DNA of 64,000 nucleotides from an uncultured Gemmatimonadales bacterium (GTDB lineage Bacteria; Gemmatimonadota; Gemmatimonadetes; JACCXV01; JAHWKZ01). Position 1 is the first letter of the stretch; each line of letters opens with the position of its first letter. Under the pieces are notes generated by a model. That model was not told the DNA's origin and searched no databases. It was given only the letters and a program-made list of their open reading frames with translations. The stretch lies in the NCBI GenBank assembly GCA_947259315.1, contig CAMYLR010000019.1, forward strand, positions 1-64,000. Direction: 5' to 3'. The translations under genes were made by a program, and so were the position numbers. Shown here piece after piece: positions 1-64,000 of the stretch.

Positions 1-636
1 TCATTCTACAATCGACCCAAACACGTCACAGAACGAACGCGCGAGCGCATCCTCGACCGCATCCCGGCTCACGTCGCGTTTCAACAGCTCAGTCATTGAC
101 GTGACTCTCTTGTCGGCGATCCCACACGGAACGATCAGATCGAAGTATGACAGGTCGGTGTCAACGTTGAGCGCGAAACCGTGGTGGGTGATCCACTTCG
201 ATACACGGACCCCGATGGCGGCCAGCTTGGCATCCGCGGCCCAAACACCGGTCAAGCCCGGGATACGACCGGCGTTGATCTCGAACTCCGCCAACGCGCG
301 CACGACCACCTCCTCGAGGTCTCTCAGGTATCGATGAAGGTCGCGTTCTCGTTGGGTGAGGTCGACGATCGCGTACCCGACGACCTGACCAGGACCATGG
401 AACGTGACGTCACCCCCGCGATCGGTCTCGACGAACTCGACGCCGCGTGCCGACAGCTCGCGCAGCGACCCGACCAAATGTTCGGATCGGCCTCCACGGC
501 CCATCGTGATGACCGGCGGATGCGAAAGCAGCACGAGTGTGTCCGGGATCCGGTCCCGGCGGCGTGCGGCCACCATCTGGCGCTGGAGTTCCCACGCCTG
601 TCGGTACCCCACCCGGCCCAGCTGATGGACCTGCAC
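1..636 (-). CDS. lipB: Octanoyltransferase LipB
   Basis: Transfers octanoyl from acyl carrier protein to lipoyl domains of 2-oxoacid dehydrogenases and GcvH (cytosolic, first step of lipoate synthesis). Motifs seen in order: SHPPVITMGRGG, a TDRGGDVTFHGPGQ block, AKLAAIGV with the conserved lysine, and PCGIADK with the catalytic cysteine. The open frame continues to a GTG at 759, but its first 41 residues do not look like LipB; the GTG at 636 gives the normal length of about 211 residues. Neither candidate start has a convincing ribosome site, so the start is uncertain. The stop is the first codon of the window. It follows thiO on the same strand and could be co-transcribed with it. Lipoate is also needed by the glycine cleavage system, whose gcvT lies at 53 kb. 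Confidence 0.93.
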   Translation of the reverse strand: MQVHQLGRVGYRQAWELQRQMVAARRRDRIPDTLVLLSHPPVITMGRGGRSEHLVGSLRELSARGVEFVETDRGGDVTFHGPGQVVGYAIVDLTQRERDLHRYLRDLEEVVVRALAEFEINAGRIPGLTGVWAADAKLAAIGVRVSKWITHHGFALNVDTDLSYFDLIVPCGIADKRVTSMTELLKRDVSRDAVEDALARSFCDVFGSIVE

Positions 637-783
637 CCCCGTCTGGGAAACCCCGGGCGCAATGGGTCCAGCCGTCGAGATCGGCGGCTGGGCGATGGCT
701 GTCGAGTGCGCGTCGATGGCGATCAAGCTATTGCGGCCGCTATCGACGACGCAACGCACCCAAAGAGTTAGTACGACAACGAA

Positions 784-1974
784 CTAACCGTTTCGAGGGT
801 CTTTTCGGGGACCACGAAGGCGGGCCGGAGAAAACGGTGTCAGATCGACCGGCAGCGCCGAACCGCCCGCCAAAGCGGCCACGGCTGCGGCGGTGATCGG
901 GGCGAGCAGGATGCCGTTGCGGTAATGACCGGTAGCGTACACCAGCCCCTCCACGTCCGGGTCGGGCCCGATGATCGGGAGCTCGTCTGAGGTGCCAGGT
1001 CGGATCCCGGCCCAGGCGCTCAGTCGATCCGTGCGCCCCAGCGCCGGAACGTACTCCGCGGCGGCCGCCACCAGCCCCGCAATGGCCGCCTCATCTACGC
1101 TGACGTCAAACCCGGCGCGCTCGACCGTGGCACCGATCAGCACTCGGCCATCGCCCCGAGGCACGCAATAGACGCCGGCCCCCCCCACAGTGTGAGTCAA
1201 GCCCGCCGCCCGGCCATCGACCGCCACCATCTGGCCTTTGACCGGCTCGACACCAAGCCGTCGCGGCAACCCGGCGACGTTCTCACTCCAGGCGCCTGCC
1301 GCGATCACCACCAGGCTCGCCGACTCATGGTCTACGGCGCCGCCGGCTCGCTCCAGCCGTACACCGGTGACCCGCCCGGCTGCCGTTTCGATCCCCACAA
1401 CTTGGCAGTTCAACTCGAGTCGTATGCGAGGGTCATCGACAACAGCCCGTGCGGCTGCACCGACCAACGCCACCGAGTCGACCTGGTGGTCATCCGGGAG
1501 CAACAACCCACCCTCGGTGCGGGACGCCAACGCGGGCTCCAATCGGCGGGCTTGTTCGCCATCGACGAACTCGGCCGACAGATCAGCGGCCGCGTGGGCG
1601 GCAGCCGCCGTAGCCAGCGCCTCGGCCCGTATCGAATCCGTCGCGACGACGAGCGTGCCGCGGGTTCGGTACTCGATCTCCAATCCCGTTTCGCGCATCA
1701 ATGAATCGACCAGTCCCGGGTACCAATCCCGCCCGGCAAGACAGAACGCCAGCATCGCCTCGGCTCGAGTCGAACTCTCGGCGAGCAACCCCTCGGCGGC
1801 CTCCATTTGGGGAGAGAGCATCCCCGCCGCTGCGGTCGACGCACGCTGACCCAGCTCGGGATCGCGCTCGATTAGCACAACACCTAACCCGTGAGCCGCC
1901 AACGCCCGTGCAACGAGGCACCCGACCAGCCCACCACCGACGACTAAAGCTTCGATATCGCTCCGGTAGACCAT
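784..1974 (-). CDS. thiO: FAD-dependent glycine oxidase, ThiO-like
   Basis: About 396 residues of the DAO (D-amino-acid oxidase-like) family. A Rossmann FAD motif VVGGGLVGCLVARALA sits near residue 10, followed by an ERD acidic residue and STAAAGMLSPQ, typical of ThiO. The C-terminal part has the conserved WAGIRPGTSDELPIIGP and GHYRNGILLAP segments. ThiO oxidises glycine to iminoacetate for the thiazole part of thiamine; other amine oxidases of this fold cannot be excluded because no other thiazole genes are adjacent. The frame is open to 2133 but would then overlap the divergent lipid kinase gene; the ATG at 1974, 18 bases before the GGG motif, leaves a 33-base divergent gap and is preferred. 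thiD lies 30 kb away. Confidence 0.82.
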   Translation of the reverse strand: MVYRSDIEALVVGGGLVGCLVARALAAHGLGVVLIERDPELGQRASTAAAGMLSPQMEAAEGLLAESSTRAEAMLAFCLAGRDWYPGLVDSLMRETGLEIEYRTRGTLVVATDSIRAEALATAAAAHAAADLSAEFVDGEQARRLEPALASRTEGGLLLPDDHQVDSVALVGAAARAVVDDPRIRLELNCQVVGIETAAGRVTGVRLERAGGAVDHESASLVVIAAGAWSENVAGLPRRLGVEPVKGQMVAVDGRAAGLTHTVGGAGVYCVPRGDGRVLIGATVERAGFDVSVDEAAIAGLVAAAAEYVPALGRTDRLSAWAGIRPGTSDELPIIGPDPDVEGLVYATGHYRNGILLAPITAAAVAALAGGSALPVDLTPFSPARLRGPRKDPRNG

Positions 1975-2007
1975 TGCAGAACCGATCCTTATCTTGATTC
2001 GCCTGCC

Positions 2008-2895
2008 ATGAAGATCATCGCGAACCCGCGCGCCGGGCACGGGAGGGGCGAGAAGAACGTAGCGCAGCTCGCACGCATTATCCGGCGCCGCGGCCTTGAT
2101 TGCAGACCGGTCCTGACCGAACACCCCGGCCATGCCACCGAGCTGGCCCGGTGCGCGGCCGAAGCGGCCGAAGCGCGCCTGGTAGTGATGGGCGGCGACG
2201 GGACGGTCGGCGAGGTTGTGGAAGGGCTAGTCGGCACCAATACCGAGTTAGCGGTAGTCTCGGTGGGGACCGGCAATGACGTGGCCCGGAGCCTTGGCCT
2301 CCCGCTCAACGACATCGAGGCTGGACTCGACCTGGCGATCAGCGGATCGGCGATCGCGATCGATGTCGGCCGCGAGCGTGATCGTCACTTCATTTCCGTG
2401 CTTGGTCTCGGGTTCCCGACGATTGTGGCCGACGCAGCGAACCGTGCGCGTTGGCTCAGAGGACCACCGGCTTTTTTTGTTTCTGTCTACAAGGGTCTGT
2501 ACCGCTTGCGTCCCGTGCATCTCGTGATCGAGCTCGATGATCAAACCCTGGAGCTGGAGTCGGTCGCAGTCATGATTCAGAACACGCCCTACACCGGGGG
2601 CGGGCTCCATATGGCCCCGGGGGCGGAGATCGATGATGGCTTGCTGGATATCGTCGTGGTTGACGACATCGGCCGACTCGACCTGATGCTCAACTTTCCG
2701 AAGGTCTATCGCGGGAAACACCTCGATCACCCTAGCTTTAAGCTCTACCAGTCCCGAACGGTGCGCATCACGTCACCGGAGCCAATGCCGAAGATGTTCG
2801 ATGGCGACGTGATAGGCAGCTCACCGCTCGAGGCTTCGGTGGTACCACGATCACTCAGGGTCGTCGTGGGCCCATCGTCATCCAACGGAGGCTGA
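2008..2895 (+). CDS. Diacylglycerol/lipid kinase, YegS/BmrU family
   Basis: 295 residues. Has the DAGK catalytic signature VVMGGDGTVGEVVEG (about residues 50-65) and SVGTGNDVARSLGLP, plus the C-terminal beta-sandwich with MAPGAEIDDGLLDI. Family members phosphorylate diacylglycerol, sphingoid or related lipid alcohols with ATP at the membrane face. It is the first gene of a plus-strand run; the following 1467-residue lipid enzyme starts 6 bases after its stop, preceded by a GGAGG site lying inside the end of this gene. That context suggests the substrate is a glycerolipid or an ether/alkyl glycerol intermediate rather than simple DAG recycling (inference). The divergent gap to thiO is only 33 bases. 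Confidence 0.88.
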   Translation: MKIIANPRAGHGRGEKNVAQLARIIRRRGLDCRPVLTEHPGHATELARCAAEAAEARLVVMGGDGTVGEVVEGLVGTNTELAVVSVGTGNDVARSLGLPLNDIEAGLDLAISGSAIAIDVGRERDRHFISVLGLGFPTIVADAANRARWLRGPPAFFVSVYKGLYRLRPVHLVIELDDQTLELESVAVMIQNTPYTGGGLHMAPGAEIDDGLLDIVVVDDIGRLDLMLNFPKVYRGKHLDHPSFKLYQSRTVRITSPEPMPKMFDGDVIGSSPLEASVVPRSLRVVVGPSSSNGG

Positions 2896-2900
2896 CCCGG

Positions 2901-5900
2901 GTGGACACGATCTCCGAATTCTTGCACGGTAAACAGCTGCTCGTCACAGGCGCCACCGGGTTCCTGGGTCAACCGTTGGTAGAGAAGATCCTCTGGGCAG
3001 CACCCGATGTCGAACGCATCAACGTGTTGATTCGCCCCAAGCGGAAGTTCGGCGGTCGGATTCAAACGCCCGCTGAGCGGCTGCGCCGTGAGCTGTTTCA
3101 GTCCAGCGTCTTTGATCGGCTGCGCTATCGGCACGGCGAACAACTCGAACGCTTCTTGGCTCAGAAACTCCACGCCGTAGCTGGCGACATATCGGAGGAT
3201 GGCCTGGGAATCGATTCCACCGTCCGGGCTCAGCTCGAACGCGAACTCGACGTGGTAATCAACAGCGCAGCGGTGGTCTCGTTCGACGCGCCGTTGGACG
3301 ACGCCCTAGATCTGAACACGCTTGGAGCGGGACGGGTGACCGACTTCACCGCTTCTTGCCAGCGGGCTGTACTGATCCACGTTTCGACAGCCTACGTCTG
3401 CGGGGCCACAGACGAACCCGTCCCCGAGACGTTTCATCACGCCGCCGATTCCGACGAACCGTTCCCGATGCGTCAGTTTACGGATCCAGAACGCGATATA
3501 GCGCGGATCCGGGAGATCATCACTGCCGTACGCGAACAAGGCCAGGGTGCCGACGTGCGCCGTGAGCTTGTCCAAGCGCTCGTCCAACGCCGACGCGGCC
3601 GTGGTGCCGGGCGAGCTGAGCCGCGACGCGAGATGATACAGAACCTCCGCAGTCGATGGATTCAGAACCGGCTGACGGAAGAAGGCATGAAGTGGGCTCG
3701 GGAACGAGGCTGGAACGACACCTACACGTACACAAAGGCGCTCGGTGAACAGGTTGTTCTGAGACAACGCGGTGACTTGCCAGTCGCAGTCGTGCGACCG
3801 GCGATCATCGAGAGCAGCCTGGCTGAGCCCAGCCCGGGCTGGCTAGACGGATTGCGAATGGCTGACCCGTTGATCGCGGCCATCGGAAAGGGACGGTTAC
3901 GATCCCTACCGTTGAACCCCAAAGTGACGCTCGACCTCGTTCCCGCCGACATGGTCGTCAATACGATCTTGGCGGCAATGCCGAAGTTGGCCCAGGAGCG
4001 TGGGATAGCGATTTATCAAGTGGCTACCGGGTCGCGAAACCCGGTCACGATGGGTCGCCTTCACGATCTCATCGTGCGGTACTTCACCGCGAATCCGATG
4101 CTGGACAAGAACGACCAGCCGATCCGGGTCAAGCCGCTGACGTTCCCCGAACCGGAACAGTTTCGGCTGATGTATCGGGCCAGGGCGGAGCCACTCAAAC
4201 GAGTCGAGCGTATGCTCCGACGTTTGGTCGCCTGGGGCGTGCTCAACAAGCAAAGTCAAAAATACCGACGCCGCCTCGCTGCCCGCCTCGCAGCGATGGA
4301 GACCCTCTACTACTACGGCGAACTGTACGAGCCGTACCTGAACCTCGATTGCCAGTTCAAGATCGACAACACGATGCAGCTGCTCGAGGAGCTGACCGAG
4401 GAAGAGCGGAGTCGTTACAACTTCGATGTCACAAGGATCAACTGGCCCCACTACATGCACGTCCACATCGCCGGGGTCAAGAAGCACATCCTGAAAGTAG
4501 AACGCGCGGGAACGCTTGAGCTCGATGACGAGGCTGCCGCCCAACGAGCGTCCATTTCGACCATCAACGACTTGTTGAGACAATCGGCCGAGAAGTTTCC
4601 CGATCGAACCGCACTGCAGATGAAGAGGGACGGCCAGTGGGTCCAGATCACCTACGCCGACCTGAAGGAGCGATCCGAAGAAATCGGCGAGCGGTTCCGG
4701 AGGCTCGGGTTTCACAAAGGTGATCGTGTGGTCCTCTACTCGGAGAACCAACCCGAATGGGGCCTCGCCTACATGGGGGCGGCATCGATCGGACTGGTTG
4801 TTGTCCCACTCGATGCCCAGACATGGCACCGGGAGGTGTGGTCCACGGCCAAGTTTGTAGGCGCGCAGGCTATGCTCGCCTCAGAGTCGTGCTTCGATCG
4901 CTTGGCACCTGAAGGGTTGGAACAGAACGAACGGTCCGATGCGCCGATGCTGGTGCTCAACGTTGACCACAGCTGTCGACCTTTTGACCTCGACAGCTAC
5001 CCCAGAAGCACCCGTCCAGCAGAGAAAGAACCGCCGGCCTTGAACAAGGCCGATCGGGTGCGACCCGACGATCCGGCGTCGATCATCTTCACCACCGGAA
5101 CTGCGGTGGATCCGCGGGGCGCAATACACACACATCGCAATTTCTTGAACAACCTGTTCGGTGTCAGCCGAACGCTATCGGTTAGCGAGCACGACCGATT
5201 GCTTTCGGTGCTCCCCCTCTATCATGCCTTGGAGTTCACATGCGGATTCCTCACACCTATCTACCACGGTGGGACGGTCAGCTATGCACAATCTCTGAAA
5301 CCCAAGGTGATTTTGGAGACGATGCGCGAGACTGGCACCACGATCATGCTTGGGGTGCCAACACTGTACGCGCTCATTCGCGACGATCTCGAGCGGCGCG
5401 TTCTGCGGGCCGGGAAATCGCCGCTACGCTCAAACTTGATGGAGACGACCAAGCAGATAAGCCGTTCATGGGAGCGAACGTTTAACCGCAACATAGGCCG
5501 TCAGATCTTCAGTCGAGTTCATCAGGAGCTGGGCGGCAGCGTACGGTTCTTCGTAAGTGGTGGGTCCGCGCTCGGTGCGGAGCTATACGACGACTATCGC
5601 GCGATGGGCCTAACGATCTACGAGGGTTACGGACTCACCGAGACGGCTCCAGTTCTGACCGTCAACCCGTTGTATCAGAGTCGTCCCGCTTCATGCGGCA
5701 AACCACTGCCGGGTATCGAACTGAGACTCTACCACACGGACAACGAAGGTGTTGGTGAGATCATCGTTCAGAGTCCCAGCTTGATGAACAGTTACTACAA
5801 CAACGTCGAGGCTAGCGAACGCGTCATGGTGGACGGATGGTTCCACACAGGCGATCTAGGCTGGGTCGACGCTGACGGGTACCTCTACATCACGGGTCGT

Positions 5901-7304
5901 AAAAAAGACGTCATCGTGACGGGGGCGGGCAAGAATGTCTACCCGATGGATCTGGAAGCTATCTACCGAGCGCTACCTTCGGTGCGGGAGATTTGTGTCG
6001 TAGGAATCCCGAGCGGCCTGACGGAGGAGGTGCACGCAATCGTCGAACCGGACCCGGCTCTGCTGCACGATGCATCGGCGGACGAAGTCCAGAAGCTGAT
6101 TCAGCGCGAGGTCCAGGCCCAGGGACGCGAGCTGCCGAGCTACCATCGGCTGCAACAGGTTCACCTCTGGGCAGGGTTGTTGCCGCGAACAAGCGACGGG
6201 CAGATCGATCGGACGCGATTGCGAGGCTGGATCGAGCGCACTGCGCGCGCGCGCGCTGATCTCGAAACACCCACGGTCGCCAGCGGACCCGGCCAACTCG
6301 AACTCAAGGCCCAACTGTACGACGAGCTCGCGCGCCTCTCGGGTCGACCACTCGAAGAGATCACGCCAGCCACTCATCTGTACGAAGATCTGGGGCTCGA
6401 TTCACTCCGGGCGATCGAGCTCTTCTTGCTCGTCGAGCATGCGATCGGCGAAACGCTAGACGACGAAGCAGCGGCGGAAGTCGAAACGGTGGAGCAGCTG
6501 TTGGCGATCGTGGCCCCGGAGAAAAAGGTGCGGGAGAAGCTGGGCGCAATGCAGCCTGAACCCGCGCTTCGCTCAACCCTGCCATATCCAGAGCGCAAGG
6601 CCGTAGACCGGTGGTTGCTCGGATCCGCCGGCCGCGGACTCGAGGCCCTGTACACATCGTACTTCGACCTCGAGCTAGTCCACACTGATCGGTTGCCGCG
6701 AAAGCGGCCGTATCTGCTCGCCGCAAACCACTCGAGCCATCTCGATGCGCCGGCCGTGCTGTCGGCCGTTCGACTCGCGCATGGCCCAGAGGCGGCGCGG
6801 TCTATCCACGTGCTCGGTGCTCGTGACTATTTCTTTGATACGACGCTGAAGGGTTGGTTCTTCAGCACGTTTCTGAACGTCGTGCCGATCGAGCGCGAAG
6901 AGACATCGTTGGCTGGGCTCAGAACCGTCAAGTCGATTCTCACGAGTGGTGAGTCGGCGCTGATCTTTCCCGAGGGGACCCGTTCGCGGAGCGGCGAAAT
7001 CCAAGCGTTCAAGCCGGGTTTGGGACTGATCGCGTGGGAGCTTAGGACGCCCATAGTGCCGGTCTACATATCCGGAACGCACGACGCGTTGCCCGTCGGC
7101 CGAAACCTACCCCGCAGGCAACGGGTCAGGATCGAGTTTGGCTATCCAATAACGATGGACGCGTACGATAAAGTCAGGGATCGGCTTCCGAATAACCGGC
7201 TCTACCGCGAGATTGCCGCTGACGTGCGGAATACGATCGTGAGCATGTCGGATGGCCAACCAGATCCCGACAGCGGTAATGGCGCTGGTGGTCGAGCCGA
7301 ATGA
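2901..7304 (+). CDS. Four-module lipid enzyme: acyl reductase / AMP-ligase / ACP / PlsC acyltransferase
   Basis: A 1467-residue fusion starting at GTG with GGAGG upstream. Module 1 (about 1-400): extended SDR of the fatty acyl-CoA reductase (NAD_binding_4) type, with VTGATGFLG at 15-23 and a YTYTK catalytic pair near 274-278. Module 2 (about 550-1080): AMP-binding acyl ligase with YGLTETAP near 908 and a GRKKDVIV...GKNVYP hinge/lysine region near 1000; its P-loop (TTGTAVDPRG, near 731) departs from the TSGTTGxPKG consensus. Module 3 (about 1120-1200): acyl carrier protein with LGLDSL, Ser1168 as phosphopantetheine site. Module 4 (about 1240-1440): PlsC-type acyltransferase with NHSSHLD (His1277, Asp1282) and FPEGTRS (1356-1362). 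From memory, this domain set is that of ElbD, the multifunctional enzyme of myxobacterial ether lipid synthesis. The likely role is activating an acyl chain onto its own ACP, reducing it and/or transferring it to a glycerol phosphate backbone; exact product unknown. The HAD gene overlaps its stop by 4 bases. Confidence 0.88.
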   Translation: MDTISEFLHGKQLLVTGATGFLGQPLVEKILWAAPDVERINVLIRPKRKFGGRIQTPAERLRRELFQSSVFDRLRYRHGEQLERFLAQKLHAVAGDISEDGLGIDSTVRAQLERELDVVINSAAVVSFDAPLDDALDLNTLGAGRVTDFTASCQRAVLIHVSTAYVCGATDEPVPETFHHAADSDEPFPMRQFTDPERDIARIREIITAVREQGQGADVRRELVQALVQRRRGRGAGRAEPRREMIQNLRSRWIQNRLTEEGMKWARERGWNDTYTYTKALGEQVVLRQRGDLPVAVVRPAIIESSLAEPSPGWLDGLRMADPLIAAIGKGRLRSLPLNPKVTLDLVPADMVVNTILAAMPKLAQERGIAIYQVATGSRNPVTMGRLHDLIVRYFTANPMLDKNDQPIRVKPLTFPEPEQFRLMYRARAEPLKRVERMLRRLVAWGVLNKQSQKYRRRLAARLAAMETLYYYGELYEPYLNLDCQFKIDNTMQLLEELTEEERSRYNFDVTRINWPHYMHVHIAGVKKHILKVERAGTLELDDEAAAQRASISTINDLLRQSAEKFPDRTALQMKRDGQWVQITYADLKERSEEIGERFRRLGFHKGDRVVLYSENQPEWGLAYMGAASIGLVVVPLDAQTWHREVWSTAKFVGAQAMLASESCFDRLAPEGLEQNERSDAPMLVLNVDHSCRPFDLDSYPRSTRPAEKEPPALNKADRVRPDDPASIIFTTGTAVDPRGAIHTHRNFLNNLFGVSRTLSVSEHDRLLSVLPLYHALEFTCGFLTPIYHGGTVSYAQSLKPKVILETMRETGTTIMLGVPTLYALIRDDLERRVLRAGKSPLRSNLMETTKQISRSWERTFNRNIGRQIFSRVHQELGGSVRFFVSGGSALGAELYDDYRAMGLTIYEGYGLTETAPVLTVNPLYQSRPASCGKPLPGIELRLYHTDNEGVGEIIVQSPSLMNSYYNNVEASERVMVDGWFHTGDLGWVDADGYLYITGRKKDVIVTGAGKNVYPMDLEAIYRALPSVREICVVGIPSGLTEEVHAIVEPDPALLHDASADEVQKLIQREVQAQGRELPSYHRLQQVHLWAGLLPRTSDGQIDRTRLRGWIERTARARADLETPTVASGPGQLELKAQLYDELARLSGRPLEEITPATHLYEDLGLDSLRAIELFLLVEHAIGETLDDEAAAEVETVEQLLAIVAPEKKVREKLGAMQPEPALRSTLPYPERKAVDRWLLGSAGRGLEALYTSYFDLELVHTDRLPRKRPYLLAANHSSHLDAPAVLSAVRLAHGPEAARSIHVLGARDYFFDTTLKGWFFSTFLNVVPIEREETSLAGLRTVKSILTSGESALIFPEGTRSRSGEIQAFKPGLGLIAWELRTPIVPVYISGTHDALPVGRNLPRRQRVRIEFGYPITMDAYDKVRDRLPNNRLYREIAADVRNTIVSMSDGQPDPDSGNGAGGRAE

Positions 7305-7999
7305 GGCAGAAAGGAGCTTTTTTTGACGTCGATGGTACCCTGGTCGCGAGCAACATCGTTCGCTATGGCGTCGAGATCCGGACGAGCGGCATGGGGCCCG
7401 GTCAGCGAAAGCTCTGGACAGCGGCGTTTCTGCCGCGAATCCCTTACTACCTAGCACTCGACAGCTTTAGCCGAAAAGCGTTCCAGCGAGCGTTCTATCG
7501 CACCTACCGGTCTGTGTCCCCGGAAGAATTGCGGCAGCGCGCTGAGGAGCTGTTCGAGCATCACATTCGCCCGCGCCTTCTTCCGGCCGCAGTCGCGAGA
7601 GTCGCCGAACACCGCGATCGAGGCGATCATGTAGTCTTGGTCTCTGGCTCGTTGGAGGAGATCGTTCAACCGGTGGCCGCGCACTTGGAAGTCGACAACA
7701 TCATTGCCGTTCGGCTGCGTATAAGCGATGGTGCTCACACCGGTGAACTCGAGGGAGAACCCCTCGCCGGCGAGACAAAAGCGGATGCGGTTTCAGAATA
7801 CGCGGCCGAGAACCGAATCTCGCTCTCGCGATCGTCGGCGTACGCAGACAGCCTGGATGACGTGCCAATGCTTGAAACGGTCGGCCGGCCCGCAGTGGTC
7901 AATCCTGGGCGTCGTCTGCTTCAGACTGCCCGTGCCCGCGGCTGGGGGGTGTACGTGTGGGATAGCACCATTCCTGGAACCGCACCCCAGGTTCGCTGA
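7301..7999 (+). CDS. HAD-IB family phosphatase
   Basis: 232 residues, ATGA-overlapping the lipid megaenzyme. Motif I FFDVDGTLVASN (residues 7-18), motif II VLVSGS (about 107-112), and motif III/IV region with SAYADSLDDVPML are all present, so the phosphotransfer aspartates are intact. HAD-IB proteins include SerB and the phosphatases often paired with PlsC acyltransferases; in several bacteria HAD-IB and PlsC are fused in one protein, so here it probably dephosphorylates a lysophosphatidate or phosphatidate-like product of the upstream enzyme (inference from neighbourhood). The start region carries a run of seven T in the codons for Phe-Phe. It is followed after 8 bases by a GTG-started dehydrogenase. 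Confidence 0.85.
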   Translation: MRQKGAFFDVDGTLVASNIVRYGVEIRTSGMGPGQRKLWTAAFLPRIPYYLALDSFSRKAFQRAFYRTYRSVSPEELRQRAEELFEHHIRPRLLPAAVARVAEHRDRGDHVVLVSGSLEEIVQPVAAHLEVDNIIAVRLRISDGAHTGELEGEPLAGETKADAVSEYAAENRISLSRSSAYADSLDDVPMLETVGRPAVVNPGRRLLQTARARGWGVYVWDSTIPGTAPQVR

Positions 8000-8007
8000 T
8001 CGAGACC

Positions 8008-9228
8008 GTGCTGGCACTCGAGTACGTCCGCAGTGTGCCCCGGTTTCTGGCCACCCGGGCTCTCGGTCGACGCCGACCGGGGATCGGAACCTCGAAGCTC
8101 GGCGTAGTGCGCCTAACCGAAGTCGAGCCACCTCCGCTGCCAAGCCCCGAGTGGACGCGAGTAAGACCGATCTTGAGCGGGATCTGTGGGTCTGATCTGG
8201 CCACGATCTCGGCCCAGGGCAGCCCGTATTTCTCACCGCTGACCTCGACCCCGTTTGTTTTTGGACACGAGGTCGTCGGTGTCGTTGATGAAACCGGCGA
8301 GAACGTGACCTCCGTGCGAACCGGCGACCGCGTCTGTCTCGCGCCTCCGCTTCACTGCGCGATTCGTGGCATCGAAGATCTTTGCGCTGCATGTCGCGAC
8401 GGCGACCTCGGCCACTGTCGCAACGTCACCCGCGGAGTGATTGGGGCCGGTATCCAGACCGGGTACTGCCGTGATACAGGCGGCGGCTGGAGCCAGGGGT
8501 TCGTGGCCCACCAGTCGCAGCTGCACCGGGTCCCCGAGGGGTTATCCGACGCTGGGGCGGTGCTGGTCGAGCCGCTCGCCTGCTGTCTGAGCTCGGTTCA
8601 ACAAGCACCGCTCGACGAAAACGATACCGTCGTCGTATTCGGCTGTGGGACGATCGGCGTGCTCACGATTGCGGCGCTGCGATACGTGGGACCCAGTTGT
8701 CGTGTGATAGCGGTCGCCAAGTACCCCTACCAAGCGGATGTCGCGCGCCGTCTCGGGGCCGACCTCGTGGTGTCGACCGGCAGTGGAATGCGCGACCGCT
8801 TGGCGCGTGCGATCGGAGCGGAGCTCTTGCAGCCGGAGATAGGCCCACCGGTGGCGATCGGAGGTGCTGCGGTCGTCTTTGACTGCGTAGGCTCGGGGAT
8901 CACGATCGACGACGCGATGCGCTTTACCCAAGCCAGAGGCGCCGTTATCGTGGTCGGCATGCCTGGCGTACCTCGTGGAATCGATTGGACGGCGATGTGG
9001 CACAAGGAGCTCGAAGTGCGCGGCAGCTACACGGCTGACGCAAACACCTTTGATCGGACGCTGTCACTCGCTACCGAACTAGACGACCAGCTCGCACCAC
9101 TGGTTGGCGCCCGCTTTTCGCTCACCGACTACCGTGAGGCGATTCAGTGTGCGCTCGAGGCAGGCCGCCGCGGCGTCTCCAAGGTCGCCTTCGAGATCCA
9201 CGACTCGACCGAGTCACTCGCGGGATGA
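8008..9228 (+). CDS. Zinc-binding alcohol dehydrogenase (MDR family)
   Basis: 406 residues, GTG start. Catalytic zinc ligands appear in SGICGSD and FGHEVVG; the structural zinc lobe has cysteines in LCAACRDGDLGHCRN; the NAD(P) fold has VVVFGCGTIGVLT. Medium-chain dehydrogenases of this type interconvert alcohols and aldehydes or ketones. Set between a fatty acyl reductase fusion and a LarA-like gene, it may oxidise or reduce a fatty alcohol/aldehyde or a glycerol-derived hydroxyl (inference). The N-terminus is about 40 residues longer than usual and basic. The stop overlaps the ATG of the next gene (ATGA), pointing to translational coupling. Confidence 0.85.
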   Translation: MLALEYVRSVPRFLATRALGRRRPGIGTSKLGVVRLTEVEPPPLPSPEWTRVRPILSGICGSDLATISAQGSPYFSPLTSTPFVFGHEVVGVVDETGENVTSVRTGDRVCLAPPLHCAIRGIEDLCAACRDGDLGHCRNVTRGVIGAGIQTGYCRDTGGGWSQGFVAHQSQLHRVPEGLSDAGAVLVEPLACCLSSVQQAPLDENDTVVVFGCGTIGVLTIAALRYVGPSCRVIAVAKYPYQADVARRLGADLVVSTGSGMRDRLARAIGAELLQPEIGPPVAIGGAAVVFDCVGSGITIDDAMRFTQARGAVIVVGMPGVPRGIDWTAMWHKELEVRGSYTADANTFDRTLSLATELDDQLAPLVGARFSLTDYREAIQCALEAGRRGVSKVAFEIHDSTESLAG

Positions 9229-10775
9229 AGTACCTGACCTACTCGGGAAACACGCTGCTGGGAGCTGATCTGCCCGATCGAGCTACCGTTCTCTACCCGC
9301 CGCCAAAGATCGCGGGCATTCCCAAGCGCGGCATTCCGCGTGCCCTGAGGGAAGCACTGGAGGAGCCTGTCGGCATGGAGCCGCTGGCCGAACTCGTTGG
9401 GCCAAGCTCACGGGTGTTGATCGCTTTCGACGACAACTGCCAACCGTTCCCGTTGATGGCGCAGCCGGATATCCGGCAGATCATGATCACACGCCTGCTC
9501 GAGCTACTCGAAGATCAAGGCGTGAAGGAAGAGAACGTCCAACTGCGCTGCGCGGTCGCACTGCACCGCAAGATGCAGCATCACGAGTTGGTACACATGC
9601 TGGGCGAAAAGATCATGGCCCGGTTTTGGCCTGATCAACTGATGAACTTCGATGCCGAAGATGCGGACGATATCGTCGCGCTAGGTGAGACCGACGAGGG
9701 AGAGCCTGTAGAAACGAGCCGGGCGGTAATCGAAAGCGATCTCGTCATTTACGTCGACACCGTCCAGATCCCGCTAAACGGGGGTCACAAGTCAGTAGCC
9801 GTCGGGTTCGGTACGTACAACTCGATCGCTCCCCATCACGCACCACAAATGACCGAGCACACGCCACACGTGATGCAACCCGACGGCTCTTGCATGCACG
9901 CGACGATACGCCGCATGAGCGAGGTTATTCAGAAACACTGTCGAATCATGGTCATCGAAGCTGCGATGAACGGAGCCACCTATCCCCAACATCTCGAGTA
10001 CCTGAGCAAGTCGCCGGATCGATTGAGTTTCGCCGAACGGCTCCTGCGAAAGACAGCCCCGATGTCCATGCGGGCATTGCCAGAGCCAGCGCGAGCCAAG
10101 GTTTTTCGCGGTATACGATCCAAGTACGCGCCTATGGCGATCACCGCTGGGGCGATCGACGACGTTCATCAAGTCACGTTGGATGCACTACGACCTCAAC
10201 TGGAAGTTGCGGTCGATCGGCAGTTCGACACGTTGGTCTTTGGGTTACCCGACCTCTCACCGTACGCGATCGATGCCCGCATCAACCCCGTGCTCGTCGT
10301 CAGCGATGTCCTCGGCTACGTGTTCAACTGGTTTTGGAATCGGCCATTTATCAAACCGGGCGGTGCGGTGATCATCTTGAACCCGGTGTTCGAGGTGTTT
10401 CACGATCGATATCACGTTGCGTACCAGCGGTTCTGGGAGGAAGTATTGCCCGCCACAACCGACCCGTTCACGATGCAAGCCGAGTTTCAAGAGTCGTTTG
10501 CGCGCGATCCCGAGTTGATCGATTGCTACCGGCATCGATTTGCTCACCACGGCTTCCATCCATTCACGGTGTGGTACTGGGCGACCTACCCACTCAAGTA
10601 CTTATCCGAGACGATACTTGTGGGACCCCCGGATGATCGCGCGGCCCGGCGATTGGGCGTATCATGGGCGCCCAACCTGGATCATGCGCTGGCACACGCG
10701 AAGGAGGTCACCGGCGGTGACGATGTGGTTGCGCTTACGATCCCGCCATTCATGTACTTGAGCGTAACCGGCTGA
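9225..10775 (+). CDS. LarA-like (DUF2088, lactate racemase domain) protein
   Basis: 516 residues from the ATG at 9225 that overlaps the stop of the dehydrogenase; the open frame extends further upstream to 9147 but only inside that gene. The N-terminal half resembles the LarA catalytic domain: RVLIAFDDNCQPFP, a histidine-rich ALHRKMQHHELVHMLG stretch, and NGGHKSVAVGFGTYNSIAPHH. LarA proteins use a nickel-pincer nucleotide to racemise or epimerise 2-hydroxy acids; none of the cofactor-making genes larB/larC/larE is in this window. At about 516 residues it is longer than LarA (about 425) and has an aromatic C-terminal region (VFNWFWNRP, HPFTVWYWATYPLKYL). The substrate is unknown; its place in the lipid operon is notable. 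Confidence 0.7.
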   Translation: MKYLTYSGNTLLGADLPDRATVLYPPPKIAGIPKRGIPRALREALEEPVGMEPLAELVGPSSRVLIAFDDNCQPFPLMAQPDIRQIMITRLLELLEDQGVKEENVQLRCAVALHRKMQHHELVHMLGEKIMARFWPDQLMNFDAEDADDIVALGETDEGEPVETSRAVIESDLVIYVDTVQIPLNGGHKSVAVGFGTYNSIAPHHAPQMTEHTPHVMQPDGSCMHATIRRMSEVIQKHCRIMVIEAAMNGATYPQHLEYLSKSPDRLSFAERLLRKTAPMSMRALPEPARAKVFRGIRSKYAPMAITAGAIDDVHQVTLDALRPQLEVAVDRQFDTLVFGLPDLSPYAIDARINPVLVVSDVLGYVFNWFWNRPFIKPGGAVIILNPVFEVFHDRYHVAYQRFWEEVLPATTDPFTMQAEFQESFARDPELIDCYRHRFAHHGFHPFTVWYWATYPLKYLSETILVGPPDDRAARRLGVSWAPNLDHALAHAKEVTGGDDVVALTIPPFMYLSVTG

Positions 10776-10782
10776 AGAACAC

Positions 10783-11460
10783 GTGACTCAACACGGCGTT
10801 CGGCTCTATTTCGATTTCATCTCCCCGTACTCTTACCTAGCGCTATCTCAAGCCAAAATGTTTGGCGAACGGTACGCAATCGAGTGGGAGATACGGCCGA
10901 TCCTGTACGCCGCGATACTGGAAGCCACCGGGTTGGTGGGTCCAGCCGAGCAACCGATCAAACGGCGTTACACGGCGCACGATATCATCCGCGCGGCGGA
11001 CCGATTGGGTGTCCCCTTGGTCGGTCCTCCGGCCCATCCATTCAACCCCTTGATGGCCCTCCGAACAACTTGCCTCCACCAAGATCATCCGCGTAGCGTC
11101 GAGCTAGCCGTCGAGCTGGCCACCCTCTGTTGGGGTCAGGGACGACCGCTGACAGAGTACGAAGTGCTCGAGCAAGCCCTTCAAGCGACCGCGCTCGAGA
11201 CACCCGATCTAGCTGACCAGATCACCGCGCCGAGCACCAAGGCTTTGCTCAAGCAGAACACGGCGCAGGCACTCGCCGCGGGTGTGTTCGGTGTGCCGAC
11301 CTTTCTGTGGCAGGGGGAGGTCTTCTGGGGTCACGACCGCATGGACCATTTGGCGGACCGACTCGCCGGCAGGCTCGATTCACCCGCAACCCGCGCCCAA
11401 GCCTGGGCCGCTAAGCCGCGCGAAGCCGAGCGACCGAGCTCCCCTTGGCCAAAGTCCTAA
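10783..11460 (+). CDS. DsbA-family / 2-hydroxychromene-2-carboxylate isomerase-like protein
   Basis: 225 residues, GTG start 7 bases after the LarA-like stop. The N-terminus LYFDFISPYSYLALSQ is the hallmark of the kappa-GST/HCCA isomerase branch of the DsbA fold, with serine in place of the CxxC motif; GVFGVPTFLW near residue 168 carries the cis-proline. Enzymes of this branch use glutathione to isomerise aromatic or unsaturated acids; others have no known substrate. The last 16 bases overlap the TTG start of lpxB, so the genes are probably translated together. A role in the lipid pathway is only suggested by position. Confidence 0.78.
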   Translation: MTQHGVRLYFDFISPYSYLALSQAKMFGERYAIEWEIRPILYAAILEATGLVGPAEQPIKRRYTAHDIIRAADRLGVPLVGPPAHPFNPLMALRTTCLHQDHPRSVELAVELATLCWGQGRPLTEYEVLEQALQATALETPDLADQITAPSTKALLKQNTAQALAAGVFGVPTFLWQGEVFWGHDRMDHLADRLAGRLDSPATRAQAWAAKPREAERPSSPWPKS

Positions 11461-12587
11461 TCGTAGCCGGCGAGCCTTCGGGCGACGCCATTGGCGCCGA
11501 ACTCGTCGACGCGGCGCGCAAAGTGGCCCCGGCGATTGAGTTCTTCGGCGCGGTGGGTCCAGGTCTCGAAAGCGCGGGAGCGGAGCGTGTCGTCGAGACT
11601 CGCGAGCTCACCGCCCTGGGCCTGACCGAGGTCCTGCCCCGCTTGCCAGCGATTCGTCGGGCGATGAAGCGATTAGAGCGAGCGGCCAAGGAAAACCGCG
11701 CGATCGGCGCCGTGCTCATCGATTCACCCGATTTCAACTTGCGCCTAGCCCGGAAGCTCGATCGACGAACGATCCCGGTCGTTCAGTACGTCAGTCCAAC
11801 CGTTTGGGGCTGGCGTCCGGGACGCGTCTCTGCGATCGAGAGAAGCGTGCGTCGAGTGTTGCTCACGTTGCCGTTTGAGGCCGAGTTCTATCGTGATTCC
11901 CGCGTCGACGCCGTCTACGTGGGTCACCCGGCTTTGGATCGCATCCCAAAGGATCTCGGTGACCGCGATCTGATCGCCAAACGACTCGGCTTAGACGCGT
12001 CGCTTCGCTGGGTGGCCCTCTTGCCGGGCAGCCGAACGGGCGAACTCGACCGGATGGGTCCGCTGCTGGCACAGAGCGCCGCCTGCATTCGGCAACGAAT
12101 CCCAGACATCGAGCTCTTGGCGATGGTCGCACCGGGGCTCGACTCTTCGGCGGTCGCCTCCTCCCTCGCCGGGGTCGCGGGGCTGAAACTCATCGATACG
12201 GACCGCCACGTCGCATTAGGTCATTGCGATGCGGCGATCGCTAGTTCGGGAACCGTGTCTCTAGAGCTGGCGATGCTCGGCGTCCCACACGTGGTGGCTT
12301 ACCGGCTCTCTAGTGTCACGTTCGCGATCGCCAGGCGTATGGCCAGGGTGCGCTGGATCGCGCTGCCCAACCTGATCGCCGGTCGAGCGATCGTTCCCGA
12401 GCTGATTCAACGCGACGCCGAGCCGCACCGGCTGGCGCAACCGGTGATCGAATGGCTCGAAGATGACCGCGCGCGTGCGGCGATCAGGGCAGAGTTGCGA
12501 AACGTATCTCAGGCCCTTGGTCCGCCCGGCGTCGCCGAACGCGCGGCCAGAGCTGCGCTCTCCGTCTTTGGTGTTCCCGTCGAGTGA
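11445..12587 (+). CDS. lpxB: Lipid-A-disaccharide synthase LpxB
   Basis: 380 residues, TTG start inside the end of the preceding gene. Contains LpxB/GT19 signatures: AGEPSGDAIGAELV at the N-terminus, IDSPDFNLRLARKL, QYVSPTVWGWRPGR, YVGHPALD and the C-terminal sugar-nucleotide site with SSGTVSLELAMLG. It joins UDP-2,3-diacylglucosamine to 2,3-diacylglucosamine 1-phosphate at the inner membrane, so the organism makes lipid A or a relative. No other lpx gene is near. Its place at the end of the lipid run implies co-expression of outer-membrane lipid synthesis with the acyltransferase fusion (inference). Confidence 0.92.
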   Translation: MAKVLIVAGEPSGDAIGAELVDAARKVAPAIEFFGAVGPGLESAGAERVVETRELTALGLTEVLPRLPAIRRAMKRLERAAKENRAIGAVLIDSPDFNLRLARKLDRRTIPVVQYVSPTVWGWRPGRVSAIERSVRRVLLTLPFEAEFYRDSRVDAVYVGHPALDRIPKDLGDRDLIAKRLGLDASLRWVALLPGSRTGELDRMGPLLAQSAACIRQRIPDIELLAMVAPGLDSSAVASSLAGVAGLKLIDTDRHVALGHCDAAIASSGTVSLELAMLGVPHVVAYRLSSVTFAIARRMARVRWIALPNLIAGRAIVPELIQRDAEPHRLAQPVIEWLEDDRARAAIRAELRNVSQALGPPGVAERAARAALSVFGVPVE

Positions 12588-12613
12588 TTCTCGTCGCCGC
12601 TCAGCGCAACCGT

Positions 12614-12642
12614 TTGACTTGCATTGGAGCGGTAACGATTAT
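12614..12642 (+). promoter_or_regulatory. Candidate sigma-70 promoter for doxX-thyX-like genes
   Basis: TTGACT at 12614-12619, a 17-base spacer, then GATTAT at 12637-12642. This is the best promoter-like element in the 105-base gap after lpxB and lies about 50 bases ahead of the doxX ATG. Experimentally untested. Confidence 0.5.
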
Positions 12643-12647
12643 TCGTT
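12634..12647. promoter_or_regulatory. Palindrome overlapping the doxX -10 box (candidate operator)
   Basis: AACGATTATTCGTT is a perfect inverted repeat (arms AACGA/TCGTT, centre TTAT) that covers the proposed -10. A wider inverted pair, GGAGCG at 12626-12631 and CGCTCC at 12655-12660, brackets it. The geometry fits a repressor site, but no local repressor gene is obvious. Confidence 0.35.
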
Positions 12648-12692
12648 CACGGTACGCTCCATCACCGATCCCAAACGTAGCGAGGCGATAGC

Positions 12693-13127
12693 ATGGCTGG
12701 CGGAACCTTGGTTTCTACGCTGAGCCGGCTCTTCTGCGGTCTAGCGTTCGTTTTTCACGGCGCCCCAAAGGTCTTTAACCTCGAGGCCACGTCGGGCTTC
12801 TTCGAGAGCGTCGGATTTCCATCCTGGTTGGCGATCCCGGTCGCCGGGCTCGAGTTCTTCGGCGGGATATTCCTGCTAGTGGGGTTTCTCACCCGTTGGT
12901 TATCCGTGCTCTTCATCCTGGAGATGGTTGTAGCGATCGTGGCCGTCCACCTGCCAAATGGGTGGAACGTTTTTGAGGGCGGCTACGAGTACAGTCTCGC
13001 ATTGATCGTCATGCTGATCGGTGTCATCGTGCTCGGTCCCGGCTCATTCTCGATCGACGGACAGCTCCGGAAGAGTCGCGAGGGGGCTACCTCACCTGAA
13101 CCCGACCCACCCAGCCTGGAGACGTGA
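12693..13127 (+). CDS. DoxX-family membrane protein
   Basis: 144 residues with four hydrophobic segments (about 7-25, 45-65, 70-88, 98-118). RLFCGLAFVFHGAPKVF, ESVGFPSWLAIPVAGLEFFGGIFLLVG and LTRWLSVLF are typical of DoxX/SURF4-like proteins, which are linked to thiosulfate:quinone oxidation in archaea and to redox or oxidative stress responses in bacteria; the function here is unknown. A GAGG ribosome site sits 9 bases before the ATG. The stop overlaps the GTG of the following ThyX-like gene (GTGA). A likely promoter lies just upstream at 12614-12642. Confidence 0.85.
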   Translation: MAGGTLVSTLSRLFCGLAFVFHGAPKVFNLEATSGFFESVGFPSWLAIPVAGLEFFGGIFLLVGFLTRWLSVLFILEMVVAIVAVHLPNGWNVFEGGYEYSLALIVMLIGVIVLGPGSFSIDGQLRKSREGATSPEPDPPSLET

Positions 13128-14677
13128 GCCCGGCGGCAACCTTCCTCTCAGCGGCGCCCGAGGTCCGGCTGGCAAAAGCGTTCGAAGCGCCGTTCGCCAA
13201 CTTTCTCGCCACGGCGCGAACGTGCTACAGCTCCAAGGGCATCATCCCCGACGTCGAAATCAACGATCGGTGGATCGGGCTGGCCAGGAGTCTGTACCAG
13301 GCCGGGCACCACACCACCCTGCAGCATGCTCAGTTTCAATTCTCCCTCGCCAATGTCAGCCGCCATTTTATCTGGAGCTTTCTCCACAGTCATCCGTTCT
13401 ACAACAGCGAGCAGGTGAGTCAGCGCTACGTCGAGGTGAAGCCGGGAAACGTCGTGATCCCGCCGTTGCAGAGCGAAGCCCTGGCGAGATATCAATCGAC
13501 GGTGGGGCGGCAAATGAAGGAGTACCGCGAGCTGATCGAGCTGTTGACGCCGGTGACCGAGGATGCCTATTACGAGCGCTTCCCAGGCCGAAGATCGAAC
13601 GCTGAGAAGTACGCCAAAGAGATCCAGAAACGAGCGCAGGAGATCGCTCGATACGTGTTGCCGATCGGCACGTTCGCATACCTGTATCACACCGTCAGTG
13701 GTATCACACTGTTGCGCTACGCAAGGCTGTGCGAGCAAGTCGACACGACGGCGGAGACAAGGCTAGTCGTCAAGGCGATGGTGGACGCGTTGTTGGAATA
13801 CGATCCCGCCTACGAGACGATCCTGGAGGAATCGCTGCCGTTGGATTCCACTCCTGAACACAGCTTCCTGAGCGCGCGCAACGGCGATGGCGAGCGACGG
13901 CGCACGTTCCGTAGGGAATTCGATCGTCAGCTGGATGGCAGATTGTCGCAGCTGGTCGACTACGGGGCTCGCAACGAACAGGTGCTGGCTGACGCTGTGC
14001 GTGAGGTGCTGGGCGAACCCAAAGCCGCGCTCTCCGATGACGAGGCGATCGGCCTGGCGCTCGATTCACGGCTCAACCCGTTACTCGGCGAAGCACTCAA
14101 TCTGACCACACACGCCAAGCTCACACGGGCCCTTTATCACCCCCATTACACGTTTCGGAAACGGCTCTCGCACGCCGGTGACTCACAAGACCAACGGCAT
14201 CGAATGACACCTGGCTCGCGGCCAGCGCTTACCGCGCACATCACCCGTGAACCGGACTACCTCGTTCCACGGTTGGTACTTGAGGACGCGCGTGTCGAAA
14301 CAGCGTACCGACAGAGCATGGAGCGCACTTGGGAAGACATCGACGCCGTGCGGGCGGCTGGCGCCCCGGCAGAGTTCGCCGAATACCTTCTGCCGAACGC
14401 GGTCGCCATCCGGTTCACCGAGTCGGCGGACCTGCTGAACTTGTTCCACAAGCACACGATGCGTCTGTGTTACAATGCGCAGGAGGAGATTTGGCAGGCA
14501 TCGCTCGAAGAGGCGCAACAAGTCACCGCAGTCAACCCGCGAATCGGGCGCCATCTACTACCACCCTGCACGGTCCGCTTTCACGCCGGTCAACGACCGA
14601 TCTGCCCCGAAGGGACACGCTTCTGCGGCGAGCGGGTCTGGAAGCTCGATGTGGACGCGTTTACCCGCCGTATCTGA
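13124..14677 (+). CDS. Tandem ThyX-like (flavin-dependent thymidylate synthase family) protein
   Basis: 517 residues, twice the size of a normal ThyX subunit. The first half (about 10-250) has YQAGHHTTLQHAQFQF and, where RHRx7S should be, SFLHSHPFYNSEQVSQRYV: the SQRY end is kept but the RHR is not. The second half (about 300-500) has RKRLSHAGDSQDQRHRMTP and the LLPNAVAIRFTESADLLNLF...EEIW helix; it keeps RHR but not the following serine. ThyX makes dTMP from dUMP using methylene-THF, FAD and NADPH at subunit interfaces, so the halves could complement each other (inference). It might be the thymidylate synthase or a non-canonical paralogue. GTG start overlapping the doxX stop. Confidence 0.82.
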   Translation: MSPAATFLSAAPEVRLAKAFEAPFANFLATARTCYSSKGIIPDVEINDRWIGLARSLYQAGHHTTLQHAQFQFSLANVSRHFIWSFLHSHPFYNSEQVSQRYVEVKPGNVVIPPLQSEALARYQSTVGRQMKEYRELIELLTPVTEDAYYERFPGRRSNAEKYAKEIQKRAQEIARYVLPIGTFAYLYHTVSGITLLRYARLCEQVDTTAETRLVVKAMVDALLEYDPAYETILEESLPLDSTPEHSFLSARNGDGERRRTFRREFDRQLDGRLSQLVDYGARNEQVLADAVREVLGEPKAALSDDEAIGLALDSRLNPLLGEALNLTTHAKLTRALYHPHYTFRKRLSHAGDSQDQRHRMTPGSRPALTAHITREPDYLVPRLVLEDARVETAYRQSMERTWEDIDAVRAAGAPAEFAEYLLPNAVAIRFTESADLLNLFHKHTMRLCYNAQEEIWQASLEEAQQVTAVNPRIGRHLLPPCTVRFHAGQRPICPEGTRFCGERVWKLDVDAFTRRI

Positions 14678-14695
14678 TCACCGCTAGGAATAGAG

Positions 14696-14707
14696 CGGTT
14701 CGAACCG
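14696..14707. repeat. Perfect 12-base palindrome in short intergenic gap
   Basis: CGGTTCGAACCG lies in the 68-base gap after the ThyX-like gene and about 40 bases before the TonB-like gene. It could be an operator or a small hairpin; too short to assign a role. Confidence 0.3.
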
Positions 14708-14745
14708 TTCGTCGAAGCCAGGGGTAATCTGCACGAGGAGGGCGC

Positions 14746-15402
14746 GTGCAACCTGACATCAACACATGGTGGGGACGGCCTTTCAGGCTCGCCGTACTGG
14801 CGGCGGCCGCGATCCACGTAGTGGCACTGCTGACGCTTTCGATCCCGGGGTCCAAGACGTACGACGATCGGCTCGCCGATAGCGAATTGCTTCTCGTTCC
14901 AATGGTCGTGAGTCAGCCTCGTCAGACAGCCCCGGAACCCCCGGTACAACAACTCGACGATGAGGTTCCGCCAGAGACTCCGGCAGTGCAAATCGACATC
15001 GAGATCCCCCAACCCGCGATGTCGCCAGCAGCACCGTTGACCAGAACGATTCCGCCGACAACGCTAAACGCCCTTACTGAGCCGACCCAATCGCTGATCG
15101 TCAAGCCAGCCGGAATCGGGCGCCGGACGTCCCCCATCGACGCCAAGATGTTGGCGATAGCCCGAGCCGAGTCCCTCCTCACCTCACGGTTGGCTTCATT
15201 GCCCGGAGCAGGCGCTCCGAAACCGAAGCGGCCGATCGACCTGGCCGAGGAGGGCGGCGTGACGGTCGTGATCCCATGGTCGGGGTTCCTCCCTGCGGAT
15301 CGATACGACGAAGTCTGGCGCGCGGACCGCTGCCGCAACACGGACCGCGACGATGACACCGACAAACCGGGCGAAGCCGCGGCTCGTCGGGCGCAGTGCT
15401 GA
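14746..15402 (+). CDS. TonB-like membrane-anchored protein of unknown function
   Basis: 218 residues, GTG start with a strong GAGGAGGG site a few bases upstream. One N-terminal membrane helix (about residues 11-32, RLAVLAAAAIHVVALLTLSI) is followed by a proline-rich periplasmic-type stretch (about 50-120, with PEPPVQQLDDEVPPETP). This is the layout of TonB-type energy transducers, but the C-terminal part shows no clear TonB domain and ends in a charged tail (RCRNTDRDDDTDKPGE). It could be a degenerate TonB, a linker protein, or unrelated. Convergent with the glutamate dehydrogenase gene, with a 26-base gap. Confidence 0.6.
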   Translation: MQPDINTWWGRPFRLAVLAAAAIHVVALLTLSIPGSKTYDDRLADSELLLVPMVVSQPRQTAPEPPVQQLDDEVPPETPAVQIDIEIPQPAMSPAAPLTRTIPPTTLNALTEPTQSLIVKPAGIGRRTSPIDAKMLAIARAESLLTSRLASLPGAGAPKPKRPIDLAEEGGVTVVIPWSGFLPADRYDEVWRADRCRNTDRDDDTDKPGEAAARRAQC

Positions 15403-15428
15403 CCTCGGACTATCGGAAAAACAGGTAG

Positions 15429-16742
15429 CTAGACGTAACCTCTCAGGCGGGTCGCTTCCATGACGCGCGAGATCCCGATCATGTAGGAAGCGTTGCGACA
15501 CGTTAACCGCTCGGCTTGGCTGGTTGTAAATACGTCCCGCCAGGCCAAATTGATGAATCGCTTGAGCTCCTCATTCACCTTTCCGAGTGACCAATGGAAC
15601 TTCTGGATGTTCTGAACCCACTCGAAGTACGACACGATCACCCCACCGGCATTGACTAGAAGATCCGGCAAAACCAGGACCCCTCGTTGGTTGAGAACAT
15701 CATCGCCACCAGGGGTCACGGGATGGTTGGCGGCCTCGACGACAACCTCGGCCTGTACGCGTGCGGCGACTTCCGGATTGATCACGCCGCCGATCGCGGC
15801 GGGCATAAGAATGTCACAATCACACGTCAGTAGCTCTTCCTGAGTCAACGGATCGGCGTCCGGGAACCCGACCACGCTACCGGTGTCGTCAACGTGCTTC
15901 AGCAACCGCGGGATATCGAGCCCGTCGCCATCGAAGATCCCGCCGTCGACATCCGAAACCGCCACGATGGTGAGCCCCATACCGTCCAGAATGCGAGCTC
16001 CCCAGCTGCCGACATTGCCAAAACCCTGGATCGCGACTCGGGTGCCATCGATTGAAAAGCCACAATCAGCCGCCGCCGATTCGAGCACGTACGCGGCCCC
16101 CTGGGCGGTCGCCTGTTCCCGCCCCGGCGAGCCCCCGAGTGGAATGGGCTTGCCAGTTACGATCCCCGGCGTGTGACCATAACGCTGACCGTACGCGTCC
16201 ATCATCCAGGCCATGATCTGCGCATTGGTGTTCATGTCAGGTGCGGGTATATCCCGATTGATTCCGAGGATGTACGAGATGTGCGAGGTATAGCGGCGCG
16301 TCATGTCGCGTAGCTCGCGCGGACTCATTCCCCGTGGGTCGACCTGAATGCCGCCTTTCGCGCCGCCAAAGGGAACGTCGACGATCGCGGTCTTCCACGT
16401 CATCAGCGACGCCAGTGCCCGGATTTCGCTCAGGTCTGCCTCCGGATGATACCGGATTCCCCCTTTGTACGGTCCGCGAGCGCCATTGTGTTGCACGCGA
16501 TAGCCGATAAAAACCTCGAGGGTCCCGTCGTCCATCCTCACCGGCACCTCGACCCGCATCTCGCGATACGGTGTCTTGAGCAGCAGCCGAAAGTCCTCTG
16601 AAACGCCAGCTGCGGTAGCCCCGATGTCGAAGTAGTGATTGACCGCGGCGAACGGATCGGTTTCGAGCTCGGCCGCCGCAGCGTCGACGGTCCCGGTATC
16701 GCGCGCTGCGAGCGTCGATTCAGCGTTCGGTGGGTTAGACAT
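15429..16742 (-). CDS. Glu/Leu/Phe/Val dehydrogenase (glutamate dehydrogenase)
   Basis: 437 residues, hexameric GDH family. Substrate and catalytic features: GYRVQHNGARGPYKGGIRYH, MTWKTAIVDVPFGGAKGG with the catalytic lysine, and PAPDMNTN; the NAD(P) domain has VAIQGFGNVG. It interconverts glutamate and 2-oxoglutarate plus ammonia in the cytosol. The signature EVFIGYRVQHN is typical of the NAD-using catabolic type, though cofactor choice cannot be read with certainty. Divergent from the DUF255 gene; the 103-base gap contains TATAAT (plus) and TATACT (minus) but no convincing -35 partners. Confidence 0.93.
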   Translation of the reverse strand: MSNPPNAESTLAARDTGTVDAAAAELETDPFAAVNHYFDIGATAAGVSEDFRLLLKTPYREMRVEVPVRMDDGTLEVFIGYRVQHNGARGPYKGGIRYHPEADLSEIRALASLMTWKTAIVDVPFGGAKGGIQVDPRGMSPRELRDMTRRYTSHISYILGINRDIPAPDMNTNAQIMAWMMDAYGQRYGHTPGIVTGKPIPLGGSPGREQATAQGAAYVLESAAADCGFSIDGTRVAIQGFGNVGSWGARILDGMGLTIVAVSDVDGGIFDGDGLDIPRLLKHVDDTGSVVGFPDADPLTQEELLTCDCDILMPAAIGGVINPEVAARVQAEVVVEAANHPVTPGGDDVLNQRGVLVLPDLLVNAGGVIVSYFEWVQNIQKFHWSLGKVNEELKRFINLAWRDVFTTSQAERLTCRNASYMIGISRVMEATRLRGYV

Positions 16743-16845
16743 GGCGGGCGCAGTATAATCCCGTGCCGCGTCGATCGGCCATCGCTAGTTGAAGATTCGG
16801 GCGGTCCGATCAACAGCCTCTCCCTCTTGGATTTACGGAGTCTCG

Positions 16846-18657
16846 ATGGCACTCGATTCCCACGCCGTCTCCTCACCGGTTCAATGGCTCGAGTGGGGGC
16901 CCGAAGCGTTCTCGCGCGCACGCCGCGAGGACAAGCCGATACTGCTTCGCATCTCGGCGATGTGGTGTCACTGGTGCCACGTGATGGACGACACGACCGA
17001 CGCCGACCCTGAAGTCGCCCGGCGAGTGAACGAGTGGTTCGTCCCGGTACGAGTCGACAACGACGAGCGACCCGATGTCAACGACCGCTACAACCTGGGC
17101 GGCTGGCCAACAACCGCTTTCCTGACCCCTGACGGCGAGCTGATCACCGGCGGCACGTACTTCCCAGCGGCTCAGTTCAGCGACATTCTCGAGCGCGTCC
17201 ACCGTGGTTGGGTCGACGACCGCGAAGCCGTTGACGCGGCCGTCGAGAACGTCCGCGAACGACGCGCCGCGGCCCTCGTGGAACGTTCCAGCCCAGGCGC
17301 TTTCGACGCACAATTTCTCACAACGGTCGTCGAGTCGGTTCTCGATGCCTTCGATTGGCGACACGGCGGGTTTGGAACCCAACCAAAGTTCCCACACCCC
17401 GAAGCAGTGCGACTTCTGCTGCACGCGCATCACGGCAGTGGTGCCGATGCACCGTTGGAGGCGGCCGAGAAGACGCTGGTCGCAATGCGTGACGCCGGCG
17501 TGTCAGCGAGTCGTGCATACGGACTTTACGATCACGTGGCTGGCGGTTTCTTCCGATACTCGACGACTCGTGATTGGAGTGAGCCTCACTTCGAGAAGAT
17601 GGCCGAAGACAACGCGCGGCTGGCGATGGCTTACCTCGACGCCTACCGATTGACCGGCGAGGAGCGGTTCGCTGAGACCGTTCGTGGGATCCTCTCGTTT
17701 GTACTCGAGACACTGAGTCACCGCGAGGGCGGTGCGTTCGGAAGCCAAGATGCGGACGGGGAGGCCGAGTACTACGGACTCGAGCTTAGTGAACGCGCCA
17801 AGCTCCCAACGCCCATCATCGACCATCGTCTCTACACCAACTGGAACGGGATGATGGTAGTCGCCGCATCCGAGGCCGCAGCGGTCCTCGACTGGCCTGA
17901 GCTTGCCGCGTGGTGCGAGCTCACAGTCGAACGGTTGACGTCCAGGTTATCCACACCCGACGGCGCCATGCGGCACGTCTTGCGTCCCCCGTACGGCGAC
18001 GACGGAATCGATGTGGCTGCGCCATTGCTGCTGACCGATCAGGCGTGGTGGCTGGCGGCCCAGTTGGCAGCTTACCAGAGGACCGGCGATCGCAGCCATT
18101 TCAGGCGTGCGGAGGACTTGGCGAATGTGATCGAACGCAATTTCTTCGACGCTCAGCGTGGAGCGTGCCGGGACCGATCATTCGACGCTCGCGTCGACGG
18201 AATCCTCGACCAACCGCACTATCCGGTGACCGATAACGCCGCGGTCGCGACCGGCTTTGCGGCTTTGACTGCGCTGGGCGGTGACGAGCGATGGCGCGAG
18301 CGGGCAGAGTCGATCATTCAGGCGCTCGCCGGAGAGGCGGCGGGTTTCGGCCTGCTCGGCGCCAGCCTCGCGCTGGCGGCGATCGACGTCATGGACATGC
18401 CGGTCCAGATCCACCTGGTCGGGTCAACCCAAGACCAGGAGTTGCGGGCATTGTCGAGGGTCGCCTGGCGCCACTATATGCCATCACGGGTAACGGAGAT
18501 CCTCGACCCGAGCCGTCAACAGGCCCGGTTGGAGGCGCTCGGTTATCCGCTCGAGGGCGAACCGCGAGCCTATGTCTGCGTGGGGGATCGATGTTTGGAA
18601 CCCGTGACCGAGCCGGACGCCTTAGAACGCCAACTACAGAGTATCGGGCGGCGGTAA
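16846..18657 (+). CDS. Thioredoxin-domain protein, DUF255 / YyaL family
   Basis: About 603 residues from the ATG at 16846, chosen because GGAG lies 5 bases upstream; the frame is open from 16789. The N-terminal thioredoxin-like domain has MWCHWCHVMDD with a CxxC motif, and GGWPTTAFLTPDG with cis-proline. The rest is an alpha/alpha-barrel resembling N-acylglucosamine epimerases or glycosidases (KFPHPEAVRLLL, YDHVAGGFFRYS, EKMAEDNARLAMAYLDAY, DGEAEYY). The family (SPATA20/YyaL) is widespread and poorly characterised; redox or sugar-related roles are proposed. The C-terminus is about 80 residues shorter than many members. Confidence 0.88.
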   Translation: MALDSHAVSSPVQWLEWGPEAFSRARREDKPILLRISAMWCHWCHVMDDTTDADPEVARRVNEWFVPVRVDNDERPDVNDRYNLGGWPTTAFLTPDGELITGGTYFPAAQFSDILERVHRGWVDDREAVDAAVENVRERRAAALVERSSPGAFDAQFLTTVVESVLDAFDWRHGGFGTQPKFPHPEAVRLLLHAHHGSGADAPLEAAEKTLVAMRDAGVSASRAYGLYDHVAGGFFRYSTTRDWSEPHFEKMAEDNARLAMAYLDAYRLTGEERFAETVRGILSFVLETLSHREGGAFGSQDADGEAEYYGLELSERAKLPTPIIDHRLYTNWNGMMVVAASEAAAVLDWPELAAWCELTVERLTSRLSTPDGAMRHVLRPPYGDDGIDVAAPLLLTDQAWWLAAQLAAYQRTGDRSHFRRAEDLANVIERNFFDAQRGACRDRSFDARVDGILDQPHYPVTDNAAVATGFAALTALGGDERWRERAESIIQALAGEAAGFGLLGASLALAAIDVMDMPVQIHLVGSTQDQELRALSRVAWRHYMPSRVTEILDPSRQQARLEALGYPLEGEPRAYVCVGDRCLEPVTEPDALERQLQSIGRR

Positions 18658-18665
18658 GCTAGCTA

Positions 18666-19403
18666 TCAGGGACTCTGGCGCGCGGAATCGAACGTCAGCG
18701 TGGCACTCGGGGCATCGTTTCCGAGCCGATCGGTGATCGTCGCTTCGAGTGTGTGTACGCCCGCTGGCAACGGCACCCCGGGCGGCGGAAGCGGCAATGT
18801 CGTCTCACGTTCTCCTGCTCCGACCCAAGAGGCGAGATGGAAAATCGCCCCTTGGGCAGTGATCAGCCTAAAGCGAAGCGCAGCCAAGTCCAGACCGAAC
18901 CCCGCGCGGTCAGCGTAGTGTGCTTTGACGCCTCCCGCAGTGCGCTCCAACGTTAAGGACGGCGGCGCAAACATCTTCTGCGTGGGACTTGGATCGACAC
19001 CGAGCCGAGCGACGATGATATGAGCCGCACCGGTCATTCGGTGCGCCGCGGCACCGTTGAGGCCGAACGTCAAACGACCTTCGCGCGGTGCGGCCCAGAC
19101 GATCGGCTCGACGGGCCAAGCGAACCGGGCGCCATTCTGGAACCGGGCGATCACCTCGCCAGCCTGTGCCTCGGGGACCGGCAGCGACGCGGCTCGGGGC
19201 CGGGCGACCCGAACGTGATTCTCAACCCAGACCACCAACCGCTCACCACTTGAGAGCGCGACCCCTGGTTCCGTTCCGTCGGCTTGAATGCGCAATGTGT
19301 CGGTCGGAAGGTCGGGCGGAATCGACTGCGAATGCGCGGGGGACGGCCAGCTACTGGCGAGCATCACCAACGTCACAAGTAGCAACAGGCGGGTGCGGTT
19401 CAC
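18666..19403 (-). CDS. Predicted secreted protein of unknown function
   Basis: 245 residues with a clear signal peptide (RTRLLLLVTLVMLASSWPSPAHSQ split at about residue 25, AHS-QS). The mature part is all beta-like, with repeated strand patterns and no cysteine, and ends with an HTLEATITDRLGN segment that resembles an Ig-like/cadherin-type strand. I recognise no enzyme motif. It starts inside the stop of the ureohydrolase gene (ATGA, 19400-19403), so the two are probably translated together. Convergent with the DUF255 gene with an 8-base gap. Confidence 0.75.
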   Translation of the reverse strand: MNRTRLLLLVTLVMLASSWPSPAHSQSIPPDLPTDTLRIQADGTEPGVALSSGERLVVWVENHVRVARPRAASLPVPEAQAGEVIARFQNGARFAWPVEPIVWAAPREGRLTFGLNGAAAHRMTGAAHIIVARLGVDPSPTQKMFAPPSLTLERTAGGVKAHYADRAGFGLDLAALRFRLITAQGAIFHLASWVGAGERETTLPLPPPGVPLPAGVHTLEATITDRLGNDAPSATLTFDSARQSP

Positions 19404-20401
19404 CCGGACTTATCGCTCACGACTGGCCAGCGCGCCGACGCGATCGCCAGGAACGCCCGTGCGGCCACCTGTGCCGTCTCGTCGCCCCAGTCCCATCGTG
19501 GCGAGAGCTCCATGATGTCACCACCGGAAAAATTGGGCGACGACGCCCACATTTCCAGCGCGTGAAGAACCTCTGCTACAGACAACCCACCCGGCCCGGC
19601 CGCGCTCGTCCCCGGCGCTTGAGCCTGGTCGATGACGTCCAGATCAACCGAAACGTACAGGCAATCGGCACACAGCGAGGCACGCTCGAGCGCCTCCTCA
19701 GCGACCTGAGCGATTCCGCGTGCGCGAACCGTCGCGACATCGTAGACGCCCACGCCCCGCTCCTCGCACCACGCGCGATGGACGGCCGAGTTGGCAAAGG
19801 GTCGGATACCGATTTGTATCAGTTGCCCGGGAGAGAGCGCCTCCAGCTCGAGAGCCCGCCGCATCGACGTACCGCTGGAGATCGAATCGCGGCTGTACGG
19901 CCGTACATCGTGATGAGCGTCCAAGCTGATCATACCCCAGTTCCCCCCCCGCGCTTCGACCAGCGCTCGGAACACGGGAAACGAGAGACTCTGATCGCCG
20001 CCGATCGCGATCAGGCAATCGACACGATCGAGCACGCCGGCCAGGACGTTCGCGACACGATCGTGGGCGTCTGCGACCGCGAGGGTCCGGAGATCGACAT
20101 CCCCGAGATCGGTTATCCTCGACCCCACCGGCCATTGGGAACTCCCTTGGTCGGCTGAGAACCGCGTCAACGCTGTCCGAAACGCATCCGGGCCGCGACG
20201 CGCACCCGGTCGGGTCGGAATCGCAGCATCAAAGGGAAGCCCGATGATCGCCGCCGCACACGGACCACCATCGTCGGGCTGGATGCGCTCCACCAACCTG
20301 CCGCCACCATCCGACGTGGGATAAAGCGCCCTCGGAGGCAGCAACAGAGATTGAAAACCAGCGCTGGTTCGGTCGCTACTCAAGATCGTGGACCTCGCCA
20401 T
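19400..20401 (-). CDS. Ureohydrolase: arginase/agmatinase/formimidoylglutamase family
   Basis: 333 residues. Manganese-binding motifs are all present: IAIGGDQSLSFP, SLDAHHDVRP and SVDLDVIDQAQAPGTSAAGPGGL; GARRGPDAF is near the N-terminus. The enzyme hydrolyses a guanidino or formimidoyl compound to urea or formamide. The DAHHDVR form and the PGTSAAGPGG loop fit the agmatinase/formimidoylglutamase side better than arginase, but substrate is not decided by sequence. Glutamate dehydrogenase is 3 kb away and no hut or spe gene is adjacent. ATG start at 20401; the downstream secreted-protein gene overlaps by 4 bases. Confidence 0.85.
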   Translation of the reverse strand: MARSTILSSDRTSAGFQSLLLPPRALYPTSDGGGRLVERIQPDDGGPCAAAIIGLPFDAAIPTRPGARRGPDAFRTALTRFSADQGSSQWPVGSRITDLGDVDLRTLAVADAHDRVANVLAGVLDRVDCLIAIGGDQSLSFPVFRALVEARGGNWGMISLDAHHDVRPYSRDSISSGTSMRRALELEALSPGQLIQIGIRPFANSAVHRAWCEERGVGVYDVATVRARGIAQVAEEALERASLCADCLYVSVDLDVIDQAQAPGTSAAGPGGLSVAEVLHALEMWASSPNFSGGDIMELSPRWDWGDETAQVAARAFLAIASARWPVVSDKSG

Positions 20402-20445
20402 CGACGGGCTGGATTACCAGGCTCGACTCCATGCGTCGTCCAGCG

Positions 20446-20474
20446 GGAAGCGGCCCAACGTCTGCCGCGCTTCC
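20446..20474 (-). terminator. Hairpin after rpoD (possible terminator)
   Basis: GGAAGCGGC (20446-20454) and GCCGCGCTTCC (20464-20474) form a stem with a two-base bulge and a 9-base loop, 33 bases past the rpoD stop. No U-tract follows, so termination would need help. Confidence 0.35.
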
Positions 20475-20506
20475 GACGCGACGTGGTAAACCGCGGGGTA
20501 GCGCGC

Positions 20507-21370
20507 TCAGACGGTAAACGACTCCAGCGTCTCGGATCGCGAACGGTGGCGCAGCCTGTCGAGCGCTTTTTCCTTGATCTGACGGACCCGCTCACGGGTG
20601 ATACCAAGCACCGATCCGATCTCCTCCAGGGTCATCGCCTCGTGGTTGTCGAGCCCGTAGTAGAGTCGGAGGATCTTGGCCTCACGGGGCTTGAGCGAAC
20701 CGAGTGACCGCTGGATCGCCCTGCGGCGCGCGCTCTCCGCCGCGTTGTCATCGGGCAGCGGGCTGTATTCGTCGGGCAGGTAGTCCAACAACTTGTTGTC
20801 TTCGCCCGGCGTCAGCGGCGCGTCCAAAGACAGGTGCGCCTGCGAGATCGACATCGTCTTGCGAACCTCCTCGATCGAGATGTCCATCCCGCGAGCGATC
20901 TCCTCGGCCGACGGCTCTCGGCCGAGCTCCTGAAGCAGCGCGTTCGAACGCCGACCGATTCGATGCAACGTTCCGGCACGATTCAGCGGCACACGAACGA
21001 TTCGCGATTGCTCGGCGAGCGCCTGCAGAATCGCCTGCCGGATCCACCACACCGCATACGAGATGAACTTGATGCCCTTCGTCTCGTCAAACTTGTGGGC
21101 GGCACGGATGAGTCCGACGTTGCCCTCGTTGATCAAGTCGGCCAACGAGACGCCTTGGTTCTGGTACTTCTTGGCCACGCTTACGACGAACCTGAGATTG
21201 GAGCGACAGAGTGTCTCCATCGCTTCCTGGTCGCCTTCTCGGATGCGGCTCGCGAGCCGCGCTTCCTCGTCGCGAGTGATCAGCGGATAACGGCTGATCT
21301 CTCTCAGGTACAAGTCGAGAGACCCCTCGTCAAAGGCGGTCTGCTTAGATGCGTTCAGTGCCATAGCCAT
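20507..21370 (-). CDS. rpoD: Primary-type sigma-70 factor (short RpoD)
   Basis: 287 residues. Region 1.2 (LDLYLREISRYPLITRDEE), region 2 (NLRFVVSVAKKYQNQG, LINEGNVGLIRAAHKFDET, FISYAVWWIRQAILQALAEQ), region 3 and region 4 (EIGSVLGITRERVRQIKEKAL) are all intact. Region 1.1 and the long non-conserved insert of proteobacterial RpoD are absent, as in the compact RpoD of Bacteroidota and relatives. It should direct housekeeping transcription. A near-consensus promoter lies upstream (TGGACA, 18 bases, TATAAT). A second in-frame ATG two codons in (21364) is possible. The gene stands alone between lepB and the ureohydrolase, all on the minus strand. Confidence 0.93.
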   Translation of the reverse strand: MAMALNASKQTAFDEGSLDLYLREISRYPLITRDEEARLASRIREGDQEAMETLCRSNLRFVVSVAKKYQNQGVSLADLINEGNVGLIRAAHKFDETKGIKFISYAVWWIRQAILQALAEQSRIVRVPLNRAGTLHRIGRRSNALLQELGREPSAEEIARGMDISIEEVRKTMSISQAHLSLDAPLTPGEDNKLLDYLPDEYSPLPDDNAAESARRRAIQRSLGSLKPREAKILRLYYGLDNHEAMTLEEIGSVLGITRERVRQIKEKALDRLRHRSRSETLESFTV

Positions 21371-21443
21371 ACAGGTCCCGGTCTCCCTGAGTCTATGGAT
21401 TGTGGAAGGGGCGCGTGGTGCGCCTGTGAGTAGATGTGGAGCG

Positions 21444-21473
21444 ATTATACCATAAGAAACCCGAAGATGTCCA
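21444..21473 (-). promoter_or_regulatory. Sigma-70 promoter for rpoD
   Basis: On the minus strand, TGGACA (21473-21468), an 18-base spacer and a perfect TATAAT (21449-21444). It lies between the lepB stop (21478) and the rpoD ATG, giving a leader of about 65 bases. Confidence 0.65.
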
Positions 21474-21477
21474 GGAA

Positions 21478-22236
21478 CTACCGGATCAGATCACCAATGC
21501 GACCAAACCGGATTTCGTCGACCCAGGGGATTGGACCGGCCGATTCTTTGGAGAAGTACACGATTAGCGGCTGACCTTTGATCGCCTCCTGCGGGACAAA
21601 ACCCCAATATCGGCTGTCCGCAGAGTTGTCGCGGTTGTCGCCCATGACGAAGTAACTAGCGGGCGGAACCACGATCGGTCCCCAATTGTCCCGCGACGGC
21701 CGGTATGTATCGGAGTCGACCTCGGGCGTGAGGAATCCGCGCTGCCAAGCGAACTGCGGGCGATACTGGTCATCCAGCCCATCGACGTGTCGTGCGTAGG
21801 GCTCGCGAAGGCTTTGGCCGTTGACGGTCAACACCTTGTTCCGCATTGACAGCGTGTCTCCGGGCATCCCCAACACCCGCTTCACGTAGTCGGGGTCCGG
21901 CTCGTACTCGTTGTAAGGATCGGGGTACACGAAGACCACGATATCGCCACGCCCAATCTCGCTGAACCCGGGTAACCGGTAGCCCGTGCCTGGTATCTGG
22001 GCGCCATACACGACCTTGTTGACGAGCAGAAAATCCCCGATCAGCAGGGTGTCCTCCATCGAGCCGGTGGGGATCTTGAACGCCTGGATCAGGAATGTGC
22101 GAATGACGATGAAGAGCACGAACGCCACCGCGATCGACTTCGCCCACTCCCACGCTCCCCGTCTCAATGATGACTCCGCCGGGGCCTGCGTGTAGCGCGT
22201 CTTCCCTTTTTTCTCTGCTCGTTTTGCCGGGCTCAA
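21478..22236 (-). CDS. lepB: Signal peptidase I
   Basis: 252 residues, inner-membrane serine/lysine peptidase that removes signal peptides of exported proteins. One N-terminal membrane helix (about 32-50), then PTGSMEDTL with catalytic Ser59, YVKRVLGMPGD with Lys119, and the C-terminal GDNRDNSADSRYWGFVP box E. The short basic N-terminus and single anchor resemble Gram-positive-style SipS topology more than the two-helix E. coli LepB. It begins 16 bases after the aldehyde dehydrogenase stop and may share its transcript. Confidence 0.94.
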   Translation of the reverse strand: MSPAKRAEKKGKTRYTQAPAESSLRRGAWEWAKSIAVAFVLFIVIRTFLIQAFKIPTGSMEDTLLIGDFLLVNKVVYGAQIPGTGYRLPGFSEIGRGDIVVFVYPDPYNEYEPDPDYVKRVLGMPGDTLSMRNKVLTVNGQSLREPYARHVDGLDDQYRPQFAWQRGFLTPEVDSDTYRPSRDNWGPIVVPPASYFVMGDNRDNSADSRYWGFVPQEAIKGQPLIVYFSKESAGPIPWVDEIRFGRIGDLIR

Positions 22237-22252
22237 GGCTGCGGTCCTCTAC

Positions 22253-23764
22253 TCATGGTTGAAGAGATCGCGAAAATGTGTCATGTGTCGACTGAGCGCG
22301 CTGCAATTGCCCGCTATAATCGACGTAGACGGTCTTCAAATCGCAAAAAAAATCATACACTGGCCAGCCACCCTCGCGGTGGCCATTGCCGGTGTCCTTT
22401 ACCCCACCGAACGGATAATGAGCCTCAGCCCCGATCGTGGGGCTATTGACGTATGTGATCCCGGCGTCGACACGTTCGATCACCTGGAACGCCGCGTTGA
22501 CGTCCCGGGTGTAGATCGATGACGAGAGCCCATACCGGACGTCGTTCATCACCTCGACCCCGTGCTCCAGGTTCTCGACCCTGATAACGGATAGCACAGG
22601 CCCAAAGATTTCTTCCTGCGCGATCCGCATATCGGTTTCCACGCCGGTGAAGATCGTCGGCCGGTAGAACCAGCCCCTGGCGAGCTCCTTGTCCGCCGGG
22701 ATCTCCCCACCTGTCCGCAAGGTCGCACCGTCCTCGGCGCCAATGCGCACGTACTTGGCGACTTTGTCCCGAGCTTCTTCGTTGATCAATGGCCCTACGT
22801 CTGTGCCCTGCTTGCGACCATCTCCGAGCACCAGCGCCTCGGCCCGCCGCACTAACTCGTCGACGAACTCATCGTGAACACCCGCCTGGAGCAACAAACG
22901 ACTGGTCGCGGTGCAGCGTTGGCCGGTCGTTCCGAACGCGCCCCAAAGGACCCCTTCCAGGGCCAGCTCGACATCCGCGTCGTCAAGCACTAGCTGGGCG
23001 TTCTTGCCGCCCATCTCGAGCGAGACCGGCTTGGCTTGCTCACCACAAGCGGCCGCGATTTTGCACCCCACCGCCGTCGAGCCGGTGAACGAGATGCCGG
23101 TCACCCACCGATGGGTCGTCAACGGGGCGCCGGCTTCTGGCCCGAAGCCAGTAACCAGTTGCATGACGTTCTCGGGTAACCCCGCCTCGAGCAGGATCTC
23201 GACGAACTTGACCGCCGACCATGGAGTGTCCTCAGCGGGCTTCCAGACGACCGAGTCTCCGCACACCAAGGCCGGAAAGATCTTCCAGCTCGGTACGGCG
23301 ATCGGGAAGTTCCATGGCGTGATAATCCCGAAGACGCCAGCCGGGCGGCGAATCGAAAAACCCATCTTCTGTGGTAGCTCCGAAGGAGCGGTGTGGCCGA
23401 AGAGCCGCCGCCCCTCGCTGGCCGCATAGTAAGCTGTATCGATCGCTTCCTGGACATCACCTCGGGTCTCAACCAGCGGTTTGCCCATCTCGCGTGTCAT
23501 TCCGTCCGCGAGCTCCTCCTTGCGCTCGGTCATCAGGTCCCCGGCCTGCCGGAGCACATCGCCCCGCACCGGAGCCGGAACGCGCGACCATTCGTCGAAC
23601 CCCGCCTTAGCAGCGACCACCGCCTCGTCGATATCCGCCGGTCCGCTCGCGGCAAACGTCCCGATCACGTCGCTGGTGTCTGCCGGATTCGTGTTTGGAA
23701 AATCCGTCCGGGTCGTGGCTTCGACCCATTTCCCGGCGATCAGATTGCGATACGTCTCACTCAT
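22253..23764 (-). CDS. Aldehyde dehydrogenase family protein
   Basis: 503 residues, full-length NAD(P)-dependent ALDH. Substrate-tunnel and cofactor segments: GIITPWNFPIAVPSWK, KPAEDTPWSA, GISFTGSTAVG; catalytic Glu250 in SLEMGGKN and Cys284 in GQRCTATS; PFGGVKDTGNG near the C-terminus. It oxidises an aldehyde to the acid in the cytosol. The overall look is close to 2-oxoglutarate semialdehyde or aminoadipate semialdehyde dehydrogenases, but substrate is open. Downstream lepB follows after 16 bases; upstream is a hotdog thioesterase on the same strand. Confidence 0.92.
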   Translation of the reverse strand: MSETYRNLIAGKWVEATTRTDFPNTNPADTSDVIGTFAASGPADIDEAVVAAKAGFDEWSRVPAPVRGDVLRQAGDLMTERKEELADGMTREMGKPLVETRGDVQEAIDTAYYAASEGRRLFGHTAPSELPQKMGFSIRRPAGVFGIITPWNFPIAVPSWKIFPALVCGDSVVWKPAEDTPWSAVKFVEILLEAGLPENVMQLVTGFGPEAGAPLTTHRWVTGISFTGSTAVGCKIAAACGEQAKPVSLEMGGKNAQLVLDDADVELALEGVLWGAFGTTGQRCTATSRLLLQAGVHDEFVDELVRRAEALVLGDGRKQGTDVGPLINEEARDKVAKYVRIGAEDGATLRTGGEIPADKELARGWFYRPTIFTGVETDMRIAQEEIFGPVLSVIRVENLEHGVEVMNDVRYGLSSSIYTRDVNAAFQVIERVDAGITYVNSPTIGAEAHYPFGGVKDTGNGHREGGWPVYDFFCDLKTVYVDYSGQLQRAQSTHDTFSRSLQP

Positions 23765-23813
23765 AGGCCCTTATAAGTATCCTGTGATCTGCGACCTCGC
23801 CATGCATCGGCTT

Positions 23814-24293
23814 TCAGTTCCGATCTCGCTCCCGGCGAAGTTGCGCGGCCTCCCACAGCGACTCTTCTTCCGGTGTTTCGCGTTTCAGCCCTGGCACGGC
23901 AGCCGGCCGGAAATCTTCGTCAATCGCCACAAATGTCAGCAGGCACGACGTGGTATGGCGCACCTCTCCCGTCAGCAGATCTTCGGCCTCTACCTGCACT
24001 CCGATCACCATCGATGTTCGACCCACCCAATGGACCGAGGCGCACAAGGTCACCAGATCACCAATGCGGATAGGTGAGCGAAAGTCGACCCGATCAATAG
24101 ATGCGGTGACCGCGTGCTTGCCCGCATGCCTAGCCGCCGCAACGTACGCCGCGTGGTCGACCTGACGGAGGATCCACCCACCGTGAACCGACCCGAAGAT
24201 GTTCCGCGATTGGGGTTCGGCGAAAACACTCATCTCGACGCGGCTAAAGGACACGGGTTTTGATCCGGCGCCGTGGTCAGACTGAACGCTCAT
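23814..24293 (-). CDS. Acyl-CoA thioesterase (hotdog fold, YciA/BACH type)
   Basis: About 159 residues from the ATG at 24293 (another ATG lies 3 bases upstream; the frame is open to 24332). Typical motifs: GSVHGGWILRQVDHAAYVAA with the catalytic acid region and helix, SIDRVDFRSPIRIGDLV, and the C-terminal strand HTTSCLLTFVAID. It hydrolyses acyl-CoA thioesters. Divergent from the uracil-DNA glycosylase gene with a 77-base gap; the aldehyde dehydrogenase lies 49 bases downstream. Confidence 0.88.
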   Translation of the reverse strand: MSVQSDHGAGSKPVSFSRVEMSVFAEPQSRNIFGSVHGGWILRQVDHAAYVAAARHAGKHAVTASIDRVDFRSPIRIGDLVTLCASVHWVGRTSMVIGVQVEAEDLLTGEVRHTTSCLLTFVAIDEDFRPAAVPGLKRETPEEESLWEAAQLRRERDRN

Positions 24294-24370
24294 CATGGCC
24301 GCAAATATCGCCGCTCGCCAGGCGATCTCCAACGGGTCGACGATCGACGCCAGGGCTAGGTTGCGATCGC

Positions 24371-25066
24371 ATGACGAGGTCGCTGGACGATGTGACGCTC
24401 GAAGTCACCGGTTGTCGCCGTTGTCCCCGGCTGGTGGCGTGGCGCGAGCGGGTGGCGCGACAGAAGCGATCAGCATTTGCCGACGAGGAATACTGGGGCC
24501 GGCCGGTGCCGGGCTGGGGAGATCCGAATGCGCGTTGTCTGTTGGTCGGCTTGGCCCCGGCCGCTCACGGCGCGAACCGGACCGGGCGCATGTTCACCGG
24601 CGACGAATCCGGTCGCTGGTTATATCGCGCGCTTCACCGCGCCGGTTTCGCCAGCCAACCGCAGTGCGAACATAAGGATGATGGCCTCACCCTTACCGAC
24701 TGCTTCATCACAGCCGTCGCCCGTTGTGCCCCACCCGCCAACCGGCTGAAACCGACCGAGCGCGACAATTGTCGCCCTTATCTCGAGGCTGAAATGAACG
24801 CACTCAACAATGTCCGCGTGGTGGTTACGCTAGGGCAGTACGCGTACGACCACGTCTTGCGGATCTACCGCGATCGGGGCGTCTCGGTGCCTGTCCCCAA
24901 ACCACGGTTCGCACACGGTGCCGAGGTCGAGTTGGGGGTTGACGAGCCAACGGTGATCGCCTCGTACCACCCCTCCCAACAGAACACTTTCACCGGCAAG
25001 CTCACCGAGCCGATGCTCGACGCGATATTTGAGCGCGTGCAAGGGATAATCGACGCTGGTCGCTAG
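24371..25066 (+). CDS. Uracil-DNA glycosylase, family 5 (UdgB-like)
   Basis: 231 residues from the ATG at 24371. It carries the iron-sulfur cysteines of family 4/5 enzymes (CRRCPR near residue 15, then CFITAVARC and a later cysteine in RDNCRPY). Active-site motif A is GLAPAAHGANRTGRMFTGD, with alanine/alanine rather than the catalytic acid of family 1, and motif B is HPSQQNTFTGK, both typical of family 5. It removes uracil and some deaminated bases from DNA. The stop shares the bases CTAG with the stop of the convergent response regulator gene. Confidence 0.88.
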   Translation: MTRSLDDVTLEVTGCRRCPRLVAWRERVARQKRSAFADEEYWGRPVPGWGDPNARCLLVGLAPAAHGANRTGRMFTGDESGRWLYRALHRAGFASQPQCEHKDDGLTLTDCFITAVARCAPPANRLKPTERDNCRPYLEAEMNALNNVRVVVTLGQYAYDHVLRIYRDRGVSVPVPKPRFAHGAEVELGVDEPTVIASYHPSQQNTFTGKLTEPMLDAIFERVQGIIDAGR

Positions 25067-26457
25067 TTTTCGCGGGACAAACCGTACTTCTCGATCTTCT
25101 TGTACAAGTGGGAGCGTTGCATGTCGAGCTGACGTGCGGTTTCCGAGACGTTCCAGTCATTTTCGCTCAACTTCCGACTGAGAAACGCTCGCTCGGCAGC
25201 GTCGCGGTAATCGCTGAACGTGGAGTGTTTGGCGATCAGGGACTCGGCCTCACCTGCCCGGGGCTTGCTGACCGCAGGCTCAGTCAAGGTCTCCACGTCA
25301 ACGACGTCAACCGTGTCCCCTGGCGCCAGAATCACCAGCCGCTCGACGGTGTTCTTCAGTTCTCGAATGTTGCCGGGCCACGATCGCTTGGTGAGTGTCT
25401 CTACCGCCTGCTCAGAAAAAGGCTTCTCCACCATGCCGTTGTCGGCGGAGTACGTGCGCGCAAAGTGTTGCACGAGCCCCGGGATGTCCTCCACTCTCTC
25501 GGAGAGCGGCGGGACGTGGATCGGGACGACGTTTAGTCGATAATACAGATCCTCTCGAAAGTTGCCCTCTGCAATCTGGGACACGATGTCCTTGTTCGTG
25601 GCCGCTAGCACGCGTACATCGACCTCGATCTGCTCGCCGCCACCCACGCGTTGTATGACGCCGTCCTGCAGCGCTCGCAAGACCTTCGCCTGCGCAGCGA
25701 GGCTCATGTCCCCGACTTCATCCAAGAAGAGCGTGCCACCGTCTGCCAGCTCGAACTTTCCCTTTCGGCGCGCGTGCGCGCCGGTAAAGGCTCCCTTCTC
25801 GTGTCCAAACAGCTCCGACTCAATGAGCTCCTGCGGGATCGCCGCACAATTGACCTCGATGAATGGCTTGTCGCGCCGTTCTGAGCGAGCGTGAATCTCC
25901 CGCGCCACCAACTCCTTCCCAGTCCCATTCTCACCGGTGATCAATACGTACGCTTTGGTAGGCGCGACCTTCGTCACTTGTTGCAGAACTTCCTCGAGTG
26001 CCGGGCTATTCCCCACGATGACATCACGTGTCGCCCGGCCTTCGCCACGAAGGGCTGCATTCTCCCGCTCCAACTCGCGTTCCGCGAGTGCATTTGCGAT
26101 CCGGCGCAGAACGATCTCGCGATCAGGAGGCTTCTCGAGGAAGTCGAACGCCCCGCGTTTGAGGGCTTCTACCGCCGTCTCCACGTTGCCGTGCCCACTG
26201 ATCATGACCACTGTCGCATCCGGGTCCTCGGAGCGCAGCTGCTCTAAGACCTCGAGCCCATCCATGGGTGCCATCTTGATGTCCAGCAGTACCAAATCCG
26301 CTACCCGGTCGGCGTAAGCGCTTAGTGCCTCAGGTCCGTTTTCGGCGGTGCGCACTGCGTACCCTTCGTACTCGAGCATCTGTTGCAGCGCCTGACGGAT
26401 GCCGGGCTCGTCGTCGACCACGAGTAATTCAGCGATCGGTTTCGATTGTCGGTTCAT
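25063..26457 (-). CDS. NtrC/NtrX-type sigma-54 response regulator
   Basis: 464 residues: receiver domain (1-125, acidic pocket VVDDE, phospho-acceptor Asp59 in LVLLDIKMAPMDG), AAA+ sigma-54 activator domain (about 145-380, ITGENGTGKEL Walker [16 protein letters not shown] sigma-54 loop, LFLDEVGDMSL Walker B) and a Fis-type helix-turn-helix (VSETARQLDMQRSHLYKKIEKYGL). The C-terminal layout resembles NtrX. It activates transcription by sigma-54 polymerase upon phosphorylation; no histidine kinase gene is adjacent. Its ATG overlaps the stop of an upstream GNAT gene (ATGA). Confidence 0.92.
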   Translation of the reverse strand: MNRQSKPIAELLVVDDEPGIRQALQQMLEYEGYAVRTAENGPEALSAYADRVADLVLLDIKMAPMDGLEVLEQLRSEDPDATVVMISGHGNVETAVEALKRGAFDFLEKPPDREIVLRRIANALAERELERENAALRGEGRATRDVIVGNSPALEEVLQQVTKVAPTKAYVLITGENGTGKELVAREIHARSERRDKPFIEVNCAAIPQELIESELFGHEKGAFTGAHARRKGKFELADGGTLFLDEVGDMSLAAQAKVLRALQDGVIQRVGGGEQIEVDVRVLAATNKDIVSQIAEGNFREDLYYRLNVVPIHVPPLSERVEDIPGLVQHFARTYSADNGMVEKPFSEQAVETLTKRSWPGNIRELKNTVERLVILAPGDTVDVVDVETLTEPAVSKPRAGEAESLIAKHSTFSDYRDAAERAFLSRKLSENDWNVSETARQLDMQRSHLYKKIEKYGLSREN

Positions 26458-26915
26458 GGTCTCCCTATCGGCAGCTCATAGACGATGTAGCTCGATTTCC
26501 GCATCCCCATTGTCTGATATGCGTCGCGTGCGTCACGATTCTCCCGGTCGACATACAACCTCACCGCGGCCACGTCGCCAGCGACCGTAGCGGCTTCGAG
26601 CACGCTTTGCCAGAGCGCTCGGAAAACCCCACTCCGCCGGTGGCGAGAATCCACGTACACGGACTGGAGCCACCAATAGGAGCCGGCGTTCCAATCGCTC
26701 GGCTCCACGGTGACCAGACACTGGCCACACACGGCACCGTCCCGTTCGGCCAGCCAGTATCGCCCACTGTCAGGGTTTGCGATGATTCCTCTTACCCCGG
26801 CCGTCACCGTCTGGTCGTCCAACTCGATACCCTCGCTCTCGATCGCGAGGCGACAGTTGAAGTCGACAATCTGGCCGACGTCGGTAGGCTCGGCGGGTCG
26901 GATCGAGATCCCCAT
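26454..26915 (-). CDS. GNAT-family N-acetyltransferase
   Basis: About 153 residues from the ATG at 26915 (MGISIRPAEPTD is a typical GNAT start; the open frame extends to 27065 without family likeness). The acetyl-CoA-binding region has VYVDSRHRRSGVFRALWQSV (motif A, R-x-x-G-x-x) and ARDAYQTMGMRKSSYIVYEL near the C-terminus. Substrate unknown. It is co-directional and ATGA-coupled with the sigma-54 response regulator, an unusual partner that could mean only shared transcription. Confidence 0.82.
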   Translation of the reverse strand: MGISIRPAEPTDVGQIVDFNCRLAIESEGIELDDQTVTAGVRGIIANPDSGRYWLAERDGAVCGQCLVTVEPSDWNAGSYWWLQSVYVDSRHRRSGVFRALWQSVLEAATVAGDVAAVRLYVDRENRDARDAYQTMGMRKSSYIVYELPIGRP

Positions 26916-27118
26916 GCAGCTACAGAAGATCGCCGTGTTGGCGGTTGCGTCCAGCCGACGCCACCTCAGAGAGTAACGTTGCCTCACGAACTCTTCACAG
27001 TTTGCAGTTGACCCATCGGGACGGTAGAATCGCCCGGCTTTAGCTATCTGCAACGTTCTCCGCACCGGTCACACTCACCTTTGCCTTTCGGGGTCCGAAA
27101 AAGATCGTCAGCACGCTC

Positions 27119-29584
27119 ATGAAAACCAACATCTCCCGTCTCATCTGCATCTTGCTCTGTGTCAGCTGGGGGGCGTGCTCCCAAACCACCGCCCCAAGAG
27201 ACGACGAAAAGGCGGAGCCGCGCCACGCGGCCGAGGCGAACCTGGAGGATGCCTCCAGCGTTCTTGGTTCGGCACTGCCCGGTACGCTGCTACTGACTTC
27301 TGAAACTGATTTCGCGTCTGAGATCATCGCTGGCGTCGATCGATTCCTTCTGCGGCAGATCGAGCAGTCGATTAAGCAACGCCAAAGGCACTGGGCACGC
27401 GATGACTCTTCCGAGCGAGCTTACAACGAGTCGGTCAGCCCCAATCGGACCCGGTTCGCGAGGATTATCGGCGCGCACGAGGAGCGACTCGCATTCGACG
27501 GACTCGAACTCATCGCAACAACGAAACAGGGTGCGACCGTTGGCGAGGGCAGAGGTTTCAAAGCCTACGCGGTACGGTGGCCGGTGATTCGTGATGTGCA
27601 TGGCGAAGGTCTGCTGTTGCAACCGACTGGCCGTGTGCCGATCGGTCATGTTGTTGCCGTTCCCGATCCGGACCAGACACCAGAGATGCTCGTCGGGCTC
27701 GCTGATGGAGTCGCAATGGAGTCCCAGTTCGCTCGTCGGTTGGCTGAGAATGGCTTTCAGGTAATCATACCAACCTTAATCGACCGAGCGAACGTCGATG
27801 CTCCGCCGCCCTGGAAGCGCGACGATCTCTACGGTTCAGCCCGTGAGTTCGCTCGACAAGTCGTGGACGGCGTTCAGGATCGGGACCGAACTGCGCTCTC
27901 GAACCGCGAGTATCTCTACCGACCCGCGTTCGAGCTGGGTCGTCATTTGATCGGCTACGAAACGCAGAAGGTACTTGCGATTATTGATTGGTTCGCCAAA
28001 CAAGCGGCGGATGATGCACGAATTGGCGTCTTCGGATACGGTGGGGGTGGGCTTCTCGCTCTTTATGCAGGCGCTATCGACCCGCGAATCGACGTGACGT
28101 TAGTTAGCGGTTATTACGGTCCCCGAGAGAACCTCTGGCAGGAACCCATTGACCGCAATGTCTTCGGGTTGCTAGACGAGTTTGGCGATGCAGAGCTAGC
28201 AACCCTGATCGCTCCGCGCACACTTATCATCGAGGCGTCGAAGGCGCCTGAGTTTGTTATTCCGGCAGGTACGCGGGGTGCCCCAGGGCGTGTCGTTACG
28301 CCGAGCTTCCAAGATGTCGAAGCAGAAGTGGATCGCGCTGGAAGCCTGCTCGGCAAACTGCATCCCGACGCCCGCCCTTACTTGATCGGGCATTCGAATG
28401 GCCATGGTGCGTTCGGCTCGAAACCCGCTCTCGAGACCTTTGTCGCTACACTGGCTCATAACAAGCGGCTGATGGAAGCGGGACCAGAACCAGAGGACCT
28501 AAGAAAGACGTTTGATCCTCACGCGCGGTTGAGAAGCCAGCTAGGGGAGATAGAGGACGACACACAAGAGTTGCTCAACGAGAGCCGAAAGGTCCGTGAA
28601 GAATTCTGGAAAGCTGCGGATCGCAGCTCTGTCGAGCAGTGGAAAGAGACAACGGACTCGTACCGACAGTACTTCTATGACGAGATAATTGGGCGCATCG
28701 ATCAGCCACTACTGCCGCCGAGAGTCCGTACCCGCCAGATCTACGATGAGCCTGAGCTCCGAGGCTACGAAGTCGTCATGGACATCTATCCTGATGTTAT
28801 CGCCTACGGTATTCTTCTACTTCCCAAAGACCTCCAGCCCGGCGAGAGGCGCCCGGTCGTCGTTTGTCAACACGGGTTGGAGGACAGACCCAGCGATCTC
28901 GCACAACCCGGTCATCACGATCCCCTGTATAACATGTTCGCGGTCAGATTAGCTGAGCGCGGATTCATCACCTTCGCCCCCCAAAACCTCTATATCTTTG
29001 GGGACCGATTCAGAACACTGCAACGAAAGGCGCAGCCTCTAAAGAAGACCCTCTTCTCGATCATCGTGCCGCAGCACCAGCAAGCAACGGATTGGCTCGC
29101 GTCGCTGCCGTTCGTCGACCCTGACCGCATCGCTTTCTACGGTTTGTCTTACGGTGGCAAAACCGCGATGCGCGTTCCACCGTTGGTCGACAACTACAGC
29201 CTCGTGATTTCGTCAGGTGACTTCAACGATTGGATTTGGACAACCGCCTCGACGCGGAACCGCTACACCTATGTGACCAGAAGACAATACGAGATGTTCG
29301 AGTTCGACTTGGGCAACACCTTCAACTACGCCGAGATGGCAGGCCTGATAGCGCCTCGGCCCTTTATGGTCGAGCGGGGCCACCGGGACGGTGTGGCTCG
29401 AGATGAGACAGTGGCTTTTGAGTTCGCGAAGGTGCGCCTCCTGTACGCTGATCTGGAGATCTCGGATCGCGCCCGCATCGAGTACTTTGACGGCCCCCAC
29501 ACGATCCACGGTGTCGGCACGTTTGAGTTTCTTCATCAGCATCTCGAATGGCCCGACCCCAGCTCGGCCTCGGATCGACGCTAA
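27119..29584 (+). CDS. Lipoprotein with two alpha/beta-hydrolase domains (first one lacking its nucleophile)
   Basis: 821 residues. The N-terminus is a signal peptide ending in SWGAC at about residue 20, so probably a lipoprotein. Domain 1 (about 150-470) has an alpha/beta-hydrolase elbow GYGGGG at 306-311 where the serine (G-x-S-x-G) is replaced by glycine. Domain 2 (about 530-815) has an intact elbow GLSYGG with Ser677, and a late histidine in GPHTIHGVG. Both domains share the segment LIAPR followed by a strand, pointing to internal duplication. Resembles dienelactone hydrolase/acetyl xylan esterase-like secreted esterases. The substrate is unknown; it stands alone. Confidence 0.8.
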   Translation: MKTNISRLICILLCVSWGACSQTTAPRDDEKAEPRHAAEANLEDASSVLGSALPGTLLLTSETDFASEIIAGVDRFLLRQIEQSIKQRQRHWARDDSSERAYNESVSPNRTRFARIIGAHEERLAFDGLELIATTKQGATVGEGRGFKAYAVRWPVIRDVHGEGLLLQPTGRVPIGHVVAVPDPDQTPEMLVGLADGVAMESQFARRLAENGFQVIIPTLIDRANVDAPPPWKRDDLYGSAREFARQVVDGVQDRDRTALSNREYLYRPAFELGRHLIGYETQKVLAIIDWFAKQAADDARIGVFGYGGGGLLALYAGAIDPRIDVTLVSGYYGPRENLWQEPIDRNVFGLLDEFGDAELATLIAPRTLIIEASKAPEFVIPAGTRGAPGRVVTPSFQDVEAEVDRAGSLLGKLHPDARPYLIGHSNGHGAFGSKPALETFVATLAHNKRLMEAGPEPEDLRKTFDPHARLRSQLGEIEDDTQELLNESRKVREEFWKAADRSSVEQWKETTDSYRQYFYDEIIGRIDQPLLPPRVRTRQIYDEPELRGYEVVMDIYPDVIAYGILLLPKDLQPGERRPVVVCQHGLEDRPSDLAQPGHHDPLYNMFAVRLAERGFITFAPQNLYIFGDRFRTLQRKAQPLKKTLFSIIVPQHQQATDWLASLPFVDPDRIAFYGLSYGGKTAMRVPPLVDNYSLVISSGDFNDWIWTTASTRNRYTYVTRRQYEMFEFDLGNTFNYAEMAGLIAPRPFMVERGHRDGVARDETVAFEFAKVRLLYADLEISDRARIEYFDGPHTIHGVGTFEFLHQHLEWPDPSSASDRR

Positions 29585-29614
29585 GGGCTGAGCGTTATCA
29601 ACCAGGGCTTGCCC

Positions 29615-30847
29615 CTACCGACCCGCTTGCTCCAGCACCTCTCGCACACGATCGAGCGGCAGGGCGGCCGCCGTGCCGCGGTGTCCAGTCACGGTGGTCG
29701 CCTGGAACAACGAATTCAGGATCGCCTCCTCGGTGGCCTCGATCACCGCCAGAAAAAGCGGCGACAGCGCCTCGGCCCGCAATGATTCCCGAGTCGTCGT
29801 TATTTCATCGACACGGTAGGAAACCCTAAGCTGTGGGTGGGTCGAGAATGCGATCACGTAGTCACCCGAGCCATGTGAAGAGAAGCCACCGACGCGCCCA
29901 ATGGCGTATGGCGCACGGCGGGCGATCCGAATCAAGGCGTCCGCCCCGACTGGCGCATCGGTAGCGATCACGATGACGATCGAGCCGCCGTCAGCATCGG
30001 GCTCGTCCGCTAAGCCGTACGAAACAGGATCAGGGCCCGGATTGTGCCCGATAGCGTGTGGATCGGTCGGCAACCACCGCTGGATAAAATCAGCCGCGTC
30101 AAGCCGTTGACCGACCGGTACACCTTTGATCTCGAGTGCACCCCCGAAGTTCGACTGCACGAGCGCACCCAACGTGTAGACTACGTCGCCGATCCGAACT
30201 TGGCGGCTGGCGGTACCGATACCACCCTTGAATCCCAACGCCCGAGTCCCCGTGCCGGCCCCGACCGACCCCTCCGCCACCGGGCCAGCCACGGCCGCCG
30301 CCAATGCGGATTCGACCTCGGCCGATCCGATCCGGGGAACTCGGATCGCATTCAGAAAGCCATCGTTTGTCTCCCCGACGACGGGGTTGACCGAACGCAC
30401 CGCGGGGTCGTCGGTCGTGTCCAGCGTCCAGCGAACGAGCGCGTCAGCGACGCGACCGACCGCCAGCGTGTTGGTCAAGACAACCGGGGTCTCCAGCGTA
30501 CCCAATTCATCGACTTGAGTGACGCCGGTCAGCTTGCCGAATCCGTTCGCGACGTAGATCGCGGCGGGGACCTTTTCCAGGAACACGTCACCCGGGTGCG
30601 GTCGAATCGCTGTTACCCCGGTCCGGATCGAGTCGCCCTCAACCACCGTCGTGTGACCGACGAGCACGCCCTGAACGTCGGTGATGGCGTTGAGCGGGCC
30701 GGGTGTTAGAACCCCGACCTCCAAGCCCAGTTGGCGCACGCGCATTCGGGCCGCATCCTCTTGGCCCTTCGCTATGCCGAGGTCAGCGCCGAGGATGCTC
30801 GCCATCATGGTGAAGATCGAGAGAGCGGTCTTCGCTATCGATGTCAC
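29615..30847 (-). CDS. P1 family peptidase (DmpA/BapA type, L-aminopeptidase/D-esterase)
   Basis: About 410 residues from a GTG at 30847, one base past the upstream methyltransferase stop; the frame is open to 30988 inside that gene. The first 26 residues look like a signal peptide, so the enzyme may be periplasmic. DmpA family signatures: GPLNAITDVQGVLVGHTT, NPVVGETNDGFLN, GFKGGIGTASR, and the self-cleavage site GGSIVIVIATDAP with the nucleophile serine near residue 289. The C-terminus has a SHGSGDYVIAFST block. These enzymes autocleave and remove N-terminal residues from small peptides or beta-peptides. Confidence 0.88.
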   Translation of the reverse strand: MTSIAKTALSIFTMMASILGADLGIAKGQEDAARMRVRQLGLEVGVLTPGPLNAITDVQGVLVGHTTVVEGDSIRTGVTAIRPHPGDVFLEKVPAAIYVANGFGKLTGVTQVDELGTLETPVVLTNTLAVGRVADALVRWTLDTTDDPAVRSVNPVVGETNDGFLNAIRVPRIGSAEVESALAAAVAGPVAEGSVGAGTGTRALGFKGGIGTASRQVRIGDVVYTLGALVQSNFGGALEIKGVPVGQRLDAADFIQRWLPTDPHAIGHNPGPDPVSYGLADEPDADGGSIVIVIATDAPVGADALIRIARRAPYAIGRVGGFSSHGSGDYVIAFSTHPQLRVSYRVDEITTTRESLRAEALSPLFLAVIEATEEAILNSLFQATTVTGHRGTAAALPLDRVREVLEQAGR

Positions 30848-30848
30848 T

Positions 30849-31658
30849 TCATCCTCGCTGGCTGAGATTCTGAGCCACGATGTACAGCGCGACCGAACCC
30901 GCCACCGCCGCTGACAGAGACTCGACCCGATCCGACATCGGCAGCCCGACCACGAGCGCTGCGTGATCCTTGATCTCACCCGACACACCGACCGTCTCGT
31001 TGCCGACCGCGAGTGCTACCGGCATCGACGGGAGCACAGCTTGAAACAAGTCGGGCGCGCCAGGTTCAAGCGCTACAATAGGAAGCTCGCGTGCCGCGCA
31101 CCACTCGGCCGCGGCGGTGCGCGTCATGCCCGTCGCCATGTCGAGCGCAAAGACACACCCGGCAGACCCGCGCAGGGTTTTTGGATTGAACGGGTCAACG
31201 GTCCCGGCCGGCAACAGGGCGGTTCGGCCCCCGACCGCGGCTAGTGTTCTCAGCAGTGTGCCCAAGTTACCGGGGTCCCGAATTTCGTCAGCCAACAAGG
31301 TCAAACCCGGCGAGTCGGTCGGAAGTGTTGCCAAGTCAAGCGCTGGCAGGTTCCCCACCGCTATCACCCCTTGAGGCGTCTTGGTCTGCGCAAGCGCGGT
31401 AAAACCTGCTGCCGGTTCAGAGTAGACGATCGCGGACCCAAGTTGCTCTCGCGCAGCACAGGCCTCCAATCGCGGAAGCGCATCATCGCGTACGATCAAG
31501 TATGGAAAGTCGACGCCACGCGACACGGCGTCTTCGATCGCGAGCCACCCCTCGAACAGGAACAGCTTGTGACGGGCTCGTCCCGCTCGCGTTCGCAAGT
31601 CGGCGAACACCTTGCGCTTGGCCCGGGACAGGCGGTGTACATCCAGACCGCTACTCAT
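30849..31658 (-). CDS. TrmH/SpoU-family RNA 2'-O-ribose methyltransferase
   Basis: About 269 residues from the ATG at 31658 (the frame also opens at a TTG at 31679). Substrate-binding N-terminal domain (FLFEGWLAIEDAV, YSEPAAGFTALAQTKTPQGV) then the SPOUT knot with its three motifs: EIRDPGNLGTLLRTLAAVG, ALAVGNETVGVS and RVESLSAAVAGSVALY. It methylates ribose in rRNA or tRNA using S-adenosylmethionine. Upstream of and tightly adjacent to the P1 peptidase gene; divergent from the M48 protease lipoprotein. Confidence 0.9.
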   Translation of the reverse strand: MSSGLDVHRLSRAKRKVFADLRTRAGRARHKLFLFEGWLAIEDAVSRGVDFPYLIVRDDALPRLEACAAREQLGSAIVYSEPAAGFTALAQTKTPQGVIAVGNLPALDLATLPTDSPGLTLLADEIRDPGNLGTLLRTLAAVGGRTALLPAGTVDPFNPKTLRGSAGCVFALDMATGMTRTAAAEWCAARELPIVALEPGAPDLFQAVLPSMPVALAVGNETVGVSGEIKDHAALVVGLPMSDRVESLSAAVAGSVALYIVAQNLSQRG

Positions 31659-31743
31659 CGGGGAGAGGAACTTTTGCAATTGGCATGCGATATTAAGCTC
31701 GAGAGTTCAGTAATGATTGCCTCCGAGGAGAGAGGTGAGCCCC

Positions 31744-32571
31744 ATGCCCCGTGCTTTGTTAGCCAGGACCCGCAACTGCATGCTGATCGTGATCGGCTTG
31801 ACGGTCACCGGAGCGGGGTGCGCCTCGACCGGCGTCAACAAGGGCGATTTCAACCTGGTCTCGTACCAGGAGGAATGGCAACTCGGCGCTCAGTTAGAGC
31901 AGGACATCGAGCAACAGCTCCCGGTCATCAACGATGGGCCCGCACTTGCGTATCTCACTCGGTTAGGAACGCGGATTGTGACCCAGACCGAACTTGCCCA
32001 GGCGCCTTGGGAGTTTCATATCGTGGCCGATCCGCGGATCAACGCATTCAATATTCCGGGGGGCCATGTGTACGTCAACACGGGTCTGTTTCAAGCCGCA
32101 GACAACGTTGCTGAGTTGACTGGCGTGCTCGCGCACGAGATCTCGCACGGAGTCGCTCGCCACGGCACCGAGCAACTCTCAAAGGCCTACGGGTTCAACA
32201 TCGTCGCCAGTTTGGCGTTGGGTTCCAACCCGCCACTCTATCAACAGTTAGTAACGCAAATCGTCGGCGCGGGTACGTTCGCTAAGTTTGGTCGTGACGC
32301 TGAACGCGAGGCCGACGAACTCGGGGTCATCTACATGTACGGCGCCGGCTACGATCCACACGGCATGGTAACGATGTTCCAGGAACTCATGAGCCAGCGC
32401 CAGCGAGAGCCCAACTCGGTCGAACAGTTTTTCGCGTCTCACCCACTAACCGAAGAACGAATCAGGAACGTGCGCGCACGAATCGAGAGCTTGGAGCCGC
32501 GGGCGAACCTGATCATGGAAGATGCGGAGTTCGACGCGATTCGACGCCGGCTCTCGCGCTACAATCGATAA
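31744..32571 (+). CDS. M48 family metalloprotease lipoprotein
   Basis: 275 residues from the ATG at 31744, selected because AGGAGAGAGG lies just upstream; an earlier TTG at 31717 is in frame but would place this site inside the gene. Lipobox ends in GAGC at Cys26. Zinc site HEISH at 131-135 with Glu132 catalytic and the third ligand in EREADELG near 189. Family members (BepA/LoiP-like) are periplasmic quality-control proteases for outer-membrane proteins. The C-terminus has FFASHPLTEERI, usual for M48. Its 3' end overlaps thiD by 50 bases. Confidence 0.9.
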   Translation: MPRALLARTRNCMLIVIGLTVTGAGCASTGVNKGDFNLVSYQEEWQLGAQLEQDIEQQLPVINDGPALAYLTRLGTRIVTQTELAQAPWEFHIVADPRINAFNIPGGHVYVNTGLFQAADNVAELTGVLAHEISHGVARHGTEQLSKAYGFNIVASLALGSNPPLYQQLVTQIVGAGTFAKFGRDAEREADELGVIYMYGAGYDPHGMVTMFQELMSQRQREPNSVEQFFASHPLTEERIRNVRARIESLEPRANLIMEDAEFDAIRRRLSRYNR

Positions 32572-33382
32572 CTCGACGCCGGTTACGCTGACGATCGCCG
32601 GCAGCGATTCGTCAGGCGGGGCCGGAATCCAGGCCGACCTCAAGACATTTCACGCCCACGCCGTCTACGGGATGAGCGCCATCACAGCGGTGACCGCCCA
32701 GAACACCCAGGGCGTCGTCGATGTGACACCGCTCGCGGCTGATTTCGTGGCCGCGCAGATCCACGCTGCCGTCTCCGACATCCCACCGGATGCGGTCAAG
32801 ACGGGCATGCTCGCCAACCGATCGATCGTCGAGGTCGTCGTCGAGGCCGCCGATCGGTACGATTGGGATGCCCTCGTTATCGATCCTGTTATGGTCGCCA
32901 CAACCGGCGCACGCTTGATCGACCAGGACGCCGTCGACGTGCTCCGCCGTAAGCTCTTGCCGCGCGCCACGGTCGTCACTCCGAACGTTCTGGAGGCCGG
33001 CGTGTTGCTGAATACGACGATCACCGACGAAACCGCCCTCGAGATGGCAGCCGACGCGCTCGTCGATCAAGTCGGTGTCAAAGCGGTACTCGTCAAGGGC
33101 GGCGATTTAGAGGCAGACGACGTGGTCGATGTATACTGCGACGGTACGAACCGCGAGGTCTTTCGAGAGCCCCGCATCGCAACCACCAACACGCATGGGT
33201 CGGGGTGTGCGCTGGCATCGGCAATCGCCGCGCGACTGGCCCTCGGGCAACCGCTGGAGAACGCCGTGCGGGGGGCACGACAGTGGGTTCGACAGGCGAT
33301 CGAGCGTGCCCCCGGGTTGGGCTCGGGTCGTGGGCCGTTGGATCTATTGACGCCGGGAGTCGACGTTTCGGGAGCACCGTAA
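32522..33382 (+). CDS. thiD: Hydroxymethylpyrimidine/phosphomethylpyrimidine kinase
   Basis: 286 residues, ribokinase-like fold. SDSSGGAGIQADLKTF at the N-terminus binds the pyrimidine; AVTAQNTQGV, VIDPVMVATTGARL, TPNVLEA and THGSGCALASAIA complete the ThiD signatures, with the catalytic cysteine/glycine anion hole in the last. It phosphorylates HMP twice in thiamine synthesis. The ATG at 32522 lies inside the M48 gene; no later ATG, GTG or TTG precedes the conserved region, so a 50-base overlap appears real. No TPP riboswitch is seen upstream. Confidence 0.92.
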   Translation: MRSSTRFDAGSRATIDNSTPVTLTIAGSDSSGGAGIQADLKTFHAHAVYGMSAITAVTAQNTQGVVDVTPLAADFVAAQIHAAVSDIPPDAVKTGMLANRSIVEVVVEAADRYDWDALVIDPVMVATTGARLIDQDAVDVLRRKLLPRATVVTPNVLEAGVLLNTTITDETALEMAADALVDQVGVKAVLVKGGDLEADDVVDVYCDGTNREVFREPRIATTNTHGSGCALASAIAARLALGQPLENAVRGARQWVRQAIERAPGLGSGRGPLDLLTPGVDVSGAP

Positions 33383-33416
33383 CGGCAAACCGATAGGCGA
33401 TACCGAAGGAGGATCA

Positions 33417-34514
33417 GTGGAACGGATCCGGCCTACCAAACACGCCGACTTTATCGTGCGGCACGCCGCACCGTTCAATGGCGGACCACCGTTAGCCGCG
33501 CTGGTCGACTCGCCTATCACTCCAGAAGAGCTTTTCTACGTTCGCAACCACGCCCCTGTCCCAGAAATCGATGCTACCGCGTTTCGACTGTCGGTCGGCG
33601 GCCTAGTCGAGCGATCGCTCGAGTTGTCGCTCGATGATCTGAAGCGCGAGTTCGAGTTCCGCAGGGTCGAGGCAACGCTGCAGTGCGCGGGCAACCGGCG
33701 TGATGAGCTGATCGCGGTGCGCGAGATCCCGGGCGAGGTGCCGTGGGGCGCGGAGGCGATCGGCAATGCCCGCTGGGGCGGCGTCGCACTGCGCGACGTA
33801 TTGGCTGCCGCCGGCGTGAGCGATGACGCGAAGCACGCAGCGTTCGTGGGGCGCGACCGTGCCCAGAAGGGCAGCCAGACGTTTCCGTTTGGGGGGTCGA
33901 TACCGATCGAAAAGGCCAATGACAGCGACGTTCTGCTAGCCTATGAGATGAACGGTAAGCCATTGCCAGCGACCCACGGATACCCGTTGCGGGTCGTAGT
34001 CCCCGGTTATATCGGGGCGCGCAGCGTCAAATGGGTCTCTGAGATCCGGGTCCAAGCGACACCGTCGGACAACTACTACCAGCGAAAGAGCTACAAGCTC
34101 TTCCCGCCCACCGTGTCAGCGGAAACGGTAGACTGGGATCACGGACTGATGCTCGGCGAAGTCGGGCCGACGGCGGTACTGTGCCGAATCGATGGTGGCG
34201 TCCCAGCCAAGGCCGGCCCCGTCGGTCTCGCTGGATACGCGATGGGCGCCGGCGGAACGGAAGTAGACGGTGTCGAAGTCTCGATTGACGGAGGCGCGAT
34301 ATGGCACCCGGCAAAATTGGGCTCCGGGGAGCACGGCACCTGGTACTTGTGGAGAATCGTCGTCGAGCTGACGGCCGGCGAGCACGAGATCATCGTCCGG
34401 GTCCATGGGAGCGGCTCTCATCAACCCGATCATGCAGCCACCGGCTGGAACTTCAAGGGTTATATGAACACCGCTTGGCACCGCACACTATTGCAGGTCG
34501 ATAGTCGCACCTAG
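33417..34514 (+). CDS. Sulfite oxidase-like molybdopterin enzyme
   Basis: 365 residues, GTG start with AAGGAGG 4 bases upstream. It has the sulfite oxidase catalytic domain (Cys90 in TLQCAGNRRDEL, the molybdenum ligand; WGAEAIGNARWGGVALRDVL; HGYPLRVVVPGYIGARSVKW) and the C-terminal dimerisation domain (VEVSIDGGAIWHPA, TGWNFKGYMNTAWHR). There is no heme domain and no signal peptide, so it resembles plant-type cytosolic sulfite oxidase. A MogA/MoaB cofactor gene is at 47.2 kb. A broken small membrane ORF follows it. Confidence 0.92.
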   Translation: MERIRPTKHADFIVRHAAPFNGGPPLAALVDSPITPEELFYVRNHAPVPEIDATAFRLSVGGLVERSLELSLDDLKREFEFRRVEATLQCAGNRRDELIAVREIPGEVPWGAEAIGNARWGGVALRDVLAAAGVSDDAKHAAFVGRDRAQKGSQTFPFGGSIPIEKANDSDVLLAYEMNGKPLPATHGYPLRVVVPGYIGARSVKWVSEIRVQATPSDNYYQRKSYKLFPPTVSAETVDWDHGLMLGEVGPTAVLCRIDGGVPAKAGPVGLAGYAMGAGGTEVDGVEVSIDGGAIWHPAKLGSGEHGTWYLWRIVVELTAGEHEIIVRVHGSGSHQPDHAATGWNFKGYMNTAWHRTLLQVDSRT

Positions 34515-34526
34515 CGGGAGAGCGAA

Positions 34527-34734
34527 CTGACAACCCGGACATCCGAAACGAAACGCCCAGCGTGGATGCCGCCCCTTCTCATCGTCCTGGTTCGGGATGC
34601 TCAGCTATCTGTATCTCGCCGAGCTGTCGTCGCTGACTCTCGTCTTCGTGGGGTTTCCTGATCGCGACGCGGAGTGTTTCGACGCCCAGCCGCTCTTAGC
34701 AAGCCCGCTGCAACTGCGAGCACGCGACCTGTAA
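34527..34734 (+). pseudogene. Possible frameshifted small membrane protein
   Basis: The 220-base gap after the sulfite oxidase gene holds two abutting frames. Frame one reads ELTTRTSETKRPAWMPPLLIVLV up to about 34592, and the frame one base later continues FGMLSYLYLAELSSLTLVF and then a charged tail to a TAA at 34732-34734. Removing one G at 34589-34590 would join them into a single protein of about 68 residues with a hydrophobic helix. GGGAGAG lies ahead of a possible CTG at 34527. It could be a decayed gene, a sequencing error, or chance. Confidence 0.3.
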
Positions 34735-35706
34735 CTACCCCAGCTTGTGAATCGTCGCGCGAGGAGCGGGAATCACGGCCGCCCGGACATCGCCGTTACC
34801 CGAACCCGACGGCTCCGCCGCCGCACCGTATGGTCGCTCGGGTCCACCGCCGTTGCCGCGAACGATCTTGACGCCGGCGCTGGCTCCGATCCTGGTCGCA
34901 CCGGCCTCGATCATCTTGAGTGCGGTTGGCTGGTCGCCCACTCCACCGGCGGCCTTGACGCCCAACTCCGCACCGACCGCGCGGCGCATGAGTCGGATGT
35001 CATCCTCGGTCGCACCACCCGGCCCAAAACCGGTCGACGTCTTTACAAAGTGAGCCCCAGCGGCCTGCGCCAAGACGCACGCCTTCACCTTTTCCTCATC
35101 GGTCAGGTATGCAGCCTCGATGATCACTTTTACCTTGGCTCTCCGCCTCGCCGCCTCGACCACACCGCGGATGTCTCGCTCGACCTCGCTGTACGCGCCC
35201 GACCGAAGCGCCCCCACGTTGATCACCATGTCGAGCTCTGCGGCACCATCTTCGAGCGCGCGGATCGCCTCGTACGCTTTGGTCTCGGATCGATTGGCGC
35301 CCAACGGAAAACCGATCACCGTACAAACCCGAACCGGCGTGGTCGCCAACCTCTCGACCGCCAATCTCACCCACCACGGGTTGATGCACACGGTGGCGAA
35401 ACAGAACTCTACCGCCTCATCGCAGAGCGCCTCGATTTCTTGCTGACTGGCTGTTGGCGCGAGCAACGTATGGTCGATCATGCGAGCCAAAACGTTGTCA
35501 CACGCATCGACGCCTGGGCCGGCGGTGAACCGGTCCGCACCACACGCCGCCAAGCGGCGCACCTTGTCAGCGCAGTGGGCTACGCAGTGCGAACCATCAC
35601 AGCGGTCGCAGGCACCCAGCGCGTAAGACGTCCCGCTCGCGAGCTGCGTCCTGAGCTCGGCCGCGATCAGGTCGGCCAACAGATCGATGTTCGGACCAGT
35701 TGTCAC
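34735..35706 (-). CDS. deoC: Deoxyribose-phosphate aldolase with microcompartment-type N-terminal extension
   Basis: 323 residues, about 100 longer than ordinary DeoC. The catalytic core (about 74-285) is complete: Asp159 in AELDMVINVG, the Schiff-base Lys222 in FVKTSTGFG and Lys251 in GVKAAGG. It cleaves deoxyribose 5-phosphate to glyceraldehyde 3-phosphate and acetaldehyde. Residues 6-23 (NIDLLADLIAAELRTQLA) form an amphipathic helix like encapsulation peptides, followed by cysteines 33, 36, 41 and 45 (CDRC, then CVAHC). A flexible Gly/Pro-rich tail (284-306) ends in a short VRAAVIPAPRATIHKLG peptide. It is ATGA-coupled to an EutN/CcmL gene, suggesting packaging into a microcompartment (inference). 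Confidence 0.93.
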   Translation of the reverse strand: MTTGPNIDLLADLIAAELRTQLASGTSYALGACDRCDGSHCVAHCADKVRRLAACGADRFTAGPGVDACDNVLARMIDHTLLAPTASQQEIEALCDEAVEFCFATVCINPWWVRLAVERLATTPVRVCTVIGFPLGANRSETKAYEAIRALEDGAAELDMVINVGALRSGAYSEVERDIRGVVEAARRRAKVKVIIEAAYLTDEEKVKACVLAQAAGAHFVKTSTGFGPGGATEDDIRLMRRAVGAELGVKAAGGVGDQPTALKMIEAGATRIGASAGVKIVRGNGGGPERPYGAAAEPSGSGNGDVRAAVIPAPRATIHKLG

Positions 35707-35993
35707 TCTTGCAAACCGGTTGAGTCCAAGAAGTCGATTCGATCCACCACACCAATGACTAGGTTCTGGAGCGGAACCCGCTCACGACCCGTAACAAGCC
35801 GAGCCCCAGTCCCCTCGCGAGAGACAAGCACCTTGTCACCGATACCGGCGTCGACCCGGTCAACGGCGATCATCTCTTCGCCTTCGTCGCGACCATCGAT
35901 CGCCAACGGTTGAACGACCAGCAGCTTGTACTCCGCCAGCTCGGGGTCCTTGTCGCTGGACGTGACGGTTCCGGTCACCCGCGCGAGGATCAT
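35703..35993 (-). CDS. EutN/CcmL bacterial microcompartment vertex protein (BMC-P) 2
   Basis: 96 residues from the ATG at 35993, which overlaps the stop of the first vertex gene (ATGA); the frame is open to 36098 inside that gene. Start [13 protein letters not shown], middle KLLVVQPL, then MIAVDRVDAGIGDKVLVSREGTGAR and C-terminal LVIGVVDRIDF are the signature of the pentameric EutN/CcmL fold, which caps the vertices of polyhedral protein shells. Its own stop overlaps the deoC ATG. No BMC hexamer (BMC-H) or BMC-T gene is in this window. Confidence 0.9.
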   Translation of the reverse strand: MILARVTGTVTSSDKDPELAEYKLLVVQPLAIDGRDEGEEMIAVDRVDAGIGDKVLVSREGTGARLVTGRERVPLQNLVIGVVDRIDFLDSTGLQE

Positions 35994-36256
35994 GTCCGGT
36001 CGACCGAGTCGATCTTGCCGACGATCGCCGCATCCACCGCGCAGAAGGGATCCCTTAACGGCAACGAAGCTTCGCGGCTGGTGACATAGTAGACCCACTC
36101 ATCATCACCGTAGGATCCCGTATCCACGGCCACCAGCGGCTTGGCGGAGGGTTGCCCTTCGGCGTCAGTGGGCTCGATCCATAGCAGCCGATAGCCGACA
36201 AGCGGCTCGATCTTGCGGGTGCTCACCACCCGCCCAATCACACGTGCAAAGTGCAT
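35990..36256 (-). CDS. EutN/CcmL bacterial microcompartment vertex protein (BMC-P) 1
   Basis: 88 residues. [47 protein letters not shown] and a C-terminal [12 protein letters not shown] match EutN/CcmL, though the pore-loop region is more divergent (DEWVYYV in place of the usual GDxVLV). First gene of a three-gene minus-strand operon (vertex 1, vertex 2, deoC) with 4-base overlaps throughout. A short inverted repeat (CCCGG at 36259-36263, CCGGG at 36277-36281) sits right before its ATG. Divergent from dnaK across a 168-base gap. Confidence 0.85.
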
Positions 36257-36318
36257 GGCCCGGAGAGTATCCCTCCCCGGGCAGCGCCGTCAACTGCCAA
36301 AATGACGCATTTTCGGCG

Positions 36319-36335
36319 CGGCACATGGCTTGCAC
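36319..36335 (+). promoter_or_regulatory. Candidate sigma-54 promoter upstream of dnaK
   Basis: CGGCAC-ATGGC-TTGCAC at 36319-36335 matches the sigma-54 consensus TGGCAC-N5-TTGC: GG at 36320-36321 and GC at 36332-36333 are separated by exactly 10 bases. It points toward dnaK, with a predicted leader of about 80 bases. Two sigma-54 activators are encoded in the window. No CIRCE inverted repeat is seen in this gap. Confidence 0.5.
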
Positions 36336-36424
36336 TAGAGGAGGCAGATATCTGCAGCCCGGCGGGGCTCCCCGTCAAAAACGCAGTCTGTGCAGGCCAT
36401 CTTCGATCGAATGAGAGGAAAGCG

Positions 36425-38338
<1,914 letters not shown>

Positions 38339-38353
38339 GCGCGACTGGTGTTG

Positions 38354-38381
38354 CCGGGGTGGCTTGAACGCGCCACCCCGG
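38354..38381 (+). terminator. Terminator-like hairpin after dnaK
   Basis: CCGGGGTGGC (38354-38363) and GCCACCCCGG (38372-38381) form a perfect 10-base stem with an 8-base loop, 15 bases past the dnaK stop. The following bases are not T-rich. Confidence 0.65.
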
Positions 38382-38517
38382 TCCGGTCGTCCCATTCGAT
38401 AGCAAGCAACCCCGCGTACCAGCCGGAACCCCGGCCGTTAGTTACAGTATTAGGGGTCAGGACTGGCTGTTGACCCGCGGCCGGCGTGAGATTCCCGATC
38501 TTGGAGGTATGAATCCG

Positions 38518-40050
38518 ATGCACCCGATCAAGAGCAAGCTGACTGCCCTTCTGGTTGGTGTGGCGTGTCTAGGGCTCGGCGTGCTGTTCGCCTCAACGCT
38601 CGACTGGACCCCGACAACCCAAGCCACTCAGACGGATCATTCGCCGACAGCCGGTCAGGCGTCGCTCCGTTCGCTCAGCAACTCCTTTACCGAGATCGCC
38701 GAGGAGGTGACACCGGCCGTTGTCTACGTCACCGGTCAGCGACTTATCCAACGCGGTGATCTTCCGTTCGATTTCGGTCCGTTCGAGGAGTTTCTCGAGC
38801 GCTCACCGCACCGGGACAATGATCAGCCACTGAGACGCCCTAGTGGCGGTTCGGGGGTCGTCGTTCGGCCGGACGGCTACATCGTCACCAACAATCACGT
38901 CGTCGAGGACATGGAGGGGCTTCAGGTTATCCTGAACGACCGGCGGACGTTCGACGCCGAGATCGTGGGTCGAGATCCATCCACCGATGTCGCGGTTCTC
39001 AAGATCGACGCCTCGGACCTGCCGGTCGCCCAATTGGCTGCCGACGGAGAGGTTCAGGTGGGCGAATGGGTGCTCGCCCTGGGGAATCCGCTTGGGCTTC
39101 AGTTCACCATGACCGCTGGAATCGTGAGCGCGATGGGACGCGCCAACCTGAACATCATCAACCGTGGCGAAAACCCCTATGCGATCGAGGACTTCATCCA
39201 GACCGACGCGGCCATAAACCCGGGTAACTCGGGTGGGCCGCTGGTCAACATCGACGGCCACGTAATCGGTATCAATACCGCTATCGCGTCGCAGACCGGA
39301 CGCTACATGGGGTACGGTTTCGCGATCCCGATCACGATCGTGCGCAATGTCATGGAACAGCTGATCGAGAATGGCTCCGTCGAGCGCGCCGTTCTCGGTG
39401 TCTCGATCCAGGCGGTCACCCCGCTCGATCAAGAAGCATTGGGGTTACGGACAGCTGAAGGTGTGTTGATCGCGGATTTCGACTCGCGTGTCGCCGACAA
39501 CCCGGCTCGCAAAGCCGGTGTGCAGCCGCGCGATGTCGTGATGGCAGTCGACGGCCACGCGGTGTCGACCCCCAGCCAACTGCAACAGCAAATCGCGTTT
39601 CATAAGCCTGGCGACAAGGTCGAGCTGACCGTCTGGCGTGACGGTCGAGAGCGCAAGATCGAAGTGACACTTGGAAAGCGGCCAGCGCCTCCGGACTCGG
39701 TCACCCAGTTTGTAAACAACGACCGGGGTGAGCTCGAATCAGCCCTCGGCATGGAGGTCGAGGGTCTGACCAGCGGGCTGCGCGCCAACCTGGCTGAGCG
39801 CGCGCAAATCAGTGCGGCCGACATACCGCAAGGCGTGGTTGTCCGGTCGGTCGAGCCGATCGGTCCTGCCGCGGACGCCCGCATCCCGGCTAATTCGGTG
39901 ATCACTCAGGTCGGCGATCGTCAGGTTAGAAATGTGGAAGAGTACCGGCAGGCGGTCGAGAATCTCCAGCCCGGCTCGGTGGTCTATTTCAGGATCTTCC
40001 GACTCGGCGGTTCGGGGCAGGAGTTCCGGGCGTTGCGCGTTCCCCGCTAG
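38518..40050 (+). CDS. degP: Periplasmic serine protease Do (HtrA/DegP)
   Basis: 510 residues from the ATG at 38518; GGAGGT ends 9 bases before it, whereas the ATG at 38509 touches that site. The N-terminus is a signal peptide/anchor (SKLTALLVGVACLGLGVLF). The trypsin-like domain has NNHVVEDM (His), STDVAVLKID (Asp) and NPGNSGGPLVN (Ser238). Two PDZ domains follow (about 310-400 and 415-505). It degrades or holds misfolded envelope proteins. A GGAACC...GTATTA pair about 70-90 bases upstream could be an ECF-sigma promoter, as for degP elsewhere, but is weak. Ends with a strong hairpin. Confidence 0.95.
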   Translation: MHPIKSKLTALLVGVACLGLGVLFASTLDWTPTTQATQTDHSPTAGQASLRSLSNSFTEIAEEVTPAVVYVTGQRLIQRGDLPFDFGPFEEFLERSPHRDNDQPLRRPSGGSGVVVRPDGYIVTNNHVVEDMEGLQVILNDRRTFDAEIVGRDPSTDVAVLKIDASDLPVAQLAADGEVQVGEWVLALGNPLGLQFTMTAGIVSAMGRANLNIINRGENPYAIEDFIQTDAAINPGNSGGPLVNIDGHVIGINTAIASQTGRYMGYGFAIPITIVRNVMEQLIENGSVERAVLGVSIQAVTPLDQEALGLRTAEGVLIADFDSRVADNPARKAGVQPRDVVMAVDGHAVSTPSQLQQQIAFHKPGDKVELTVWRDGRERKIEVTLGKRPAPPDSVTQFVNNDRGELESALGMEVEGLTSGLRANLAERAQISAADIPQGVVVRSVEPIGPAADARIPANSVITQVGDRQVRNVEEYRQAVENLQPGSVVYFRIFRLGGSGQEFRALRVPR

Positions 40051-40064
40051 CGGCCTCAGGCTGG

Positions 40065-40101
40065 CGCCCCGCCCGCTCATTGTGAGTCGGCGGGTGGGGC
40101 G
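40065..40101 (+). terminator. Terminator-like hairpin after degP
   Basis: CGCCCCGCCCGC (40065-40076) pairs with GCGGGTGGGGCG (40090-40101) with one G-T wobble, 15 bases after the degP stop. A T-containing stretch (TTCTTTACTT) follows. Confidence 0.65.
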
Positions 40102-40191
40102 AACGGCCACTTCTTTACTTCTCCCCAATTACGTTACTTTTCCCCGGTGGCCGGGCTGCCTTTGAGCAGTGCCAGGGCCAACGTAGGCGAC

Positions 40192-40276
40192 GCGAGAGTG
40201 GTGGAACTGGTAGACACGCAAGCCTTAGGAGCTTGTGGCTTCGGCCGTGGGGGTTCGAATCCCTCCTCTCGCACCA
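40192..40276 (+). tRNA. tRNA-Leu (UAG anticodon)
   Basis: Acceptor GCGAGAG pairs with CTCTCGC, followed by ACCA encoded in the DNA. The anticodon stem CAAGC/GCTTG closes the loop CTTAGGA, giving anticodon TAG at 40226-40228. The long variable arm (GTGGCTTCGGCCG region) and T arm GGGGGTTCGAATCCCTC are typical of a class II leucine tRNA. Length is 85 bases including CCA. It lies 11 bases ahead of tig. Confidence 0.97.
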
Positions 40277-40287
40277 TCTGAGAAGCG

Positions 40288-41604
40288 ATGAGCGTATTGA
40301 TCGATAGCGACACCGAAATCGGTTACCAGGTTGAAGAGCTCGCCCGCTGGAAGCGGCGGTTGGCGATCCAAGTACCGGTCCACGCGGCCCAACGGGTCCA
40401 CGAGCAAACCGTGCGCGACTTCGCCAAGCGCGCGCGACTCAAGGGCTTTCGACGTGGCAAGGCGCCGACCCAGATAGTTGAACGTCAGTACGGGCCCGAG
40501 ATCGACCAAGAAGTGCTCAAGCGCCTGGTTCAGGAGGGGTTCGAGCAAGCCATCGCTCGTTCCGGCCTCGAGCCAATCGTGGCGCCTCAATTCGAAGGTG
40601 TCGAGCGAACTGAGGAAGGTGGGCTCCGCTTTGCGGCTGAGTTTGACGTCCGGCCCGAGATTGAACTCGGTCGGACCACCGGCTTTAGCATCGAACGCGA
40701 AACTCGCGAAGTAACCCGGACGGATGTCGACGACGTGATCGAACGACTGCGTCGCGAGCGCGCCGACTGGCGGTCGGTCGACCGAGCGGCCCAAGCCGAG
40801 GACCGAGTGGTCTTTGATTCCACCCCGATTAGCGACGACGGCATCGTCACAGTCACCGAACGGCAGGAAGACCAAGTAGCAGAGCTTGGCGCCGACGGGC
40901 TGATACCAGAGTTCGAGACCGGTTTGAGTGGACTGGAGCCGGGCGCCGAGGAAACGATCGATGTGCGGTTTCCCGACGATCACCCGAACGAGATGTTGCG
41001 TGGTTCCCACCGCTCGTTCCGGATCGAGGTCAAAGAGGTTCGTGAACGAATACTGCCAGAGCTCGACGACGAATTCGCCCGCTCCTTGGGTCAGTTCGAC
41101 TCGCTGCGGGAAGCCCGCGACAAGATTCGAGCGAACCTCGAGGTTGAGATGGCCACGCAGTCTCAACGCGAAGTAAACGAGGCGTTGGTCGACGAGATCA
41201 TCGACGCGAACCCGATCGATCTGCCCGAGAGCATGGTTGATCAGTACCTGGCAAACATGATTGGTGACCAGCGACAATTGCTGGCCGACGGAGCTGAGCC
41301 TGAGCGGTTGGCCGAGGTGAGAGACGTTCTAAAACCAGGCGCCGAGCGCGCGCTTCGCCGATACTATATCTTGAACTCTATCGCTGACCGCGAGGGCCTC
41401 CGGGCGACCGATGCAGATGTCGACCAGGCGATCGCCGATCGAGTTGACCCATCCAAGAGTTCAGTTACGGAGACCCGCCGGCAGCTCGAGCGCTCCGGCG
41501 AGCTCGATGATCTTCGATTTCATTTGACGATGGAGCGAGTGTTCGCCTGGTTGCGCGAACATTCGGACATAACCCCGGAGTTACCTGAGCCGATTTCTGA
41601 ATAG
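40288..41604 (+). CDS. tig: Trigger factor (ribosome-associated peptidyl-prolyl isomerase)
   Basis: 438 residues. The N-terminal ribosome-binding domain carries KGFRRGKAPTQIVERQYG (the GFRxGKxP signature, about 53-70); a FKBP-like domain (about 160-250, FDSTPISDD, LIPEFETGLSGLEPG) and a helical C-terminal domain follow. It shields nascent chains at the ribosome exit. It begins 11 bases after tRNA-Leu and is followed by clpP, clpX and engB, a gene order common across bacteria. Confidence 0.96.
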   Translation: MSVLIDSDTEIGYQVEELARWKRRLAIQVPVHAAQRVHEQTVRDFAKRARLKGFRRGKAPTQIVERQYGPEIDQEVLKRLVQEGFEQAIARSGLEPIVAPQFEGVERTEEGGLRFAAEFDVRPEIELGRTTGFSIERETREVTRTDVDDVIERLRRERADWRSVDRAAQAEDRVVFDSTPISDDGIVTVTERQEDQVAELGADGLIPEFETGLSGLEPGAEETIDVRFPDDHPNEMLRGSHRSFRIEVKEVRERILPELDDEFARSLGQFDSLREARDKIRANLEVEMATQSQREVNEALVDEIIDANPIDLPESMVDQYLANMIGDQRQLLADGAEPERLAEVRDVLKPGAERALRRYYILNSIADREGLRATDADVDQAIADRVDPSKSSVTETRRQLERSGELDDLRFHLTMERVFAWLREHSDITPELPEPISE

Positions 41605-41634
41605 TCGACGCGAATCACGATAAGGAGATCCTGA

Positions 41635-42288
41635 ATGCCACTCATCCCCATTGTTGTTGAACGGACCGGTCGCGGAGAACGCTCGTACGACATCTACTCA
41701 CGGCTGCTCAAGGATCGCATCATCTTCTTAGGTACGCCGATCAACGACGAGATCGCGAACCTGGTAATCGCGCAGTTGCTGTTCTTACAGGCCGAGGCGC
41801 CCGACAAGGACATCAACATGTACATCAATAGCCCAGGCGGCGTGGCATCCGCAGCGCTCGCCATCTACGACACCATGCAGTATCTGGAGAACGACGTATC
41901 AACGATGTGTATGGGAATGTCGGCTTCGGCAGCAGCCCTTTTGCTTGCCGCGGGTGCGCCGGGCAAACGATTCGCGTTGCCACACTCGCGAGTCATGATC
42001 CATCAGCCTTTGGGGGGTGCTCAGGGCCAGGCTACAGATATCGAGATTCAGGCCCGCGAGATCCTCCACCTGAAGCAGAAAGTAAACGAGATCCTCGCCG
42101 TCCACACCGGCCAGGATGTGGAGCGAATCCAGGCCGACACGGACCGGAATTTCTGGATGGGAGCCGAGGAGGCTCGGGATTATGGCATGGTTGATGCTGT
42201 ACTGTTGAGCCAAGATCAGCAGCGTGACGGGGACGGAAAACCAGCCAAGTCAACAAACGACTCCGGCTCCAACGGCGACAGCGAGTAG
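41635..42288 (+). CDS. clpP: ATP-dependent Clp protease proteolytic subunit
   Basis: 217 residues. Catalytic triad Ser98 ([14 protein letters not shown]), His123 ([10 protein letters not shown]) and Asp168 (IQADTDRN). [25 protein letters not shown] is the usual processed N-terminus. The tail (about 196-217) is an extra polar [18 protein letters not shown] stretch. Forms the tetradecameric chamber that works with ClpX. A strong AAGGAGAT site lies just upstream (41622-41629). clpX starts 15 bases after. Confidence 0.96.
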
Positions 42289-42303
42289 GGGGCGGAAAAC
42301 CGC

Positions 42304-43602
<1,299 letters not shown>

Positions 43603-44196
43603 CTGATCGACGTTCGCGGCGCGTGGCTGGCGCTGACGGCCGTCGATTCGGATACGAGACCCCCAGAGCCACGACCCGAAGTCGCCTTCGTCGGCCGATC
43701 GAACGTCGGGAAGTCATCGTTGCTGAACGCGCTCGTCCAGCGGCGCAGCCTGGCGCGTACCAGCCGGCGGCCAGGTAAAACTCAGACCATCAACTACTAC
43801 GCAGTCGATCGTTGCTACTTCGTGGATCTGCCTGGTTACGGCTATGCGGCCGTGCCGACCGCGGTTCGCGAGCAGTGGGGTCCGATGATCGAGGGCTACC
43901 TGACCGACAACAGCCGCCTGATGGGGGTCATCTCGCTGGTCGACGGTCGCCGACCACCGACCCCGCTGGACCGCGAGATGATCGCCTGGCTCGCCGGGCG
44001 CGGTGTGCCCACGCTGGTCGTGCTCACAAAAGCCGACAAAGTGGCCCGGGGGCGGAGACGACCACTGCTAACCGAGGCGTGCAGCCAGCTTGGCCTGGGC
44101 GAGGATCAAGTGGTATGGTTTTCAGCCCGCACTGGCGAGGGTCGCGATGCCCTCCTCGACGCGGTGTCTCGATTGTTAGCCCTGGAGGCCGGATGA
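43603..44196 (+). CDS. engB: Ribosome biogenesis GTPase EngB (YsxC/YihA) with non-standard start
   Basis: About 197 residues. G1 GRSNVGKSSLLNAL, G2 TSRRPGKTQTINYY, G3 DLPGYGYAAVP, G4 LTKADK and G5 FSARTGEG are all present; it assists large-subunit assembly. The reading frame upstream of the G1 motif (IDVRGAWLALTAVDSDTRP, then PEVAFVGRS) fits the EngB N-terminus, yet has no ATG, GTG or TTG between the clpX stop and the G1 motif. The first codon after the TAG is CTG (43603), the likely start, and the frame is the same as clpX. A TTG at 43720 is too late because it would cut through the G1 loop. The stop overlaps the next gene (ATGA). Confidence 0.88.
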   Translation: MIDVRGAWLALTAVDSDTRPPEPRPEVAFVGRSNVGKSSLLNALVQRRSLARTSRRPGKTQTINYYAVDRCYFVDLPGYGYAAVPTAVREQWGPMIEGYLTDNSRLMGVISLVDGRRPPTPLDREMIAWLAGRGVPTLVVLTKADKVARGRRRPLLTEACSQLGLGEDQVVWFSARTGEGRDALLDAVSRLLALEAG

Positions 44197-44864
44197 CTCG
44201 CGAGCTGATTCTGACTCTGATCGCTGTTGTAGGACTGGCATCATGCGCCACGGCGCAGGAAGAAGTCCCGCCTACCGATGACGCTCAGCCCCCGGCCGAT
44301 TCGGTCTCGGCCGGCGAGGCGACCTCCGAAGACGACCCGCATGTCAGTCGCACGCGCAGCGCGAGCACGCTGTCTTGGGAGGAGTTGAGTGTTCGGCTGG
44401 TTGGTCGGGAGACAACCCAAGGGTTACAGATCGACGTCACGACGCTGGATGACGATGCGATCGCCCTAGCGGCCCCAGACATATACGCCCACCTGACCGA
44501 TCTGAAGCAGCGAATCCCGGCTGCCCACGACTTTCGCGCTGAAGATGTCGAAGAGATGACCCCGCTGCTGGTCGCCTTTACCGGTTTCGAAAAAGAGATC
44601 AGTTTTGAGCCTACCCGACTAATCATCCGCAGTGAGGGATCGACGTTCTACCCACTCCACGTTTTGCCCGTGAGCCCCAAGTTCGATCGCCGGTTGGTCG
44701 GATTATACGAGACAGTCTACGGGATCTACCTGTTTGAACCAGGCATCGACTTCTTCGCAAATCTCGAATTCCAGTACGCTGACCTCTCGTCTGGCGGGTC
44801 ATGGCTTCGGATCGTGAAGCGAGTGCAAAGGGCGAAGGCGCGTCGGGAAGCCGGATCGCCGTAA
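44193..44864 (+). CDS. Predicted lipoprotein of unknown function
   Basis: 223 residues from the ATG at 44193 that overlaps the engB stop. The N-terminus LILTLIAVVGLASC ends in a lipobox cysteine near residue 18. The mature part has a low-complexity acidic region (about 24-55), then a folded region with FEKEISFEPTRLIIRSEGSTFYPLHVLP and many aromatic residues near the C-terminus. No family recognised. Its tail overlaps the start of the SDR gene by a single base (TAATG). Confidence 0.75.
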   Translation: MTRELILTLIAVVGLASCATAQEEVPPTDDAQPPADSVSAGEATSEDDPHVSRTRSASTLSWEELSVRLVGRETTQGLQIDVTTLDDDAIALAAPDIYAHLTDLKQRIPAAHDFRAEDVEEMTPLLVAFTGFEKEISFEPTRLIIRSEGSTFYPLHVLPVSPKFDRRLVGLYETVYGIYLFEPGIDFFANLEFQYADLSSGGSWLRIVKRVQRAKARREAGSP

Positions 44865-45577
44865 TGGGTCGATCAGCCCGGGTTGTCGTTACTGGGGCTG
44901 GGCAGGGCCTGGGACTTGAGTTCGCCCGTCAATGGGTCGACGCCGGCGATCAAGTTATCGCCCTGGCCCGCGACACCCGTGCCTCAACGGGTCTCGTAGA
45001 TCTAGCCCAACGAACCGGTCGGCAGTTGATTATGATCGATTGCGACATCGGTGACGACGCCTCCGTGGAAGCCGCCGCACGAACGATTGGCAGTACCGTC
45101 GACGGCCTCGAGATTGTCGTGAACAACGCTGGCGAGCGGGGCCAAACGGAAGACTTGGACTCGCTTGACCCGAATGTCGTCCTACGCGTCTTCAACACAA
45201 ACACGCTTGGGTCGCTGCGAATGAGTCGCGCGTTGCTTCCACTACTTCGCTCCGGCCACGGCAAGCCACCGCGGATTGTCCATCTGAGCTCGCTCATGGG
45301 GTCGATTGCCGACAACCAGAGCGGTGGATCGTATGCCTACCGGATCTCAAAGGCCGGGCTCAACATGGCCTGTCGCACGTTGGCTTACGACTTGGCGCGT
45401 TACGGTGTCACGACGGCCGCGATACACCCGGGATGGGTGCAGACCCGAATGGGCGGATCCGCTGCGCCGCTCACAACCGAGGCCGCCGTGAGTGACATGG
45501 TCGGTACGATACAGCAGCTCTCCATCGATCAGAGCGGTCAATTCCTCGATCGTCACGGCGAACCCCTGCCCTACTGA
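44864..45577 (+). CDS. Short-chain dehydrogenase/reductase
   Basis: About 237 residues from the ATG at 44864. Classical SDR: cofactor motif TGAGQGLGLEF at the N-terminus, VVNNAGERG, catalytic serine in VHLSSLMGS, YAYRISKAG (Tyr and Lys), and HPGWVQTRMGG. It oxidises or reduces a hydroxyl or carbonyl with NAD(P); substrate unknown. Closely resembles carbonyl-reductase-like SDRs near clp/engB loci. The preceding lipoprotein stop and this ATG share one base. Convergent with the sigma-54 activator gene, 9 bases apart. Confidence 0.85.
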   Translation: MGRSARVVVTGAGQGLGLEFARQWVDAGDQVIALARDTRASTGLVDLAQRTGRQLIMIDCDIGDDASVEAAARTIGSTVDGLEIVVNNAGERGQTEDLDSLDPNVVLRVFNTNTLGSLRMSRALLPLLRSGHGKPPRIVHLSSLMGSIADNQSGGSYAYRISKAGLNMACRTLAYDLARYGVTTAAIHPGWVQTRMGGSAAPLTTEAAVSDMVGTIQQLSIDQSGQFLDRHGEPLPY

Positions 45578-45586
45578 CTGCCGAGG

Positions 45587-47197
45587 CTATGAGAGTCCGT
45601 ATTTCTTGAGTTTTCGGTACAGAGTCCGTTCGCCGATGCCGAGAATCTCGGCCGCCCGGCGGCGGTTACCGTCAACGACCGCCAGCGTGCGTTCGATCGC
45701 CAAGCGCTCGATTTCATCCAGACTGACCCCCACCGTCAGCAGCTCGCCATCAGCCACTGAGGGCACCTCGCGGGCGTCACTGGGTTCGCCGATCGGAACT
45801 GTTCGGACTTCGTTGTCGATATCGCCGCCTTCCGTTTCGACCTCTACTGCTCGGACCCATGGCACCCCCCGGTCGCTTCCCTCGAGCAACTCGCGGATCT
45901 CCCGATAGTCGTTCCGCAACGCGTCCAGCTCACCCTTCAGATCGCGATACAAGTACCCCAAGAGCGCCTCGATCCGAGCCCCGGAGACACCCCCGTCGAC
46001 AACATCCTCACCTAGCGGCATCGGCAGCAGCCGCTCGGGATTCGCCCGAGCGTATATCTCTTCTGGAATGTCACGCGCGCGAATTTTCGACCCAGGAGTC
46101 AACACCAACATGCTTTCGACCAGGTTTCTCAGCTCACGGACATTGCCAGGCCAGTCATAGTTCTTGAGGACGGACATCGCTTCGTCGGTGATGCCTACAA
46201 ACTGGCGATCGTTCTGGGTGCAGAACTCTTGTACGAAATGGTGGATGAGAAGCGGAATGTCGTCACGCCGCTCACGGAGCGGGGGCATGCGCACGTTCAG
46301 GACATTTAACCGATAGTACAGATCGCGTCGGAATTCGCCCGCTTCTACCGCCGACTCGAGATCGCGGTTGGTTGAGGCGAGAACCCGCACGTCGACCCGG
46401 ATAGGTTTCGAGCCGCCGACCCGCATGAACTCGCGTTCCTCGAGCACGCGAAGCAGCTTGACCTGAGTCGAGAGCGGCATCTCTCCAACCTCGTCCAATA
46501 ACAGCGTGCCCCGATCGGCGATCTCGAAATGACCCTTCCGAAGGCTAGTGGCGCCGGTAAAAGACCCTTTCTCGTGACCGAACAGCTCCGATTCGAGAAG
46601 GCTTTCGGTCAAAGCGGCGCAATTGACGGCGATGAATGGCTTGCTGGCGCGTGTCGACAGATCGTGAATCGCTCTCGCGATCAGCTCCTTCCCGGTGCCA
46701 CTCTCGCCTTCGATCAGGACGGTTGAATGAACCGGGGCATATTGGGAAACTCGCTCAAGAACGAGTTTGATCGCTTCCGATCGGCCGATGATGTGCGTCC
46801 TTCCAACCAACTCCTCGCGCGCGATCAGACGGCGTGCGACGAGCGTCAGCTCGTTCGCATCAAACGGCTTCTTGAGAACCTCGTCGATCCCCTGCTTACG
46901 GCGCCGCTCTATGCGCTCGAACTCAGTATCATTGACCAGCGCAAGCACGCCAACCGGCCGGGCGGCATCGTCGATTTGTCGCAGGAACTCTCGCGTCGCA
47001 CGCTCGGAGATTCCGCCGGTCAGTACGATGAGTGTCACCCGACTGTCGCTCAAAACTCGCTCCCGGATCTCCTTGATCGAATCCACGACCTCCACGTCGA
47101 GCCCAGCCATGCCGAGTACGTGTTCGGCGCGAATCGCGTACTCAGGGTCGTAGCGGCTGACCAAGACAGCGGCCGGAATCGTCGCGCCCGCACTCAT
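45587..47197 (-). CDS. Sigma-54 activator with degenerate receiver domain
   Basis: 536 residues. The N-terminal domain (1-125) has a receiver-like pattern, [10 protein letters not shown] and a final [11 protein letters not shown] with the conserved lysine-proline, but where the phospho-acceptor aspartate belongs the sequence is VTLIVLTGG (Thr60). The AAA+ domain (about 135-370) is intact: [32 protein letters not shown] (GSFTGA, not GAFTGA), [12 protein letters not shown] poorly conserved linker (about 390-480) precedes a Fis-type HTH ([24 protein letters not shown]). Probably activates sigma-54 promoters through a signal other than phosphorylation. MogA/MoaB gene overlaps its start by 4 bases. 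Confidence 0.9.
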
Positions 47198-47724
47198 GGC
47201 CGATCAGCCGCCCTGTGTTCGACCTGACCGATGGGTAGCTCCGCTAGTAGGGCGACCGCGTGATCGAGAACCGGCGCCAAGGTCTCAAACGTGGCGCAAG
47301 CACCGCGTGGGCTTCCCGGAAGGTTGACTATCAGGGTTTGGCCGCGAATGGCGCTCGTGGCCCGGGATAGCATCGCGTGAGGCGTCTGCTCGAGCGATCC
47401 TGCGCGCAGCGCCTCTGCTATACCGGGCACCTCGCGGTCGGCGATCTGGCGGGTTGCGTCGGGGGTCACATCACGCGGTGCCAACCCCGTTCCGCCCGAC
47501 GTCAGGATCAACTGGACTCGGTCGTTGTCGGCCAGCCGAGCCAAGGTCTCGGCGATCGCGTCAACTTCGTCGGCGCTGACCTCGCATGCCCTGACCTCCC
47601 AACCGGCCTCCTCGAGGCGTCCGACGAGCGCTGGACCGCTGGCGTCGGCCTGGACCCCAGCTGCCACCCGATCGCTGACCACCAGCACCGCGGCCCCCCT
47701 GTGATGTGCCATTTCGGCAGACAT
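47194..47724 (-). CDS. Molybdenum cofactor biosynthesis protein, MogA/MoaB family
   Basis: About 176 residues from an ATG at 47724 (an in-frame ATG four codons on, 47712, is equally possible). Family motifs: VLVVSDRVAAG, LTSGGTGLAPRDVTPDATRQ, and LPGSPRGACATFETLAPVLDHAV. It adenylates molybdopterin or inserts the metal late in cofactor synthesis. A Moco enzyme, sulfite oxidase, is encoded at 33.4 kb. It is ATGA-coupled with the downstream sigma-54 activator gene, which may just reflect transcription. Confidence 0.88.
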   Translation of the reverse strand: MSAEMAHHRGAAVLVVSDRVAAGVQADASGPALVGRLEEAGWEVRACEVSADEVDAIAETLARLADNDRVQLILTSGGTGLAPRDVTPDATRQIADREVPGIAEALRAGSLEQTPHAMLSRATSAIRGQTLIVNLPGSPRGACATFETLAPVLDHAVALLAELPIGQVEHRAADRP

Positions 47725-47793
47725 TTGTGGCAAGATACGTCGGCTTGCGAGGGGCGCCAAACATCGGTGTTGGCACCGGTGACGCGCGGAGTG

Positions 47794-48258
47794 CTAGCGG
47801 GTCCAGACCCCCAGGCGCTGCTGGCGGGCAGTCGATTCGGCGGCTCGCAATCGATCGCTGTGGCGCCGGTTCACGACGCTCGGCTTGAGAAAGGCATAGC
47901 CCTGTCGAATGAGCATCTCATTGACCATTCGACCGTCGGCGAGGAAGACATACGCCAGCAGCCGGCCCCGCTTATCTCGCGACTCCTCATCCAACTCCAA
48001 CCGGATCTCCGAACCGCTCGGCAACAAGGCCGCCAGGGCGTTCCTCGCCAGCGTGCCAAACGGGCCCCGCTCGGGCGAGTCCACGAGCAACAAGCGAATG
48101 CGCTCCCCATTCCGACAGTTCAGCGTGTCACCGTCGAGTACAAAAGCCACGGTGCACGTTTCCGTTTGGGCCTCGACGGGATCGGCCCACCCCGCGACCA
48201 GCATCAAAGGCACGATTAGAACATGCCCACAGGCGTGACGAAACATCGACAGAGTCAT
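47794..48258 (-). CDS. Thermonuclease-like (SNase family) secreted nuclease
   Basis: 154 residues with a signal peptide cleaved near residue 30 (VEAQTETC). The staphylococcal nuclease fold shows FVLDGDTLNCRNGERIRLLLVDSPERG, with calcium and catalytic acidic residues and the following arginine, then the active-site region in RDKRGRLLAYVFLADG and the conserved GYAFLKP. Likely exported. The ATG overlaps the stop of the glycosyltransferase gene (ATGA). Confidence 0.85.
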   Translation of the reverse strand: MTLSMFRHACGHVLIVPLMLVAGWADPVEAQTETCTVAFVLDGDTLNCRNGERIRLLLVDSPERGPFGTLARNALAALLPSGSEIRLELDEESRDKRGRLLAYVFLADGRMVNEMLIRQGYAFLKPSVVNRRHSDRLRAAESTARQQRLGVWTR

Positions 48259-49271
48259 CTCGTTTCAGCTGGTGAGCGGCGGACCCGCCCACGCGACAGT
48301 ATGTATCCCCACGCCCCATACGCGAAGGCCAAGCAGGCATACAAGTAATAGAACCAGTGTAACGGTATCGCCTTCATAGCGAATACGACCCCACGCTGGC
48401 GAGCGAAGTACTTGTACAGGTCCCGATTCAGGACCAGCAACCCGAGTGCCGATATGCCTGCCAGCCAAATCGCGACCGGTCTCACCGAGGCGATCAGCAC
48501 ACTACCCACGGTGAGCCACGCCAGAACGGCGCTCACCCGCTGCGACCACCGGAGGTTCAGCGCCGTGTCTACCCGGCCACGGTCAAGCATCAGCCGCGTC
48601 CAGGGCGCACCACGATCAAAGATGTCTGAACGCATGAGTTGCTCAAAAGTCCAGGCTTTCAGGTGCTTGACCCTGACTTCCTTGCACAACCTTATCGTAA
48701 AGCCGGCATCTCGCAGCCTGTAACCCAGCTCGATATCTTCTATGCTCGGCCGCGGGAATTGTTCCTCATCGAAGCCACCGATCGTAGCGAACACGGCTCG
48801 CCGAACGACCCCGCAACCGGCCCAGAAAGTCGTAGCGTCCTCACCCCCCTGCTGATGGGTGTACGAGTGAAACAAGTTCTTGAACTGGGCGACAAAGTTC
48901 TGCGCGGCTGGCGCGTCATCGTAACACCCGAACAACGCGTCGACGGCGGGTTCCGCCTGGAGCACGGCGGCAGCCCGATCGAGGGTATCGGGATGCACTT
49001 GGCAGTCAGCGTCGACGAAGAACAGGTATTCTCCAGACGCCCTTTCGGCTCCCAGATTCCTCGCCGCTCCCGGGCCTCGTGCACGATCAACGGAGATCAC
49101 CGCCGCTCCGCGTTGCCGCGCCAGCTCTGCCGAACCGTCGGCCGACCCATCGTCGACGACGATCAACTCGAGGTTCGACCATCGCGATCGATGGAGTGCA
49201 TCGAGGCAGCGCTCGAAATCCGAGCCCCCGTTGTGAACTGGCACGATCACGGAGAAGTATGGCGGGTTCAT
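48255..49271 (-). CDS. Glycosyltransferase family 2 with C-terminal membrane helices
   Basis: About 338 residues from the ATG at 49271 (MNPPYFSVIVPVHNGG; the frame is open to 49445). GT-A fold with ELIVVDDGSADGS, the DxD-type FFVDADCQVHP, and ASIEDIELGYRLRDAG-like SIEDIELGYRLRDAG late catalytic acid region. The C-terminal third has about three hydrophobic segments (WLTVGSVLIASVRPVAIWLA, HWFYYLYACLAFAYG), so it acts at the inner membrane. Adds a sugar to a lipid or polysaccharide acceptor. Divergent from the flippase gene with only about 50 bases between starts. Confidence 0.88.
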   Translation of the reverse strand: MNPPYFSVIVPVHNGGSDFERCLDALHRSRWSNLELIVVDDGSADGSAELARQRGAAVISVDRARGPGAARNLGAERASGEYLFFVDADCQVHPDTLDRAAAVLQAEPAVDALFGCYDDAPAAQNFVAQFKNLFHSYTHQQGGEDATTFWAGCGVVRRAVFATIGGFDEEQFPRPSIEDIELGYRLRDAGFTIRLCKEVRVKHLKAWTFEQLMRSDIFDRGAPWTRLMLDRGRVDTALNLRWSQRVSAVLAWLTVGSVLIASVRPVAIWLAGISALGLLVLNRDLYKYFARQRGVVFAMKAIPLHWFYYLYACLAFAYGAWGYILSRGRVRRSPAETR

Positions 49272-49323
49272 TCGAATGCGCAAGAAACTACTGAGCCCGT
49301 CTTTCGGGCGCAGGCAGGGACGT

Positions 49324-50829
49324 ATGACGAGACCTAGGTCGGCGGAAGCGGTTCCCGGTCGTTCGAGCGTGGGGCAACAGACGGTGTCCGGCGCAGTCAA
49401 GATATTTCTCGCCCAGGGCCTGATGGTCCCGACCGGACTGGCCACGGTTGCATTTCTAACCCGAGCGCTGGGCCCGGAAGGCTACGGGGTATACGCGCTC
49501 GCCGTGACGCTTGTCATGACGATCGAGTGGACGATCGCTCATGCGCTATCCCGGGCCACCATCCGCCTTGTCGGCAGCAGCGAGGACTGGAAACCGATTG
49601 CGACCCGAGTGTTGCAGATCTACTTCGCCGTCAGCCTAGCGGTGGCGATCGGGCTCTGGATCTTGGCGCCGGCCGTGGCCGGTTTTCTAGGCGAACCGCG
49701 GTTGATCTCCCCTCTGCGGTTGCTCACGATTGATGTCCCTCTTTTAGTGATGGGGTTCGGCCACCAAATCATCCTGACTGGACGCGGACGATTCGGACAA
49801 CGCGCGCTGGCGATCGCCGCCCGTTGGATCGCCCGGCTGGCGCTGATCGTTCTATTGGTCAGCCTGGGCCTTTCGATCAACGGCGCTATCCTCGGCACCA
49901 TCGGTGCGTCGCTTGTCGAGCTCATCATCGCAATGCGCTACGACCGACCGGCATTATTCCGCCGCGTCCATGCGCCGGTACGCATGCTCTACGTTTACGC
50001 GCTTCCACTGTTTCTGTTGAGTCTCAGCTTGCGCTTCATTCAGCAGGTCGACCTGATCGCGTTCAAAGCGCTGGGTGGAGCCACAGCGATGGCCGGTATC
50101 TTCGCGGGTGCACGCAACTTGGCGCTCATGGCGGCCCTCTTCTCGATGGCCTTCTCGCCACTGCTGTTGTCCACGCTGAGTCGGCTCGTCGGCATTGGCG
50201 ATCTCGAGCACGCGCGCGACATGGGTCGTGACGCGCTTCGTTTCCCGTTTCTCCTGCTACCGCTGATCGGAATCGCTGTCGGCGCATCGCTCGAGATCAC
50301 TGTGTTCGCTTTGGGGATGGAATTCGAGGCCGCTGCACCACTGCTCGAGCAGCTCGTCGTCGCCGGAATCGCAATGACGTTGTTCGGGGTCTGCTCTTCG
50401 ATTCTGACGGCCGCCGGCAAGCCCAACTGGACGTTCGCGTTGGTCGGTCCGTTGGTGCCGATCACTGTCGTCGGCCACTTGATCGCGGTGCCCCGGTGGG
50501 GCGCGCTCGGTGCGGCTACAATTACCGCCGTGGTGTCGGTCACGGCAGCGGTGCTGGGCGTTCTTGCGGTCGGCAGATTGTGGCGTATCTGGCCGCCCAT
50601 TACGTCGATTCTTCGCGGTGTGGCGGTCGCCCTGGCGGCCTACGCGGCAGCCCGCTGGTGGGTCGCCTCGGGCTGGCTAATCGTCATCAAGCTCAGCCTG
50701 ATCTCGATCGCGGTTCCGGCCCTTTTGTGGCTCATTGGCGAGTTCAACGCGAGAGAGAGACAGCTCTTGCGCTCGGTGCTGTTGCGACCTTGGGAGGACG
50801 GTCCGGGCTCGACTTTCGAAGCCCCTTAA
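49324..50829 (+). CDS. Polysaccharide/oligosaccharide flippase (MOP superfamily)
   Basis: About 501 residues from the ATG at 49324, which has AGGGA 8 bases upstream; an upstream ATG at 49276 is in frame. Around 12-14 hydrophobic segments and the start FLAQGLMVPTGLATVAFLTRALGPEGYGVYALA are the hallmark of Wzx/RfbX-type flippases that move lipid-linked sugar units across the inner membrane. Together with the GT2 gene and the FAD-protein at 51.2 kb it suggests an envelope polysaccharide group (inference). Confidence 0.88.
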   Translation: MTRPRSAEAVPGRSSVGQQTVSGAVKIFLAQGLMVPTGLATVAFLTRALGPEGYGVYALAVTLVMTIEWTIAHALSRATIRLVGSSEDWKPIATRVLQIYFAVSLAVAIGLWILAPAVAGFLGEPRLISPLRLLTIDVPLLVMGFGHQIILTGRGRFGQRALAIAARWIARLALIVLLVSLGLSINGAILGTIGASLVELIIAMRYDRPALFRRVHAPVRMLYVYALPLFLLSLSLRFIQQVDLIAFKALGGATAMAGIFAGARNLALMAALFSMAFSPLLLSTLSRLVGIGDLEHARDMGRDALRFPFLLLPLIGIAVGASLEITVFALGMEFEAAAPLLEQLVVAGIAMTLFGVCSSILTAAGKPNWTFALVGPLVPITVVGHLIAVPRWGALGAATITAVVSVTAAVLGVLAVGRLWRIWPPITSILRGVAVALAAYAAARWWVASGWLIVIKLSLISIAVPALLWLIGEFNARERQLLRSVLLRPWEDGPGSTFEAP

Positions 50830-50842
50830 CGGCTCGCGATCG

Positions 50843-51151
50843 CTACCCGCGATCGGCGAAGCGATTGTACAGTCGGGCCAGCGACCACCCGACCGCCGAC
50901 CCCACCAGAGCGCCGTAGCCAAAACCGATCACCGAGCCGGGCCAGGTCACCGAGTAGCCGGGGAAGTAGTTGCCCAGGAGGCCCAGCGTCGGTCCGATCT
51001 CGGGCCCACCACGAATGAGCAGCCAGACAGTGGCCAGAAAGAGCCCCAGGCCACCCAACACGCCAAATACGATCGCCATGGCACCGGCGCGCATGCGAGC
51101 CACCGCGGCTTGGACCAGTGCTCGCTCTTCGTTGGTAACACCTCGGGTCAT
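50843..51151 (-). CDS. Small membrane protein, standalone copy of neighbouring C-terminal module
   Basis: 102 residues with two membrane helices (about 24-46 and 73-95). It parallels the last 105 or so residues of the next gene: an FxxxW-type LFLATVWLLIRG versus LFLTTAWVLLRA, a central GYSVTWPGSVIGF versus GYEVSWGGAVLGL, and SLARLYN versus AWLVNLI at the end. So one membrane module exists both alone and fused. Function unknown; 5 bases downstream of the FAD-protein stop on the same strand. Confidence 0.75.
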   Translation of the reverse strand: MTRGVTNEERALVQAAVARMRAGAMAIVFGVLGGLGLFLATVWLLIRGGPEIGPTLGLLGNYFPGYSVTWPGSVIGFGYGALVGSAVGWSLARLYNRFADRG

Positions 51152-51156
51152 TCGCG

Positions 51157-52977
51157 TTACTCCAGATTCAGCGGGTCGATTGTGCCAGCGACTTCGAGCT
51201 CACGTTCGAGAATCGTTTCTTCCCACCCAATGATCAAGTTGACCAGCCAGGCGACCCCAAAACCGACCACAAAACCGAAAACCCCGGCGCCGATCAGCCC
51301 CAGCACGGCCCCACCCCAACTGACCTCGTAACCCAGCAGATATTGGCCAACGAGCGCGAGCATCTCTGTCGAATCGTGTTCAGCACGCAGAAGCACCCAA
51401 GCCGTAGTTAGGAACAACCCGACCCCGCTCACGATGGCGACCGCCATACCGAGGGCTAGCGAGTCGTAGCGAGCGAAGGCTGCCGCCAAGACGTCCTCGA
51501 GAGTCTCCTCGTCGGCGATCGACGGCGTCAACCGACCCGCGACCGGCGCTCTCTTCTCGACCCCTACGCGCTTCTCCTCGTGATACTCATCCTCGACGTT
51601 CACTGACCACACGTCATAGTCTGCGCCGTCAATATTCCGCGCCGCATAGATCCCGGTCACCATAGAGTGATCCTGGTTGTTGTAACGATGTTGGCCGTTG
51701 CGGCCGATGAGGTGGAGGTTGGTCAACCCGTCGGTGTAGCGACGCACCGTCGCCAGCGCCTCCCCGTACTCTGAGTCGTACACCGGATACGCTTTTGGCA
51801 TGCGGACCACTGTCCCGTCGATCAGAGTGTCTGGGCGGATCAACCCTAGCCGGACCATCTCGGCCTCACCCAGCTCGACGAGCTCCTCGTCGGCAGCGGA
51901 CCAAAGTTCGTCCCCCTCGTTGACGAAGTACTCCAGTCCCAGCGAAGTCGTGCTCGCGTCTGGAACCATTTCTGAGCTCCAGTTCTTGAAGTTCTGGACT
52001 CGCCCGACCTTGACGTCTGGCGAGTGGATATAGATCCAGTTGTCGGGGAAGACCTCGGCATCGCGGACGATCAGAACGACGGTTAGGAAATCACGATAGC
52101 GCAGCTTTTCAGCCGCCTCGGCAACTGGTTCTGGCGCTGGGGGATCGAGTGAGCGGATGAGTCGACGAGCTGGCATGGTGGATACGAAATGATCAGCCGA
52201 TACACGCTCGATCTCGCCATTTCCAAATCGAACCGTCGCTGCTTCGACTCGACCATCTTTATGGTGTAGGTCGGACACCTCGGCATCGAGATGTGTCTTC
52301 ACCCCACGAGTCTCGAGCCGTTCGCTCCATCGCTCCCACATCATGCCTGGGCCGAGGCGCGGGTATTGGAACTCGTCGATCAACGTGGTGATTAACGAGC
52401 CGCCTTTCTTTCCGCCCAGGAGCGCGTGCCTGATAGCCTGAGTCAAGTTCAGGTTCTTGATACGCTGGGCGGCCCAGTCAGCGCCGATTTCGCTGCACGG
52501 AATACCCCACACCTTCTCGGTATAGGTTTCGAAGAAGATCTCGTACAGCCGGCGACCGAATCGATTCACGACCCAGTCTTCGAACGTTCGCTCGTCGCTG
52601 TTAGGAATCCCTCGTGCCCTCAAATAGCTGGCGACGATGCGGATCGATTCGATCAGCCCCAAGCCGCGCAGGGCGTTCCCGGGTCTAAGTGGATAGTCAA
52701 AGAACCGATCGCGGTAATAGATCCGAGAGAGGCGAGGTCGGACGAGGAAATCGTCCCCCATCACATCCTCCCACATTGTCTGTACTGTGTCGACCTTGGT
52801 GAAAAACCGGTGGCCGCCGATGTCGAACCGATAGCCGCGATAACTCACCGTGCGGGCGATGCCGCCGACTTGATCGTCCTTTTCGAAGATGACGGCTTCG
52901 TGTCCGAGCTCGGTAAGTTCGTGTGCGGCCGTCAGTCCACCAGGACCCGCGCCTATGACAACGACCCGCTCGCTCAA
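51157..52977 (-). CDS. FAD-dependent amine-oxidase/UDP-galactopyranose mutase-like protein with fused membrane module
   Basis: 606 residues. N-terminal FAD site VVIGAGPGGLTAAHELTELG, then FDIGGHRFFTKVDTVQ, TEKVWGIPCSEIGADWAAQRIKNL and a late GRNGQHRYNNQDHSMVTG, as in protoporphyrinogen oxidase-like/UGM-like proteins often found in polysaccharide loci. After about residue 490 comes an extra module with two membrane helices (GMAVAIVSGVGLFLTTAWVLL, VLGLIGAGVFGFVVGFGVAWL), homologous to the adjacent small protein. Function unknown, possibly sugar or lipid oxidation at the membrane. gcvT lies 23 bases upstream. Confidence 0.85.
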   Translation of the reverse strand: MSERVVVIGAGPGGLTAAHELTELGHEAVIFEKDDQVGGIARTVSYRGYRFDIGGHRFFTKVDTVQTMWEDVMGDDFLVRPRLSRIYYRDRFFDYPLRPGNALRGLGLIESIRIVASYLRARGIPNSDERTFEDWVVNRFGRRLYEIFFETYTEKVWGIPCSEIGADWAAQRIKNLNLTQAIRHALLGGKKGGSLITTLIDEFQYPRLGPGMMWERWSERLETRGVKTHLDAEVSDLHHKDGRVEAATVRFGNGEIERVSADHFVSTMPARRLIRSLDPPAPEPVAEAAEKLRYRDFLTVVLIVRDAEVFPDNWIYIHSPDVKVGRVQNFKNWSSEMVPDASTTSLGLEYFVNEGDELWSAADEELVELGEAEMVRLGLIRPDTLIDGTVVRMPKAYPVYDSEYGEALATVRRYTDGLTNLHLIGRNGQHRYNNQDHSMVTGIYAARNIDGADYDVWSVNVEDEYHEEKRVGVEKRAPVAGRLTPSIADEETLEDVLAAAFARYDSLALGMAVAIVSGVGLFLTTAWVLLRAEHDSTEMLALVGQYLLGYEVSWGGAVLGLIGAGVFGFVVGFGVAWLVNLIIGWEETILERELEVAGTIDPLNLE

Positions 52978-52999
52978 CGGGAGATGAACCGGCTACCGT

Positions 53000-54106
53000 T
53001 CACCGGTTGAGCGAACCGCCACCGTAGAAAGGCGGTTTAACGACTTCGCCCGCGACCTCTTTCCCGCGAATCACAACGGCCAATGTTGTGCCTGCCTTGG
53101 CGTGTTCGGTTGGCAGGTAACAGGTTCCAATGCCATAACCGAGTGACGTGCTCATCGCTCCGCTGCGAACCTCAGAGATCTCGGTTCCATCCACCGCGAC
53201 AGGATAACCCGTGCGCGGTATGCCGCGTTCGACGAGCCGAAAACCGACCAATCGACGTTTCGGTCCCGAGTCGGCGACCTCCTTCAGCCGATCGCGACCT
53301 ATGAAATCACCCTTGTCGAGCTTGACGATCCACCCAAGTGCCGCTTCGTAGGGGTTTACCGTCTCGTCGATGTCGCTACCGTAGAGGGCGTAGCGCATCT
53401 CCAACCGCAGCGTATCGCGGGCCGCCAACCCACAGGGAAGCAAACCAACGCCTCCGCCCGCCTTCATCAACGCCTGCCACACCACCGCCGATCCCTCACG
53501 ATCGAAATAGAGCTCGTAGCCTAGCTCTCCCGTATATCCCGTCCGACTCACGATCGCCGGCACGGAAGCCACCGATCCGTCGCGCTTCCAGTAGAACTCG
53601 AGCTCCTCGAGTGGGACATCGGTTACCGCGGCCATGACGCGACTTGCCTCCGGACCCTGTACGGCAAGCAGCGAGGTGTTTTCTGACTCGTCGGCGAGCG
53701 TCACGTCAGACGGAAGGTCACGGCTTATATGGGCCCAATCTTTGGCGATGTTCGAAGCGTTGACAACCATCATGTACCGGCTGTCATCGAGTCGATAGAC
53801 GACGCAGTCGTCGATGATTCCACCGTCCTCATTGACCATGGCGGAGTACTGTGCCTGGTCGACGGACAACGCTGACACGTCATTGACGGTTACCCGCTGC
53901 ACCGCTTCCAGCGCATCCGCGCCGCCGAAGATGAACTCCCCCATATGACTCACGTCAAAAACCCCGGCGCGCTCCCTCACCGCCCGATGCTCCTCGGTGA
54001 TCGACGTGTACTGGATCGGCATCAGAAATCCCGCAAACGGCACCATCCGCGCGCCTAACTGCTCGTGGATGTCGGTGAGCCCGGTTCGTTTCAGATCTGC
54101 TTGCAT
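53000..54106 (-). CDS. gcvT: Aminomethyltransferase (glycine cleavage system T protein)
   Basis: 368 residues, complete. LTDIHEQLGARMVPFAGFLMPIQY, GVFDVSHMGEF and RTGYTGELGYELYF are GcvT signatures; the C-terminal barrel has FRLVERGIPRTGYPV and SLGYGIGTCYLP. Uses tetrahydrofolate to take a methylene group from the lipoyl-bound intermediate. The ATG follows the hslU TAA with no gap. No gcvH or gcvP nearby. Confidence 0.95.
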   Translation of the reverse strand: MQADLKRTGLTDIHEQLGARMVPFAGFLMPIQYTSITEEHRAVRERAGVFDVSHMGEFIFGGADALEAVQRVTVNDVSALSVDQAQYSAMVNEDGGIIDDCVVYRLDDSRYMMVVNASNIAKDWAHISRDLPSDVTLADESENTSLLAVQGPEASRVMAAVTDVPLEELEFYWKRDGSVASVPAIVSRTGYTGELGYELYFDREGSAVVWQALMKAGGGVGLLPCGLAARDTLRLEMRYALYGSDIDETVNPYEAALGWIVKLDKGDFIGRDRLKEVADSGPKRRLVGFRLVERGIPRTGYPVAVDGTEISEVRSGAMSTSLGYGIGTCYLPTEHAKAGTTLAVVIRGKEVAGEVVKPPFYGGGSLNR

Positions 54107-55588
54107 TTAGAGGATGTACTTGCGAAGGTCTTTGTCTTCCACGATCTCCCCCAACCTCTTCTGTACCGCTTCCGCATCTATCGCGACCTGTTCTGCCCCG
54201 GTGTCGGGAACATCAAACAAGATGTCGTCGAGGAGACTGGTCATCACGGTGTGGAGGCGACGGGCACCGATGTTCTCCATCTGATCGTTGACCTCGGCCG
54301 CGATGCGAGCGACCTCCCGGATAGCGCCTCTGCTGAAAGACAACTGAACACCCTCCGTTTTTAGCAATGCCTCATACTGGAGTGTCAACGCGTTCTTGGG
54401 CTCGGTCAGGATGCGTTCGAAATCCCCCGCCGTCAGGCTACTCAGCTCGACCCGTATCGGGAAACGCCCCTGCATCTCGGGGATCAGGTCGCTGGGCTTC
54501 GAAACGTGAAACGCACCTGCCGCGACAAACAGGATGTGGTCGGTTCGTATGAGCCCGTACTTGGTCTGCACGTTGGATCCCTCTACGATCGGCAGCAGAT
54601 CTCGCTGTACCCCTTCACGCGAGACATCGGGTGCACCGGTAATCTTTTCACCCGCGATCTTGTCGATTTCATCGAGAAAGACGATCCCCGAGTTTTCGGT
54701 CCGATAGATCGCCTCGTTCACGACTTCATCCATGTCGATCAGTTTATTGAGCTCCTCCTGGAGCAGAATCCGTCGCGCTTCGGCAACCGTCACCTTCCGG
54801 CGCTTTGTTCGCTTGGGCAGCATCTCTTCGAGCATTTCACTCACGTTGACGTCCATCTCCTCAAAACCCATCGGAGAGAGGACCTCGACGAACGGTAGCC
54901 GACTCGATGTGGTCTCGACTTCTACTTGTCGCTCTTCGAGCTTTCCGTCAGCCAGCAATCCGCGCAGCTTATCGCGAGACCGCTCCCGCTGAACACGGGG
55001 ATCATCGGGGTGTGCGCCTTCCGACTCGCGCGCGATCCCGGCCGGGTCCACCAAGTAGCGGTGGCCACCGTCGGCTTCATCAACACTCCTCAAGGGGGGG
55101 AGCAGCAAGTCTAGCAGGCGCTCCTCGACACTCGATTCAGCCTGCTCGTAGACCTCGTCCTGCCAATCCTGACGAACCATGTTCACCGAGATCTCTACCA
55201 GGTCACGGATCATCGACTCGACGTCTCGGCCCACATACCCGACCTCGGTGAACTTCGACGCCTCGACCTTGATGAAAGGCGCATCAGCAAGGCGCGCCAA
55301 CCGACGCGAGATCTCTGTCTTCCCGACACCAGTGGGGCCGATCATGATGATATTGTTGGGCAAGATCTCGTCGCGTAGCTCGTCCTCAACGCGTAAGCGC
55401 CGCCAGCGATTGCGAAGCGCGATCGCGACCGCACGCTTGGCATCGTCCTGGCCGACGATGTACTTGTCGAGTTCGGCGACGATCTCCCGAGGCGTCAGCG
55501 TGGAATAGGGATCTGCGTCGTCGTTGACCGCCGGTTGCGGGGGTCTGACTGTTGCGGTTCCGGTCTCGTTGCGGCCGTCATCACTCAT
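54107..55588 (-). CDS. hslU: HslUV protease ATPase subunit HslU (ClpY)
   Basis: 493 residues. [34 protein letters not shown], Walker [33 protein letters not shown], Walker [14 protein letters not shown] and the C-terminal [10 protein letters not shown] tail that docks into HslV. The intermediate domain (about 115-250) is somewhat variable. Unfolds substrates for HslV. Its ATG lies 8 bases inside the hslV 3' end. Confidence 0.96.
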
Positions 55589-56117
55589 TGTTTTCTAGCT
55601 CCAGAATCGTCAGTTCCGTATTTGTGTAGATGCAAATCTCGGCGGCGATCTGAAGCCCCCGCTCGACGATCTGCCGAGCGTTTAGCTCAGAGTCATTCGC
55701 GAGTGCACGCGCAGCAGCCAACGCGTAGGGGCCCCCCGCGCCGATAGCCAGGATGCCGTCGTCAGGTTCGATGACATCTCCGTTACCCGATACTAGCAGA
55801 CTGTGCTCTTTATCACAGACCGCCAGCATCGCCTCCAGTCGCCTCAAGATCTTGTCTGAACGCCATTCCTTGGCCAGCTCGACTGTGGCTCGTGGTAGGT
55901 TGGTCGGGTAACGCTCGATCTTTTCCTCAAACTTCTCAAACAGAGTGAGTGCGTCCGCGGCGGCACCGGCAAACCCAGCCACGATCGACCCACTCTTGAG
56001 ATGCCGGACCTTTGACGATCGGCTCTTCACCACCGTGTCGCCAAAAGTGATCTGGCCGTCGCCCCCAAGTGCAACGGCTCCATCCTTGCGAACGCCGAGA
56101 ATCGTGGTTGCTTCCAT
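55581..56117 (-). CDS. hslV: HslUV protease peptidase subunit HslV (ClpQ)
   Basis: About 178 residues from the ATG at 56117, which has AGAGG 8 bases upstream; an ATG at 56132 overlaps the xerC stop and is also possible. [22 protein letters not shown] gives the threonine nucleophile after a short three-residue propeptide (or alternate processing), and [18 protein letters not shown] and [15 protein letters not shown] complete the fold. Twelve subunits make the proteolytic core. Followed by hslU with an 8-base overlap. Confidence 0.95.
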
Positions 56118-56128
56118 GCGCGAGCCTC

Positions 56129-57046
56129 TCATGCGCGAGGGTGAGCCAAGTCGTAGGCCGTTTTTATCCGTTCGCGCGACAAATGTGTGTACAGCTGAGT
56201 AGTCGAAAGAGAAGCGTGGCCCAGGAGCTCCTTGACCGCCATGATATCGGCTCCACGATCGAGGAGATGAGTAGCGAATGAATGCCGGAGCGTATGGGTC
56301 GACACTCCCTCTCGCTCGGCAATCGTTTCCAAGGCTCTTTTTACCACGCGTTGAATCTGGCGCACCGATAGCGGGCGACCAGCCTGACCTACAAATACCG
56401 AGTCCTTCGTTTCCGCGAGTGCGTCTTCATCTAACTCACGTCGGTACTGCACAAGCGCCTCCAGAGCCCGACCAGTGATCGGCACCCGACGCTCCTTGTC
56501 ACCCTTACCGATGACGCGGACCATCTTGGACCCCGTATCGATGTCCGCCCAGGTCAACCCGGCCAACTCGCTAACTCTAAGACCGGCTCCGTAGGCGACT
56601 TCCAAAAGCGCCGCCAGGCGGCGCCCAAAGAACCCCTCCACATCGGCGTACCTCTCCAGCGCCCGGTCCAAAGTGGCGGCACTCAACACCTCTGGAAGGT
56701 TACGATGCTGCCGCGGAACTCCGACTTGTTGAGCAGGGTTCATTTCCGCCCAACCTTCACGACAAGCGTGACGGAAGAAACTCCGTACAGCTGCCAGTCG
56801 CCTTGCGATCGTAGGTCGCACCAGACCGCGGTCTGCGCAGTATCCCAGGAACGCCCGCACATCCTCTGGTCTGACCGTGTTCAAATCGATGTCCGACGTG
56901 CCTAAGTGAGCAACTGAAAAAGCGGACCAATCAGCGAGATCCCGCCGGTACGCAGCGATCGTGTTCGGGCTGTACCGCCGAACGGTGCCGAGATAGTCGA
57001 GGTGGTCGGCGATGCGGGCTTCGAGCGATCCGCCCACGGTCTTCAA
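56129..57046 (-). CDS. xerC: Tyrosine recombinase XerC-like
   Basis: About 305 residues from a TTG at 57046 that overlaps the trmFO stop (TTGA) and has GAGG 4 bases upstream; a GTG at 57037 is the alternative. The core-binding domain has [19 protein letters not shown], and the catalytic residues are all visible: arginine in GLRVSEL, lysine in [37 protein letters not shown] with histidine and tyrosine. Resolves chromosome dimers at dif. Part of the topA-trmFO-xerC-hslV-hslU order. Confidence 0.92.
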
Positions 57047-58380
57047 GCCGCCTCGACCAAGCTCGGAGCCGCGGCAACGCTCCACTGCCCCATCCGATCG
57101 ATCGCCCGCGCAGCTTGCGCTCGGCGCCGCGCGCGTTTGTCCCGCACCCGATGCTCGAGTGGGGGCAGCAGTCCGAAGTTGGCGTTCATGGGCTGGAAGT
57201 TGGTTGGATCGGCGGTTTGAAGGTAGTGGGCAAGCGAACCGGCCATCGTTTCCCGGGGGGGCAACTCTGGTGAAGCCCCGCCCGCGACCCGGACCGCGTT
57301 CCAACCCGCCAGGAGCCCACTCAAGATCGACTCGACATATCCCTCAACCCCAGTCAACTGTCCAGCGAAAAAGAGCCGCGGCCACGTTTCGTTAGCGGGC
57401 CTTCCGTACGGATCCAGTGCGACCGGGTGCTGTAGGAACGTGTTGCGATGAACTTGGCCGTGGCGCAGAAACTCCGCTTGAGAGAGCGCCGGCACGACTC
57501 CAAACACCCGCTTTTGTTCGCCGTATTTCATCCGCGTCTGGCAACCAACCAGATTGTACATCGTTCCTTGGCGATTCTCGCGTCTGAGCTGCAAGACCGC
57601 GTGTGGTCGGCGAGCGGTCACGGGATCGGTCAAGCCAACCGGTTTGAACGGTCCAAAGCGGAGTGTATCGGGCCCCCGCCGAGCCATTTCTTCGATCGGC
57701 AAGCAACCCTCAAAAAACATGACATCATGTTCGAACTCTTTGAGCGGATAGAGCTCGGCGTTCAAGAGTGCGTCGATGAAAGCCGCGTACTCGGCCTCCG
57801 TCAATGGACAGTTGAGGTAGTCGTCATCGCCTTTGCCATAACGCGATGCAGCCCAATAACGGCCCGGCACGAGTGAACCCCGGGATACGATCGGACTAAT
57901 GGCATCAAAGAACGCCAGATTGCCGGCACCAAGTGTGCGCTCGATCTCGCACGCCAGATTGTCTGATGTCAGCGGGCCAGTGGCAACGATCGTCAGTTGA
58001 TCAAGGTCGAGGGTGGTTCTTTCCTCCCGCTCCACGCTGACCAGCGGCTCGGCTTCGATCAGCCGTGTAACCCGATCAGCGAAGCGCACGCGATCGACCC
58101 CGAGGGCCGTGCCAGCGGGCACCTTGGTCTGGAGAGCTGCGGCTAACAGTCGGCTTCCGAGCTGCTCTAACTCGGCTTTGAGAACACCATGGGCGGTCTC
58201 GACATCCAGCGATTTAAAGGAGTTCGAGCAGACGAGCTCGGCCAAGAGATCTGTCTGGTGCGCGGGGGTCGCCACCACCGGACGCATCTCGTACAGGGTA
58301 GAGGAAACACCAAACCGAGCGCACTGCAGAGCGGCTTCGGTGCCCGCTAGACCACCACCGATAATGATGACCCGCTTCAA
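57043..58380 (-). CDS. trmFO: Methylenetetrahydrofolate-tRNA-(uracil-5-)-methyltransferase TrmFO
   Basis: About 445 residues from a TTG at 58380, which overlaps the topA stop (TTGA); the frame extends upstream inside topA but no other start codon is close. FAD motif VIIIGGGLAGTEAAL, the catalytic cysteine loop LVCSNSFKSLD, FDAISPIV and GQLTGVEGYVES are all typical. It makes m5U54 in tRNA from methylene-THF. TrmFO is common in Gram-positive, cyanobacterial and some deltaproteobacterial lineages; TrmA is the alternative elsewhere. Confidence 0.95.
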   Translation of the reverse strand: MKRVIIIGGGLAGTEAALQCARFGVSSTLYEMRPVVATPAHQTDLLAELVCSNSFKSLDVETAHGVLKAELEQLGSRLLAAALQTKVPAGTALGVDRVRFADRVTRLIEAEPLVSVEREERTTLDLDQLTIVATGPLTSDNLACEIERTLGAGNLAFFDAISPIVSRGSLVPGRYWAASRYGKGDDDYLNCPLTEAEYAAFIDALLNAELYPLKEFEHDVMFFEGCLPIEEMARRGPDTLRFGPFKPVGLTDPVTARRPHAVLQLRRENRQGTMYNLVGCQTRMKYGEQKRVFGVVPALSQAEFLRHGQVHRNTFLQHPVALDPYGRPANETWPRLFFAGQLTGVEGYVESILSGLLAGWNAVRVAGGASPELPPRETMAGSLAHYLQTADPTNFQPMNANFGLLPPLEHRVRDKRARRRAQAARAIDRMGQWSVAAAPSLVEAA

Positions 58381-60917
58381 CCGCGGGTCGACCCGACCGG
58401 CTCCGTGCCTGGCGCCGGTTCCGGCACCTCGGACTTGCACTTTGGACATCTAAGCCCGGTGACGCCATCGCTATCGCGCCACGCCTCAGCCACCCCATGA
58501 CCGCATTCCGGACACTTGACCGTCCGGGGTGCACCGTTCTGCGTGTAGTCGCACTCGGGGTATCGATTGCAGCCATAGAACCGTCGCGCGCCACGACCTC
58601 GACCACTACGACGTTCCGCCAGCTCGCCTTCACCGCACTGCGGGCATTTCACACCCGTCGGCAGAGACTCCGTATGTCGACACTTCGGGTACTTCGAGCA
58701 CCCGATGAAGGCGCCAAAGCGCCCGGTCTTGATCGCCAACTCGCCTTCGCCGCATTTGGGACACTGACGATCGAGCTTCTCGCCAGCGGCCTGCGCCCGC
58801 TGTCGAGTGGCCAACGCCGCCTCAGGATCGTCCCCGATGTTCATCGTGAAATCGCAGTTCGGATAGTTCGCGCACCCAACAAACGGGCCCCGCCGACCCC
58901 GCTTGATGACCAACTCACCGCCATCGACCGGACACGGATCGTCCGGAGGTTCGGGACCGAGCTCGGGGATCGGTTGCGTACCGCGGCAGTCCGGATACTC
59001 GCGACACCCCCAGAACGGCCCAAAGCGGTTCCACTTGAGCCCCATCGCGCCGTGTGCCTCGTCTTTCGGACAATTAGGCGGCTCCAAGTCGTTCCAGCTG
59101 TCATCCCCGTTCCCGGCCTTCTCGGCGATCGTGGCTACGCGATCGATGTCCTCTCTGAGCGGACGCCACAGATCCTCGACCACGTCCCGCCAGGCAAGCG
59201 CGCCCTCTTCGATCTTATCGAGCTCTTCTTCCATCCCGCGCGTAAACCCGACCTCGAAAATGTCGTCGAAATGGTGCACCAGATACCTGAGCACGAAGCG
59301 CCCGAGCACAGTCGGGCGAATCCGTCGATCGTGCCGCTCTGCGTAATTGCGTTCGAACAAACGTGAAATGATGGTCGCGTATGTGCTTGGTCGTCCGATA
59401 CCCTGCGCCTCGAGCTCCTTGACGAGGGTCGCCTCGCTGTAACGCGCCGGTGGCTGGGTCTCCTTCCCGTCGCTGACGACCTCGAGCGCGGTCAGGACCT
59501 CGCCTTCCTCGATCGACGGGAGCAGGACGTCGTCCCCGGCCTCGCCATGCTTGCCGGCTTGCCGGTAGGCTTCGATAAAGCCCGGAAACGTGAGCACCGA
59601 GCCTGACGCACGGAACTCCAGATCTCCATCTACGACGAAGTCAACCGTCGTCCTGTCATACCGGGCGACCTCCATCTGCGATGCCACGAAGCGCAACCAT
59701 ATCAATTCATAAAGTCGAGATAAGTCACGACCATCCTTCATCTTTCCGAGAGTTGCCTGTATCGCTTCCGGCGCGTGCATCGATGTCGGGCGGATCGCCT
59801 CGTGCGCGCCCTGCGCACTCGATGTGCTCTTATAATGCTTCGGTTTGTCGGGACAGAACTGAGCGCCGTAGCGCTGACCAATGAACTCTCGCACTTCGCT
59901 GAGCGCCCCCTTGGACACCCGAGTGGAGTCAGTCCGCATATACGTGATGAGCCCCGCGGTTTGACCCTCGACCTCGATGCCTTCGTATAGTCGCTGGGCC
60001 AATGACATCGTGCGACGAGCACTGAGCCCCAACCGACGCGAGGCCTCCTGCTGAAGCGTCGACGTCGTGAACGGCGGCGGCGCCGAACGCCGACGTTCTT
60101 TGCGCTCGACGCTCCCGACCTTCCACTCGTTCTGGGTCGCGCGGTCGACGACGCTGGAAGCCGCTTCTTCGGTATCGAGCGCCGGTGCGCGAAAATCCTC
60201 GTCAGCCGGCTGTCCACGCGGGATCACCGCCACGCCGGCGACCCGTTGGAGGTCAGCCTGGAAGTTGTCCGGTTCCTGATCGCCGGGGGACTGGAGCGTC
60301 GCTTTGACCCGCCAGTACGCCACCTTCTGGAAGCTCTCGATCGCCGCCTCGCGTTCGCACACCAAGCGGAGGGCGACGGTTTGGACCCGGCCGGCCGATA
60401 GCCCCGGGTAGAAGGGTGCGGTCAACAACGGACTGATCTTGTAGCCGACCAACCGATCTAGGATGCGTCGCGCCTGTTGCGCGTCGACCTTACGGCCATC
60501 GATACGCTCCGGATTCTCGATCGCGCGTTTCACCGCCGCAGGTGTGACCTCATAAAACAGGGCCCGCCGAATGTTCTCGGGAGGAATGCCGAGCTCGTCG
60601 ACGATGTGCCAGGCGATCGCCTCGCCCTCACGATCGGGATCGGTCGCGACGTACACCGTCGCGGCGCCCTTGGCCGCCTTGCCGATCTGATTCAATACTT
60701 TGCGTTTGCCGCGAATCACTTTGTAGGTCGGCGCGAACCCGTTCGCCGGGTCAACACCTAGCTCCTTGGGCGGTAGGTCACGGACGTGGCCCACGGAGGC
60801 TTCCACCCGGTACTCCTTCCCCAAGTACCCACCGATCGCCCGCGCCTTGGCTGGCGACTCGACGATGACCACGTTTGGGGTGGCTGGCGGCTTCTTTTTC
60901 TTCTTCTCGGTACTCAT
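58377..60917 (-). CDS. topA: DNA topoisomerase I
   Basis: 846 residues. TOPRIM domain with VVIVESPAKARAIGGYLG and ATDPDREGEAIAWH, active tyrosine in LITYMRTDSTRV, and five C-terminal zinc fingers of the CxxC or CPxD type (about residues 600-830). Starts with a lysine-rich stretch. Relaxes negative supercoils. First gene of a run topA-trmFO-xerC-hslV-hslU-gcvT, all minus strand with overlaps. No clear ribosome site precedes its ATG. Confidence 0.97.
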   Translation of the reverse strand: MSTEKKKKKPPATPNVVIVESPAKARAIGGYLGKEYRVEASVGHVRDLPPKELGVDPANGFAPTYKVIRGKRKVLNQIGKAAKGAATVYVATDPDREGEAIAWHIVDELGIPPENIRRALFYEVTPAAVKRAIENPERIDGRKVDAQQARRILDRLVGYKISPLLTAPFYPGLSAGRVQTVALRLVCEREAAIESFQKVAYWRVKATLQSPGDQEPDNFQADLQRVAGVAVIPRGQPADEDFRAPALDTEEAASSVVDRATQNEWKVGSVERKERRRSAPPPFTTSTLQQEASRRLGLSARRTMSLAQRLYEGIEVEGQTAGLITYMRTDSTRVSKGALSEVREFIGQRYGAQFCPDKPKHYKSTSSAQGAHEAIRPTSMHAPEAIQATLGKMKDGRDLSRLYELIWLRFVASQMEVARYDRTTVDFVVDGDLEFRASGSVLTFPGFIEAYRQAGKHGEAGDDVLLPSIEEGEVLTALEVVSDGKETQPPARYSEATLVKELEAQGIGRPSTYATIISRLFERNYAERHDRRIRPTVLGRFVLRYLVHHFDDIFEVGFTRGMEEELDKIEEGALAWRDVVEDLWRPLREDIDRVATIAEKAGNGDDSWNDLEPPNCPKDEAHGAMGLKWNRFGPFWGCREYPDCRGTQPIPELGPEPPDDPCPVDGGELVIKRGRRGPFVGCANYPNCDFTMNIGDDPEAALATRQRAQAAGEKLDRQCPKCGEGELAIKTGRFGAFIGCSKYPKCRHTESLPTGVKCPQCGEGELAERRSGRGRGARRFYGCNRYPECDYTQNGAPRTVKCPECGHGVAEAWRDSDGVTGLRCPKCKSEVPEPAPGTEPVGSTRG

Positions 60918-60980
60918 GGCGCGCGTAATATGGCATGCGGTTCCAACCGGCGCCCACCGGGATCAAGGGGCTAAATGCCT

Positions 60981-61007
60981 TCGGGGCACCCGCTTCGGAT
61001 GCCCCGA
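60981..61007 (-). terminator. Terminator-like hairpin between the Ig-like lipoprotein and topA
   Basis: TCGGGGCA (60981-60988) pairs with TGCCCCGA (61000-61007), an 8-base stem with an 11-base loop. It lies 49 bases past the lipoprotein stop in the minus direction, followed on that strand by GGCATTT. Probably ends the pilQ-lipoprotein transcript. Confidence 0.5.
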
Positions 61008-61055
61008 CTGGTTCAGATCCGGTTTGGCCCCTCGGTAGCCGCGGCTCGGCACCGA

Positions 61056-62216
61056 TTAACCGCCGCCGTCGCCGCCCCCCTCCTCAGTTGGTGGTGCCAA
61101 CACCTGGCCAGTAACAACGAACTCGACACCGTTCGTTCCGGTGGCGATCGCCACCGCCGCGTTACGGCCCTCGGTTACCGCCAGCAGTCGACTCTGGGCC
61201 AGCCCATTACCATCGGTAAAGCTCGTCGACGCAGTGAGGAAGCCACCACCATCGGATATCAACCACGTGACGGCGACGCCTGAGACGGGGTTGCCAAACT
61301 CATCCATGGCTTGAACCACGAACGGGTTTGGATCACGACCCTGAAAATCGGGGCTCCCCGGCTGGTGGAGGGTATCGATGATCGCCGTCTGGTTGTTCCC
61401 GGCCACGATGATGAGCTGCGCCGGACCGAGCGCCGTGGCGGTCGCGTTGAACGTCTGGCTCGCGGTCGTCTGCGCACCAACAGGTCCAATCAGCGTTCGA
61501 GCTGTTACCGAGTGCGGGCCCGGCGCGGTCCCCAACCTCAAGTAGGCGCGAGCCATGCCACCACCGTCGGTGTTGACCGTCACCTCGCCAGCCGACGGCC
61601 CGTCGGGCGCGACCATGACCGCGGCCGACGCTCCCTGCGACTGCTCCAGCGTGAACGTCACCGTATGACCACCGACGGGGAATCCATCCGGGCTATCGAC
61701 CCGCACCACAAGCGGTAACGGGAGCTCACTCCCGGCTGCGCCGGATTGGTTGTCGCCGCTCACGCGCGTCATCGCAGCGGCTTCCGCTGGGTCACTGAGC
61801 ACCTGGATCGTGAACTGAACTCGGCCGACCCCACCTGGCCGCTCCGACCGCGCCTCGATGATCGCCATCCCAGCCAGCGCCGGACGGAAAGTCACCTCCG
61901 TGAACCCCTGGTCATCGGTCAACGTGCTATCCGAAGAGAACGCCCCACTGCCGGCGAGCAGCGTGTATCGAACCACAGCTGACCTGATCGGGCGGCCCTC
62001 CGCGTCGAGCACGCGAACGCGAAGCGACGTGTCGAACAACGAGCCGAGCTGAGCGAGAAGTTGCTCACCACCGACTGCGACCACTCTCGGTTCACCGCTC
62101 GCTGCCGGCGGCCCACCGTCCAGCAATGCCTCGTCGCAGGCTACGAACATGGCGAACGCGACCGCCAGAGCAAGCCAAAGGGGAAACCATCGCGTCGATC
62201 GCTCCCCGCTAACCAT
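61056..62216 (-). CDS. Lipoprotein with invasin/Big_1-like immunoglobulin domains
   Basis: 386 residues. The signal peptide ends in AMFVAC near residue 27, so a surface or periplasmic lipoprotein. Three beta-rich repeats follow: about 45-140 (VRVLDAEGRPIRSAVVRYTL, TDDQGFTEVTF), about 150-260 (VDSPDGFPVGGHTVTFTL, VNTDGGGMARAYL), and about 270-370 (AMDEFGNPVSGVAVTWLI, TDGNGLAQSRL), each with the Big_1 pattern. A Gly-rich acidic tail ends the protein. Overlaps the pilQ stop by 8 bases, so a link with the pilus or secretion apparatus is possible (inference). Confidence 0.82.
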   Translation of the reverse strand: MVSGERSTRWFPLWLALAVAFAMFVACDEALLDGGPPAASGEPRVVAVGGEQLLAQLGSLFDTSLRVRVLDAEGRPIRSAVVRYTLLAGSGAFSSDSTLTDDQGFTEVTFRPALAGMAIIEARSERPGGVGRVQFTIQVLSDPAEAAAMTRVSGDNQSGAAGSELPLPLVVRVDSPDGFPVGGHTVTFTLEQSQGASAAVMVAPDGPSAGEVTVNTDGGGMARAYLRLGTAPGPHSVTARTLIGPVGAQTTASQTFNATATALGPAQLIIVAGNNQTAIIDTLHQPGSPDFQGRDPNPFVVQAMDEFGNPVSGVAVTWLISDGGGFLTASTSFTDGNGLAQSRLLAVTEGRNAAVAIATGTNGVEFVVTGQVLAPPTEEGGGDGGG

Positions 62217-64000
62217 TTGTTCCCCGAAGGTCAGACGAGAGACGGTATGGCTGGTACATGCCGCTGGCGCAAAGCGGCATGTAGACCTGAACTGCAGCGC
62301 TTTCCACAGTGGTAAAGACCGGGACCCCTCGGTAGTTGCCGACCTTTACGAGACTGAGTGGATCGACCCGGTGAGGGGCGCCAAACTCGGTCCACCGATC
62401 GCCGTTGTGGATGATTACCCGGTCGCTCCGATACCACGACTGATCTTCCAAACACACCTGGCTGATCACATCCGGGTCGGGACGCTCCACTGGGACGACG
62501 TACGGAGTCACAAAGATCAGCAAGTCACGCTTCTCGTCGCGCCTGCGCTCCGTACGGAACAGGGCACCAAGCAGCGGTATGTCCTTGAGCACCGGCACAC
62601 CGCTGCGCACACTCGAGTAATCCTGCACCGTAAGACCACCGATGACAGCCGTCTCGCCGTCGTCCACCAAGATCTGCGAGGTCGCTCGCTGGGTGTTGAA
62701 CGTCACGCCGATCTCCGGGTCGGCGACCGCAACACCCGAACGCTCGGCCATAAGCTGCATCAGCACCTTGCCGTTGGAGGTGATATGCGGTGTGACCCGA
62801 AGGATGATACCGGTCTCGATGAGCTCGACGCTGGCCGTGGCCTCTGGTGTATCTGCGCCTACGTCGAGGACGCGGATGGGTGTACGCTCCCCCACGAAGA
62901 CTTCGGCCGGCAGGTTGTTGAGCACGGTCGTCTGCGGCTCAGCCTGAATATCCGCCATCTCCCGTTGCTCAAGCGCCTGCAGCAAGCCGCCGATATTGAG
63001 CCCAGAGGCCAGCGTTCCGATCGACAGATCGAGGAACGGATCGGCCAGCGTCCCCTCTGTATTTGCAAGCACGTGTGTGTCGACTGTCGGGTCGCGCAGG
63101 TTTTCGACGCGCCACTTCACACCCATCTCGCGCAGGTCGACTTTGTTGACGAACACGATCTTGGCCTTGATCGTGACCTGCGGGGTCTGGACATCGAGCT
63201 GTCCAACGATGTCCACGATCTTTTCGACACGATCAGGAACATCGGTAATCACCAACGAGTTCGTCTTGGCGTCGGCCTGGATGCTCCCGCGCTCCGATTT
63301 GAGCGGATCGACGACCAGAGCAACGTCACTCGCGGTGATGAAGTTGAGGCGCGAGATCACCGTCTTGAGGTCGACCAAGGCCTCGGTCGTGCGCAGATTC
63401 TCCACCGTATCAACGCGGATAATGTCGTTCTCGAGCCGGACCTCGAGGCCGTTTGCGTGCATGAGTGTGACTAGTGCCTCATCCCACGGCTGATCGCGAA
63501 TGTCGGCCGTTACCAAGACGTTCCTCACGCCCGATCCGGCGACGATCGACCGTCCGCCTATCTCTCCAAACGCCCGGATCACCGTGCTGATCTCGGTGTT
63601 CTGGAAGGCGAGCGTAACGCGCTCGCCGTTGATCCCTGACAGACCGAGTTCACCCCTTGGCTGGAACGGGTCGCCGATGGGTGTCGCGTTCTGAGCGATC
63701 ACCGCCCCCGATCGCGGTTGGGTCTGATCGTCGACCCTATCCGTGACGTAGGCCGAGAACGGCGCGCCGGGGTTTTCAAACGTCACGATCACGTCCGCTC
63801 CCTGCTGATAGATCGCGTACGACGTTACGCCATCCAGCGCGATATCGAACCGCACGCGATCTGGCGCCGGCGCACTGGTCACCACGTAGCGAATGCCCCC
63901 GCGGTAGATATCGTCATACTCCTTCAACGGGATCATCGCACGGGCACCCACGAGCTCGACCGTCAGCTTCGGTGGTAGCGGCTCGAATTCGTCTCGGTAC
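62209..64000 (-). CDS. pilQ: Type IV pilus secretin PilQ (partial, runs off the window)
   Basis: At least 597 residues; no stop or start is seen before the window edge, so the N-terminus is missing. The visible part begins with an AMIN-type domain (RYVVTSAPAPDRVRFDIAL, ADVIVTFENP), then secretin N1/STN-like repeats (GVRNVLVTADIRDQPWDEAL, SLVITDVPDRVEKIVDIV), and the C-terminal secretin domain (LREMGVKWRVENL, VGERTPIRVLD, DDGETAVIGGLTVQD, VPVLKDIPLLGALFR, LLIFVTPYVV). An extra 90-100 residues after VTPYVV, with two cysteines, is unusual. Forms the outer-membrane pore for type IV pili. Confidence 0.93.
   Translation of the reverse strand, partial: YRDEFEPLPPKLTVELVGARAMIPLKEYDDIYRGGIRYVVTSAPAPDRVRFDIALDGVTSYAIYQQGADVIVTFENPGAPFSAYVTDRVDDQTQPRSGAVIAQNATPIGDPFQPRGELGLSGINGERVTLAFQNTEISTVIRAFGEIGGRSIVAGSGVRNVLVTADIRDQPWDEALVTLMHANGLEVRLENDIIRVDTVENLRTTEALVDLKTVISRLNFITASDVALVVDPLKSERGSIQADAKTNSLVITDVPDRVEKIVDIVGQLDVQTPQVTIKAKIVFVNKVDLREMGVKWRVENLRDPTVDTHVLANTEGTLADPFLDLSIGTLASGLNIGGLLQALEQREMADIQAEPQTTVLNNLPAEVFVGERTPIRVLDVGADTPEATASVELIETGIILRVTPHITSNGKVLMQLMAERSGVAVADPEIGVTFNTQRATSQILVDDGETAVIGGLTVQDYSSVRSGVPVLKDIPLLGALFRTERRRDEKRDLLIFVTPYVVPVERPDPDVISQVCLEDQSWYRSDRVIIHNGDRWTEFGAPHRVDPLSLVKVGNYRGVPVFTTVESAAVQVYMPLCASGMYQPYRLSSDLRGTNG

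What the first reader, a model, noticed from the sequence alone, without database searches (positions are those of the whole stretch)
34735..36256. Microcompartment vertex pair with a DeoC that looks built for encapsulation
Three ATGA-coupled genes encode two EutN/CcmL vertex proteins and a DeoC whose extra N-terminus has an amphipathic helix (residues 6-23) followed by cysteines at 33, 36, 41 and 45, plus a flexible C-terminal tail. Seen: family motifs, overlaps, extension. Known: EutN/CcmL proteins close the vertices of microcompartments, and amphipathic terminal helices direct enzymes inside; DeoC occurs in sugar-phosphate-utilising microcompartments, where acetaldehyde would be confined. 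Inferred: this is a satellite locus, since no hexamer or other cargo gene is here. Two vertex genes without BMC-H is unusual; the cysteine cluster may bind metal or a partner.
Basis: partly seen in the sequence, partly recalled or inferred. Interest (0 to 1): 0.85.

Follow-up and report, generated by a model that had tools for sequence, protein, structure and literature searches.

The report
Microcompartment satellite operon with encapsulation-type DeoC
Three linked genes encode two corner proteins of a bacterial protein organelle and a deoxyribose-splitting enzyme with a probable packaging tag; the rest of the organelle is encoded elsewhere in the same genome, so this is a real but largely already described kind of satellite gene set.

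Summary
Window 34735-36256 (minus strand) is an operon of two BMC vertex genes (PF03319) and a true deoC; the first overlap is ATGA, the second GTGA. The genome (Gemmatimonadota-like, 2.4 Mb) also carries a EutL/EutM/EutE/EutD-like shell-and-enzyme operon on contig C4, and a third vertex gene on C6 coupled to cytidine deaminase. The satellite inference is therefore right and both refutation criteria fail. The DeoC extension (helix 7-23, linker, Cys cluster, GAxR helix) occurs across some ten phyla. Of 50 genomes tested, 36 of 40 with the extension have shell genes against 1 of 10 without it (phylogenetically clustered sample). Satellites of two BMC-P plus an aldolase, and EP-like extensions on such aldolases, are already published for HO-type BMCs (PMC8217296). 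The consolidated set fails tested features of the HO and SPU types and fits the fragmented FRAG class best. The cdd-vertex linkage and the Cys module were not found in the main text of the two surveys. Function is inferred: deoxyribose-5-phosphate to acetaldehyde to acetyl-CoA. Cautions: no DeoB found, the BMC aldehyde dehydrogenase is frameshifted in this assembly, and ethanolamine ammonia-lyase was not searched genome-wide.

The parts
35990..36256 (-). BMC-P1 (EutN/CcmL vertex protein), 88 aa, ATG start
   Evidence: PF03319 74.5 bits; orthologue in the same position in G051, L012/L104 and G079
35703..35993 (-). BMC-P2 (EutN/CcmL vertex protein), 96 aa, ATG start inside the ATGA overlap
   Evidence: PF03319 88.2 bits; conserved pair order P1-P2
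34735..35706 (-). DeoC, class I deoxyribose-phosphate aldolase, 323 aa, GTG start inside the GTGA overlap
   Evidence: TIGR00126 267.7 bits; 60-62% identity to solved DERA structures, TM about 0.95 on the barrel
35638..35688 (-). DeoC residues 7-23: predicted encapsulation-type N-terminal helix
   Evidence: AF2 helix; conserved hydrophobic pattern in the family
35572..35610 (-). DeoC residues 33-45: cysteine cluster C-x2-C-x4-C-x3-C
35521..35571 (-). DeoC residues 46-62: second short helix and GAxR segment
   Evidence: G56 and R59 nearly invariant in alignment A1
34738..34854 (-). DeoC residues 285-323: disordered C-terminal tail ending in VIPAPRATIHKLG, shared only with same-family relatives
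36266..36293 (-). promoter-like site TTGACG-16-GATACT just upstream of BMC-P1
   Evidence: consensus match only; 1 found against 0.3 expected

Best explanation
The operon is a satellite locus of one dispersed microcompartment. BMC-P1 and BMC-P2 form pentamers that cap shell vertices together with the third BMC-P on C6. [quoted passage not shown] Acetaldehyde is kept inside and converted by the BMC-type acylating aldehyde dehydrogenase and the phosphotransacetylase encoded on C4 to acetyl-CoA and acetyl phosphate. Coupling deoC to vertex genes, and cytidine deaminase to the third vertex gene, would tie organelle closure to deoxynucleoside supply. Shown here: gene identities, linkage, conservation, and association of the extension with shell genes. 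Inferred: encapsulation, in vivo substrate, and co-assembly of the three loci into one shell.
For: Shell genes in the same genome: two-domain BMC-T, two BMC-H, three BMC-P. A EutE-like aldehyde dehydrogenase and a EutD-like PTA share the C4 operon, and the aldehyde dehydrogenase bears a similar N-terminal helix. DeoC is the only DeoC of its kind in the genome: one further PF01791 hit, which did not match in the DeoC protein search. Barrel and catalytic segments intact. Among 50 genomes of DeoC relatives, 36 of 40 with the extension and 1 of 10 without it have PF00936. Of the four exceptions, two carry BMC-P next to deoC (L012, L033), one has a close relative with shell genes (L027/L024), and one (L046) has a decayed extension and no PF00936 hit. 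P-P-DeoC order recurs in G079 and in Riflebacteria L050, and DeoC-P-P in Chloroflexi. The extension is under purifying selection between congeners (pN/pS 0.13; core 0.09). cdd overlaps the third vertex gene, an arrangement shared by G052, G054 and G079.
Against: No DeoB found in a 96% complete genome, so the source of deoxyribose-5-phosphate is unclear. The BMC aldehyde dehydrogenase reading frame is broken by a 25-base gap relative to two relatives; this may be an assembly error or a real defect. Two same-family genomes (G052, 94% complete; G054, 81%) have the C4-type operon and cdd-BMC-P but neither DeoC nor the vertex pair, so DeoC is not obligatory there, unless both assemblies miss this operon. 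The extension/shell association rests on few independent origins (2-4 changes on the tree). Single-sequence amphipathicity is not significant.
Confidence: 0.75

Rival explanations
1. The organelle is primarily a EUT-like (ethanolamine) or generic acetaldehyde metabolosome, and DeoC is an occasional second acetaldehyde source added with a vertex pair.
For: The C4 operon has a EutL-type BMC-T and an EutM BMC-H over their NCBIfam cut-offs, a EutE-like aldehyde dehydrogenase, a EutD-like PTA and a partial EutQ match. Relatives G052 and G054 keep this operon without DeoC. PMC8217296 describes EUT modules as satellites of HO and SPU BMCs.
Against: No EutBC was noticed in the ORF lists around the C4 and C6 shell loci or in the window (read by eye from partial sequences, not searched). 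Vertex 3 is closest to the 5v74-type vertex rather than EutN.
Confidence: 0.3
2. DeoC is cytosolic; its extension is a domain unrelated to encapsulation, such as an oligomerisation or metal-binding module, and the vertex genes are neighbours by chance.
For: Cysteine cluster typical of metal sites; the helix alone is not significantly amphipathic.
Against: Translational overlaps, recurrence of the gene order in several phyla, association with shell genes, and decay of the extension in L046, whose genome has no PF00936 hit.
Confidence: 0.1
3. The BMC is decaying or non-functional in this organism.
For: Frameshifted aldehyde dehydrogenase; no DeoB.
Against: No break was seen in the other BMC genes and the window operon is under purifying selection; the sequence downstream of the frameshift still reads as the conserved C-terminus up to its stop, which suggests an assembly error or a very recent event.
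Confidence: 0.1

Closest known systems
HO type I BMC satellite locus (two BMC-P plus aldolase; PMC8217296)
   Same: Same gene content; EP-like N-terminal extension reported on some HO-genome pfam01791 aldolases; third vertex gene nearest to 5v74.
   Different: The only BMC-T found here is EutL-type, whereas HO BMCs share BMC-T(dp); the third vertex gene sits with cdd.
SPU (sugar phosphate utilization) BMC
   Same: DeoC signature enzyme and a BMC aldehyde dehydrogenase; a same-class relative (G091, L178) has a full SPU-like locus with extended RpiB, DeoC, CcmP-like BMC-T, BMC-H and BMC-P.
   Different: No extended RpiB, and genes dispersed over three contigs; the window DeoC does not group with the same-class SPU DeoCs.
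FRAG BMCs (PMC8217296)
   Same: Shell genes scattered over several loci, three BMC-P, reported from Gemmatimonadetes.
   Different: FRAG BMCs are described as lacking an obvious signature enzyme; here DeoC is linked to vertex genes.
EUT metabolosome
   Same: EutL-, EutM-, EutE- and EutD-like genes in one operon.
   Different: No ethanolamine ammonia-lyase noticed near the shell loci; not searched genome-wide.

Membership tests
BMC-P (EutN/CcmL) vertex proteins | PF03319 domain over the gathering score | tested here: met
Deoxyribose-phosphate aldolase (DERA, class I) | equivalog score and barrel fold with the Schiff-base lysine segment | tested here: met
   TIGR00126 over cut-off; structure match; VKTSTGF motif invariant
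BMC satellite locus | shell gene(s) with or without enzymes, distal from the main shell locus in the same genome | tested here: met
   window on C19, other shell genes on C4 and C6
[quoted passage not shown]
   definition from PMC8217296
HO BMC (type I) | shared BMC-T(dp) of CsoS1D/CcmP kind | tested here: not met
   the only BMC-T found is EutL-type; PF00936 can miss cryptic N-terminal domains but should hit the C-terminal one
SPU BMC | encapsulated or locus-linked RpiB together with DeoC | tested here: not met
   two RpiB, unlinked to shell genes and without the extension
FRAG BMC | shell genes in several genomic locations with three BMC-P | tested here: met
   three loci
FRAG BMC | BMC-P triplet from the gray and orange clades plus one other | not tested
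   clade trees of PMC8217296 were not rebuilt
EUT BMC | ethanolamine ammonia-lyase EutBC | tested here: inconclusive
   not noticed in the ORF lists around the shell loci or in the window; no genome-wide search was left
Encapsulation peptide | about 15-20 residue amphipathic helix joined by a flexible linker | tested here: met
   isolated helix 7-23 and low-confidence linker; family-averaged amphipathicity, though weak in this sequence alone
Encapsulation peptide | binding to shell protein and loading of cargo | not testable with these tools
   needs experiment or complex prediction

The most novel reading that the evidence does not exclude
A dispersed, nucleoside-fed microcompartment class in which deoC and cytidine deaminase are each translationally coupled to a vertex gene, and DeoC carries a conserved helix plus Cys/His metal- or redox-binding module that gates its packaging; it would supply the missing signature enzyme of many FRAG BMCs (Gemmatimonadota, Ignavibacteria, Kryptonia), where extended DeoC is often unlinked to the shell genes.
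Probability: 0.3. Interest if true: 0.65.

Novelty: new variant of a known kind. Interest (0 to 1): 0.45.

Why it matters
FRAG-type microcompartments are described in the survey as lacking an obvious signature enzyme. A tagged DeoC in one operon with vertex genes, in a genome whose shell genes are scattered, points to deoxyribose-phosphate as the substrate and gives a direct test. It also offers a sequence marker (helix plus GAxR module on DeoC) that tracks shell genes even when they are unlinked.

Tried and rejected
SPU membership: rejected, no extended RpiB. HO membership as a whole: not claimed, BMC-T is EutL-type. Alternative signature enzyme in G052 in place of DeoC: the extra gene in its shell operon looks like a prolyl oligopeptidase by its sequence, judged by eye from an ORF list without a family search. 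Synteny test for real loss of the operon in G052/G054 failed, because the flanking oxidoreductase gene is not recognisably present there. Cysteine cluster as an obligatory part of the module: rejected, several extended DeoCs lack it. Recent fission from a same-class SPU locus: not supported by the tree. Paper searches for the Cys module or for a cdd link in BMCs found nothing.

Full report
What is there. On the minus strand of the window, 36256 to 34735, three genes run head to tail between a divergent dnaK-like gene and a convergent oxidoreductase gene (neighbour names by eye). The first two are EutN/CcmL vertex proteins (PF03319, 74 and 88 bits against a cut-off of 25) and the third is a deoxyribose-phosphate aldolase (TIGR00126, 268 bits against 117). 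The genes overlap by ATGA and GTGA; the aldolase starts with GTG. The aldolase barrel (residues 73-283) is ordinary: about 60% identical to solved DERA enzymes, with TM-scores near 0.95 normalised to the target. It carries about 70 extra residues at the N-terminus and about 35 at the C-terminus.

Where the rest of the organelle is. The genome holds four PF00936 domains in three proteins on contig C4 and a third BMC-P on C6. The C4 operon encodes a two-domain BMC-T, a BMC-H with a C-terminal extension, a ParA-like ATPase, a 107-residue protein with a partial EutQ match, a phosphotransacetylase, a BMC-H and an aldehyde dehydrogenase. NCBIfam places the BMC-T as EutL and one BMC-H as EutM over their cut-offs, and matches the aldehyde dehydrogenase and the PTA to subfamily models over their cut-offs that I read as EutE-like and EutD-like. 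The third vertex gene overlaps a cytidine deaminase gene by four bases and is closest to the vertex protein of entry 5v74 (E 2.4e-28; that this is the Haliangium ochraceum shell is from my own knowledge).

The extension. AlphaFold2 on an alignment of 34 homologues gives an isolated helix at 7-23, a low-confidence stretch through the cysteines, a weak helix at 46-54, and a confident barrel. Across DeoC relatives from public genomes the same plan recurs in Ignavibacteriota, Bacteroidota, Kryptoniota, Chloroflexota, Eiseniibacteriota, Auribacterota, Riflebacteria, Acidobacteriota, Calditrichota, Bacillota and Gemmatimonadota (in Riflebacteria and Bacillota the start and first helix were not resolved). 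G56 and R59 of the GAxR segment are nearly invariant. The cysteine cluster (C-x2-8-C-x2-5-C-x2-4-C/H/N) is present in most but missing in several, including four same-class Gemmatimonadota DeoCs, so it is an optional addition. For the window sequence alone the hydrophobic moment is unremarkable; over 37 aligned N-termini, including that of the genome's own BMC aldehyde dehydrogenase, it is higher than in 98.7% of column shuffles. The extension is conserved at the protein level between congeners (pN/pS 0.13 against 0.09 for the barrel). The C-terminal motif VIPAPRATIH[KR]LG was seen only in the same family.

Association with shells. I classified extensions from the DNA upstream of the barrel and searched the 50 source genomes for PF00936. 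Of 40 with the extension 36 have shell genes; of 10 without it one does (Fisher p 2.6e-6). The extension needs only 2-4 changes on the tree, so this p-value overstates independence. The four exceptions are informative: L012 and L033 have BMC-P genes beside deoC, L027 belongs to a lineage whose relative L024 has shell genes, and L046 has lost the helix and the cysteines in a genome with no PF00936 hit. In Gemmatimonadota relatives, four genomes (G077, G080, G091, G101) have the extended DeoC within a few kilobases of shell genes, and G079 has the same three-part dispersal as here: P1-P2-DeoC, cdd-BMC-P, and BMC-H genes with an aldehyde dehydrogenase, although its DeoC has a different long N-terminus without the GAxR segment. 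In Ignavibacteria, the BMC-H pairs that I fetched have no BMC aldehyde dehydrogenase, BMC-P or DeoC beside them, which is the FRAG pattern.

What it most likely does. DeoC makes acetaldehyde and glyceraldehyde-3-phosphate; an acylating aldehyde dehydrogenase and a phosphotransacetylase complete a metabolosome core (established pathway knowledge; PMC4207490, PMC8217296). Encapsulation of DeoC and assembly of the three loci into one shell are inferences.

Difficulties. No DeoB was found, so deoxyribose-5-phosphate must come by another route or the gene is in the missing 4% of the genome. The BMC aldehyde dehydrogenase is out of frame after a 25-base gap relative to two relatives, although the downstream sequence reads as the conserved C-terminus in another frame. 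Two same-family genomes have the C4-type operon and cdd-BMC-P but lack both the vertex pair and DeoC. This is either linked loss, which would support a functional unit, or a gap in both assemblies; a synteny test could not tell. Ethanolamine ammonia-lyase was not searched genome-wide, which keeps the EUT rival open.

Comparison with what is known. [quoted passage not shown] The window operon therefore belongs to a described kind. The consolidated set does not meet the tested features of HO (BMC-T type) or SPU (RpiB), and fits FRAG best. The cdd-vertex coupling and the Cys module were not mentioned in the main-text passages I searched; the supplementary data of these papers were not available to me.

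Noticed in passing
L010:9804-10477 (G000 contig C6): Cytidine deaminase gene overlaps the third BMC-P gene by 4 bases; the same pair is adjacent or overlapping in G052, G054 and G079, and in an Ignavibacteriales genome cdd directly follows a BMC-T gene (L194:9195-10155).
   Followed up: partly
L008:14359-15770 (G000 contig C4): BMC aldehyde dehydrogenase reading frame ends early because of a 25-base gap relative to G052; the downstream sequence still reads as the conserved C-terminus in another frame.
   Followed up: partly
L008:11811-12946: ParA-like ATPase and a 107-aa protein with a partial EutQ match inside the shell operon; possibly a positioning system like that of carboxysomes.
   Followed up: no
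L008:11218-11814: BMC-H with a long C-terminal extension ending in a winged-helix-like segment, reminiscent of EutK by eye; BMC-H plus extended BMC-H pairs recur in Ignavibacteria (L188, L190, L191).
   Followed up: no
L178:5576-6370 (G091): RpiB with a 115-residue N-terminal extension that weakly matches the 107-aa EutQ-like protein of the window's genome, inside an SPU-like locus.
   Followed up: no
window 34738-34776: The last 13 residues of DeoC (VIPAPRATIHKLG) are conserved in same-family relatives while the linker before them varies, suggesting a short linear motif.
   Followed up: partly
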